Shown here: positions 1-43,498 of the stretch, in pieces
Numbering within the stretch: position 1 is the first letter of the stretch
Layout: the number at the start of each line of letters is the position of its first letter
Assembly (NCBI GenBank): GCA_002840245.1
Contig: PHAA01000028.1
Location: forward strand, 1 to 43,498
Reading direction: 5' to 3'
Source of the DNA: Firmicutes bacterium HGW-Firmicutes-15
GTDB taxonomy: Bacteria > Bacillota > Syntrophomonadia > Syntrophomonadales > Syntrophomonadaceae
Length of the DNA stretch: 43,498 nucleotides
Notes under the pieces: generated by a model
Told to the model about the DNA's origin: nothing
Database searches by the model: none
The model's input: the letters and a program-made list of their open reading frames with translations, nothing else
Position numbers and translations under genes: made by a program

Positions 1-1
1 A

Positions 2-865
2 TACTACGCAGCTCTGGATTACACCAAAGTACGCGTACAGAGCAAAAAATCGACCGATCCGAAGGGACCCAGCGTCAGGATCATTGAACACGAAGACGTC
101 CGCCGCATGCTGTTGTACCAGAAATCCGGCATGGAAGCCATCCGGGCTTTGATTTACACAGCCTATCTCTACCGCGATCTGGAAGTAGATGCTACTACAC
201 CAGAAGATAGAGAATATTATGCTGACATGTTCGCAATCGCCAACCCGCTGTGCAAGGCCTACTCCTCCGACATGGCCAGAATTCTCACCGGGGAATGCAT
301 CCAATGCCACGGCGGCTACGGCTTCATGGAAGAGTATGCCGGGGCTCAGCTATACAGAGACTGTGTTATCCACGGCATCTGGGAAGGAACTAACTTCATT
401 CAGTCGCAGGACTACACTGGCCGCAAGTTCACCATGAATGGCGGCGAACCGTTCAAGAAGTGGGTGGCAGAAATTGACGACTTCGTCTCCAGTCAGAAGA
501 GTGATGAATTAGCTGCTGAATTTGCCATGATGGCGGATGCCATGACTGCTTTCAAAAATATTGTAGATATGAATGCTGCCTGGACAGCTGGCGATAAGCA
601 AATGAAACAGCTCTTCGCCACCCGGACCATGCATTCAGGCGCGAGAGTTTACTGCGGCAAGCTGTTGCTCTCCCAAGCCCTCGTGGCTGCTGCGAAGCTT
701 GCAGAACTAGGCGACGACCACTTCGATGCTAATTTCTACAAGGGCAAAATCGCCAGCGCCAAGTTCTATATAATGAACCATGTCCCCGAAATCTTCGGAT
801 TCGAAAAGGCCGTGAAGGGTGCTGACAAGAGTGCTATTGACATAGCCGAAGCATCGTTTATGTAA
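2..865 (+). CDS. Acyl-CoA dehydrogenase, C-terminal part (5' end outside window)
   Basis: This is the C-terminal 287 residues of an acyl-CoA dehydrogenase; the frame is open from base 2, so the start lies upstream of the window. The family oxidises acyl-CoA to enoyl-CoA with FAD and passes electrons to an electron-transfer flavoprotein. Visible signatures are the CHGGYGFMEEY segment followed by YRDCVIHGIWEGTNFIQ, in which the Glu of WEGT corresponds to the catalytic base of the family. About 150 residues follow that motif, which fits the longer subgroup with an extra C-terminal domain rather than the short butyryl-CoA dehydrogenase type. G+C looks clearly higher than in the next gene. The downstream CoA-transferase genes suggest a role in fatty-acid beta-oxidation; chain-length specificity cannot be read. 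Confidence 0.9.
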   Translation, partial: YYAALDYTKVRVQSKKSTDPKGPSVRIIEHEDVRRMLLYQKSGMEAIRALIYTAYLYRDLEVDATTPEDREYYADMFAIANPLCKAYSSDMARILTGECIQCHGGYGFMEEYAGAQLYRDCVIHGIWEGTNFIQSQDYTGRKFTMNGGEPFKKWVAEIDDFVSSQKSDELAAEFAMMADAMTAFKNIVDMNAAWTAGDKQMKQLFATRTMHSGARVYCGKLLLSQALVAAAKLAELGDDHFDANFYKGKIASAKFYIMNHVPEIFGFEKAVKGADKSAIDIAEASFM

Positions 866-960
866 TTCAAATGGACCTTGCCACAAGTACAGGAAGTCAT
901 CATTCAAAAAAAGGTGACGTTTCTAACTATCAGTATTAGATCCGGTTAAAGGGAGGTCCC

Positions 961-994
961 AATAGAGCGGAATTTATATGAATTCCGCTCTATT
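961..994 (+). terminator. Perfect 14-bp hairpin downstream of the acyl-CoA dehydrogenase
   Basis: AATAGAGCGGAATT (961-974) and its exact complement (981-994) flank a 6-nt loop and are followed by TAAAAC. It lies 95 bp after the dehydrogenase stop and 46 bp before the next start. It is probably an intrinsic terminator or mRNA 3'-end stabiliser, although the T-run is short. The next gene must start after it, which argues against the ATG at 978 inside the loop. Confidence 0.65.
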
Positions 995-1040
995 TAAAAC
1001 CAAATATAAGCTGGGGCTATATATTGGAGGATCAATAAAT

Positions 1041-1718
1041 ATGATGATGAGTGCACCTTATATTCCTGAATACCAAAATAAAATGAAATTTGCCGATGAA
1101 GCAGTAATGATTGTACAAACGGGTGACTGGTTGTATTATGCTTTTGGAGTTGCTTCCTACAGTGATTTGGATATTGCTGTGGCTCAACGCAAAGGGGAGC
1201 TTCAAGATGTAAAAATATGCAGTGAAAACACGGACTGCTTTTATCATGCTTTGGACTTAGACTCAACTAACGGACATGGCATAATTTACACAAACAGTCT
1301 CATCCAATATCTGCATGATTTTGAAACAATTAAAAAACCTTCACGAGTTGGAGCCAAGCAGATTTCTATATTGGGTAAGAAAAATAGGCGGCCCAACATT
1401 ATTTTTATGGCTGTTGTAAGCCCTATGGATAAGGATGGGTATTTCGGATTATTAGGTAACTCCCTATTTGACCTTATGATTCTGCAAATAGCCCAGACCG
1501 TTATTCTGGAAGTAAACGAAAACATTCGTAGATTACCAGATGACGATCAAGATTGTATTCATATTTCCCAGGTGGATTATATTGCACCCAGCAGTAATGC
1601 ACCTATAATTCCATTTGACGGGGCTCCCACAAGACATACTCTTGTAATGAATAAACAAAAAGAATATGGTCGGTTTACGATGAGTAATAGCTTGATTGCA
1701 CAAAAGACTAGTTATTAA
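1041..1718 (+). CDS. Half-length acetyl-CoA hydrolase/transferase family protein (probable remnant)
   Basis: The start is taken at the ATG at 1041, where GGAGG (1026-1030) is well placed; this gives about 225 residues. The sequence aligns by eye with the first ~200 residues of the full CoA-transferase directly downstream: ADEAV, the TGDWLYYAFGV segment, SPMDKDGYFG, ILEVNENI and CIHISQVDYI all have counterparts there. The alignment stops after about residue 200, and an unrelated tail of about 25 residues ends at a TAA. Family members are about 430-450 residues, and the missing half carries the catalytic Glu and the GTGGQxDF segment, so CoA transfer by this protein alone is unlikely. The gene is A/T-rich compared with the dehydrogenase. 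It is either a decaying paralogue or a non-catalytic partner; I favour a remnant, though the reading frame and ribosome binding site are intact. Confidence 0.65.
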   Translation: MMMSAPYIPEYQNKMKFADEAVMIVQTGDWLYYAFGVASYSDLDIAVAQRKGELQDVKICSENTDCFYHALDLDSTNGHGIIYTNSLIQYLHDFETIKKPSRVGAKQISILGKKNRRPNIIFMAVVSPMDKDGYFGLLGNSLFDLMILQIAQTVILEVNENIRRLPDDDQDCIHISQVDYIAPSSNAPIIPFDGAPTRHTLVMNKQKEYGRFTMSNSLIAQKTSY

Positions 1719-1767
1719 AAAGAATTTTCGACCATGGCTAATTTGACGCGAAAGGGGATGACGCCAT

Positions 1768-3108
1768 ATGAATCAAGTATGGATTGATGAGTATAAAAAG
1801 AAACTAGTTACTGCAGATGAAGCGGTAAAGTGTGTTAAGTCCGGAGACTGGCTGGAGTATGCCTTCGGAGTCTGTTCTGCTAATGAGGTGGATGCTGCTC
1901 TAGCCAGGCGTAAAGATGAACTCCTGAATGTAAAAGTACGTTGCGATATAGGTTCATATCAACATTATTCAGCGGAAGCAGATCCTAGCGGGGAACATTT
2001 CACCTGGAACAGCTGGCACGTAGGTGGCCATGATAAAAAATTTATAGGGAAGAATCTATATTATGTTCCTATGAAATTTCATGAGAATCCCACATTGATT
2101 CGCAACAATGCATGCCCCCCCAATGTCTCGGTATGCATGGTAACCCCTATGGATAAACACGGCTATTTTAATTTTGGACCAGGAGCGCCTTCTGTTTGGG
2201 CAGCCATGGAGAAAGCGGAATATGTCATAGTAGAAGTGAATAAGAATATGCCCCGAGGTCTGGGTGGCAACCAGGAATGTGTTCATATTACTCAGGTGGA
2301 CTTCGTAGTTGAAGGCAGTAATCCACCCCTTCCGATTCTTCCTTCAGCCCAACCTAGTGAAGTAGAAGTCAAGATAGCGGAGCATATTATCGAGAGACTC
2401 TACAATGGTAACTGCATTCAGTTAGGGATCGGCGGAACTCCCAATGCTGTGGGTAGTATGGTTGCGGCATCTGATTTGAAGGATTTGGGTGTACATACAG
2501 AAATGTATGTTGATGCTTATGTGCAGATGGCCAAAGCCGGCAGAATCACCGGTGCCAAGAAGAAACTCGATAAGTATAAACAAGTGTATTCCTTTGCTAT
2601 GGGAAGCCAGGAATTATATGATTATATTGACGATAATCCAGGTCTGGCTGCATATTCGGTAGATTATACTAATGATCCCAGAGTGGTTGCACAGATTGAT
2701 GATTTCGTATCCATAAATGCTTGTATCGAAATTGACTTGTTTGGACAGGTCTGTGCTGAAACCGTAGGTACACGCCATATCAGCGGAACCGGAGGTCAGT
2801 TGGACTTTGTCGAAGGCGCCTTTAAATCCAAGAATGGACAGAGTTTCGTCTGTCTTCCATCGACTATTGATCTCAAAGGGGTAATTGGTTCCAGAATAAA
2901 ACCAATTCTCAGTCCGGGAGCTATTGTGACTGATCCCAGAACTGCAGTTCATATGATAGTAACCGAATATGGAATAGCAAACCTGAAGGGTAAGAGTACC
3001 TGGGAACGTGCTGAAGCGCTGATTTCCATAGCTCACCCTGATTTCCGGGATAGCTTGATAAAAGAAGCAGAAAACATGAATATTTGGAGAAGAAGCAATT
3101 TTAGGTAA
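1768..3108 (+). CDS. Acetyl-CoA hydrolase/transferase family CoA-transferase (butyrate/4-hydroxybutyrate:acetate type)
   Basis: The protein has 446 residues, the normal family length. Members move CoA between acyl-CoA and acetate through a covalent glutamyl-CoA intermediate. Both domains are present: the N-terminal half carries [12 protein letters not shown], and the C-terminal half carries [12 protein letters not shown], the HTEM segment with the likely catalytic Glu, and [12 protein letters not shown]. The ATG at 1768 is preceded by AAGGGGATGACG. It lies 49 bp after the truncated paralogue on the same strand, with a convergent sigma-54 activator downstream. In syntrophic butyrate oxidisers such enzymes activate butyrate with acetyl-CoA; that role is inferred from context, and the exact acyl substrate cannot be fixed from sequence. 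Confidence 0.88.
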
Positions 3109-3160
3109 GTAAAGAGGAATAATAAACGCTGATTTTATTGAAAAAATATAAAATCAATAC

Positions 3161-3198
3161 AGCGGTAGGTTAGAAAGACTCTTTCTTCTCCTATCGCT
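3161..3198. terminator. Hairpin between convergent CoA-transferase and sigma-54 regulator genes
   Basis: AGCGGTAGG pairs with CCTATCGCT (one G-T pair), and AGAAAG pairs with CTTTCT inside, making a two-part stem between genes that converge at 3108 and 3206. T-runs on either side are short, so terminator function is probable rather than certain. Confidence 0.5.
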
Positions 3199-3205
3199 TT
3201 CCATT

Positions 3206-6022
3206 TCAAGAACTCCTCACAATCCCATATTTAGCCGCTTTCCTGACGACTGTCGGCTGGCTTATACCTAACGCCCGGGCTACAGCATAAGTGGAATTGT
3301 GGACCGAAAAAGCGTTTTGCAGTAGTTTGCGTTCAGTATTCTCCAACGCGCTTTGTAGTGGAATAATCTCCGATTCCAGGTCGGCAGGAGTTTGGAAAAC
3401 ATTCGACCATGAAGCCAGATCATAAAGATCAATGGAATCATGCATAGTTGTTACCACCAGACGTTCAATCAAGTTCTCAAGTTCTCTTACATTTCCGGGC
3501 CAGTCATAGGTCATAAAACGTTGCAGCACATAGCTCGACAGTTCTTTTTTCATGTTATACTTATTATTGAAATTCTCTAAAAAATGCTTGCTGAATACGG
3601 GGATTTCATCCCGACGTTCACGTAAAGGCGGAATAAAAATCGGTACTACATTCAGGCGGTAATATAAATCATTTCTGAATAGATGTTTTGCCACCATTTC
3701 ATGCAGGTTACGGTTGGTTCCGGTTACAATTCTAACATCAATTTTTGTCGGTTCAGTTGCTCCAATTCTAGTTAGTTCCATTTCTTGAATAACCCGCAAG
3801 AGTTTGACCTGCAGATCCAGCGGCAGGTCACCAATTTCATCCAGGAATATCATTCCGCCACTGGCTAATTCAAACATTCCGGCTTTGCCCTTTTTGCTGG
3901 CTCCGGTAAAGGCGCCGGGTTCGTAACCAAAAAGTTCTGATTCTATCAAACTATGCGGAATAGCACCACAATTAATTTTTATAAATGGTCCAGCTTTGCG
4001 GTTGCTATTTGAATACAGGATATCCGCTATAAGCTCTTTACCTACTCCCGATTCACCCTGAATAAGCACGGTAGAATCTACCGATGCAAGATGAACCACC
4101 ATTTTCATAAGCTCTTGCATTTTTGGCGAGTGAATAACGCATTTCTTTGAATTTAGTAGTTTCAGATTTTGTAGTTCTTCCTGATATAAACGACTCAGAC
4201 CTTCCAGCTGTTCAAGTTTTTCCTGCAATTCGTTCAATTCAGAAATATCTCGTACATTGGTTACAACCAGAACAGGAATTCCATCATCATCATAAATAGG
4301 GGTACTGGTTACCAGGGCATTTTTTCCCGTTTTGGACTGGAGTGTTATAGTCATACTCTTATTCTGTTCCAGGGCCAATAGAGTGCCGGAACGCGAGTAA
4401 ATACCTTCCTTGACCAAATCCTGCATATTACGTCCAATGCATTCAGCAGCTGTGACACCCATAATCCGTTCAAAACCTTGGTTAAGCATCAAGGTATTAG
4501 CTTCTCCATCGGTAATATATAAACCGTCATAAGAAGAATCAAAAATGGCATCTAATTCTTTTTGCCTTAAGCCTTCAACACGTTCCAATTTACGTTCTAG
4601 CTCGATCAATTCCGAAATATCTCGTACATTGGTTACTACCAGAATTGGAATTCCATTATCATCAAAAATAGGGGTGCTGGTTACCAGGGCATTTTTCCCC
4701 GTTTTGGCCTGTAGTGATATCGTTACACTCTTACCCTGTTCTAGCGCAACGAGAGTGCCGGAACGCGAGTAAATACCTTCCTTGACTAGGTCCCGCATAT
4801 TACGTCCAATGCATTCGCCAGCAGTGACACCCATAATGCGTTCAAAACCCTGGTTGAGCATCAAGGTATTAGCTTCACCATCAGTGATGTACAAGCCATC
4901 ATAGGAAGAATCAAAAATAGCGTCTAATTCTTTTTGCCTTAAGCCTTCTACATGTTCCAATTTACGTTCTAGCTCGTTCAATTCCGAAATGTCTCGTACA
5001 TTAGTTACAACCAGAACAGGAATTCCGTCATCATAAATAGGGGTGCTGGTAACCAGGGCATTTTTCCCCGTCTTAGCCTGCAGCGATATAGTCACACTCT
5101 TACTCTGTTCCAAGGCTAAAAGGGTACCTGAACCCGAGTAAATACCTTCATTGACCAAATCCTGCATATTACGTCCAATGCATTCAGCAGCAGTGATACC
5201 CATAATCCGTTCAAAACCCTGGTTAAGTCTTAAGGTATTGCCCTCTCCATCAGTGATATACAGGCCGTCAAATGAAGAATCAATTATAGCATCCAATTGT
5301 TGATTAAGTTTTTTGGTATTGGCTAGTTCCTCTAGAATACTTTCCAGTTCTGAAGTATCCTGAAGAATTGACACCGCTCCAACAATTTTACCGTCTACAT
5401 AAATAGGGCTGCGGTTAGATAAAAAGGTTTTGCCTACGGCTTCTATTTTTTGGGTTGCCTCGGTTCGGCCACTTGTTATAATATCGGCTAACTTGGCATT
5501 GTCAAAGACTTCATTTATATTACGCCCGTATGCCTCTTGAAAAGAAATACCGGATAATCTTTCGGCAGCCTTGTTAAAAACTTGAATATTTCCCTTATCA
5601 TCAACAGTTATTACCGGGTTATATATGGCATTCAGGCAAGCATTCCATTGCTTTTGACTGCTTTGAAATATACGGGCAAAACGACAGATTAAGCTGTTTT
5701 CATCAGACTTAGTTAGTCTCCTTTCATCGATAACTGCCAGGTTTTTCTCATATTCTTCTAATTCATGCTGTAAATCGTTAATAAAGTTAATCGTTTCCGG
5801 GTTGTCTGACATTATTTCCATGACATTTGTTTCAAGGGGAAGTCCCTCGGCTATTGCCTCCAACAGGTGAGCCCTGGTAAGTAAACCGATAACATGACCG
5901 CCTGTATCAATAACCTGTGCACCTTCAAGACTATGTTTGAGAATAAACCTGGAGGCATCAATAACAGTAAATCCGGATTCAATGAACGTTGGGCTGGTAT
6001 TCGATAATTCAATATTATTCAT
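3206..6022 (-). CDS. Sigma-54-dependent transcriptional activator with CBS and four PAS domains
   Basis: This is a 938-residue enhancer-binding protein. In order it has a CBS-like sensor segment (about 5-75); PAS1 (about 125-235); three tandem PAS domains starting near residues 243, 367 and 490; an AAA+ domain with Walker A GESGVGKE (near 653), the GAFTGA loop (near 705) that contacts sigma-54, and Walker [12 protein letters not shown]; and a C-terminal TyrR-like helix-turn-helix ending in [14 protein letters not shown]. The start is the third closely spaced ATG (6022), 8 nt after GGAGAG; a longer frame to 6064 has no such site. It converges on the CoA-transferase genes, so a role as fatty-acid or acyl-CoA-responsive activator is plausible. 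I did not find a clear -24/-12 promoter in the window, so its target is inferred. The CBS part could sense adenylates and the PAS domains a ligand or redox state. Confidence 0.92.
4215..5300 (-). repeat. Three 372-bp in-frame tandem repeats encoding PAS domains
   Basis: Matching landmarks recur at exactly 372-bp (124-codon) spacing: the GAAATATCTCG-type string at 4242, 4614 and 4986, and the TCTAATTC string at 4551 and 4923. By eye the units are near-identical at DNA level, including silent sites. The unit nearest the N-terminus lacks one Asp codon in the stretch that reads DDDGIP or DDNGIP in the other two. This fits recent internal duplication or gene conversion. Confidence 0.9.
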
Positions 6023-6069
6023 TATCATTACTCTCCTAACCCGGACGAGCCGGACCATTACCATAAATC

Positions 6070-6078
6070 ATTATAGCA
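6070..6078 (-). promoter_or_regulatory. Candidate extended -10 promoter for the sigma-54 activator gene
   Basis: On the minus strand TGCTATAAT gives a consensus extended -10 about 48 bp upstream of the chosen start at 6022. A weak -35 (TTCCAA) lies 16 bp further upstream. This supports vegetative sigma-A expression of the activator and a short leader containing GGAGAG. The remaining bases up to the tRNA genes (6079-6304) show no recognisable gene. Confidence 0.45.
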
Positions 6079-6304
6079 TAGGTTTTTTTCATTGGAATAT
6101 TGAAGATATTATAAAATCATGCAGGCATAGAAATTGTCTAAGGCAACGAAATGTTATCACATGTTGATGGTAGTAGATTTTGTATCGGAAGATTATAGGA
6201 TCTACTACATTGAGTACAAAAATAAAATAGCGTTATTCCTATACTTGCTTTAATAGCAGGAGGAAAAACGCCAAAATATTGTATATAAAGTTATGGGATA
6301 TACA

Positions 6305-6379
6305 TGGTAGCCCCAAGGGGAATCGAACCCCTGCTTCCGCCTTGAGAGGGCGGCGTCCTAACCGCTAGACGATGGGGCC
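6305..6379 (-). tRNA. tRNA-Glu (anticodon CTC)
   Basis: The minus strand folds as a cloverleaf. The acceptor starts GGCCCCA and pairs with TGGGGCT, followed by an encoded ACCA end. The anticodon stem CCGCC/GGCGG encloses loop CTCTCAA, anticodon CTC, reading GAG. The T arm is GGGGTTCGATTCCCC. The length is 75 nt. Only 3 bp separate it from the tRNA-Gln gene upstream, so the two are co-transcribed. Confidence 0.96.
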
Positions 6380-6382
6380 AAG

Positions 6383-6456
6383 TGGCAGCCGAACAAGGAT
6401 TCGAACCCTGACGAACTGAACCAGAATCAGTCGTGCTACCATTACACCATTCGGCC
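6383..6456 (-). tRNA. tRNA-Gln (anticodon CTG)
   Basis: The minus strand folds as a 74-nt cloverleaf. The acceptor GGCCGAA pairs with TTCGGCT, followed by discriminator G and an encoded CCA. The anticodon stem ACTGA/TCAGT encloses TTCTGGT, anticodon CTG, reading CAG. The T arm is CAGGGTTCGAATCCTTG. It is the first gene of a tRNA-Gln/tRNA-Glu unit just downstream of gltX. Where GlnRS is missing, GltX charges both tRNAs, so the grouping may be functional. Confidence 0.96.
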
Positions 6457-6486
6457 TTACCGCGTGAAATTACTCGCGCAAAAAGT

Positions 6487-6515
6487 ATTATAATACAGGG
6501 ACCGGTGATTGTCAA
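6487..6515 (-). promoter_or_regulatory. Consensus sigma-A promoter of the tRNA-Gln/tRNA-Glu unit
   Basis: The minus strand reads TTGACA (6515-6510), a 17-bp spacer, then TATAAT (6492-6487): a perfect vegetative promoter 31 bp upstream of mature tRNA-Gln. It lies just after the gltX stop (6539), so the tRNAs can be made strongly and independently of gltX. Confidence 0.9.
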
Positions 6516-6538
6516 AAGGTTTGTGAAACTTATGGTAT

Positions 6539-7996
6539 CTAAGCCAAATTGTTTATATATTCGATAGCTTTACTGATTCTATCCACCGAGGTCTTCCTAC
6601 CCAATAATTCTATGATTTCAAAAAGCCCTGGGGTCATGGTTCGACCGGAAATAGCCAAGCGGGCAGGGTGTATCAATTCGGCTGCCTTCAATCCTAAAGT
6701 TTCAGCTTTAAGGCGGGTAGCATCCTCAAGGTTAAGAGAAGTAAAGCTCTGGGTATGGTTGACTACACCCAATACTGCAGTGAGCTTCTCGAAGCTTCCT
6801 GCTTTGCGGAAATATTTATCTACCCCTTTTTCATCGTAGGCTTCTGGTTCTTCGAAGAAATATTGGGCTAGATCCAGCACCTCATTTACCGATTTCGCGC
6901 GACTGCGTACCAGATCGACAACTTTATTAAAATAGTCATGATTTTCGGTAGTTAGATATCCCTTTAGCCTAGCCCGATCCTCGACTAGTTTAACAATGAC
7001 ATTGATATTTGCAGCAGTAATATAATGTCCATTCATCCACGCAAGTTTTTTTATATCATAGATAGCCGCTGAGAGAGATACATCTTTTAGTGAAAATAGA
7101 TTCGGCATTTCCTCCCGAGGTAAAATGTCAGCGTTTTCACCAGGTGACCAGCCTAAAAGAGCCAGATAATTGACCAAAGCATCGGGGAGGTAACCATCGT
7201 CTCTAAATTCCTGTACGGAAGTAGCACCGTGACGTTTGGATAGTTTACTGCGGTCAGGAGCTAGGATCATGGAGACATGTGCAAATTGGGGTGGGGTAAG
7301 TCCAAGCGCCTGGTAAACCTGTAGCTGTTTGGGAGTATTGGATAAATGCTCTTCCGCACGAATTACATGGCTTATCTTCATCGTGTAGTCATCTACAACT
7401 ACAGCAAAGTTATAAGTGGGCCAGCCATCTGATTTGGCTATAATAAAGTCATCCAGCAAAGTGTTATCAAATTCAACATCACCTCGTATAAGATCATGCA
7501 CCACAGTAGTTCCGTGGCGGGGTACCTTCAACCTGATCACTGGTCTTAAACCCTCTGCCATATGTAGAGCTACTTGCTCCGGGCTCAGTGACTCACAAGT
7601 TTTTGGGTATAGATAGTTTTTCTTTTCCTGATGAGCTGCTTCTCTCTGTTTGTTGAGTTGAACTGGTGTGCAGAAACAGTAATAGGCCTTCTTTTCATCC
7701 AGTAGTTGCTGCAGAAATTGTTGGTAAATAGATAGTCGTTCACTTTGACAGTAAGGACCATAAGGACCCCCGACGTCCGGGCCCTCGTCCCAATCTAATC
7801 CCAGCCAGCTCAAACCTTCCAGGATGCCCTCAGCCGACTCTTCGGTAGATCTTATGCTATCTGTATCTTCGAGGCGCAGAATAAGCTGGCCACCATTACT
7901 GCGGGCAAAAAGCCAGTTAAATAGAGCTGTACGCGCCCCGCCTATATGTAATGTCCCGGTTGGGCTGGGAGCAAACCGTACTCTAACATTTTCCAT
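6539..7996 (-). CDS. gltX: Glutamate--tRNA ligase
   Basis: This is a full-length (485 residues) class I aminoacyl-tRNA synthetase that charges tRNA-Glu with glutamate in the cytoplasm. The ATP-binding HIGH-type motif is seen in PSPTGTLHIGGARTALFNW near residue 18, and the KMSKS-type motif as KLSKRHG near residue 250. A CFC pair followed by a later Cys in the ~98-130 region may be a zinc site. The ATG at 7996 has GGAGTGAAG upstream. The C-terminal anticodon-binding helical domain is present. No glutaminyl-tRNA synthetase is seen in the window, so the enzyme may be non-discriminating and also charge tRNA-Gln for GatCAB amidation, as in most Clostridia; sequence alone does not settle this. Confidence 0.97.
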   Translation of the reverse strand: MENVRVRFAPSPTGTLHIGGARTALFNWLFARSNGGQLILRLEDTDSIRSTEESAEGILEGLSWLGLDWDEGPDVGGPYGPYCQSERLSIYQQFLQQLLDEKKAYYCFCTPVQLNKQREAAHQEKKNYLYPKTCESLSPEQVALHMAEGLRPVIRLKVPRHGTTVVHDLIRGDVEFDNTLLDDFIIAKSDGWPTYNFAVVVDDYTMKISHVIRAEEHLSNTPKQLQVYQALGLTPPQFAHVSMILAPDRSKLSKRHGATSVQEFRDDGYLPDALVNYLALLGWSPGENADILPREEMPNLFSLKDVSLSAAIYDIKKLAWMNGHYITAANINVIVKLVEDRARLKGYLTTENHDYFNKVVDLVRSRAKSVNEVLDLAQYFFEEPEAYDEKGVDKYFRKAGSFEKLTAVLGVVNHTQSFTSLNLEDATRLKAETLGLKAAELIHPARLAISGRTMTPGLFEIIELLGRKTSVDRISKAIEYINNLA

Positions 7997-8022
7997 AATT
8001 TCTTCACTCCTATCATCTTAAT

Positions 8023-8051
8023 ATAGTAGCTTATCATCTGAAAATTATCAA
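8023..8051 (-). promoter_or_regulatory. Candidate sigma-A promoter of gltX
   Basis: The minus strand has TTGATA (8051-8046), a 17-bp spacer and TACTAT (8028-8023), ending 27 bp before the gltX ATG. Spacing is optimal and both boxes are close to consensus. The leader is too short for a T-box element. Confidence 0.65.
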
Positions 8052-8158
8052 AGCTTGGTACGGGCTAATAATAATTGTTCGAAATAGTCACTAAATGTAA
8101 CTACTTCTCATATATTAAATTAGATAGCAGAAAAAATGAAAACTGTGGAGGGGTTAAA

Positions 8159-8806
8159 TTGGCTAGAAAATGGCTGCCATCACTTTGCATTCTGATAGTC
8201 ATAGTTTTAGCGATGGTCTTACTACTTGCTGATCTGCGACTGAAGGGCAGCATTTTAGAGATAGCCCAATCCGAGGCCCAATTAAAGGCGGTTGAAATGG
8301 TTAATCAGGCTGTTAACGATAAAATTGTAGCAGAGACAGATTACCGAGACATTGTCTATATCCATAAAGACGAAAACGGTAGGATCGTAATGATTCAAGC
8401 TAATACAGTGATTTTGAATCAGATAATGGCAAAGACGATTAAAGAAGTGATAGCAAGTCTTAATGGGCTGGAAGCACAAACAATTAGTGTTCCTCTGGGG
8501 CAGGTGACCGGATCTATATTTTTAGCTGCCTACGGCCCGAAACTAAGTGTGAAAATAATTCCAGCTAAACAAGTAACGGTGGAAGTGGAAAATAAATTTG
8601 AACAGGCGGGCATTAACCAGACCAGGCACCTTATCTATTTCAAAATCAATAGCAGAATAAAGATAGCAGTTCCCTTGGTTGATAAAGATGTGGAGATTTC
8701 AACCACAATACCTCTGGCGGATACGATCATCGTTGGGGCTGTACCGGATACCTATTTGAATTTTACTGCTCCTGGTGAAACGCTTGCTCCACTCTTGAAA
8801 AAATAG
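8159..8806 (+). CDS. yunB: Sporulation protein YunB
   Basis: The protein has about 215 residues from a TTG start at 8159, chosen because GGAGGGG sits 5 bp upstream and the frame before it (from 8075) has no such signal. One N-terminal membrane segment (LCILIVIVLAMVLLLADL, about residues 7-24) is followed by an extracytoplasmic domain with the pattern of the YunB family: LKAVEMVNQAVND, then VPLGQVTGS, and a C-terminal PLVDKDVEI. In Bacillus yunB belongs to the mother-cell sigma-E regulon and is needed for normal sporulation; its molecular role is unclear. It diverges from gltX and converges on the flagellar pair. Its presence argues that the host forms endospores. Confidence 0.85.
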   Translation: MARKWLPSLCILIVIVLAMVLLLADLRLKGSILEIAQSEAQLKAVEMVNQAVNDKIVAETDYRDIVYIHKDENGRIVMIQANTVILNQIMAKTIKEVIASLNGLEAQTISVPLGQVTGSIFLAAYGPKLSVKIIPAKQVTVEVENKFEQAGINQTRHLIYFKINSRIKIAVPLVDKDVEISTTIPLADTIIVGAVPDTYLNFTAPGETLAPLLKK

Positions 8807-8821
8807 TATAGATATAGGTAT

Positions 8822-8858
8822 CTAAAAATAAAAAGGCTTTCCGTAGCGGAAAGCCTTT
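8822..8858. terminator. Strong hairpin terminator between yunB and the flagellar pair
   Basis: AAAGGCTTTCCG TAG CGGAAAGCCTTT (8832-8858) is a perfect 12-bp stem with a 3-nt loop. Read on the minus strand it is followed by a T-rich run (8831-8822), so it best terminates the flagellar transcript from the right; on the plus strand the T-run is weak. Confidence 0.8.
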
Positions 8859-8874
8859 GGGAATAGTCTAAAGT

Positions 8875-9222
8875 CTATAGTTTGTTGCTGAGCTGTTTAT
8901 ATAGAATATCAGCCAGTCCGATGGAACCAGTTTTGCTCATCTGTTTTGAATATTCTTCATCGAGCATGGATTCAAAGGTCTCCGTAGCGAAGCTTTTTTC
9001 AACAAGATCACTTTTAGGAATTGTAGCTCGCATGCATTCCATGATTTTGTTTAGAAATACGGATTCTAATTCCTGGCAACTGGCCATTAGTTTTTGTTTA
9101 TCTTGTTTACTAACTGCGCTTTCCAGTTCACGGGTGAATTTATCACTGCTCGTTTTATCATTACTAACAGTGTACTGTGACTTTATCGCATCTGGACTAA
9201 TTAGGGAATTATCGATCTTCAT
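8875..9222 (-). CDS. Rod-binding protein, FlgJ N-terminal-domain type
   Basis: This 115-residue protein matches the rod-binding domain of FlgJ: the ELESVFLNKIMECMRAT segment, then a MLDEEYSKQM core, SIGLADILYKQL and the C-terminal end. FlgJ in Proteobacteria caps the growing flagellar rod and also carries a muramidase; Gram-positive versions such as this one have only the rod-binding part. The ATG at 9222 has a GGGG site 6 bp upstream. It follows flgG with a 70-bp gap on the same strand and ends at a strong terminator, so the two form an operon. Confidence 0.82.
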   Translation of the reverse strand: MKIDNSLISPDAIKSQYTVSNDKTSSDKFTRELESAVSKQDKQKLMASCQELESVFLNKIMECMRATIPKSDLVEKSFATETFESMLDEEYSKQMSKTGSIGLADILYKQLSNKL

Positions 9223-9292
9223 TTTTTAACCCCTATATCATATTTTTTAATACTAAAAAAGTATAAATACATAATTTATATAATTTAATTAC

Positions 9293-10078
9293 TTATCGAC
9301 GTAAGCTAGTAGCGGTTTGTAGCATCTCATCGGAAGCTTGAATTACCTTGGAATTGATATCATAAGCTCTCTGAGCCGTAATTAAACTAACCATTTCCTC
9401 TACAACCTTTACATTGGCCATTTCCAGGTAGCCAGATTCCAGTTTTACTGAACTATCGGATTCTGAATCCCAATCAACCGGCTCACCGGAATTGGGTGTA
9501 GCCTGATAGAGATTGGCACCCACTTTCTGTAAGCCAGCGGGATTAACAAATTTGGACAATTCAATTTTACCGGCTTCTTCAGGAGTTGTTGAACCTAAAG
9601 GCAAGTACGTCACCGTGCCATCTTTTGCGATATTAACATCAGTTGCACCTTCTTCTATTGGTTCTGCTCCTATGACCAAGTTGCCATCTGCGGTTACCAT
9701 TTGCCCGCTGCCATCCAATTTAAAGGAACCATCGCGGCTATAGAGAGGATCTTCATAACCAGGTACCTGAATCTTAAAAAAGGCTTGTCCGGTAATACTG
9801 ACATCGAGTGGATTCTCAGTCTGTTGCAAATTGCCCTGGCCGAATAGGGTATTGATAGCAACTGGTTTAACACCCAGCCCAACCGTGAGCCCCACGGGCT
9901 GGTTAGCCTCTTCAGTAGCGGCAGGTCGTTTTATTATCTGATAAAGCAAATCTTGAAATTCAACCCGCTCTTTTTTGTAACCAGCGGTATTGACATTGGA
10001 CATATTGTGGGCAATGGTATCAACATTAAGTTGCTGCGCATACATACCGGTGCTCGCAGTGTAGAGAGACCTCATCAT
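9293..10078 (-). CDS. flgG: Flagellar basal-body rod protein FlgG
   Basis: The protein has 261 residues, the usual FlgG length. It builds the distal rod of the flagellum outside the membrane after export through the flagellar type III system. The N-terminal rod signature is clear (SLYTASTGMYAQQLNVDTIAHN, cut here, with NVNTAGYKKERVEFQDLLYQ after it), as are the GNLQQTENPLDVSITGQAFF core and the C-terminal coiled-coil end GYLEMANVKVVEEMVSLI with AQRAYDINSKVIQASDEM. The ATG at 10078 (second ATG at 10075) has GAGGAGG 8 bp upstream. No flgF-like sister gene is beside it. An unlinked rod pair resembles the separate flhO/flhP locus of Bacillus. Confidence 0.95.
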   Translation of the reverse strand: MMRSLYTASTGMYAQQLNVDTIAHNMSNVNTAGYKKERVEFQDLLYQIIKRPAATEEANQPVGLTVGLGVKPVAINTLFGQGNLQQTENPLDVSITGQAFFKIQVPGYEDPLYSRDGSFKLDGSGQMVTADGNLVIGAEPIEEGATDVNIAKDGTVTYLPLGSTTPEEAGKIELSKFVNPAGLQKVGANLYQATPNSGEPVDWDSESDSSVKLESGYLEMANVKVVEEMVSLITAQRAYDINSKVIQASDEMLQTATSLRR

Positions 10079-10108
10079 CCAGGTATCCTCCTCAAATCAA
10101 TTATGAGT

Positions 10109-10134
10109 GCGGTACCTCAATCGTTTAGTACCGC
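10109..10134 (-). repeat. Inverted repeat in the flgG leader
   Basis: GCGGTAC (10109-10115) and GTACCGC (10128-10134) form a 7-bp stem with a 12-nt loop about 30 bp upstream of the flgG start. It could be an mRNA hairpin or operator. The rest of the 10079-10364 gap shows no gene and no convincing flagellar sigma-D promoter. Confidence 0.35.
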
Positions 10135-10364
10135 TACGGGCCCCTCTAATGAGTCCAGCCCGAAACCTATATCATTACTTTCATCGAAATATCATAAATT
10201 AATCTTTAACTGAAAAAAGGTCATATATAGGCATATGAGTCCAATAAGGCAAATTTTAATCGGATAACTCCATATATGAGGATATTGCTAAAATATCAAC
10301 AGGCAAGTTTTATCGATGCGGTTCATATATTAAAAATATAGCTATTGATGATAGGGGTGATTGT

Positions 10365-10658
10365 ATGGTGAAGGTGTCCGAATTACGCATGCGGGAAGTC
10401 ATTAATGTCCTGGATGGTAAAAAACTGGGTAATATTATTGATATAGACTTGGATATGGAAAAAGGAAAAGTGATGGCTTTTATGCTTCCGGGACAGGTCA
10501 GGGGATGGAGCATCTTTTCCAAAAGGGAGGAAATAGTGGTGCCATGGGACAAAATAGTACGAATTGGCAGAGATGTGATCCTAGTGGAAGTACCTTCATT
10601 TAGCGAGATTGACCAACAATATAGTTCGCGTTATATAGACGATGAGGATAGATATTAA
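10365..10658 (+). CDS. ylmC: YlmC/YmxH family sporulation protein (PRC-barrel)
   Basis: This small protein (97 residues) has a PRC-barrel-like fold: VKVSELRMREVINVLDGKKLG, then IDIDLDMEKGKVMAF and a VVPWDKIVRIGRDVILV core, the standard pattern of the YlmC/YmxH group. In Bacillus ylmC lies next to sigE-sigG and the ylm division genes; its biochemical role is unknown. The ATG at 10365 follows AGGGGTGATTGT. It opens the cluster that continues with nrdR, pgeF, ylmE, sepF and yggT, in the order seen in Bacillus with additions. Confidence 0.85.
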   Translation: MVKVSELRMREVINVLDGKKLGNIIDIDLDMEKGKVMAFMLPGQVRGWSIFSKREEIVVPWDKIVRIGRDVILVEVPSFSEIDQQYSSRYIDDEDRY

Positions 10659-10768
10659 TTTTTTGCCGTTCCTTGGTCAGTTGATTATCATCACCTAATT
10701 GTTCATAATAAGGGCAGATAGCCAGGCGCTTATAAAACCGAATTTTACCAGCATGGGAGTGATTGATA

Positions 10769-11221
10769 GTGCACTGTCCTTATTGCCAGGCAGCGGATAG
10801 CAAAGTAATTGACAGCCGCTCCAGCGAAGATGGGGCTGCCATTAGACGGCGGCGCGCATGCGCAATATGTAAAAGAAGGTTTACTACTTATGAGAGGGTC
10901 GAAGAGAGACCATTGTTAGTCATAAAAAAGGGAGGTAACCGGGAGCAGTTTGATCGTAATAAATTGTTAAACGGACTCACTCGCGCTTGTGAAAAAAGGC
11001 CGGTAAGCTTGGAGGCTATAGAAAATTTGGTAGGTTCCGTTGAAGCTGATTTGCGGGATCATAGCGATAGAGAAGTAAGCAGCATGGAGATTGGTGAAAT
11101 GCTTATGGACAGGCTACGTAGTCTAGATGAAGTTGCCTATGTCCGTTTTGCCTCAGTCTATCGCCAATTCACTGATCTTAACAGCTTCATCAATACGATT
11201 GATCAGTTAAAGAACAAGTAG
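10769..11221 (+). CDS. nrdR: Transcriptional repressor NrdR
   Basis: The protein has 150 residues from a GTG start at 10769, preferred to the TTG at 10763 because GGGAG at 10754-10758 then has normal spacing and the product begins MHCPYC as in the family. NrdR represses ribonucleotide reductase genes, binding NrdR boxes when loaded with ATP/dATP. A zinc ribbon has C3, C6, C31 and C34 (CPYC and CAIC), with the RRRR-type basic stretch between, followed by the ATP-cone ([14 protein letters not shown] to about residue 136). No ribonucleotide reductase gene is in the window. It sits between ylmC and pgeF, a common Firmicute position. Confidence 0.96.
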
Positions 11222-11285
11222 TAATTGGTGAAGAATCCCCGGGCGTGACAAGGGGATAGTTCTCCGATTGCTGCTTATACATACA

Positions 11286-11540
11286 TTAAAGATCCGTTTT
11301 CTCAAGTTCCGCTTGCAAAAGTTGTTTGGCTTCCTCGGCATAAGCCTCAGGAACGGCTATTTTTACTTCACCCAGCGGTCCGATCGACAGGCCAAAAACA
11401 GATCCTATCGATTCGTGTATAAGCTTAACTGGAATGCCAAATGATTGTATCAGGCTTTCCAGAACTAGATCATCAGGCGGGGAAACGGTAGCAATCACTT
11501 CCCAGGCAGATTTTGATAGGTCCAAGCCAGGATAATGCAT
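11286..11540 (-). CDS. DUF2007-type small protein
   Basis: The protein has 84 residues from the ATG at 11540, which has GGAGG 8 bp upstream; a GTG at 11555 would overlap that site. The sequence (VSPPDDLVLESLIQSFGIP, VKLIHESIGSVFGLSIGPLG, VKIAVPEAYAEEAKQLL) fits the ferredoxin-like DUF2007 family, often called putative signal-transducing protein, of unknown function. It is the only minus-strand gene in this stretch and diverges from pgeF with a 49-bp gap. Confidence 0.75.
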   Translation of the reverse strand: MHYPGLDLSKSAWEVIATVSPPDDLVLESLIQSFGIPVKLIHESIGSVFGLSIGPLGEVKIAVPEAYAEEAKQLLQAELEKTDL

Positions 11541-11589
11541 ATTCAACACCTCCACTAGTCATTTTAATCGAAATGGAGCGTAAGGACAA

Positions 11590-12405
11590 ATGGAGCTTTG
11601 GAATTGGGTGAACCGCAACGGTTTGCAGTTTATTTCCCTGCAGGCATGGTTAAAAGAGGGAATTAATATGGCTTTTTCGGCACGCACTGAGGGAGTAAGT
11701 AATGGAGCTTATAAATCCTTAAACATGGGCTTACATGTAGGTGATACGGCCGATTTGGTCTTGGAAAACAGAAGGCGTTATCTTAGTATTTTTAATGCAG
11801 ACTTAGATGACATGGTAGCTTGCCAGCAGGTACATGGTAATGAGGTAAGACGGGTTAATTGTATTGACCGGGGGAAGGGAGCCCGAAGCTTAGATGAGGT
11901 TATCATGAATTGTGATGCAATGATAACTAATGAACCAGGAATTTATCTAATGAGTTTTTATGCTGATTGTATACCGGTGTATTTTTATGACCCGATAAAT
12001 CGTGCCATAGGGATGGCTCATAGTGGCTGGAAAGGCACTATGAAGAAGATCGTGGTTAATACTTTGGAGGCCATGTATAAAGAATTTAATACTTGTGCTA
12101 ACGAAGTGCAAATTTTTATAGGACCGGGTATAGGTTTCTGTTGTTTTGAAATACAGTCTGATCTTTTGGCAAAAGTAAAAGCTGAATTTAATAGCTTTCA
12201 TGATATAATCAATAATAAAAATGGCTTAATTACCTGGGATTTACAGGAGACCAACTTGCAGTTGCTGAAACAAGAAGGAGTTAACCCTCTTAATATTAGC
12301 ACCTGTAAGCTTTGTACAGCCTGTTGTGCAGATATTTTTTATTCTTACCGGAGAGAAAATGGAGACACAGGCAGGATGGGTGCTTTGATTGGTATGGAGT
12401 ATTGA
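11590..12405 (+). CDS. pgeF: Peptidoglycan editing factor PgeF (YlmD/YfiH, laccase-fold)
   Basis: This 271-residue protein belongs to the YfiH/YlmD family. E. coli PgeF helps keep wrong amino acids (such as L-Ser) out of the muropeptide; relatives act as purine nucleoside phosphorylases/adenosine deaminases or were described as polyphenol oxidases. The metal site appears as H82 (QQVHG), C127 (YADCIPV) and H144 (AHSGWKGT), and C-terminal CKLCTACCADIFYSYRRENG is typical. The ATG at 11590 has a modest AAGGA site. The stop is 9 bp before the phoP-like gene. Position between nrdR and ylmE matches ylmD in Bacillus. Confidence 0.93.
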   Translation: MELWNWVNRNGLQFISLQAWLKEGINMAFSARTEGVSNGAYKSLNMGLHVGDTADLVLENRRRYLSIFNADLDDMVACQQVHGNEVRRVNCIDRGKGARSLDEVIMNCDAMITNEPGIYLMSFYADCIPVYFYDPINRAIGMAHSGWKGTMKKIVVNTLEAMYKEFNTCANEVQIFIGPGIGFCCFEIQSDLLAKVKAEFNSFHDIINNKNGLITWDLQETNLQLLKQEGVNPLNISTCKLCTACCADIFYSYRRENGDTGRMGALIGMEY

Positions 12406-12414
12406 GGTGATAAC

Positions 12415-13119
12415 TTGGCGCATTCCAAAATTTTGGTGGTTGATGATGAGACCTATATTGTTGAACTGGTAAAATTCAATTTGGAAAAGGAAGGTTTTCA
12501 GGTCATCGTTGCTTACGATGGACTAAAGGCTTTAGATATGGTAAAAAGCGAACGCCCTGACCTGATAATCTTAGACATTATGCTGCCTAATATGGACGGT
12601 CTCGAAGTTTGCCAAGTGTTGAAACAGGATACAAATTATAGCTTCATCCCGATTATAATATTGACCGCTCGGGGTGAGGAGATTGATACGGTTTTGGGTT
12701 TGGAACTGGGTGCTGATGATTATATAAAAAAACCTTTCAGCCCTCGTGAGTTACTAGCACGAGTAAAGGCCCGGCTGAGAGCCATACGTATTTTACAAGC
12801 TGAAAAGGCAATCGGTACTAAGGCATACGTCTGCAAAGATTTGATTGTGGTTCCTGACCAGCATGAGGTGTTTCTAGGGGAAGTGAAATTGGAACTAACC
12901 CGTAAGGAATTTGAGCTTTTAAGATTGATGGTGTCGCATCAGGGTAAGGTTTTTACCCGAGAAATACTTCTGGAAAAAGTCTGGGGGTACGAATTTACGG
13001 GAGATACCCGGACAGTAGACGTGCACATAAGGCATTTGCGGCAGAAACTAAATGACGACTCTAACTTTCCCGCATATATTGAAACCGTACGAGGTGTTGG
13101 TTATAAGTTTGTGGAGTAA
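12415..13119 (+). CDS. PhoP/PhoB-type response regulator (OmpR family)
   Basis: The protein has 234 residues from a TTG start at 12415, 5 bp after GAGGTGA. The receiver domain (1-120) has the acidic pair DD at 10-11, phospho-acceptor D54 (LIILDIMLP), the T in ILTAR and K in YIKKPFSP. The C-terminal winged helix ends VDVHIRHLRQKLNDD and TVRGVGYKFVE, the OmpR/PhoB pattern. It is paired with the histidine kinase 60 bp downstream. The signal is unknown; phosphate or envelope stress are both possible. Its insertion between pgeF and ylmE interrupts the classic ylm order. The stop codon lies inside a stretch that matches one end of a MITE-like element. Confidence 0.93.
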   Translation: MAHSKILVVDDETYIVELVKFNLEKEGFQVIVAYDGLKALDMVKSERPDLIILDIMLPNMDGLEVCQVLKQDTNYSFIPIIILTARGEEIDTVLGLELGADDYIKKPFSPRELLARVKARLRAIRILQAEKAIGTKAYVCKDLIVVPDQHEVFLGEVKLELTRKEFELLRLMVSHQGKVFTREILLEKVWGYEFTGDTRTVDVHIRHLRQKLNDDSNFPAYIETVRGVGYKFVE

Positions 13120-13150
13120 ATGACGGCTTTATTTATTGATAGTCCCTAAA
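13113..13150 (+). repeat. Solo end of the MITE-like element found at 19377-19544
   Basis: GGAGTAAATGAC (13113-13124) and TTGATAGTCCCTAAAA (from 13136) match the right end of the 19.4-kb element, where the same two strings start at 19507 and 19530. The spacing is 23 bp in both copies. The phoP-like stop TAA (13117-13119) lies in the first block. Confidence 0.7.
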
Positions 13151-13179
13151 ATGGATCGAAACTTTAAGGGTGATGACAG

Positions 13180-14223
13180 ATGACAGAATTTAATCAAGAT
13201 AAAAAGACGATGAGTGCGATTCTGAGCAGTATGGCAGAAGGAGTATTAGTGGTTGATCGAAGCTCCCGGATTATCCTGACCAACAAAGTTGCGGAAAATA
13301 TCTTCTTGGTAAGGGAAGGGGTTTTGTTAGGCAAGACTTTTTCGCGGCTCCCACATTATGGGAGAATCAGGACAATGGTAGGCGGGGTATTGAAAACAGG
13401 TAAGGAAGTATTTACCGAGACCTTAATCAGGCCTCATACCCAGATATTCAGGGTGCATGTTGCACCGATTAAGGGTGATAATGGCAGCATTGATGGGGCA
13501 GTGGCGGTATTACGCGATGTAACTGACGCCCGTAATTTTGATCAAATGAGGTCTGCCTTTGTGGGCAATGTGTCTCATGAACTAAGAACGCCACTAACCT
13601 CAATTAAGGGTTTTGTAGAAACTCTATTGGATGGTGCCATGGAGAATAATGACTTGTGTAGGCGCTTCCTGACCATTATTGACAGCGAAACCTACCGATT
13701 AAGCAGGCTCATTGAAGATCTGCTCACCTTATCATCAATTGAGTCTAAAGAACGGCCGATGTGTCTTATACCTTTGTGTATTGCCAAGTCCGTATTTAAT
13801 GTATTGAATATCATGGGACCTCAGATCAGTGAAAAATCTCTGCGGGTTGATTATATTTACGAACCCAATTTGGCTTACATTAATGCGGATGAAGACCTTT
13901 TGAACCAAGTGCTCATAAATCTGCTTGATAATGCCATCAAATATACACCGAGAAAGGGTACTATAACGATTAGGAGCCGTGAGCGTGATAGCCGTGTAGT
14001 TACAACTATAACCGATACCGGGATGGGTATTTCTCGTGAAAGTTTGCCACGGGTATTTGAAAGATTTTATCGGGTTGACAAAGCGCGTTCCAGGGACCAA
14101 GGAGGTACCGGTCTGGGTCTATCTATCGTAAAACATATTGTCGAATCGCATGGCGGGGAAGTACTGGTAGAGAGCGAAGTAGGCAAAGGATCTACCTTTG
14201 GAGTCAGTTTTATTGCATTGTAA
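13180..14223 (+). CDS. Sensor histidine kinase, PAS-HisKA-HATPase, without membrane segment
   Basis: The protein has 347 residues, ATG at 13180 after AAGGGTGATGACAG. A PAS domain (about 10-118; AEGVLVVDRSSRIILTNKVA) leads directly into the dimerisation/phosphotransfer domain with H133 in VSHELRTPLTS and the ATPase domain with N box NQVLINLLDNAIKYT, G1 DTGMGIS, F box RVFERFYRVD and G2 GTGLGLSIVK. It is the likely partner of the preceding PhoP-like regulator. PhoR proteins usually have N-terminal membrane helices; none is visible here, and the product begins almost at the PAS domain, so it is predicted to be cytoplasmic. Sensing could go through the PAS domain or a membrane partner such as the HlyD-like protein encoded next. 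Confidence 0.93.
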   Translation: MTEFNQDKKTMSAILSSMAEGVLVVDRSSRIILTNKVAENIFLVREGVLLGKTFSRLPHYGRIRTMVGGVLKTGKEVFTETLIRPHTQIFRVHVAPIKGDNGSIDGAVAVLRDVTDARNFDQMRSAFVGNVSHELRTPLTSIKGFVETLLDGAMENNDLCRRFLTIIDSETYRLSRLIEDLLTLSSIESKERPMCLIPLCIAKSVFNVLNIMGPQISEKSLRVDYIYEPNLAYINADEDLLNQVLINLLDNAIKYTPRKGTITIRSRERDSRVVTTITDTGMGISRESLPRVFERFYRVDKARSRDQGGTGLGLSIVKHIVESHGGEVLVESEVGKGSTFGVSFIAL

Positions 14224-14242
14224 TTGTAATGGAGGTATATAA

Positions 14243-15169
14243 GTGTCGAGCAGGAAGGCTAGATTAAAGCGTAGAATTATGCAGCGAAGCGCATTAAAGA
14301 TTGTCCTTTTATCCTGTTTAGCCCTATTACTTCTAGGATTTATCTACCAACTGGGGCAAAATTCTTATTCGACCATTGTCAAGCTAAACAGGGATATCAA
14401 GGTAGCAGAATATGGGCATATGGAAGATAGGCTTTCCGGTGAAGCCATTGTTCTGAACAAGGAGGAAATTGCTTCGGCTCAATTTGAAGGACGCTTTGAA
14501 AATATGGTTAAAGATAGAGAAAAGACCAGGAAAGGTACATTGTTGGGCTATTACATAAGTTCTCGGGGACAAACTCCACTCCAAGCTCCAGTATCAGGCA
14601 TATTCATGCGCCGAACCGATGGCTTGGAAGAAGTATTTCGGGAAATAAACCTGCAGGCGGTTAGTCCGGAGATATTTCAATATAAAACCAGCGCGGTGGC
14701 AGAAGATAGGCCTATTCAAGCTGGGCAGGCTGTATATAAAATAGTGAACAACCTGGAACCGACCCGCTTGCTGGTTCATTTTCCGCTAGAAAGAATAGAT
14801 TTTGATATAGTGGCTAAGCAGCAGGTGAATGTTTTTTTAGCGGGAAAAGACTTGGGTACGGTTATTGTTAAAGATATGAAGAAAGATTTTGGTGAAATCG
14901 TAATGATCTTGGAATTTAAAGATTTCCAGGAAGAATTATTGAATCAGCGTTATATCGGGGTAGAACTAGTATTTAATTCCTGCAGTGGTTTTCTGGTACC
15001 TGAAAAAGCTTTGGTTGAAAGAGAAGGGAAAAAAGGAATATATTGTACCAAAGACGAAGATATTACTTTTAAACCTGTAGATATAATAAAAATAAAAGGC
15101 GGTAAAGCAATTGTTGAGGGGTTAAACAAAAATGATATACTGGTGCTTAATCCCAGCAACTATAATTAA
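14243..15169 (+). CDS. Membrane-anchored HlyD-like protein (biotin/lipoyl-like domain)
   Basis: The protein has 308 residues from a GTG at 14243, 7 bp after GGAGG. A basic N-terminus is followed by one membrane helix (IVLLSCLALLLLGFIYQL, about 20-37) and an extracytoplasmic part. It carries half-motifs of a barrel-sandwich hybrid (SGEAIVLNKEEIA; LQAPVSGIFMRRTDGLEE) and a C-terminal domain of membrane-fusion-protein type (LVPEKALVEREGKKGIYC; VEGLNKNDILVLNP). Homologues occur beside ylmE and sepF in Clostridia and are annotated as HlyD-family efflux adaptors, but no transporter gene adjoins it here. A role in envelope biology linked to division is an inference from position. Its stop overlaps an ATG at 15169 by one base. 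Confidence 0.7.
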   Translation: MSSRKARLKRRIMQRSALKIVLLSCLALLLLGFIYQLGQNSYSTIVKLNRDIKVAEYGHMEDRLSGEAIVLNKEEIASAQFEGRFENMVKDREKTRKGTLLGYYISSRGQTPLQAPVSGIFMRRTDGLEEVFREINLQAVSPEIFQYKTSAVAEDRPIQAGQAVYKIVNNLEPTRLLVHFPLERIDFDIVAKQQVNVFLAGKDLGTVIVKDMKKDFGEIVMILEFKDFQEELLNQRYIGVELVFNSCSGFLVPEKALVEREGKKGIYCTKDEDITFKPVDIIKIKGGKAIVEGLNKNDILVLNPSNYN

Positions 15170-15183
15170 TGCAAGCAGGTGAT

Positions 15184-15864
15184 ATGGTGGAAGAATTGCA
15201 GCAGAGGATTATGGAAGTGCAAAGCCGGATTGAGCTGGCAGCGCAAAGAAGCGGTCGCAGTAGTCAGGATATTACATTGCTGGCGGTTAGCAAAACAGTT
15301 GACAATACTACGGTTGATCAGGCTTATGATCTGGGTATTAGGGATTTTGGTGAAAACCGGGTACAGGAATTTGCGAGCAAAATCCACAGCGTACCTCAGG
15401 CTAGATGGCATTTTATTGGGAGGTTGCAGTCCAATAAGGTTAAGGATGTGGTTGGCCATGCATTTCTTATTCATTCTGTTGACAGGTGGTCACTAGCCCA
15501 GGAGCTTGACAAGAGGGGGCAGTATCTGGAAGTGTCGGTGCCAGTGCTCTTACAGGTAAATATATCTGGTGAGGAAAGCAAGACAGGACTTCATGCTGGT
15601 GAAGTAGAGAGTTTTCTTCAGTCTGTAGGGGAGTTGAAATCTCTGCGGGTTATGGGTTTTATGACCATAGCAGCCTTAAATTCAGAGCCAGAAGAGAGTA
15701 GGCCTATATTTCGAGAACTTGCAGCCCTAAAAAATAAGGTGCATAGTAAGAATTTTACCAATGTTGAACTTAATTACCTGTCCATGGGTATGTCTCAAGA
15801 TTACGAGATTGCCATTGAAGAAGGCGCTAATATTGTGCGTATTGGCAGCGCACTATTTATATAG
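15184..15864 (+). CDS. ylmE: YggS/YlmE family pyridoxal-phosphate homeostasis protein
   Basis: The protein has about 226 residues and an alanine-racemase-type TIM barrel without racemase activity; it holds PLP and affects vitamin B6 and amino-acid balance. The PLP lysine is in LLAVSKTV near the N-terminus, followed by DFGENRVQEF, WHFIGRLQSNK, LLQVNISGEESKTG, LRVMGFMTIA, LSMGMSQDYEIAIEEGA and VRIGSALF, all family landmarks. Three starts are possible: ATG 15169 (overlapping the upstream stop as TAATG), ATG 15184 and GTG 15187. I prefer 15184 because AGGTGAT is just upstream and the N-terminal length then matches the family. It forms an operon with sepF. Confidence 0.94.
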   Translation: MVEELQQRIMEVQSRIELAAQRSGRSSQDITLLAVSKTVDNTTVDQAYDLGIRDFGENRVQEFASKIHSVPQARWHFIGRLQSNKVKDVVGHAFLIHSVDRWSLAQELDKRGQYLEVSVPVLLQVNISGEESKTGLHAGEVESFLQSVGELKSLRVMGFMTIAALNSEPEESRPIFRELAALKNKVHSKNFTNVELNYLSMGMSQDYEIAIEEGANIVRIGSALFI

Positions 15865-15907
15865 ATTAATTGTAAAATATATTTCGTATAATAAAGGAGG
15901 AAGCAAT

Positions 15908-16339
15908 ATGGGAGTCATAGATAATTTGTGGAAGTGGTTGGGGGTTCAGACGGAAGTCGAAGAGGAATACCAGGACCTGCCAGTGTTGCCGGAGCGTGAA
16001 AACAAATTGGGGGCAAATATAGTCAGCATACATAGCGGCAAGAACCTAAAGGTAATAGTATGCGAACCGGAGCGGTTTGAAGAGGTGCAAGCCTTGGCCG
16101 ACCATCTTAAGAATCGCAAGCAAATTATACTTAATTTTGAAGCTACACCGCCGGATGTGTCTCAGAAAATTATTGATTTTATCAGTGGTGCTGTCTATTC
16201 TTTAGATGGGCAAAGCCAGCAGTTAGGGCACAATATCTTTCTATTTGCGCCTTCATCGGTTGAAATAACTACTGACCACAAAACTTTGATGCGTAAACAT
16301 GACCAGCAACGCCCCGAGACCTACGGAGGAAAACGGTAA
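15908..16339 (+). CDS. sepF: Cell division protein SepF
   Basis: The protein has 143 residues from the ATG at 15908, preceded by AAAGGAGGAAGCAAT. The frame is open further upstream, but that part is only the shadow of ylmE. SepF binds FtsZ and the membrane at the division septum. The product shows the membrane-targeting N-terminus MGVIDNLWKWLGV, an acidic linker, and the C-terminal SepF domain with IVCEPERFEEVQALADHL, then LNFEATPPDVSQKIIDFIS and GAVYSLDGQSQQLGHNIFLF (FtsZ-binding part). Its stop overlaps the proC ATG as TAATG, which implies translational coupling. Confidence 0.96.
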   Translation: MGVIDNLWKWLGVQTEVEEEYQDLPVLPERENKLGANIVSIHSGKNLKVIVCEPERFEEVQALADHLKNRKQIILNFEATPPDVSQKIIDFISGAVYSLDGQSQQLGHNIFLFAPSSVEITTDHKTLMRKHDQQRPETYGGKR

Positions 16340-17142
16340 TGGTTAAGAAGCTGGGTATAATAGGTTGCGGAAAAATGGCATATGCCCTCTTAAAAGGAAT
16401 CAGCCAGGGGCCTTCTATTTATGCTAGTATCTATGCCTGTGATACCAGTAGTGTGCGAACCGAATTGTTTGCTAACGAGTTCAATTCTATAACGGTTACC
16501 CCAGATGAGCTCGTTACCAATGCTGATCTTATTATACTGGCGGTAAAACCCGGTCAGATTAAAATGGTACTAGCTGATACAAGCGGACTTTGGAATAATG
16601 AGAAATTACTCGTTTCAATTGCAGCGGGCATTAAGACGGCGATGATAGAGGAGGAACTGGCAGAGCCGGTACCGGTGGTACGGGTCATGCCCAACACTCC
16701 ATGCTTGATAGGTGAGGGTGCCTCTGCGCTTGCAGCAGGCAAATATGCTAGCCGGGCTGATTTGGATATAGTGCAGGCCATCCTGAACAAGGTGGGCGTA
16801 TCGGTCATCGTTGATGAAGTTTACATGGATGCGGTTACCGCAGTGTCAGGCAGCGGCCCGGCCTACGTGTTTTTGGTTGCTGAAGCCATGATGGACTCTG
16901 CCCTGCATTTAGGCTTAAACAGCGATATGGCTCGTCAGCTGGTTTTGCAAACCCTAAAGGGCAGCATTTCTATGTTAGAGCAGACCGGGGAGCATCCAGC
17001 GATATTAAAGGCCCAGGTTACATCGCCGGGTGGCACTACCATCGCGGGTTTAAGAGAGTTAGAAGCAGGAGGTATCAGAGAGGCATTTTTCGCTGCCATG
17101 GAAAGAGCTTGCCAGCGTTCAATAGAGCTGGGCAAGCATTAA
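16339..17142 (+). CDS. proC: Pyrroline-5-carboxylate reductase
   Basis: This 267-residue enzyme carries out the last step of proline synthesis, reducing pyrroline-5-carboxylate with NAD(P)H in the cytoplasm. It has the Rossmann motif IIGCGKMAYALLKG at the N-terminus, LAVKPGQ, the VRVMPNTPCLIGEGASAL segment, the C-terminal SGSGPAYVFLVAEAMMD and the substrate-site TSPGGTTIAGLRELE. The length is normal. It is coupled to sepF by a one-base overlap and followed 21 bp later by yggT. proC among ylm division genes is common in Clostridia and other bacteria, probably reflecting shared transcription rather than shared function. Confidence 0.97.
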   Translation: MVKKLGIIGCGKMAYALLKGISQGPSIYASIYACDTSSVRTELFANEFNSITVTPDELVTNADLIILAVKPGQIKMVLADTSGLWNNEKLLVSIAAGIKTAMIEEELAEPVPVVRVMPNTPCLIGEGASALAAGKYASRADLDIVQAILNKVGVSVIVDEVYMDAVTAVSGSGPAYVFLVAEAMMDSALHLGLNSDMARQLVLQTLKGSISMLEQTGEHPAILKAQVTSPGGTTIAGLRELEAGGIREAFFAAMERACQRSIELGKH

Positions 17143-17163
17143 ATATTTTAGGAGGACAAGAAT

Positions 17164-17433
17164 TTGAGCTCTTTTCAGATCATTCAATTAGTAAACATTG
17201 TTTTTGAGGTATTGACATGGCTAATTATTATTCGTTGTGTTTTATCCTTCATTAGGCACGACCCTTATCAGCCGTTGATACGCTTTGTTTATGAAGTTAC
17301 GGAACCTATAATGGCTCCTTTTAGAAGGCTAATACCGTCAACCAGCGGGATAGATTTTTCGCCTATTATTGCCGTACTAGCGATAACCCTGGTTCAGAAG
17401 TTGGTAACCCAGCTCCTATGGACCATTTTTTAG
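17164..17433 (+). CDS. ylmG: YggT family membrane protein (YlmG)
   Basis: The protein has 89 residues from a TTG at 17164 after AGGAGGAC. Two hydrophobic segments, IIQLVNIVFEVLTWLIIIRC (about 5-24) and FSPIIAVLAITLVQKLV (about 66-82), flank the family signature of YggT/YlmG (RHDPYQPLIRFVYEVTEPIM, then APFRRLIPSTSGIDFSPI). The family is needed for correct nucleoid and septum organisation in some bacteria and in chloroplasts; its biochemistry is unclear. It lies between proC and the U32 gene, the ylmG position of Bacillus; the ylmH gene that follows there is missing here. Confidence 0.9.
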   Translation: MSSFQIIQLVNIVFEVLTWLIIIRCVLSFIRHDPYQPLIRFVYEVTEPIMAPFRRLIPSTSGIDFSPIIAVLAITLVQKLVTQLLWTIF

Positions 17434-17456
17434 AGATAAGATGAAGGAGTAGTGGG

Positions 17457-19355
17457 ATGCCTTTTCATGAACTAGAGCTACTGGCTCCGGCTGGTAAAAT
17501 GGATGTGCTGCATAGTGTAGTAGAAGCTGGTGCTGATGCAGTATACCTGGGTGGCAAAAGATTCAATATGCGTGCCCTCAGACCCGATTTCAACTTTGCT
17601 GACGAAGAGATTAAACAAGCAGCAGATTTTTTGCATCAGAGGAATCGAAAACTCTATATAACACTTAACAATCTGTATAGCGATAATGAAATTGACGAGA
17701 TTGGAAGCTATCTTCTTTTTCTAAAAGAAGTAGGAATAGACGCTTTAATAGTGCAGGATTTAGGAATCGTTACTCTGTGCGAAAAGCTTGGGCTAGGAAT
17801 TCCTCTACATGCAAGTGTACAAATGGGTATAGCTAACCTTGAAGCGGTCAGGGTTTTGGAGCAAAAGGGTTTTGAGAGAGTTATACTTTCCAAAAATGTA
17901 TCCTGGCAGGAAATTGCAGAGATATCCGCTGATACAAGCCTGGGGATAGAGTACTTTTGTCATGGCGATCTTTGCATATCACATGCCGGTCAGTGTTTTA
18001 TGAGCAGTTTCGGTGGCGGTGAGAGTGGAAATCGGGGTAGGTGCAGTAAACCATGCCGCTGGCAATATGAGTTGCATGGGCCTAAAGACGAGGAATATTC
18101 TGGGTATCAGTATTTTTTAGCCCATAAGGATTTATGTCTTTATCCCCATTTACAGGAACTGGTGAATGCCGGGGTTTGTTCCTTTAAAATTGAAGGCAGA
18201 ATGAGAAGTGCTGACTACCTTGCCCATCTGGTTTCCATATATCGGCGGGCTCTGGATAGGCTTATAGAAAATCCGGATTCCTACCGGATGGACGAAGATG
18301 AATATAATAATCTGCAGGAACACCGGGTTCGGGATTATACTGCAGGCAATCTTTTTGGACGTATGGGTCGGGAAGGTATTGGTTACGATGGTCAAAGGGA
18401 GCCCTTTTTTATAAGCACGGCCCAGCCTTTAACCCCTTTAAATATTTCTGATTATAAAAAGGACTTACCAAGCATCAGTCTACCCCAACCTGAATTGACG
18501 GTCCAGGTTAGTGGACTGGATAGTTTAAAAGTACTATGTGACCTAGGCGTGGACAATGTCATCTTGGAATGTGAACAAATCCGCCAAAATAGGCAAAACT
18601 TGACTCAGCAATTCCTACACCAAGCGTTGGAACTGGCAGAGAGTACTAAAACTAAAATATTCGTGGAAACTCCGCGGATTGTCAGCCAGAATGACCTGGA
18701 AACTATTCGCAGGGTTAGGTATATGCTTGACTCAGATCCTGTGTTTGGTGTAATAGTTAATGATCTGGGCAGCTTTAAACTCTTTAAAGACTCGGGACTT
18801 GAATTATGGGCAGGTTATGGCTTAAATACCTTTAATCATAAAGCTGCTTCCTTACTACAAGAAATGGGTGTCAGCAGAATAACTGCCTCGTTGGAAATTG
18901 ATAAATCCCACCTGAAATCGCTGCTGGGTTCAGTACTGCCAGTAGAGTTAATGGTTCATGGATCGTTACCCGGTATGGTCAGTGACTACTGCGTTATCCG
19001 AGCGGCTCAAGCAGGAGGTGAAGGTGACTGTGGTTTATATTGTTCACAGAATGACTATGAATTGGTAGACCGTTGTAACCAAAAATATAAAATAATTACA
19101 GATTATAATTGCAGGAATTACTTACTAAACCCTTTTGATCTGTGCCTTTTTCCACATATGTCACAATTGCTGGCCTGGGGTGTAAGATCATTCAGGATAA
19201 ATGGACAATACTATAGTCCTGAAAAATTAGCCATGGTTGTGGCAATCTATCGGGAAGCTAGTGAAGGAATAAAAGATGGTCAATGGAACTATCAGGATAA
19301 CTATTCTAAATTGTTGAAACTATCTCCAGAAGGTCTTACTGTTGCGTGCTTCTAA
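17457..19355 (+). CDS. U32 family (peptidase-like) protein, probable tRNA/rRNA hydroxylation factor
   Basis: This 632-residue protein starts at ATG 17457 behind AAGGAG. The N-terminal part has the U32 TIM-barrel signature LELLAPAGKMDVLHSVVEAG, then ADAVYLGGKRFNMRA, and the cysteine-rich segment around residues 167-200 (FCHGDLCISHAGQCFMSS and a CSKPCR pair), where family members bind an Fe-S cluster. A second half repeats U32-like features (VELMVHGSLPGMVSDYC, CGLYCSQNDYELVD). Characterised relatives (RlhA, TrhP/YrrN-YrrO, UbiU-UbiV) hydroxylate RNA or ubiquinone precursors with prephenate as a source, while the old peptidase label rests on few cases. The substrate here is unknown; I would guess RNA. 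Confidence 0.85.
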   Translation: MPFHELELLAPAGKMDVLHSVVEAGADAVYLGGKRFNMRALRPDFNFADEEIKQAADFLHQRNRKLYITLNNLYSDNEIDEIGSYLLFLKEVGIDALIVQDLGIVTLCEKLGLGIPLHASVQMGIANLEAVRVLEQKGFERVILSKNVSWQEIAEISADTSLGIEYFCHGDLCISHAGQCFMSSFGGGESGNRGRCSKPCRWQYELHGPKDEEYSGYQYFLAHKDLCLYPHLQELVNAGVCSFKIEGRMRSADYLAHLVSIYRRALDRLIENPDSYRMDEDEYNNLQEHRVRDYTAGNLFGRMGREGIGYDGQREPFFISTAQPLTPLNISDYKKDLPSISLPQPELTVQVSGLDSLKVLCDLGVDNVILECEQIRQNRQNLTQQFLHQALELAESTKTKIFVETPRIVSQNDLETIRRVRYMLDSDPVFGVIVNDLGSFKLFKDSGLELWAGYGLNTFNHKAASLLQEMGVSRITASLEIDKSHLKSLLGSVLPVELMVHGSLPGMVSDYCVIRAAQAGGEGDCGLYCSQNDYELVDRCNQKYKIITDYNCRNYLLNPFDLCLFPHMSQLLAWGVRSFRINGQYYSPEKLAMVVAIYREASEGIKDGQWNYQDNYSKLLKLSPEGLTVACF

Positions 19356-19376
19356 AGGCTGGCATTATTTACTGAG

Positions 19377-19544
19377 TTTAAGGGGCTATCAAGAAATAAA
19401 TAAGGCAGAATACTCCGAGGATTATTCGTACTAGACAAGGCGTCAAAGCGCAGTCATACTTGACGTATTTCCAGCTTTGATAACGAAGTATAGTGCGAAA
19501 AAGACCGGAGTAAATGACTAATTTATATCTTGATAGTCCCTAAA
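19377..19544. mobile_element. MITE-like palindromic element with terminal inverted repeats
   Basis: A 168-bp element fills the gap between the U32 gene and divIVA. The left end reads TTTAAGGGGCTATCAAGAAA and the reverse complement of the right end TTTAGGGACTATCAAGATAT. Inside, TACTCCG with TCAAAGC on the left recurs in inverted orientation on the right, so most of the element can fold into one long imperfect hairpin. There is no open frame of note, as expected for a non-autonomous element. A solo right end lies at 13113-13150. Confidence 0.75.
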
Positions 19545-19560
19545 AAAAGGGGATGAGGAA

Positions 19561-20061
19561 TTGATAACAGGAATGGAGATAAGAAATCAGCAATTTGCTA
19601 AATCCATACGGGGTTTTAACGAAGAAGAGGTAAAAAGCTTCTTGCTCAGACTGGCGCAGGATTATGAGACAATTTATAGCGAAAATTCTCAATTGAAAGA
19701 AAACATACAAAGGTTGAAATTTGAATTAGAACGGTATCGTAAAATGGAAGAAACCATGAACAATAGCCTTATCCTAGCCCAACAAACCGGAGAAATGCTA
19801 AAGGCTAATGCACAGAAGGAAGCAAGTATGATGCTCGAGGATTCCAAGCGGGTCATTGCAGACATGTTGACTGCTTACCAAGAGGTAGTAAAGCGCCTAA
19901 ACCTTTTTAATCTAGAACTTAAACAACAATTAAGCAGCGAATTGGAAATGATAGAAAAAAATCAGAAAAAAACTGAGGAATTATCTACTTTCTTTCATAA
20001 TCAAGATGTAAAAGATCTCCTAGCTAACCTAAATAAGTTGAAATTAGAGGAAAAGGTTTGA
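19561..20061 (+). CDS. divIVA: DivIVA domain-containing protein
   Basis: The protein has 166 residues from a TTG at 19561, following GGGGATGAGGAA. The N-terminal DivIVA motif is clear (EIRNQQFAKSIRGFNEEEVK, then SFLLRLAQDYE), where a conserved hydrophobic/basic tip binds curved membrane at poles and septa. The rest is a long coiled coil (about 40-150). It acts as a polar scaffold for division-site placement and, in spore formers, chromosome anchoring. The product is at the short end for the family. Its position follows ylmG as in Bacillus, although ylmH is replaced by a U32 gene and a MITE-like element. The stop overlaps the next ATG as TGATG. Confidence 0.9.
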   Translation: MITGMEIRNQQFAKSIRGFNEEEVKSFLLRLAQDYETIYSENSQLKENIQRLKFELERYRKMEETMNNSLILAQQTGEMLKANAQKEASMMLEDSKRVIADMLTAYQEVVKRLNLFNLELKQQLSSELEMIEKNQKKTEELSTFFHNQDVKDLLANLNKLKLEEKV

Positions 20062-20348
20062 TGTTACGGGTTGGTGAAGTTGTTGGGGGAGTGCGCCTGG
20101 AGGTGAGGGTGCAACCTCGTTCTTCACGGAATCAAGTAGTAGGTGAGCAGTCTGGGGCTTTGAAAGTGAAACTGACCGCTCCTCCTGTGGATGGGGAAGC
20201 CAACGCAGCTCTAGTGGCATTTCTATCAGGCTATTTAAAGATACCTCGCAAGGATATAAATCTAATTAAGGGCGAAACTTCACGCAATAAGATTGTGGAA
20301 ATTATGGGCATCAGCCCTGAAGAATTGATGTCGAAAATCGATATTTAA
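20061..20348 (+). CDS. yggU: YggU family protein (DUF167)
   Basis: The protein has 95 residues from the ATG at 20061, which overlaps the divIVA stop (TGATG); an in-frame TTG at 20058 is less likely. The signature of this small alpha/beta family is present: LEVRVQPRSSRNQVVGEQSG, then LKVKLTAPPVDGEANAALVA, FLSGYL and KGETSRNKIVEI. Function is unknown; the gene is widespread next to yggT. Its TAA (20346-20348) overlaps the stop codon of the convergent EamA gene. Confidence 0.92.
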   Translation: MLRVGEVVGGVRLEVRVQPRSSRNQVVGEQSGALKVKLTAPPVDGEANAALVAFLSGYLKIPRKDINLIKGETSRNKIVEIMGISPEELMSKIDI

Positions 20349-21217
20349 ATATTCCTCCTGAAAACAATCGATAGTAGCATGGCCAAAAGGATCAGGGTAG
20401 CACCGATTAAGCCGAAGCGGGTTAGGTGCTCTCCGGCCCACCAATATCCGGCTAGAGCGGCAAAGACTGGTTCGGTGGTTAAAACTATAGCAAAACGGGT
20501 AGGGGTGCTATATTTCTGCAGAAAATTCTGAAGTAGGAAAGCCATAGCGGTAGCAAAGACGGCGGTCACAATAATTGCGAACATGGCATTGAAGGTAATC
20601 CTAGCCGGTATAGGTTCGATTATGAGACCGATAGATATACATAAAAGTCCCACAAACAAAATTTGTACACCGGTTATGGCTAAGGCATTATGCTGGTGGG
20701 AGTAGCGATCAACATAAATGATATGAAATGCAAAACCAAAGGCGCAGATCAGCACCAGCAAATCTCCATAAGTGAGGGTAAAGGAGCCTACCGGAACAGA
20801 AATTAGATATAGTCCCACTGCAGCCATAATTATGGTGATGGTAGTAATTAAAGATGGCTTCTTCTTGTGCAGTAGTGAATATATGATGGGAACCAGAACC
20901 ACAGACACCCCGGTTATGAATCCGCAATTTGAAGAAGTGGTATATTGCAGGCCTAGAGTTTGAAATACATAACCGATGAATAAAAAAAGCCCCAGCAAAG
21001 CGCCGGCCCCAAGGGTTGAACGGCGTATTTTTATTATATCTTTAAAAGACAAGGCAGCTAAAACCAAAAAGGCCAGGATAAATCTTATTCCCAAGAATAG
21101 AAACGGGCCGATATCTGCCAGTGCATTTTTCACAACTACGAAAGTAGTTCCCCAGATACATGCAACCAGCACCATACAAAATTCAGCCCTCGACCGTTTA
21201 CTAAAATTTTTCAACAT
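20345..21217 (-). CDS. EamA/DMT-family transporter
   Basis: This 290-residue membrane protein has about ten hydrophobic helices and two EamA repeats (LVACIWGTTFVVVKNALADI near the N-terminus; FLLQNFLQKYSTPTRFAIVL and TTEPVFAALAGYWWAGEHLT near the C-terminus). The family exports or imports amino acids, nucleotides, sugars or amines; the substrate cannot be assigned. The ATG at 21217 has only an AGAGG-like site. It is transcribed against the ylm cluster, and its TAA overlaps the yggU TAA by two bases, leaving no room for a terminator between them. Confidence 0.9.
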   Translation of the reverse strand: MLKNFSKRSRAEFCMVLVACIWGTTFVVVKNALADIGPFLFLGIRFILAFLVLAALSFKDIIKIRRSTLGAGALLGLFLFIGYVFQTLGLQYTTSSNCGFITGVSVVLVPIIYSLLHKKKPSLITTITIIMAAVGLYLISVPVGSFTLTYGDLLVLICAFGFAFHIIYVDRYSHQHNALAITGVQILFVGLLCISIGLIIEPIPARITFNAMFAIIVTAVFATAMAFLLQNFLQKYSTPTRFAIVLTTEPVFAALAGYWWAGEHLTRFGLIGATLILLAMLLSIVFRRNI

Positions 21218-21377
21218 TAAATTATCCTCTTAGGACAAGGGACAGCTCCCTCGTTCCACTTTTTCAACTTAATTATCCGAAACTGTTTTTCGGGATAGAT
21301 ATATAAGAGCTGTACTAAAAACCTGTATACTTATTGTTATGATAATGCAGTAAATTATGTGGAGCCCATAGGAGATT

Positions 21378-21403
21378 TTATAATTTTGAAAATCAAATTA
21401 TAA
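21378..21403. repeat. Inverted repeat upstream of the solute-binding protein gene
   Basis: TTATAATTT (21378-21386) and AAATTATAA (21395-21403) are exact complements around an 8-bp centre. A second imperfect pair, CTGAATT...GATTCAG, lies about 10-40 bp downstream. They sit in the 347-bp gap between two divergent genes, about 90 bp upstream of the candidate promoter. They could be an operator or part of a transcript leader. Nothing else gene-like is seen in the gap. Confidence 0.4.
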
Positions 21404-21491
21404 GAATAGGGCTGAATTTGGACCGAACAGCTGATTCAGTAAATGGCTGCAGATATTGAACAAATCCCTATGTTTTTATTGTTAATTAGGC

Positions 21492-21519
21492 TTGTTGATT
21501 AGGTCGGTTTCTGTATAAT
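21492..21519 (+). promoter_or_regulatory. Candidate sigma-A promoter of the solute-binding protein gene
   Basis: TTGTTG (21492-21497), a 16-bp spacer and TATAAT (21514-21519) lie 46 bp before the start codon. The -10 is consensus and preceded directly by TG. Confidence 0.6.
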
Positions 21520-21564
21520 TACATTTATGAAATATAACAATGATAAACTTGAGGGAGATGGAAA

Positions 21565-22377
21565 TTGGTGAAAATAAATATAAAGTTGTGGCCAGGCATC
21601 TTGATAATGGTTCTGGTATTTTTTGTCGCAGGGTGTAATCAGAATACCGCAGAACAAAAGGGTGTTTTCGAACCGAAAACCACGGTTCCCCAACCAGTTT
21701 GGAACGTAGGATCAGATATTAGTTATCCACCGTTTGAGTTTGTAGAAAATGATCAGTATGTTGGGTTCGACATAGATTTAATTAAAGCGATTGCTGCAGT
21801 GGAAGGCTGTGACATAAAGATTAATAAACTAAACTCAGATGCATTAATCCCTTCGGTAACTAACGGTACGGTTGACTGTATTATTTCATCCATCACCATA
21901 AAAGAAGAGCAGGCCAAGCAGATTGACTTTAGTAAATCATATTTCAAAGCGGGCTTGATCATTGCTGTGGATCAGAAAAATGAAGACATTAAAAGTCTGG
22001 ATGATCTTAAAGGAAAGAAACTTGCAGCCGAGGTTCAGACTACTGGACTAGAGGCTTGCAATGCCGTGAAAGCCAAAGATCCTAAAACTACAGTTAAGGA
22101 GTTTAAAACTGTGTTGGAAGCCTTTTCTGAACTGGAAAAAGGTGGCGTAGATGCAGTGATCAACGACATGCCGGTAACTAACTACTACATAAACAGTAAG
22201 GGCAAAGACAAAGTTAAAATGGTTGGCGGAATTTTACCGGATAATAACTATTATGGAATTGGAGTTAAGAAAGGGAATGTGGATTTACTTATCAAAATCA
22301 ATAGTGGTTTTGATAAATTGAAAGCCAATGGCGAATATAATCAAATTTATAAAAAATGGTTTGGAGATATTAAATAG
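21565..22377 (+). CDS. Amino-acid-type ABC transporter solute-binding lipoprotein
   Basis: The protein has 270 residues. A TTG at 21565 and a GTG at 21568 both fit the GAGGGAG site; the first has better spacing. A signal peptide ends in a lipobox with C24 (FFVAGC), so the mature protein is lipid-anchored on the outer face of the membrane. The remainder is a family 3 solute-binding domain: WNVGSDISYPPFEFVENDQY, VGFDIDLIKAIAAVEGCDIK, the DCIISSITIKEEQAKQIDFS segment, and DAVINDMPVTNYYI. These usually bind polar amino acids or opines. No permease or ATPase gene is next to it, so it is an orphan relying on components encoded elsewhere. nth follows after 19 bp. Confidence 0.92.
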   Translation: MVKINIKLWPGILIMVLVFFVAGCNQNTAEQKGVFEPKTTVPQPVWNVGSDISYPPFEFVENDQYVGFDIDLIKAIAAVEGCDIKINKLNSDALIPSVTNGTVDCIISSITIKEEQAKQIDFSKSYFKAGLIIAVDQKNEDIKSLDDLKGKKLAAEVQTTGLEACNAVKAKDPKTTVKEFKTVLEAFSELEKGGVDAVINDMPVTNYYINSKGKDKVKMVGGILPDNNYYGIGVKKGNVDLLIKINSGFDKLKANGEYNQIYKKWFGDIK

Positions 22378-22396
22378 CTGAAGAGGAATTTGCAGA

Positions 22397-23032
22397 GTGA
22401 ATAAGAAGAAAAAATGGGCTTTAGATATAATACAGCGCTTACAGGCAGAGTACCCGGATGCTGGGACTATGTTGAAGTATTCTTCACAGTTTGAACTCCT
22501 GGTTGCGGTGGTGCTGTCAGCTCAGAGTACTGATGCGCAGGTGAATAGAGTAACCTCAAAGATGTTTGAAAAATATTGTACCCCGGAAGATTTTGCCCAA
22601 ATGGACATAGTTGAGATGGAGGAACTGGTTCACGGGGTAGGGCTCTATAAAGGCAAGGCCAAGAACTTAAAGAATCTGTCTGAGATCTTATTGAAAAAAT
22701 TTGACGGTAAAGTTCCATCTGATTTTAATGCTCTCATGGAATTGCCCGGAGTAGGTAGGAAAACGGCCAACGTGATTATGTCAGTTGCTTTTAACCAACC
22801 AGGTTTGGGAGTGGATACCCATGTGCAACGGGTGGCCAATCGCTTAGGTTTGGTCACGACAAAGAATCCCGACCAGACTGAGAATCAACTGAAAGCAATT
22901 ATCCCTGTTGATTTATGGAGTAAGGCTCATCACCAATTTATTTTCCACGGACGGAAAACATGTATGGCTAGAAAACCTAATTGTAGCCAATGTGTGCTTG
23001 GAAACCTGTGTAAAAAAGTTTTGGATAATTAA
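22397..23032 (+). CDS. nth: Endonuclease III
   Basis: This 211-residue base-excision repair enzyme (DNA glycosylase and AP lyase for oxidised pyrimidines) starts at GTG 22397, after AAGAGGAATTTGCAGA. The helix-hairpin-helix LPGVGRKTANVIM carries catalytic K122, and GVDTHVQRVANRLG carries catalytic D140. A C-terminal [4Fe-4S] cluster site is complete: C189, C196, C199 and C205 in the C-x6-C-x2-C-x5-C pattern. The gene may be co-transcribed with the solute-binding protein gene 19 bp upstream. All key residues are present. Confidence 0.97.
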   Translation: MNKKKKWALDIIQRLQAEYPDAGTMLKYSSQFELLVAVVLSAQSTDAQVNRVTSKMFEKYCTPEDFAQMDIVEMEELVHGVGLYKGKAKNLKNLSEILLKKFDGKVPSDFNALMELPGVGRKTANVIMSVAFNQPGLGVDTHVQRVANRLGLVTTKNPDQTENQLKAIIPVDLWSKAHHQFIFHGRKTCMARKPNCSQCVLGNLCKKVLDN

Positions 23033-23077
23033 ATATTACCTTTTCTTATAATTTTCGGTATCTTATGGTGGCAATAG

Positions 23078-23106
23078 TTGTTTTGTCAGGGTCTATATGC
23101 TAAAAT
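23078..23106 (+). promoter_or_regulatory. Candidate promoter of ileS
   Basis: TTGTTT (23078-23083), a 17-bp spacer and TAAAAT (23101-23106), with TG one base before the -10 as in extended promoters. The leader of about 90 nt contains an imperfect hairpin, AATAAAACCT...AGGTATTTTATT (about 23126-23164), but no T-box signature. Confidence 0.55.
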
Positions 23107-23200
23107 ATATACGTTTTTAGGGCAAATAAAACCTTTCTTCCCTTGGGATGAGAGGTATTTTATTAATTAGCTAAAATAAACTTGGTAAGGTGGTTTTAAT

Positions 23201-25984
23201 ATGGCCAAAGGCAAATATGATGCGACTCTAAATCTAACCCAGACTGAATTTCCGATGCGTGCTAATCTTCCTACTCGGGAACCGGAAATTATTGAATACT
23301 GGAAGAACATCGATATTTACCAGAAAATACAGGATAAAAATCGGGGACAGGAGAAGTTTATACTTCATGATGGGCCTCCATATGCCAATGGTGATATTCA
23401 TCTGGGACATACCCTGAATAAGGTTTTAAAGGACATTATCGTTAAACAGCGCTCCATGCTGGGCTTTGATGCGCCTTATGTACCTGGCTGGGATACACAT
23501 GGGCTACCTATTGAACAACAGGCTATTAAAAGCCTGGGAATTGACCGCCATAAGACCGATGTTGTGGAATTCAGGCATTTTTGTCGTGATTATGCCTTAA
23601 AGTATGTGAGTATTCAGAGCAAACAGTTTCAGCGCCTAGGGGTTAGAGGAGATTGGGATAAGCCTTATCTAACCCTGAATCCCGAATTTGAAGGAAAACA
23701 GATCCAAGTATTTGGGGAAATGGCCAATAAAGGCTACATATACAAAGGTCTGAAACCGGTTTATTGGTGTGCTGACTGCGAGACGGCTCTGGCAGAAGCG
23801 GAAATTGAATACGCTGACAAGGTATCTCCATCCATATATGTGAAATTTCCGGTCAAGGATGGCAAAGGCGTTATACCAGAAGATGCCTTTGTGATTATAT
23901 GGACCACTACGCCATGGACACTTCCTGCTAATTTGGGTATCTGCCTTAATCCTGATTACGAATACCTGGTGGTGGAAGTTAACACAGAAAAATATATATT
24001 GGCCAAAGGTTTACTGGCTAGCGTTAGTGCTGAGCTGGCGTGGGATAATTGTCGGATACTGGATGAATTCAAGGGTAAGCAGCTAGAACGGGCGATATGT
24101 AGCCATCCATTCATTGAACGTGATTCACTGGTTATTATGGGTGACCATGTTACTCTAGAAGCTGGAACAGGCTGCGTCCATACTGCTCCTGGGCATGGTG
24201 AAGATGACTTTTATGTAGGCAAGGAATACGGATTGGACGTCATTTCACCTGTGGATGATAGGGGTAGGTTTACTGACGAAGCCGGCAAATTTGTCGGTCT
24301 TTATGTACATTCAGCGAACAAGGATATCATTGCCGAGCTTGAGCAGCTTGGAATGTTGCTTAAAGCAGCCAATTATTCTCATCAATATCCCCATTGCTGG
24401 AGATGTAAAAAACCCATCGTCTACAGAGCAACTGATCAGTGGTTTGCATCGGTGGATGGCTTTCGTCAGAATGCACTAGAGGCGATAGATAGTGTGGAAT
24501 GGATACCCTCCTGGGGCCGGGAGCGTATTTACAATATGATTCGTGATCGGGGAGACTGGTGTATATCCAGGCAACGCACCTGGGGCGTACCTATTCCGAT
24601 TTTCTATTGTGCTTCCTGCGGGGAAACCATTATTAATAAAGCGACCATTGACAGGGTAAGCGAATTATTCGCGGAATATGGTTCTGATATCTGGTTCACT
24701 AAGGAAGCTCGGGAACTAATCCCGGAGGGATTTAAATGTCCGGCTTGCAGCTCAGAGGAATTTACTAAGGAAACTGACATCATGGATGTATGGTTTGATT
24801 CCGGTTCCAGCCATATGGCGGTTCTGGAAACCCGTCCTGAATTGAGATGGCCGGCTGATTTGTACCTGGAAGGCAGCGACCAGCACCGGGGTTGGTTTAA
24901 TTCTTCGCTATCCACTTCTGTTGCGGTTAGAGGGGTGGCACCCTATAAAAAAGTTTTAACCCACGGATTTGTGGTGGATGAAAAGGGATATAAAATGTCC
25001 AAATCGATGGGCAATGTGATTGATCCGCTGGCCATGATTGCCGAAATGGGAGCTGATATTTTGCGACTATGGGTAGCGTCCGCTGATTATCGTAATGATA
25101 TAAGCGTTTCTAAAAACATTATAAAACAGTCTAGTGAAGCCTATCGCAAAATAAGGAATACCTGTCGGTTTATTCTGGGTAATCTTTATGATTTTACACC
25201 CGAGACTGATACAATTCCTTATGAAAAGCTTACTGAGCTTGATAAATGGGCATTACTGAGAATGGATAAGCTGGTTCGCAGGGTGACTAAAGCCTTTGAT
25301 GAGTATGAATTTCACGTGGTTTTTCATGCAGTGCATAATTTTTGTACACTAGACCTCAGCAATATCTATTTTGATGTTCTAAAAGATAAGCTGTATTGCA
25401 ATGAACCGAATGACTTGGAAAGAAAAGCTGCCCAAACCGTGCTCTATCAGTTAATTAATACTCTGGTAGCAATGCTATCGCCAATTCTAGCTTTTACCAG
25501 CGAAGAGATATGGGGATATATTAAAAAAGAGGGGCAGCCAGAAAGTGTACAGCTTCTCGATTGGCCTAGTTCTAACGATTTGTATATTAATGATGAACTG
25601 GAAGCGAGAATGGATAAAATTCTAGTATTGCGAGAGGTAGTCACTAAAGCCCTGGAAGAGGCGCGAATCAAAAAAGTAATTGGGCATTCTTTGGGTGCCT
25701 GGGTCAGCATTTATGCAAACCAGGAATGGATGCCCACATTGAAAAACACTGGACAACTGGACAAAATTTTGATTGTTTCCAAGGTTGACCTGGCAGTAGA
25801 GGAAACGCGAGGTGCGGATGCCATTGCCTTGGAAGGGGTGTCTGGTTTATGGGTCAAGGTTCAGGCTGCAGAAGGAGAAAAATGTGAACGTTGTTGGATT
25901 ATTGATCTAAGCGTTGGCAAAAATCAGAAACATCCTACCCTATGTGGACGATGCGCCGGGGTAGTGGATAAATTGGAGGTTTAA
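23201..25984 (+). CDS. ileS: Isoleucine--tRNA ligase
   Basis: This 927-residue class I synthetase charges tRNA-Ile. HIGH appears as HLGH at 67-70 in DGPPYANGDIHLGHTLNK and KMSKS near 598 in GYKMSKSMGNVIDP. The CP1 editing domain is recognisable by WTTTPWTLPANLG. C-terminal zinc cysteines are present as CERC (near 894) and CGRC (near 914), as in the bacterial ileS1 type. The ATG at 23201 is preceded by AAGGTGG. ileS closes the ylm-divIVA-ileS neighbourhood conserved in Firmicutes; here four genes intervene between divIVA and ileS. It is followed one base later by the ACT-domain gene. Confidence 0.98.
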   Translation: MAKGKYDATLNLTQTEFPMRANLPTREPEIIEYWKNIDIYQKIQDKNRGQEKFILHDGPPYANGDIHLGHTLNKVLKDIIVKQRSMLGFDAPYVPGWDTHGLPIEQQAIKSLGIDRHKTDVVEFRHFCRDYALKYVSIQSKQFQRLGVRGDWDKPYLTLNPEFEGKQIQVFGEMANKGYIYKGLKPVYWCADCETALAEAEIEYADKVSPSIYVKFPVKDGKGVIPEDAFVIIWTTTPWTLPANLGICLNPDYEYLVVEVNTEKYILAKGLLASVSAELAWDNCRILDEFKGKQLERAICSHPFIERDSLVIMGDHVTLEAGTGCVHTAPGHGEDDFYVGKEYGLDVISPVDDRGRFTDEAGKFVGLYVHSANKDIIAELEQLGMLLKAANYSHQYPHCWRCKKPIVYRATDQWFASVDGFRQNALEAIDSVEWIPSWGRERIYNMIRDRGDWCISRQRTWGVPIPIFYCASCGETIINKATIDRVSELFAEYGSDIWFTKEARELIPEGFKCPACSSEEFTKETDIMDVWFDSGSSHMAVLETRPELRWPADLYLEGSDQHRGWFNSSLSTSVAVRGVAPYKKVLTHGFVVDEKGYKMSKSMGNVIDPLAMIAEMGADILRLWVASADYRNDISVSKNIIKQSSEAYRKIRNTCRFILGNLYDFTPETDTIPYEKLTELDKWALLRMDKLVRRVTKAFDEYEFHVVFHAVHNFCTLDLSNIYFDVLKDKLYCNEPNDLERKAAQTVLYQLINTLVAMLSPILAFTSEEIWGYIKKEGQPESVQLLDWPSSNDLYINDELEARMDKILVLREVVTKALEEARIKKVIGHSLGAWVSIYANQEWMPTLKNTGQLDKILIVSKVDLAVEETRGADAIALEGVSGLWVKVQAAEGEKCERCWIIDLSVGKNQKHPTLCGRCAGVVDKLEV

Positions 25985-25985
25985 A

Positions 25986-26276
25986 ATGACCACAGTCGAA
26001 GAAGGAAAACGGATTATAATTACAGTACTGGGCCACGACAGAGTTGGAATAATTGCAGGAATATCAGCCATCCTAGCTGATACGCAAATTAATATTTTGG
26101 ATATTAATCAGACGATTTTGCAAGGATTCTTTACGATGGTTATGGTAGCAGATATTACCGACAGCACGATAGACATAGCCCAATTAAGAGAGGTATTGAG
26201 TCGCAAAGGGCAGGAAATGGAACTGCAAATCACAGTACAGCACGAAGATATATTTCGCTTTATGCATCGGATTTAA
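25986..26276 (+). CDS. ACT domain-containing protein (UPF0237 type)
   Basis: The protein has 96 residues and is essentially one ACT domain: RIIITVLGHDRVGIIAGISA, then ILADTQINILDINQTILQGFF and MVMVADIT. ACT domains bind small ligands, often amino acids, and regulate partners. The ATG lies one base after the ileS stop, and GGAGG at the end of ileS serves as its ribosome binding site. It is followed, after terminator-like hairpins and a palindromic element, by a UPF0210/PFL gene; the ACT-PFL pair is widely conserved, and the two proteins probably work together. The ligand is unknown. Confidence 0.92.
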   Translation: MTTVEEGKRIIITVLGHDRVGIIAGISAILADTQINILDINQTILQGFFTMVMVADITDSTIDIAQLREVLSRKGQEMELQITVQHEDIFRFMHRI

Positions 26277-26281
26277 GGAAA

Positions 26282-26316
26282 GGGGACACACCTTCCCCCG
26301 GGTAAGGAATGTCCCC
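26282..26316 (+). terminator. Hairpin after the ACT gene
   Basis: GGGGACA (26282-26288) pairs with TGTCCCC (26310-26316), with CCTT/AAGG inside. No T-run follows directly, so it may stabilise the 3' end rather than terminate. Confidence 0.45.
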
Positions 26317-26333
26317 ATATTTATAGTTGCCAG

Positions 26334-26366
26334 CAAGGGGAGATTTCATATCTCCCCCTTGGTTTT
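26334..26366 (+). terminator. Intrinsic terminator after the ACT gene
   Basis: GGGGAGAT, loop TTCAT, ATCTCCCC (26337-26357), extended by CAA/TTG, and followed by GGTTTT. It probably ends the ileS-ACT transcript. Confidence 0.65.
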
Positions 26367-26394
26367 AGGTAGGTGAAACTGACCATGAGGAACA

Positions 26395-26547
26395 ATAGAC
26401 GCGGGCGACTTTGTCGCACGCAGACTTTAATATGACTAACGCAGATTTATTGGAATGTCAAGGATTGCAATAAAAATACTAACCAAACAACATTATTTGT
26501 TACAATAGTCTGCGTAATTCATAAAAGTCTGCGTTGTCTGCGTCTAT
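26395..26547. mobile_element. 153-bp palindromic intergenic element (MITE-like)
   Basis: The left arm (26395-26452) reads ATAGACGC, an insert, ACGCAGACTTT, a spacer, then ACGCAGA and TATTG. The reverse complement of the right arm (26503-26547) reads ATAGACGC, AGACA, ACGCAGACTTT, a spacer, ACGCAGA, then CTATTG. A central 50-bp A/T-rich part separates them. The whole could fold as one long hairpin. There is no coding potential. It lies between the terminator of the ACT gene and the ribosome binding site of the PFL gene, splitting a gene pair that is often adjacent. Confidence 0.65.
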
Positions 26548-26564
26548 AAATTAGGAGGTAGATT

Positions 26565-27932
26565 ATGCCATTCAGTATAAGCAAAGATGAAGTTTTAGAA
26601 ACTGTCAGGATGTTACAGACCGAGAACTTGGACATTAGAACCATAACAATGGGTATAAATATTATGGATTGCCGTGCTCAGAACGGTGAAGAGACCGGTC
26701 GTCGCATTTTCCACAAAATTGTTCAATATGCATCGCAACTGGTAAAAGTAGGAGATGATATTGAAAAAGAATATGGAATACCTATTATTAACAAACGTAT
26801 TTCAGTGACCCCGGTTTCCATTATAGCGGATGGATTTACGGTCGATGAAATGGTTGCCATTGGCAGATACTTGGACCGGGCCGCGGTGGAAGTAGGAGTA
26901 AACTTCATTGGCGGTTTTTCCGCCCTGGTGCATAAAGGGTTTAGCCGGGGGGATCGGGCTCTAATTGAGGCTATTCCGGAAACCCTGGCTACTACCGCCA
27001 GAGTATGTTCGTCAGTAAATGTGGCTACTACCAAAGCTGGGATAAATATGGACGCTGTCTATCAGATGGGAGAGATCATTAAAAGGACAGCGGAACTTAC
27101 CGCGGACCGGGATGGAATTGGCTGTGCCAAATTAGTTGTTTTCTGTAATGCGGTAGAAGATAACCCCTTCATGGCAGGGGCTTTTCATGGGGTAGGTGAG
27201 CCTGAATGCACGCTTAATATAGGTATTAGCGGGCCGGGTGTGGTGCTTAGCGCGGTGAGGAATCATCCTGATGATGACCTGGGGCAGCTGGCTAACATTA
27301 TAAAAAATACCGCCTTCAAAATAACTCGAACTGGAGAAATGGTGGGCAGGATAGCATCAAAGAGGCTAAATGTCCCATTTGGCATAGTAGACTTGTCACT
27401 GGCTCCGACTCCAGCTATAGGTGATAGTGTAGCTGACATATTGGAATCCATGGGTCTGGCCAGGGTAGGAGCACATGGCTCAACTGCAGCCTTAGCGATG
27501 CTCAACGATGCCATCAAAAAGGGCGGAGCAATGGCCTCATCATATGTGGGGGGCTTGTCTGGTGCATTCATTCCGGTCAGCGAGGATCAGGGCATGATCA
27601 ACGCCGTAGTAGCAGGAGCCTTAACTATAGATAAATTGGAAGCTATGACCTGTGTTTGTTCGGTGGGTTTGGACATGATTGCTATTCCTGGGGACACCCC
27701 GGCTGAAATAATATCAGCCATAATTGCTGATGAGGCTGCCATTGGCATGATAAATCGCAAAACCACAGCAGTCAGACTCATACCGGCACCAGGTAAAAAA
27801 GTAGGAGATTGGGTTGAATTTGGAGGCCTTTTAGGTCATGCACCAGTTATGAAGGTCAATGAGAATTCTCCGGCCCAGTTTATTAGGCGCAAAGGACGGA
27901 TACCAGCACCTATTCATTCTCTTAACAACTAA
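26565..27932 (+). CDS. PFL family protein (UPF0210/DUF711)
   Basis: The protein has 455 residues, ATG at 26565 after TTAGGAGG. Strong family landmarks are [17 protein letters not shown], the [20 protein letters not shown] segment, [40 protein letters not shown], and the C-terminal [20 protein letters not shown]. The fold is related to pyruvate-formate lyase-like barrels, but the Gly-radical motif is not evident, and the function of UPF0210 is not established to my knowledge. Its partner, the ACT-domain gene, lies 288 bp upstream; elsewhere the two are commonly adjacent. The alternative label, DUF711 protein, is the same family. Confidence 0.92.
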
Positions 27933-27985
27933 GCGATAGTCGTAGGTATTGAAGACGAAAAACTTGGAATAATACAAGGAGCGGG

Positions 27986-28345
27986 GTGAGTTTATTGAAC
28001 AATGAACTCGAACCATTGGATGATGATAACTATTTGAAGAGTTTGAGTGAAAAAATCGATGAATTAGCTATTAGCATGGAGAAACTAGGTATTGCTGAGT
28101 ACGTTGAAATGCTCAATAATCCACGTCGTCTCTTTCGTATTAACTTTTGGTCCGGCGTAGCACGGGGCTTTGGTATGGCGATAGGTTTTACTGTACTAGC
28201 TGCCGTAGTATTATATGCTATGCAGCAAATAGTAGTCTTGAATATGCCAGTGATCGGTAATTTTATCGCTGACCTAGTAAATATTGTCCAGAATCAGTTG
28301 AACGTGGGGGGGAGCGTTTTTCAAAGCCATGGGGGGAGAATATGA
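27986..28345 (+). CDS. Small membrane protein, DUF5665-like
   Basis: The protein has 119 residues. The start is GTG 27986 or TTG 27995; AAGGAGC fits the former and GGGGTGA the latter. An acidic N-terminus with a helical segment (LSEKIDELAISMEKLGIAEY) is followed by NNPRRLFRINFWSGVARGFG and one membrane helix (MAIGFTVLAAVVLYAMQQIV, about 58-77). The pattern of a conserved NPRRLxxxNFxxGxxRG segment before a single helix matches the DUF5665 group of Firmicutes; function unknown. It shares a transcript direction with the next small gene, 10 bp away. Confidence 0.7.
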   Translation: MSLLNNELEPLDDDNYLKSLSEKIDELAISMEKLGIAEYVEMLNNPRRLFRINFWSGVARGFGMAIGFTVLAAVVLYAMQQIVVLNMPVIGNFIADLVNIVQNQLNVGGSVFQSHGGRI

Positions 28346-28355
28346 GGTGTAAACG

Positions 28356-28577
28356 ATGGATGAACGGGATATATTACTGGTCAAGAAAAATGAGCTGGAA
28401 CAAATGATTCAGAATAAGCAGGAAAGTCTTTCGGTATCATCCAACCAGTGGATTAATGGACTATCCGCCTATGCTTCCCATCCGGCTGATATGGCTTCCC
28501 ACCTACAAGCATTAAATATTGAATTAGAACGTATAAACGATGAGTTGGCGCAGTACAATCCGGGACAACTTAGCTAA
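28356..28577 (+). CDS. Small hypothetical protein, helical
   Basis: This 73-residue protein is not recognised. ATG at 28356 after GAGGTGTAAACG. It has two amphipathic, charged helical stretches (about 2-24 and 48-66, LQALNIELERINDELAQY) joined by a loop, so it may be a coiled-coil hairpin. There is no signal peptide, membrane segment or cysteine motif. It follows the DUF5665-like gene by 10 bp and is probably in the same operon. The good ribosome binding site and spacing support a real gene. Confidence 0.65.
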   Translation: MDERDILLVKKNELEQMIQNKQESLSVSSNQWINGLSAYASHPADMASHLQALNIELERINDELAQYNPGQLS

Positions 28578-28669
28578 TCATTGCTATGTTGAGGGAATCA
28601 GCGTTGAAATAGTGGCAAGAAAGGTATATATTAGATTTGTATCCATGTGGTATAAAGGAGTATGATGCC

Positions 28670-29860
28670 TTGAAAATCGGAATCTTTACCGACAGTTACA
28701 AGCCCTACACCAGTGGGGTAGTGACTTCAATATCAAATTTCAAAGAAGAATTGACTCGTTTGGGCCATGAAATACACATCTTTGCCCCTAGTTATCCCAG
28801 TTATGATGAAATAGAAGAGAATGTGCATCGCTATTTTTCCCTTCCATCACCTTCCAACCCCGATTTCACACTGGCTATACCGATTTATCCAGGGATGGAC
28901 ACGATTGTAAAAAATCTGCAACTGGATATTGTTCATGTTCATTCACCGTTTACGATGGGCAGGGTAGGTTTGCGTTATGCCAAGAAGCTTAATATTCCAC
29001 TGCTTTTTACCTATCACACCCGTTACGATCAGTATGTGCATTATGTACCTTTGGCTCACGATTTGGCCAGGGAAGTTACTATTAAATATAGCAGCAATTT
29101 CTGTAACCATTGTAATCACATAATAACGCCTTCTTTTGAAATAGAATCAATAATTAGAGCTTTTAAGGTTAAAACGCCTATTTCCGTAATTCCCAGCGGG
29201 GTCCCTATCGATAAATATGAAGGTGGAGATGCGGGCTGGCTGCGTAAGCATTATTCTATACCTGCAAATAATCGAATTCTCCTCTTTGTGGGCAGGCTGA
29301 CTCAGGAAAAGAACATTCCATTTTTGATTCAGTCATTCAAAGAGGTAAAAGCCAGCCAGCCAGATACTACGCTGGTCATTATAGCACAGGGACCGTTAGA
29401 AGAAGAACTCAAGAACTTAGTAAAGTCATTAGGTCTATCTCTTAATGATGATGTTATATTTACCGGGGTTCTACCTTTCAGTTCTCTAGTAAATGCATAC
29501 TACTCCGCGGATTTGTTCGTCTTTTCTTCTCTTACCGAGACTCAGGGACTGGTGCTAATTGAAGCCATGGCAGCCGGGCTTCCGGTGGTGGCAGTAAGAG
29601 CCTCAGGGGTTCGAGAGATGGTGGATGATGGAATAGACGGACTTCTAACCGAATGCGATACTGGTGAACTAGCTGCCGGTATTCTCAGGGTCCTGAAGGA
29701 CGACAAACTTTACCACAGCTTACAAATTAATGCCAGGAAAAAGGCAGACCAATTATCTTCTCATAATATGGCACTAAAGCTGGAACAGGTTTATATGAAT
29801 ATGGTTTCAACCAATAAGGTTAATCCAGATAAAACACTAAATGTGAAACTAGGGATTTAA
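28670..29860 (+). CDS. GT4 family glycosyltransferase (diacylglycerol glucosyltransferase-like)
   Basis: The protein has about 396 residues from a TTG at 28670, 9 bp after AAGGAG; an in-frame ATG at 28637 lacks a site and would add an atypical N-terminus. The N-terminal LKIGIFTDSYKPYTSGVVTS is typical of GT4 enzymes that add glucose or galactose to diacylglycerol, as are HVHSPFTMGRVGLRYAKKLN and YHTRYDQYVHY. The GT-B donor site has LFVGRLTQEKNIPFLI, FVFSSLTETQGLVLIEAMAA and GLPVVAVRASGVREMV. It probably makes membrane glycolipids used as such or as lipoteichoic-acid anchors. It is followed by murT after one base, suggesting an envelope operon. The acceptor is inferred from resemblance only. 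Confidence 0.85.
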   Translation: MKIGIFTDSYKPYTSGVVTSISNFKEELTRLGHEIHIFAPSYPSYDEIEENVHRYFSLPSPSNPDFTLAIPIYPGMDTIVKNLQLDIVHVHSPFTMGRVGLRYAKKLNIPLLFTYHTRYDQYVHYVPLAHDLAREVTIKYSSNFCNHCNHIITPSFEIESIIRAFKVKTPISVIPSGVPIDKYEGGDAGWLRKHYSIPANNRILLFVGRLTQEKNIPFLIQSFKEVKASQPDTTLVIIAQGPLEEELKNLVKSLGLSLNDDVIFTGVLPFSSLVNAYYSADLFVFSSLTETQGLVLIEAMAAGLPVVAVRASGVREMVDDGIDGLLTECDTGELAAGILRVLKDDKLYHSLQINARKKADQLSSHNMALKLEQVYMNMVSTNKVNPDKTLNVKLGI

Positions 29861-29861
29861 T

Positions 29862-31259
29862 ATGCAGAATATTCGGAAGATAATGGCTATACTGGCGGGT
29901 AAACTGCTCATAGTCCTCAGTCGAATGGCCGGTAACCAGGGAACGAATTTTCCCGGCAGGCTAGCTCTTAAAATTTATCCTCCCCTGTTGAAGGAACTGG
30001 GTAAGAATACATATAAAGATACCTTCATCATTACTGGCACCAACGGTAAGACTACCACCACTAATATGATAGCCAGAATATTTAGGGAAAATGGCAGCAG
30101 CTTCATCCATAATCAAGCTGGGGCAAATATGCTTCCTGGTATTACTACAGCTTTCATCCAGCAGACTGATTTCACAGGCCGGAAGACTTTTGATTATGCT
30201 CTCCTAGAGACCGATGAGGCCAATGTGCCACTTCTGATTGCCCAGATTAAACCCCGCTTAATCCTGATCACTAATTTTTTTCGTGATCAGTTGGATAGGT
30301 ATGGTGAACTGGATACCACCATTAAGCTAATTAAGGAAGCGGTTCAGGGTACAGACATTGAATTGCTTTTAAATGCTGATGATCCTCTGCAGGTAGATTT
30401 CCAAAATCAAAAGGGTTTGAAATATTGGTATTATGGTTTCGATGCCAGCAATTATGATAGCTTTACCGGTGCCGAAAGCCGTGAGGGCAGGTATTGTGTT
30501 CTTTGCGGACATGAACTGGAATATACGCGCTACCATTATGCCCAGTTGGGAAAATACCATTGCCGGCACTGTAATAACCAGAATCCCCAGCCTAATTTCA
30601 TAGCTGCCGAATTGCTGATGGACCCCAGCATTCATTTACAAATTGACAAACTGCTTATAGAGAGTCCTTACCAGGGCTTTTATAATGCCTACAATATCCT
30701 GGCAGCAGTTTCGCTGGGCAAGCTGGCAGGAATACAGGAAAAGGTCATTCAAAAAGCGATAGCCAATTTTCAACCCAGTGCCGGTCGTATGGAGAACTTT
30801 CTAATACGAGGCAAAAAAGTCATTTTAGTTCTAGTGAAAAACCCTACTGGATTAAACCAGAGCCTGGCCATGTTAGCCCAGGATTCGGCTGCCAAAAACC
30901 TTTTTATCGCTCTTAACGACAATGCAGCTGATGGCCGGGATATAAGCTGGATATGGGATGCCGATATAGAGGTCATAACGGATGATAAAGCTCGAATCAG
31001 AAGGGTTATCTGTTCTGGGCAGCGCAGCGGAGATATGGCAGTGCGGATAAAATACAGCGGTTTTGGTATTGAAAACATTATAATCAAGCCATCTTTAGAA
31101 GAAGGCATAGGAATAGCAATCAGTATGGAGAGCGAAGTAAGCTACATACTCTGTACTTATACCACTCTTTTTGCCAGTCGCAACATCCTGGCCAGAATGC
31201 AAAAGAAATACCCCGCACCATTGCAGGAAAAAGAAAGAACACCGGAAAAGGCACTATAG
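29862..31259 (+). CDS. murT: Lipid II isoglutaminyl synthase, MurT subunit
   Basis: The protein has 465 residues, ATG at 29862. MurT with GatD amidates the alpha-carboxyl of D-Glu in lipid II to D-isoglutamine, using ATP and glutamine. The Mur-ligase P-loop is TGTNGKTTTTNMIARIF at about 59-75, followed by ETDEANVPLL and FFRDQLDRYGE. A Cys4 zinc ribbon is inserted near residues 212-237 (CVLCGHE and CRHC), a MurT hallmark. The C-terminal DUF1727 domain starts around IRGKKVILVLVKNPTGLNQSL. gatD lies downstream but is separated by a 186-bp spacer, whereas the pair is usually tightly linked. Confidence 0.95.
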   Translation: MQNIRKIMAILAGKLLIVLSRMAGNQGTNFPGRLALKIYPPLLKELGKNTYKDTFIITGTNGKTTTTNMIARIFRENGSSFIHNQAGANMLPGITTAFIQQTDFTGRKTFDYALLETDEANVPLLIAQIKPRLILITNFFRDQLDRYGELDTTIKLIKEAVQGTDIELLLNADDPLQVDFQNQKGLKYWYYGFDASNYDSFTGAESREGRYCVLCGHELEYTRYHYAQLGKYHCRHCNNQNPQPNFIAAELLMDPSIHLQIDKLLIESPYQGFYNAYNILAAVSLGKLAGIQEKVIQKAIANFQPSAGRMENFLIRGKKVILVLVKNPTGLNQSLAMLAQDSAAKNLFIALNDNAADGRDISWIWDADIEVITDDKARIRRVICSGQRSGDMAVRIKYSGFGIENIIIKPSLEEGIGIAISMESEVSYILCTYTTLFASRNILARMQKKYPAPLQEKERTPEKAL

Positions 31260-31273
31260 ACACAGACGACACA

Positions 31274-31339
31274 GCAACATTAATGGTGAGCGATAGCGAA
31301 CATCGGTGGTGCCCGTAGGGTGCAACATTAATGGTGAGC
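31274..31339 (+). repeat. Direct repeat in the murT-gatD spacer
   Basis: GCAACATTAATGGTGAGC occurs at 31274-31291 and again at 31322-31339 (48-bp period); both copies are followed by GCGAACA and, later, GTAGGGT. The 186-bp spacer (31260-31445) has no gene. Its left edge, TATAGACACAGACGACACAG, loosely resembles the end of the palindromic element at 26395. Confidence 0.6.
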
Positions 31340-31445
31340 AACGCGAACACCAGAGGTTCCCAAAGGGGGGAGTACCGGTAGGGTAACTTTTACGACTTGC
31401 GCACCTAGAGTCCCTGCACCTAAAGTCTAATCAGGTGGTGAAAGA

Positions 31446-32189
31446 ATGGAAAAATTTATTATTGCCCATATGTATCCGGCTCTGATGAACCTCTACGGCG
31501 ACCGAGGGAACTTGGTCTGCCTGAAGAAGAGGATGGAATGGTACGGACTGAATTGTGAGATAAAGAGCATACATCTAGATGAGAAACTAGATTTTAGCCA
31601 AATAGATATGATATTCATGGGAGGCGGTTCAGATCGCGAACAGGGACTGGTTTATCATGACCTCTTAAAGAAGACGGATCAACTAATGGCTCAAATTGAA
31701 AGCGGGCTTCCGGCCCTATGCATTTGCGGAGCCTATCAGTTGCTGGGAAGCTACTATAAATCTCATGAGGGCACAGTAATGGATGGATTAGGATTTTTCC
31801 CTTTATACACCGAAGGCCGCGAAGGCCGCCTAATAGGTAATATATTAATCGAAAGTGAATTCAATGGGCAGAAAGTCTCTGTGGTAGGCTTTGAAAACCA
31901 TGGAGGCAGGACCTATTTTTCCGACCCTAAGCTACAGAGCCTGGGGCAGGTAATCATAGGCCATGGAAATAATGGCGAAGATCAAAGCGAAGGCATGAGA
32001 TTCAAAAACCTAATAGGTACCTACCTGCATGGCCCACTACTCCCCAAAAACCCTACCTTAGCCGATTTCTTTGTCTATGCCATGGCTGACCGTAAAGGGC
32101 TTAAGCTAGAAAAAGTGCTGGATGATACGATTGAGAATTTGGCACATGAACAGGTTAGATATAAGATGATATCTGGACAAAAATCATAA
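31446..32189 (+). CDS. gatD: Lipid II isoglutaminyl synthase, glutamine amidotransferase subunit GatD
   Basis: The protein has 247 residues, ATG at 31446 after CAGGTGGTGAAAGA. A class I glutamine amidotransferase of the CobB/CobQ type supplies ammonia to MurT. The nucleophile C94 is in LCICGAYQLLG, and a C-terminal His (near 195, YLHGPLLPKNP) completes the expected pair; GGGSDREQG binds near the active site. The N-terminal IAHMYPALMNLYGDRGNLVC is diagnostic of GatD. It pairs functionally with murT upstream. Confidence 0.95.
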   Translation: MEKFIIAHMYPALMNLYGDRGNLVCLKKRMEWYGLNCEIKSIHLDEKLDFSQIDMIFMGGGSDREQGLVYHDLLKKTDQLMAQIESGLPALCICGAYQLLGSYYKSHEGTVMDGLGFFPLYTEGREGRLIGNILIESEFNGQKVSVVGFENHGGRTYFSDPKLQSLGQVIIGHGNNGEDQSEGMRFKNLIGTYLHGPLLPKNPTLADFFVYAMADRKGLKLEKVLDDTIENLAHEQVRYKMISGQKS

Positions 32190-32224
32190 GTCCTACAATC
32201 CAGAATTGTATAGCGCAAAAAATA

Positions 32225-32252
32225 TTGAAAAAAAGGTATTTTTAGCTATACT
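32225..32252 (+). promoter_or_regulatory. Candidate sigma-A promoter of the chemoreceptor gene
   Basis: TTGAAA (32225-32230), a 16-bp A/T-rich spacer and TATACT (32247-32252) end 44 bp before the TTG start at 32297. A flagellar sigma-D box is not evident. Confidence 0.55.
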
Positions 32253-32296
32253 GTCGAATCATTATTTGAAAATATTTTGGTATTGGAGGAAGCGAA

Positions 32297-34300
32297 TTGA
32301 AATTTACGCAGAGTATTAGATTTCAACTATTAGTATGGATACTGTTTGCTTGTTTCTTGGCTTCTGTAGGTCAGAGTGCTGTGTCCTATTTGAGTAGTAA
32401 GAGTATTCTTGATGTTGAAATTAAGAATGAATCCGAGAAGCTAGCTTTAGCTACCACCGCAGAAATCAATACCTGGGTTGAGGGGAATTATAAGGAACTT
32501 CAAACCATATCAAAATTAGAGGTCGTAAAAAAAATGGATGCGACCAAAATTCCAGGGACACTAGCCCCCCTTATGTCGCCTGAGAAGGATAATCTCTATG
32601 TAATTTGGCCGGATGGGACAACATATGGTGATACCGGTCAAATGAATTTTAACCTTAGTGACCGGGACTATTTCAAGATAGCCTTGGCAGGCAAAGCCAA
32701 TGTAAGCTCACCGGTTATTTCCAAGGCTAGTGGGAATGTAGTAGCACCAATAGTAGTTCCTATTATGCAGGGTGATAAGGTTGTCGGCGTCTTAGGTGCT
32801 ACAATTAAGGCGGAAAAACTTATAGAAATAGTAAATAAGGTTAAAACCGGGCAAACTGGCTATGCCTATATGATTGATAATGCTGGAACTATTGTAGCTC
32901 ATCCCAACAAGGAAAATATACTGAAGAAAAAGCTGTCAGAACTAGGAGCGGGCATGGAAGGTCCGCAGGCTAAAATGCTTACTATGCAAAGCGGAATCAT
33001 GGAATACCAACTGGACGGAGTTGCTAAATATATGGCATATGCTCCGGTTCAGACTACCGGCTGGTCACTGGGGGTAACCGTACCGATTAAAGAAGTAAAC
33101 CAGCCTCTGGACAAGTTGCTCCAAAATACTATGCTAGTTACTCTGGTTACCCTACTGCTATTATTTGGCATTATATGGTTTATAAGTGGTAAAATAACTA
33201 AACCGTTTGGGGAAATGACTGAAATAACCACCCGTCTTTCTCAGGGGGATCTTACGCAAAATATTTCCAGTAATAGCAGTTCTGAAATAGGCATATTAAT
33301 TAATTCTCTAGGACATATGAACGAAAGTCTTAAGGATAATTTCCGTAAGATCGCAGATAGTGCCCAAAATTTGAGCGCGGTCTCACAAAACCTCTTGGAT
33401 ACAGCAGAGCGGACAGGAAGAGCGGCTGAGCAGGTTAGTTTAAGCTCCGAGGAACTAGCTCTAGCGGCTGTGTCTCAGGCAGAGGATACCCAGAGAACTA
33501 GCGAATTGGCCAAACAAGTAGGTGATGCTATGCAGAGCGCGGGTAAAGGCACCGAAAATATTTCTCGCCAATCGAATAATTTCAAAGGAATAGTGAATAA
33601 TGTAACCCAGCTTATGTTGCAGCAAAAGGACAAGATGCATCATACAGTTAAAAGTGCTGGTAACGTATCAGAGGTAATATCAGAATTGAGTAACAAGACT
33701 AAACAAATAGGGGAAATAGTTACGTTAATAACTAATATTGCCAGTCAGACTAACTTGCTAGCTCTAAATGCAGCGATTGAGGCAGCGAGAGCCGGCGAGG
33801 CAGGACGGGGATTTGCAGTGGTGGCTGAAGAGGTTAGGAAACTTGCAGAGGAAACGGGTTCAGCTACCTTAAATATAGTCGCTATCATAGGAGAAGTTCA
33901 GGATCAGGTTAATCGCGTAGTGAGCGAAGTACACCAAGTAGAAGTGTTAGTGAAGGAACAAAGGGAATCATTAGGTGAGAGTGTATCTGCTTTCAAGGAG
34001 ATAGAGGGTGGAGCGCAAGGAATTGATCATTCCATCCAGGATATATCGGCTACCTTTAAAGAATTGCTGGGTTCAGTGGATAAAATACTTCAAGCCATGG
34101 AGAATATGTCAGCTGTTACCGAGGAATCAGCAGCATCTGCTGAAGAGGTAACAGCAGTTAGTCAGGATCAGTTAACAGCGGTTAATGATATGGTTGGTAT
34201 CAGCAAGGATTTGGGAAAGTTGTCCAAACAATTAAAGGATATAACAGATGGATTCAAACTTAATGAGAGGCGGCAAGAAGCTCGCAAAATTCTAAGTTAA
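32297..34300 (+). CDS. Methyl-accepting chemotaxis protein with dCache sensor
   Basis: The protein has 667 residues from a TTG at 32297 after TTGGAGG. TM1 is at about 8-28. An extracytoplasmic dCache domain (about 35-270) contains [20 protein letters not shown] and [10 protein letters not shown], then [20 protein letters not shown], the usual signature of PAS-like Cache domains that bind amino acids or carboxylates. TM2 is at about 277-297, followed by a HAMP domain and the cytoplasmic signalling hairpin with the conserved tip [20 protein letters not shown] and KLAEE. It sends chemotactic signals to CheA/CheW. The ligand is unknown. It is transcribed alone, between its own promoter and a terminator. 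Confidence 0.96.
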
Positions 34301-34396
34301 ATGATATAAAAGATACATTCAAACTAGCACAAAGAAATTTGCGGGAAACAACTCGGATTATTAATTATGGTGAATGTTATAATTTTCTTGAATGGG

Positions 34397-34435
34397 AACA
34401 GGAGACCGGGAACAAAAACGGTTCTCCTGTTTTTT
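34397..34435 (+). terminator. Intrinsic terminator after the chemoreceptor gene
   Basis: AACAGGAGA-CC pairs with GG-TTCTCCTGTT around a 12-nt loop, followed directly by a T-run (ending near 34435). It lies about 100 bp after the stop at 34300. Confidence 0.85.
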
Positions 34436-34515
34436 GGGGTTATTAATTAAAAAGTATATATTGTATCTAAGCGGGAAAGCTATTAGCAAAATGTACCATA
34501 AAGGGGTGGATAGCC

Positions 34516-35538
34516 ATTAACGCTGATACAAATACTCGTGCCTTATATCCTTTTCCTGATGAACTGATTCGCACTCGGATGAAAGAAGTATTAAGAGCAG
34601 ATAATCCAGGAATTGATAGCATAATAGATTACCTCACTGATAGTAGCGGAAAGATGATACGGCCTAGGATGGTATTTCTGACCGCATCCATGTCTGCCCA
34701 TGACCCACTTGTAGTCAGAGATGCAGCCGTAGCCGTCGAACTCATCCATTTAGCTTCTTTGGTACACGATGATATTATCGATCATGCCATGATGAGGCGG
34801 GGACGTGAGAGCATTAACAGGATCTGGGGGAATCACGCTAGTGTTCTGACGGGCGATTACTTATTTGCCAGCGCGTTCAATCTCATAAATATGCATGGTA
34901 TGCAGGATATAATGGAGAATGTCACCACGACTATCCGCATTATGTGTATCGGAGAAATTAAGCAAATGTCTCTGGTCGGTGATCTCAATGTTACGGAAGA
35001 TGAATATCTCGAGAAAACTTACGGTAAAACCGCTTGCTTGTTTGCATCTAGTTGTAAAGTGGGAGCACTGGCAGGGTCTATGCCTTCCGAGTCAGTCAAT
35101 GCCTTAGAACAATTTGGCCTCTGTCTCGGATATGCCTACCAGATACTAGACGACCTCTTGGACTTCCTTTCGGAAAGCAGTTTACTGGGCAAACCAGTTG
35201 GAAACGACCTTTTGGAGGGAAACATCACCCTTCCAGTGATTTATGCCCTGAAAAGCAAGGATTACGGAACCTGGTTGCGGTCGCTTCTAGAAAATCGTAA
35301 ATTGAATACTCACCAGATGGCTGAGGTGATCCAGATCCTAATTGACAGCAAAGCAGTAGAATATTCACTCCATTTGGCACGCCAGTTCATGACTAAGGGA
35401 ATATCCTGTCTAGATGTACTTCCAGTTAGTTCAGCTATTAAAGAACTTAGGCTAATGGCTAGTTATATGCTGGAAACCTATTACCAGAAGCTAAGTCATT
35501 ATGATTGTCCAAGCTCTCAAGAGGCAGCCCGGCTATGA
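34516..35538 (+). CDS. trans-Polyprenyl diphosphate synthase (heptaprenyl/hexaprenyl type)
   Basis: This synthase condenses isopentenyl diphosphate onto an allylic primer to make long prenyl diphosphates. The two Asp-rich motifs are LVHDDIIDHA (near residue 85) and YQILDDLLDF (near 212), with GKMIRPRM, RRGRESINRIWGN and TYGKTACLFA. The first ATG is 34579 but has no ribosome binding site and would cut the usual N-terminal helix. The frame stays open upstream and contains only ATT or ATA as possible starts; ATT at 34516 follows AAGGGGTGG by 9 bp, so I use it (340 residues). The stop overlaps the ytpB start as ATGA. The coupled partner suggests its product feeds a large-terpene synthase; a menaquinone side-chain role is the alternative. 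Confidence 0.88.
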   Translation: MNADTNTRALYPFPDELIRTRMKEVLRADNPGIDSIIDYLTDSSGKMIRPRMVFLTASMSAHDPLVVRDAAVAVELIHLASLVHDDIIDHAMMRRGRESINRIWGNHASVLTGDYLFASAFNLINMHGMQDIMENVTTTIRIMCIGEIKQMSLVGDLNVTEDEYLEKTYGKTACLFASSCKVGALAGSMPSESVNALEQFGLCLGYAYQILDDLLDFLSESSLLGKPVGNDLLEGNITLPVIYALKSKDYGTWLRSLLENRKLNTHQMAEVIQILIDSKAVEYSLHLARQFMTKGISCLDVLPVSSAIKELRLMASYMLETYYQKLSHYDCPSSQEAARL

Positions 35539-36641
35539 GTACCCTGGAAGTTAAAGCCGAGAAAAATCGAGCCGAAATATTATATAGCGCTAAAACAGGC
35601 TCCAGTCAGGTACGAATCCTGTTTCATTACATCATTTATACCCTGCCAAAGGTAAAAAGACTCTTGAAACACTGGGCAACAGTAGCATCTCAATGCGTGA
35701 ACGAGGAGCTGCGGGTGCAGGCCTTAAACAGTATCGCCGGCAAAGACTTTCACTGCCAGGGAGGAGCGGTATTTGCAGTTCCTTATTCGGAGAACGAAGA
35801 GCTTCTATTAAAGCTAATCGTTGCCTATCAAACCCTGTGTGACTACCTGGACAACCTCTGTGACCGAGCTAATTGCCTGGATGGAGTGGCTTTTCGCGAG
35901 CTGCATGAATCCCTTCTGGACGCCCTCACTCCTGGAGTTGAGGTGCACAATTATTATTTAAGTTATCCTTGCCAGGATGATGGGGGATATATTGCCAAGC
36001 TAGTAGAGGAATGTCGTCAATGCCTGGTGCAGATGCCCTCCTATAACGTGGTTTATCCCGATTTAATCCAACTGGCTCAAATATACATTGACCTTCAGGT
36101 AAAGAAACACATAGCTTGGGAACATAGAGAAAAGACCTTGATAGACTGGGCCAACTCACATCTTTCCGGGCATCCATCTATACTATGGAATGAGTTTGCC
36201 GCTGCCAGCGGCTCCACTTTGGCGCTGTTCGCGCTATTTGGATTAGCTACTCAGCGTAAAATAAGCCGCAGCGATAGCCAGATTATGGTACAGACCTATT
36301 TTCCCTGGATATGCGGCCTACATATCTTGTTGGATTACTTCATAGATCAGGAGGAAGACCGTGCAGGAGGCGACCTGAACTTTACCTTCTATTACTCCAA
36401 CCAGGAAGAAATGATGAATCGTTTAAAAATATTTATCCGCGAAGCACATACTAGAGCCAGCCAATTACCACATCCCGGTTTTGAGAAGACAGTAATAGAA
36501 GGCCTTTTAGCCATGTATTTTTCCGACAAAAAGGTTAAAAAACAAGGAATTCATAAGATGGCTAGAGAATTAATTAATGAATCAGGTCTCGGAGCCCGTA
36601 ATACCTACCACATATGTGCACTGGTGAGGAAAATAATTTAG
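35535..36641 (+). CDS. ytpB: YtpB-family (DUF2600) large-terpene synthase, tetraprenyl-beta-curcumene synthase-like
   Basis: The protein has 368 residues from the ATG at 35535, which overlaps the prenyl synthase stop (ATGA). In Bacillus YtpB cyclises heptaprenyl diphosphate (C35) to tetraprenyl-beta-curcumene, a precursor of sporulenes. Family traits are VRILFHYIIYTLPKVKRLLK, HFCHxGGAVF-like FHCQGGAVFAVPY, the Asp-rich YQTLCDYLDNLCDR near residues 97-110, and FIDQEEDRAGGDLNF near 270. Asp residues in the last two segments are likely metal ligands. Tight coupling to the prenyl synthase supports substrate supply. No YtpC-like sporulenol cyclase is in the window. The last ~165 bp recur as a decayed copy downstream. 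Confidence 0.85.
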   Translation: MSTLEVKAEKNRAEILYSAKTGSSQVRILFHYIIYTLPKVKRLLKHWATVASQCVNEELRVQALNSIAGKDFHCQGGAVFAVPYSENEELLLKLIVAYQTLCDYLDNLCDRANCLDGVAFRELHESLLDALTPGVEVHNYYLSYPCQDDGGYIAKLVEECRQCLVQMPSYNVVYPDLIQLAQIYIDLQVKKHIAWEHREKTLIDWANSHLSGHPSILWNEFAAASGSTLALFALFGLATQRKISRSDSQIMVQTYFPWICGLHILLDYFIDQEEDRAGGDLNFTFYYSNQEEMMNRLKIFIREAHTRASQLPHPGFEKTVIEGLLAMYFSDKKVKKQGIHKMARELINESGLGARNTYHICALVRKII

Positions 36642-36694
36642 CCCAACAGGACGCAAATGAGGAACGGAAAAAAAGAAAAAGGGGGAGATAATAG

Positions 36695-37486
36695 ATGAAC
36701 GACGTAATAGATTACCAGATTTATGGAGACGACATGCAGATAGTGGAAATCGAGCTAGATCCAGGCGAAGGTGTACGGGCCGAAGCTGGTGCAATGATGT
36801 TTATGGAACAAGGCATAGAGATGCAGACCTCCACTGGAGGTGGAATTTTCAAAGGCTTCAAACGTGCTATCACCGGGGAAAGTTTTTTTATAACCACCTT
36901 TCTTAATAACGGTAACAGGAAGAGCAAGCTGGCCTTTGGGGCACCTTATCCAGGCAGTGTCATTGTTCTGGATCTAGCAAGACTGGGTGGCAAATTTATC
37001 TGTCAGAAAGATTCCTTCCTTTGTTCTGCTCGCGGGGTAGAAGTAGAAGTGGCATTTACTAAGCGTATTGGTGCCGGACTATTTGGTGGGGAAGGCTTTA
37101 TCTTGCAGAGATTGGAAGGTGATGGCTTAGCCTTCGTCCATGCTGGAGGAACACTGATAGAAAAAAATCTAGTTGCCGGAGAGACTCTGCGCGTTGACAC
37201 GGGTTGTCTGGCAGCTATGGCTACTACGGTCGATTACGATATTCAGTTTGTGGGCGGCTTTAAAAATTCCCTGTTTGGCGGAGAAGGGTTGTTCCTTGCC
37301 AAGCTGACCGGCCCAGGTTTAGTGTATCTGCAGAGCCTGCCCCTTTCTCGTCTGGCTGACCGAATCGTAGCTGCATCCCGCTTCGGCAGTAATAGAGAGG
37401 AAAGTAGAGGTCTCGGTGGTATTGGTGGAGCTGTGCTGGGTGCAGGATTACTGGGCAGCTTTCTAGGAGGCGGGGATGGCGATTAG
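36695..37486 (+). CDS. AIM24/TIGR00266 family protein
   Basis: The protein has 263 residues, ATG at 36695 after GGGGGAGATAATAG. The family is a beta-rich trypsin-inhibitor/tubby-like fold of unknown function, related to mitochondrial Aim24. Landmarks are the [20 protein letters not shown] start, [40 protein letters not shown] and the second [21 protein letters not shown] Gly-rich tail ([19 protein letters not shown]) could insert in a membrane. It lies 54 bp after ytpB in the same direction and ends at a terminator, so the three genes may form one transcript; a link to terpenoids or membrane is inference. Confidence 0.9.
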
Positions 37487-37512
37487 TATTATTTAGTTAA
37501 GGGTAGTTAGGG

Positions 37513-37550
37513 AAACCCCTGGAACTGGTTGACGACCAGTCCGGGGGTTT
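37513..37550 (+). terminator. Intrinsic terminator after the AIM24 gene
   Basis: AAACCCC...ACTGGT, loop TGACG, ACCAGT...GGGGTTT forms a two-part stem. The downstream ATCGTTTTCT is moderately T-rich. Confidence 0.75.
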
Positions 37551-37655
37551 ATCGTTTTCTTCTAAAGAACAGAACTGCGAGAAAAATAACCCGCACCGGT
37601 GTCGCTGATAAAAAGGTGATTTTGGTCGTATGCATTTCTCGCGTTCTATCGGATA

Positions 37656-37820
37656 CCGGCTTTGAGAAAACAGTCATAGAAAGCCTTTTGGCCATGTATT
37701 TTTCCGACAAATAAGTTAAAAAACAAGGAATTCATAGGATGGCTAGAGCATTAATAAATGAATCAGGTATAGGGCCCGTACTACTTATCACATATGTTCA
37801 CTGGTACGAATAATTATATA
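37656..37820 (+). pseudogene. Decayed duplicate of the ytpB 3' end
   Basis: About 165 bp repeat the last part of ytpB (36475-36640) at an offset of about 1181 bp. Both contain GCCATGTATTTTTCCGACAA and GTTAAAAAACAAGGAATTCA. The copy has an in-frame TAA in place of a Lys codon after FSDK, plus small indels near its end, so it cannot encode the tail. Upstream it runs into unrelated sequence that still reads open back to 37529. The rest of 37551-37909 shows no gene other than a TATATAAT box (37855-37860) before the next gene. Confidence 0.88.
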
Positions 37821-37909
37821 TATTTAATCTCTGGAAGGAATTAGGGAAATGCTATATAATATAGTGATACATGCGGGATTCTAAGTGAAATAGAAAGGAA
37901 CCTGTGAAT

Positions 37910-39028
37910 ATGAGTCTAGCAATCGATACAAGTGAAAGCAAAGAGCTTAGTCAATTAATTAGGAGTGAAGCTACTATAAAAGCTTTACTTGATGCTTCTA
38001 ATGAATCAGCTTTCCTATATAATAACCAGGGTTATGTTGTCACCCTAAATGAGACTGCCGCCAGGCGACTAAATATGAAAATCGAAGATATTATTGGCAG
38101 ACATGTGAAAGAAATTTTCCCTATTGAAGTTGCTAATAATCGTATAGAACACATAAATAAGTTGGTTGAAAATGGAAAACCAGTAAGATTTCAGGATAAA
38201 CGTGATGATCATTACTTTGACAATTCTATGGTTCCTATAATGGATCAGGATGGCAAGGTTGAAATGCTGGCTGTATTTTATCATGACATAACGGATCATA
38301 AGCTAGCAGAAATAAAAATACTCAAGCAAAGGGATGAATTAGAGCGTTCTAACCAAGAGTTGGAGCAATTTGCATATGTAGCATCCCATGACTTACAGGA
38401 ACCGTTAAGGAAGATTGCAAGCTTCATTACCCTTTTGGAAAGGCGTTATAAAGGTGCTTTAGATGAAGATGCCGACCGATATATCCATTATGTGGTTGAT
38501 GGCGCTACTAGGATGCAGGGCTTGATCAATGACTTGTTAACCTACTCTCGGGTGGGGAAACAAAACGTAGAGCTAACTATGGTAAACTGCAACAATGTCC
38601 TTTCACATGTACTTCGTGATTTAGAACATGTAATTACATCAAATGACGCTGTAATAACAGTTGAAGATTTACCGAAGGTCTGGGGGAATTCTGTTCAGTT
38701 AAGGCAACTATTTATGAACTTATTGAGCAACGCCATTAAATTCAAGGGACCCCAAATACCCGAAATACAGATAAAAGCCGAGCAGCAAGAAGGCAAATAT
38801 GTTTTTTCATTCAGAGATAATGGAATAGGTATAGAACCCGAATATAAAGAACGAATATTCCAGATGTTTCAACGTCTCCATACCAAAGAAGAGTACCCGG
38901 GGACTGGTATTGGACTGGCTGTCTGCAAGAAAATAGTTGATATTAATGGTGGGCAAATATGGTTTGAATCTGAGAACGGAATGGGAACCGTCTTCTATTT
39001 CTCATGGCCAATGAAAGGACGATGTTAA
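37910..39028 (+). CDS. Soluble PAS-domain sensor histidine kinase
   Basis: The protein has about 373 residues from the ATG at 37910, 10 bp after AAGGAA; a GTG at 37904 is possible. PAS domain (about 18-130, [20 protein letters not shown]), a short coiled coil ([20 protein letters not shown]), then a HisKA domain with H160 in [14 protein letters not shown], the variant H box of phytochrome-like and cyanobacterial kinases. The ATPase domain has [19 protein letters not shown] and [13 protein letters not shown]. No membrane helix. It is followed after one base by a single-domain receiver, then a receiver-GGDEF protein, so it probably starts a small phosphorelay ending in cyclic-di-GMP control. 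Confidence 0.92.
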
Positions 39029-39029
39029 T

Positions 39030-39479
39030 ATGGTCGAAAATAATGAGTTTCGAATTCTGCTCGTTGAAGATGATCCTGGCGATGCTGAGTTAATCAGGGA
39101 AGGGTTAAGAGATGCTAAAATCCTAATTGATTTACAGGCTGTGGATGATGGCATAAAAGCTTTGAAATATCTCCGGCATGAACACCCCTACGAGAAAAGC
39201 CTTCTACCCGATATTATTCTTCTGGATTTAAACCTTCCCAAAAAGGATGGTCGGGAGGTTTTAGGGGAGATAAAGAGCGACCCCCTGTTACGTAGAATTC
39301 CAGTTGTGGTTTTGACTACATCCGATGCAGAAATTGATATTATTAAGAGCTATACATTAGGGGCGAATTGCTACATTACCAAACCGGTAAATTTGGATGG
39401 TTTTCTTAAGGTAGTACAAACTATTGAAGGCTTTTGGTTAACGGTGGTTAGGCTTCCCTATAATTCAGGTGAATATTGA
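39030..39479 (+). CDS. Single-domain response regulator (Rcp1-like)
   Basis: This 149-residue protein consists of one receiver domain: acidic [14 protein letters not shown] near the N-terminus, phospho-acceptor D66 in [16 protein letters not shown], the conserved Thr in [10 protein letters not shown] and Lys in YITKPVN. This subtype, with DPGDxELI after the acidic pair and a longer loop before LLDLNLP, is typical of receivers paired with phytochrome-like kinases. There is no output domain; it may shuttle phosphate or act by protein contact. The ATG is one base after the kinase stop, and the next gene starts two bases after its own stop, so all three are coupled. Confidence 0.93.
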
Positions 39480-39480
39480 G

Positions 39481-40392
39481 ATGAGTATGGATATGTCGAT
39501 AAAAACATTGTTAATCGAAGACGATGCAGCCGACCGACTGTTTATTAAACAGGTATTATTAGAAAATGAAAGAACCTCCTATGATATCCATTTTTGTGAG
39601 TGTCTTTCCACAGCCATGGAAATGCTGGAGCAGAATAGTTTCGATATAATTCTTTTGGACTTAATTCTTTCTGATTCTTATGGAATTGATACATTTAAAA
39701 AAGTATTTGATAAATATAAAGGTATACCGATTGTTATATTGAGCGGTATAACCGACGAGCTGGTTGCGTTGGATGCAGTGCGAAAAGGAGCCCAGGATTA
39801 CCTCATGAAGAATGAGATAACCCCTATACTACTTAAACGCATAATTAATTATGCTATTGAAAGAAACCAGTTGATGAATAAACTTAACCAAAAATCAATT
39901 ACCGATGATTTAACCGAACTATATAACCGGCGTGGTTTCTTAAATATGGCACACCAGCACCTGGATTTGGCCCGTAGAATTGAAAAGAAAATTGGACTTT
40001 TCTTTATAGACTTGGATGGAATGAAAGACATCAATGATAGGTTTGGACACCAGGAAGGTGACCGCGCACTTATTTATGTATCAACAGTTCTAAAAGAATG
40101 TTTCCGGGTTACGGATTTGATTGGACATCTGCACGGAGATGAGTTTGCCGTTTTGGTTTACCTGGAAAGTATTAACGACCTGAAGGAATTGGAAGAGAGA
40201 GTACGCGATAAAATCCAGAAACATAATTGTGTTTCTGCGGATAAATATTTGCTGTCAGTAAGTATTGGCAGTATATATATGGACCCTCAGGAGGATATTG
40301 ATATCCAAAGATCCCTGGATAAAGCAGATCAATTGATGTATCAGGAGAAAGCTGAGAAAAAGAAATTAAATGCCTCGAAAAATATAGAATAA
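39481..40392 (+). CDS. Receiver-GGDEF protein (putative diguanylate cyclase, variant motif)
   Basis: The protein has about 303 residues from the ATG at 39481, 9 bp after AGGTG. A receiver domain (about 5-125) carries IEDDAADRLFIKQVL and D60 in ILLDLILSDSYG. A GGDEF domain (about 140-298) carries LTELYNRRGFLNM, FFIDLDGMKDINDRFGHQEG and the active-site loop HLHGDEFAVLV. The loop reads HGDEF (H218-F222), with His in place of the first Gly; the catalytic GDE part remains, so activity is possible but not assured. No RxxD inhibitory site is obvious. It is the likely output of the preceding kinase and receiver and ends at a strong terminator. Confidence 0.92.
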   Translation: MSMDMSIKTLLIEDDAADRLFIKQVLLENERTSYDIHFCECLSTAMEMLEQNSFDIILLDLILSDSYGIDTFKKVFDKYKGIPIVILSGITDELVALDAVRKGAQDYLMKNEITPILLKRIINYAIERNQLMNKLNQKSITDDLTELYNRRGFLNMAHQHLDLARRIEKKIGLFFIDLDGMKDINDRFGHQEGDRALIYVSTVLKECFRVTDLIGHLHGDEFAVLVYLESINDLKELEERVRDKIQKHNCVSADKYLLSVSIGSIYMDPQEDIDIQRSLDKADQLMYQEKAEKKKLNASKNIE

Positions 40393-40396
40393 GTAA

Positions 40397-40437
40397 AAAA
40401 GCCCCTGGAGTTGACAAAATACCAGCCAGGGGCTTTT
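40397..40437. terminator. Bidirectional terminator
   Basis: AAAAGCCCCTGG pairs with CCAGGGGCTTTT around a loop of about 17 nt. A and T runs on both sides let it serve the GGDEF gene (plus) and the convergent minus-strand gene. Confidence 0.88.
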
Positions 40438-40462
40438 AAAATATTCGCCTGTTATACTGATA

Positions 40463-40861
40463 CTATACCCTGCCACCATTAGCCTTCATAATCGCTACAG
40501 CTTTTTCAATATTATCCTTTGAGGTCACCAATGTGAGCATAAAATTCTCCTCGCCAGCTAAATTATCATTGTTGATTCCTCGCCCATTTTCAGTATCATT
40601 GGCTGCAAGCAAGGGATTAGCACCATCATCTACACCCGCACTGTTTGAATAGATTGTCGGTCCGTGTAGTGTAATGGCATTATTAATCGGGTTATTATAC
40701 TCACTATCATTTACTACTCCAAAACGCGAAATCCGATCAATCTGGATTGAACCTTCATTAGGCACCAGTTTTGCCTTCTTCAAAGCTTCCATAGCCTTCT
40801 GCGCCATAGTGCTGGAAGGGAAAAAGCCCAATATGCTATGTTCATTTCTATCTAATTCCAT
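40463..40861 (-). CDS. Hypothetical protein, unrecognised
   Basis: The protein has 132 residues from the ATG at 40861, which has GGGGGTGAT upstream; a longer frame to 40879 would overlap that site. The N-terminal part (ILGFFPSSTMAQKAMEALKK to about residue 35) looks like the beta-alpha start of small stress proteins of the YflT type, and the C-terminal part (NFMLTLVTSKDNIEKAVAIM) like a second beta-alpha unit. The middle is rich in Asn and Asp (NPINNAITL; NDTENGRGINNDN) and probably disordered or loop-forming. No signal peptide or membrane segment. A ferredoxin-like two-unit fold is a guess. Confidence 0.7.
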   Translation of the reverse strand: MELDRNEHSILGFFPSSTMAQKAMEALKKAKLVPNEGSIQIDRISRFGVVNDSEYNNPINNAITLHGPTIYSNSAGVDDGANPLLAANDTENGRGINNDNLAGEENFMLTLVTSKDNIEKAVAIMKANGGRV

Positions 40862-41077
40862 AAAAATCACCCCCATCATTTTTCTTAATTTGGCATATTA
40901 GGCTGGTGATTATTCACATGTTTAATATATTAATAATACGAATAATATTAGGGAGGAAGTTCGTATCTTGATCGCTAGGCAATAGACATTTGGAAGGGTA
41001 AATTCGGAGCAGTAAAGCCATCTCCCATTATGTTTTTATCCAGTAGGTGGAATAACAGCGCTGATTCTTTCTTTATA

Positions 41078-41548
41078 TTAATTTCTTTGTTTTAAAATAG
41101 TCTGCCTGGGTAAAAAACCGTAACGAGCATAGAATGAAAACGCGATTTCGTTACCGGAAGCGACATGTACGTTTTTAACTCTTGTCTCTAAATCATCCAT
41201 CCAACCCAGAGCTGTTTTCATGAAGTGGTCCCCAATACCCTGGCCACGATAATCAGCTTTAACAAATATGGATTCGATTTCTCCCTGACTACGCTTACCT
41301 ATTGAGCTTATAGAATAGCCGATCAACATCTTCTGATCCAAATTATCAGCTATCTCAATGCGCAACAAACCCTCTGCAGCCTTTTCCAGGAACATGATTT
41401 GGCGTTGTGCAAAGCTTAAGACTTCGTATTCCTGCTTAAAGTAGGTGGACAGGTTTTTATGGTACACATTTAACTCTTCCCAGAGGGGTCCAATTATACC
41501 AAGTAATTTTTCATTGCCCACCATATATCCTATCTGCGATTGGGTCAT
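41078..41548 (-). CDS. GNAT family N-acetyltransferase
   Basis: The protein has 156 residues from the ATG at 41548, preceded by AAAGGAGTACTATCC; the frame to 41566 would include the site. The acetyl-CoA-binding motif A is clear (IESIFVKADYRGQGIGDHFM), and the C-terminal NEIAFSFYARYGFLPRQTIL is typical motif B of GNAT enzymes. The target (amino acid, antibiotic or protein) cannot be told. It stands alone, with a 216-bp gap to the gene on its 3' side and a 404-bp gap upstream. Confidence 0.88.
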   Translation of the reverse strand: MTQSQIGYMVGNEKLLGIIGPLWEELNVYHKNLSTYFKQEYEVLSFAQRQIMFLEKAAEGLLRIEIADNLDQKMLIGYSISSIGKRSQGEIESIFVKADYRGQGIGDHFMKTALGWMDDLETRVKNVHVASGNEIAFSFYARYGFLPRQTILKQRN

Positions 41549-41653
41549 GGATAGTACTCCTTTCATAAGTCAAAGGCCTGAGCCTAAATAATATTTATGT
41601 CATTTAATTAATCCTCTCGACTTATTCTTTTTCCCGCCAGACTATATATGAAT

Positions 41654-41669
41654 AAGTATTCTGATACTT
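41654..41669. repeat. Short palindrome upstream of the acetyltransferase gene
   Basis: AAGTATTCTGATACTT is a 6-bp inverted repeat with a 4-bp centre about 105 bp upstream of the acetyltransferase start. It may be an operator. The surrounding gap 41549-41889 is A/T-rich and shows no gene. Confidence 0.3.
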
Positions 41670-41889
41670 TTCAACGACTCTTCTAATTCACAAGTAATTA
41701 TCGGTAGTCACTATACAAATTGTTTTTCAGTCTAAAATATACTGTTTACTAAGTCAATGTATTAAGGGCAATATTTCTCGCAAGGATTGTTTATGCTATT
41801 CTATTGGCTAATACTTGAATACAGTTGAGGGTTAACAGTAAACCCCTCCAAGCTTAAGAACAGACCTTTATGCAGCACTTTGACTCACA

Positions 41890-41922
41890 AAAATACCCGC
41901 CGCATTTTGCGACGGGTATTTT
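41890..41922. terminator. Terminator downstream of the repeat-rich protein gene
   Basis: AAAATACCCG and CGGGTATTTT, with CGC/GCG inside, form a stem around ATTTT. T-runs occur on both strands. It lies 31 bp after the minus-strand stop at 41953. Confidence 0.8.
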
Positions 41923-41952
41923 GTAGTTGTTATGCAATTATTATATTTTGGA

Positions 41953-43498
41953 CTATGGAGTAGTTGAGCTGGCAGCTTTAGCCACATTGGGCTGTACTTG
42001 TATAATCTGAGTAGCACCGTCGTAGCTGACTTCTGAGTTTAAACTTTTCCCGACGAATGCCAAAGGCACTACTGTACGGCTGTTCACGATTTTTGCAGGG
42101 ACATCGAGAGTAACCTCTTTACCATCAACTTTGGCTAAATTACTACCGATAGTCATTTCCACCGTTTTCCCATCGCGGAGCATAGTTACAGTTTGGGTGT
42201 TTGCTTCATACTTAACCTGTGCTCCCATTGACTCTGCAATTGCCTTGAAAGGCACTAAGGTTCTGCCCTCTTCTATAAAGGGCTGGGTATCAAAACTCGG
42301 CTTTACCCCATTCACAAAGACCTTGGGACCATCGATGCCAGCTTTTTGATATAATTCACCAGCTTTATCGTACAGTGCTGTATTATTTGGTGCCATAGCG
42401 ATAGCTTTCTCAATATTCTGTACCGCCGCTGCATTATTCCCGGCCTTGGCAGCCATATTGGCTGTATAGGTACTCACAAGAGCGTCGGGATGTTCTTTTA
42501 ATTGAGAATTTAATACTGCAGCTGCTTCAGAAAATTTGCCTTCCTTTTCCAAATTTCTGGCCTCAACTAGGATCGTATTTCCCGGAGCACCTACTGAGGC
42601 ATCAGTCAGAAAATCACCTAGGTTATCCAATGTTGCTTTATCGGCTGCTTTTTGATCAGTGCCTCCAGCCTTGGCTTCAAGCATGGCTTTGTAAACATTA
42701 GGTGGGGCACCGGGTATATTGGCAAATGGTGCCTTCGGATCACTTAAAACTTCTGCTGCCTCTTTGTATTTGCCTTGAGCCTCCAGGGCTTGAGCCTTAG
42801 CAATCCAATCATGCCCCGGTTGCCCTGTTGAAGCTTGTTTTAGAAAATCTCCAAAACCGGTCTGACTTTTGTTATCAAAGATTATACCTGCACCAGGAGC
42901 AGATTGATATGGCTGAGACATTGGGCCAAACTTACCTGGGTTAAGACCTTTCATGAGCTCCTGGGTTTGCAGGTCCATGGTCTTCTCGCCTTTTAGGACT
43001 TGGCCAAATTGGGCAGATGTCATGTTAGCAGGTAAATTAACCCCAAACTTGTTAGCATCAAAGTTATCGGCTACTTTATCAAGGGTTATTCCATCCGGAA
43101 TCTTAACCAGGGTGCCGGGAATAAATGCTGGCGCACCAAAACCGCCACCAGCGGCTCCGCCTGAACCCATCTGACCACCAGGAGCACCGGCACCAGTGCC
43201 GCCTGGGAATTGGCCACCGGTTGCACCACCGCCGGGGAACTGCCCGCCGGTAGCACCACTACCAGGGAATTGGCCTCCTGAAGCACCGGGCATACTGCTT
43301 CCCAAGCCCTGAATACCCCCACTGAATACGGATGATCCTCCAAATACTCCCTGTGGGGGAGAAGAAGACATACCAGTACCGCCAGGCATACTACCGCCAG
43401 GCATAGTACCACCAGGCATACTACCACCAGGCATACTACCACCACCAGGCATACTACCACCACCAGGCATACTACCACCGCCAGGCATACTACCACCG
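41953..43498 (-). CDS. Low-complexity Gly-rich protein with TPR-like and copper-amine-oxidase-N-like domains (5' end outside window)
   Basis: At least 514 residues are visible; the frame is still open at the window edge, so the true N-terminus and any signal peptide are not seen. The visible part starts with MPGGGS/MPGGS/MPGGT repeats, then three GGQFPG decapeptide repeats and a Gly/Ala-rich stretch. A middle part has TPR-like helices (WIAKAQALEAQGKYKEAAEV; VEARNLEKEGKFSEAAAVLN; AVQNIEKAIAMAPNNTALYD). The C-terminal ~110 residues match the Cu_amine_oxidN1-type domain (VFVNGVKPSFDTQPFIEEGR, TLVPFKAIAESMGAQVKYEA, IVNSRTVVPLAFVGKSL), common in secreted Clostridial proteins. It is likely an extracellular or wall-associated protein; function unknown. 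Confidence 0.8.
   Translation of the reverse strand, partial: GGSMPGGGSMPGGGSMPGGGSMPGGSMPGGTMPGGSMPGGTGMSSSPPQGVFGGSSVFSGGIQGLGSSMPGASGGQFPGSGATGGQFPGGGATGGQFPGGTGAGAPGGQMGSGGAAGGGFGAPAFIPGTLVKIPDGITLDKVADNFDANKFGVNLPANMTSAQFGQVLKGEKTMDLQTQELMKGLNPGKFGPMSQPYQSAPGAGIIFDNKSQTGFGDFLKQASTGQPGHDWIAKAQALEAQGKYKEAAEVLSDPKAPFANIPGAPPNVYKAMLEAKAGGTDQKAADKATLDNLGDFLTDASVGAPGNTILVEARNLEKEGKFSEAAAVLNSQLKEHPDALVSTYTANMAAKAGNNAAAVQNIEKAIAMAPNNTALYDKAGELYQKAGIDGPKVFVNGVKPSFDTQPFIEEGRTLVPFKAIAESMGAQVKYEANTQTVTMLRDGKTVEMTIGSNLAKVDGKEVTLDVPAKIVNSRTVVPLAFVGKSLNSEVSYDGATQIIQVQPNVAKAASSTTP
43197..43287 (-). repeat. Tandem ~30-bp repeats encoding GGQFPGxGAT
   Basis: Three consecutive ten-residue units (GQFPGSGATG, GQFPGGGATG, GQFPGGTGAG) lie inside the same gene, with DNA-level similarity between units. 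Confidence 0.8.
43375..43498 (-). repeat. Tandem 15/18-bp repeats encoding MPGG(G)S/T
   Basis: Units of ATGCCTGGYGGTGGTAGT (18 bp) and shorter 15-bp forms repeat in frame, at least seven times, and continue beyond the window. Codon use is almost identical between units, which points to slippage or recent expansion. Confidence 0.92.

Follow-up and report, generated by a model that had tools for sequence, protein, structure and literature searches.

Introduction

The locus studied here raises the question of whether a prenyl diphosphate synthase and a large-terpene synthase encoded by overlapping genes form a pathway of their own, and what such a pathway would produce. Large terpenes of the non-squalene type have been described from a few aerobic bacilli. 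The present pair lies in Firmicutes bacterium HGW-Firmicutes-15 (order Syntrophomonadales), within a stretch of 43,498 nucleotides (contig PHAA01000028.1 of assembly GCA_002840245.1) that was analysed as a whole and is called the window below. Among openly licensed papers we found no report of this pairing in anaerobes, and a survey of sporulene genes cited in PMC13123705 is limited to the class Bacilli.

Results

The gene pair and its surroundings

The two coupled genes proposed in a first-pass annotation of the window were both recovered, the stop of the first and the start of the second sharing the letters ATGA (Table 1). ATT, and not the first ATG, is probably the start codon of the prenyl synthase, because the Shine-Dalgarno-like AAAGGGGTGG precedes it, no in-frame ATG, GTG or TTG is present upstream, a relative (G035, locus L040) carries a stop three codons 5' of the aligned ATT, and the N-terminal YPFP segment, which is lost if the internal ATG is used, is found in relatives with ordinary starts. 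AUU start codons are very rare; this putative one (34516-34518), with its good ribosome site, is conserved in G035.

Table 1 Features of the locus, in window coordinates
Feature	Position	Strand	Basis or remark
GT4 glycosyltransferase, MurT and GatD, the upstream part of the neighbourhood at family level	28637..32189	+	
Methyl-accepting chemotaxis gene between GatD and the pair	32297..34300	+	
Shine-Dalgarno-like AAAGGGGTGG	34500..34509	+	Precedes the ATT start; read from the sequence
Long-chain all-E prenyl diphosphate synthase, probable ATT start	34516..35538	+	PF00348, HepT match 9kp1_B, clade
Internal ATG of the prenyl synthase, alternative start	34579	+	Sequence
First Asp-rich motif of the prenyl synthase, DDIID	34768..34782	+	A,S at -5,-4, long-chain type
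Second Asp-rich motif of the prenyl synthase, DDLLD	35149..35163	+	Sequence
ATGA overlap, synthase stop and terpene synthase start	35535..35538	+	Sequence
Stop TGA of the prenyl synthase	35536-35538	+	Sequence
Class IB large-terpene synthase (YtpB/BalTS family, DUF2600), ATG 35535-35537	35535..36641	+	PF10776, 5YO8/6LOO/6LOP
Terpene synthase catalytic motif DYLDNLCD	35841..35864	+	Fits DYLDNLxD (PMC7839719)
Terpene synthase catalytic motif DYFIDQEED	36333..36359	+	Fits DY(F,L,W)IDxxED (PMC7839719)
AIM24/TIGR00266 gene, facultative neighbour	36695..37486	+	Pfam AIM24, E 7.3e-75
Hairpin and T-rich tail 3' of AIM24, likely terminator	37513..37552	+	By eye
Decayed 3'-terminal copy of the terpene synthase gene, with one stop and one frameshift	37653..37820	+	Sequence comparison

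The chemoreceptor gene that separates GatD from the pair was not found at this place in the relatives examined, where GatD closely precedes the pair. Beyond AIM24, the decayed copy is about 88% identical to the 3' end of the terpene synthase gene, with one stop and one frameshift; it is equally close to the gene of a relative (G033), in which no copy was seen at that place. At 41953-43497 the window encodes a protein with an N-terminal MPGGGS-type repeat, whose C-terminal part resembles by eye a copper amine oxidase N domain; a long open frame overlaps this gene on the same strand.

Two enzymes with intact catalytic motifs

The prenyl synthase matches the Pfam polyprenyl synthetase profile (PF00348, E 2.4e-68), and its best match in the PDB is HepT (9kp1_B, E 1.6e-54). 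Neither DDxxD motif is disrupted. Residues A and S stand at positions -5 and -4 before the first, as in HepT, which fits a long-chain product; small residues at these positions, also present in IspB, occur in 28/28 tail-to-tail and 34/36 co-directional synthases. Profile, motifs and small residues together place the enzyme among the long-chain all-E prenyl diphosphate synthases.

The second protein matches PF10776 (DUF2600) from position 1 to 328 of its 328 positions (E 1.4e-132). Its only sequence match in the PDB is the tetraprenyl-beta-curcumene synthase BalTS (5YO8, 6LOO, 6LOP; E 5.9e-89), to which it is homologous over nearly its whole length, with both Asp-rich motifs shared. It thus belongs to the class IB large-terpene synthases of the YtpB/BalTS type, whose subclass signatures are DYLDNLxD and DY(F,L,W)IDxxED (PMC7839719). 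In 14 aligned homologues the first motif, DYLDNLCD, is identical and the second retains its core. Given these intact motifs, the terpene synthase is very likely to be active as an enzyme, and the predicted folds of both proteins are settled through homology to solved structures.

The annotation had described the pair as a synthase matched to its cyclase. The pairing of the two enzymes stands, but the label of cyclase is not established, since the YtpB homologue of B. clausii yields acyclic C25 and C30 products; an all-E synthase of that species makes GFPP, HexPP and HepPP (both cited in PMC9230978). By analogy, the product here would be linear or monocyclic, with a chain length of C25-C35 expected from the enzymes of B. 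clausii and B. subtilis.

Conservation of the pair in the order and the phylum

DUF2600 was found in 41/63 genomes of the order. At every one of the 34 loci in these genomes whose sequence covers the upstream side, distributed over three families, the directly preceding gene on the same strand encodes a prenyl synthase. Overlaps of 4 nt or 1 nt also occur at loci L035-L040, L055, L058 and L067, their exact lengths being approximate as gene calls in relatives are mechanical open reading frames; several relatives are incomplete metagenome-assembled genomes.

The wider neighbourhood differs between families: GT4, MurT and GatD precede the pair in family f1 and are missing at the loci of f2 and f3, and therefore the pair itself is the conserved unit. 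The recurrent order MurT-GatD-synthase-terpene synthase in f1 could suggest that the pair, together with MurT-GatD, has a part in lipid-carrier or cell-wall homeostasis, the terpene synthase being mainly a sink for long prenyl diphosphates; indeed, the bacitracin phenotype of B. subtilis ytpB stems from accumulation of the substrate and not from loss of the product (PMC8144471). We regard this reading as unlikely, however, as a dedicated synthase that makes a substrate merely for its removal would be futile, and the pair is kept without MurT-GatD in two families.

AIM24 had been suggested as a possible part of the pathway. Of the 41 order genomes with a terpene synthase gene, 15 carry AIM24 within a few kb of it, more than expected by chance, and several nearly complete ones lack AIM24; this patchy occurrence led us to reject it as an obligatory third gene. 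In one genome of f3 (G062, L048:8240-8920), the gene after the pair encodes an ICMT/PEMT-like methyltransferase that might act in tailoring; it was seen once.

Across the phylum we examined 249 genomes, at least 90% complete and drawn evenly. DUF2600 was present in 95 of them (about 38%), so that occurrence in an anaerobe, which the annotation had pointed out, is not unusual. At 40 sampled loci, mostly one per family, a prenyl synthase gene is adjacent or one gene off in 26, with 24 tail-to-tail and 2 co-directional arrangements; at least 13 have no adjacent synthase, and none adjoins the terpene synthase gene at the Paenibacillus, Cohnella and Brevibacillus loci. In one genome (G293) the terpene synthase is embedded in an open frame of 4496 aa, which is an artefact of masked N runs. 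Because adjacency recurs in 34/34 order loci and 26/40 phylum loci, it is not due to chance. Adjacency is general in the phylum, and, with 24 of the 26 linked phylum loci tail-to-tail, the co-directional coupled form is typical of Syntrophomonadales.

A synthase distinct from the menaquinone enzyme

Three strong PF00348 genes are present in the genome. One (contig C84) is preceded by an exonuclease VII gene, the usual setting of IspA, and this gene is presumably IspA. Another (contig C57) is accompanied by a HepS-like gene, UbiD, UbiA, UbiX and TatC. The third is that of the window, and HepT is its best single match in both the PDB and NCBIfam. It might thus be the menaquinone-type prenyl synthase of the cell, with the terpene synthase draining a shared C35 pool as in B. 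subtilis, but several results make this highly improbable. Against the solved HepT 9kp1_B, the C57 synthase reaches 277 bits and the window synthase 189 bits. The window synthase moreover scores only 252 bits with TIGR02748 (menaquinone HepT), for which the curated cut-off is 457. In a tree of 62 synthases, computed by a quick method without bootstraps, all 34 terpene-synthase-linked sequences fall together in a single clade (SH-aLRT 96); synthases of quinone loci cluster with HepT (SH-aLRT 97). None of the tree-placed synthases from twelve genomes without terpene synthase falls in the linked clade. In a broader tree, none of the phylum-wide linked synthases lies inside the HepT clade, and the tail-to-tail ones form several weakly placed groups.

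The annotation had itself proposed that its reading would fall if the window held the only menaquinone-type synthase of the genome and no terpene were detected; a separate HepT-type synthase exists at a menaquinone-type locus, and the reading is therefore not refuted on this count. Because this higher-scoring HepT is encoded beside UbiA, UbiD and UbiX, and the window synthase falls in its own clade, the latter is judged not to be the menaquinone enzyme, although it belongs to the same superfamily and shares the long-chain motif. No HepS-like partner adjoins it; the enzyme could need the HepS-like subunit encoded on C57, or act alone.

Search for a second cyclase

In B. subtilis a second cyclase, SqhC, follows YtpB. 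A search of the genome with PF13249 gave no match at E <= 0.001, PF00494 (squalene/phytoene synthase) gave none, and a full-length YtpC/SqhC-type (squalene-hopene-type) cyclase was not found with PF13249 and PF13243, so that the genome does not conform to the sporulene route of Bacillus. This search for squalene-hopene cyclase homologues bore out the annotation, which had seen no YtpC-like enzyme. The single PF13243 match of the genome (contig C20) is a protein of 515 aa that combines one toroid region with SLH domains.

The alternative to be weighed here is that the sporulene pathway is complete as in Bacillus, its second cyclase, for example this SLH protein, having gone unrecognised. In favour of the protein are its matches to PF13243 (E 1e-13), PF00432 and PF13249 and a DSDDT stretch that resembles the DxDD motif of class II cyclases. 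It is, however, short, has an apparent signal peptide and SLH repeats, and is encoded next to an ECF-like transporter; furthermore, similar weak matches occur in genomes without terpene synthase and are absent from several that have it. We therefore rejected this one-toroid protein as the missing full-length cyclase and consider such a pathway very unlikely. Class II cyclisation could in principle be carried out by a protein outside PF13243 and PF13249. The SLH protein (L080:2610-4154) is apparently secreted, its transporter neighbour was recognised by eye, and similar matches recur in the order.

In the phylum sample, a strong full-length squalene-hopene cyclase is restricted to 4 genomes, all among the 95 with DUF2600. 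They belong to two families (f22 and f73) whose sampled loci have no adjacent synthase, which suggests two configurations: an unlinked terpene synthase with SqhC, as in Bacillus, versus a linked synthase without SqhC.

Association with sporulation

SpoIVA is present in 92/95 phylum genomes with DUF2600 versus 123/154 without (Fisher p 9e-5, relatedness being ignored). These counts are compatible with a role of the pair in the spore and do not show one, the link being weak because sporulation genes are common throughout the phylum. The same association was tried inside the order, where 34/35 good genomes have SpoIVA and there is no contrast.

Discussion

In B. subtilis, a spore-former, YtpB belongs to the same class IB terpene synthase family as the enzyme reported here and likewise acts on a long all-E prenyl diphosphate; it draws, however, on the shared menaquinone HepS/HepT pool and is followed by SqhC, whereas our genome has a dedicated linked synthase and SqhC was not found. 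The B. clausii enzymes cited in PMC9230978 offer a precedent, in that an all-E synthase feeds a large-terpene synthase and acyclic products are possible. Gene overlap and order-wide conservation are features of the pair described here; the comparison with B. clausii is one of enzymes and not of gene order.

On the sequence evidence, we consider it likely that the two genes encode a dedicated pathway of two enzymes, which would end with a C25-C35 prene or monocyclic terpene. IspA would supply FPP, and the first enzyme would extend it with IPP to an all-E prenyl diphosphate of long chain, about C25-C35. The class IB terpene synthase would then ionise this substrate, with loss of diphosphate, and release a linear beta-prene or a monocyclic terpene resembling tetraprenyl-beta-curcumene, translational coupling through ATGA presumably matching the two activities. 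Because the genome lacks a recognised squalene-hopene-type cyclase, the hydrocarbon would be the end product, and is itself probably a lipid of the envelope or the spore. In spsA-L mutants of B. subtilis, curcumene itself, and not sporulene, makes the spores hydrophobic (PMC11708026).

More tentatively, and with somewhat under an even chance in our estimation, the cassette without cyclase could represent an ancient, phylum-wide pathway of spore-forming anaerobes to an undescribed C25-C35 head-to-tail terpene of the spore or envelope, from which the Bacillus sporulene route, with its unlinked gene and added SqhC, would be derived.

The linked pairs offer enzymes for direct matching of substrates and products in vitro. 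In a mostly spore-forming phylum, the terpene synthase is common, often lies beside its own synthase and is almost always without the sporulene cyclase, a tally that predicts a widespread class of lipids, still uncharted, which may serve as a biomarker of spore-forming anaerobes. The occurrence of the pair in many spore-forming Bacillota, nearly always without the second cyclase of Bacillus, suggests a widespread lipid pathway in these bacteria.
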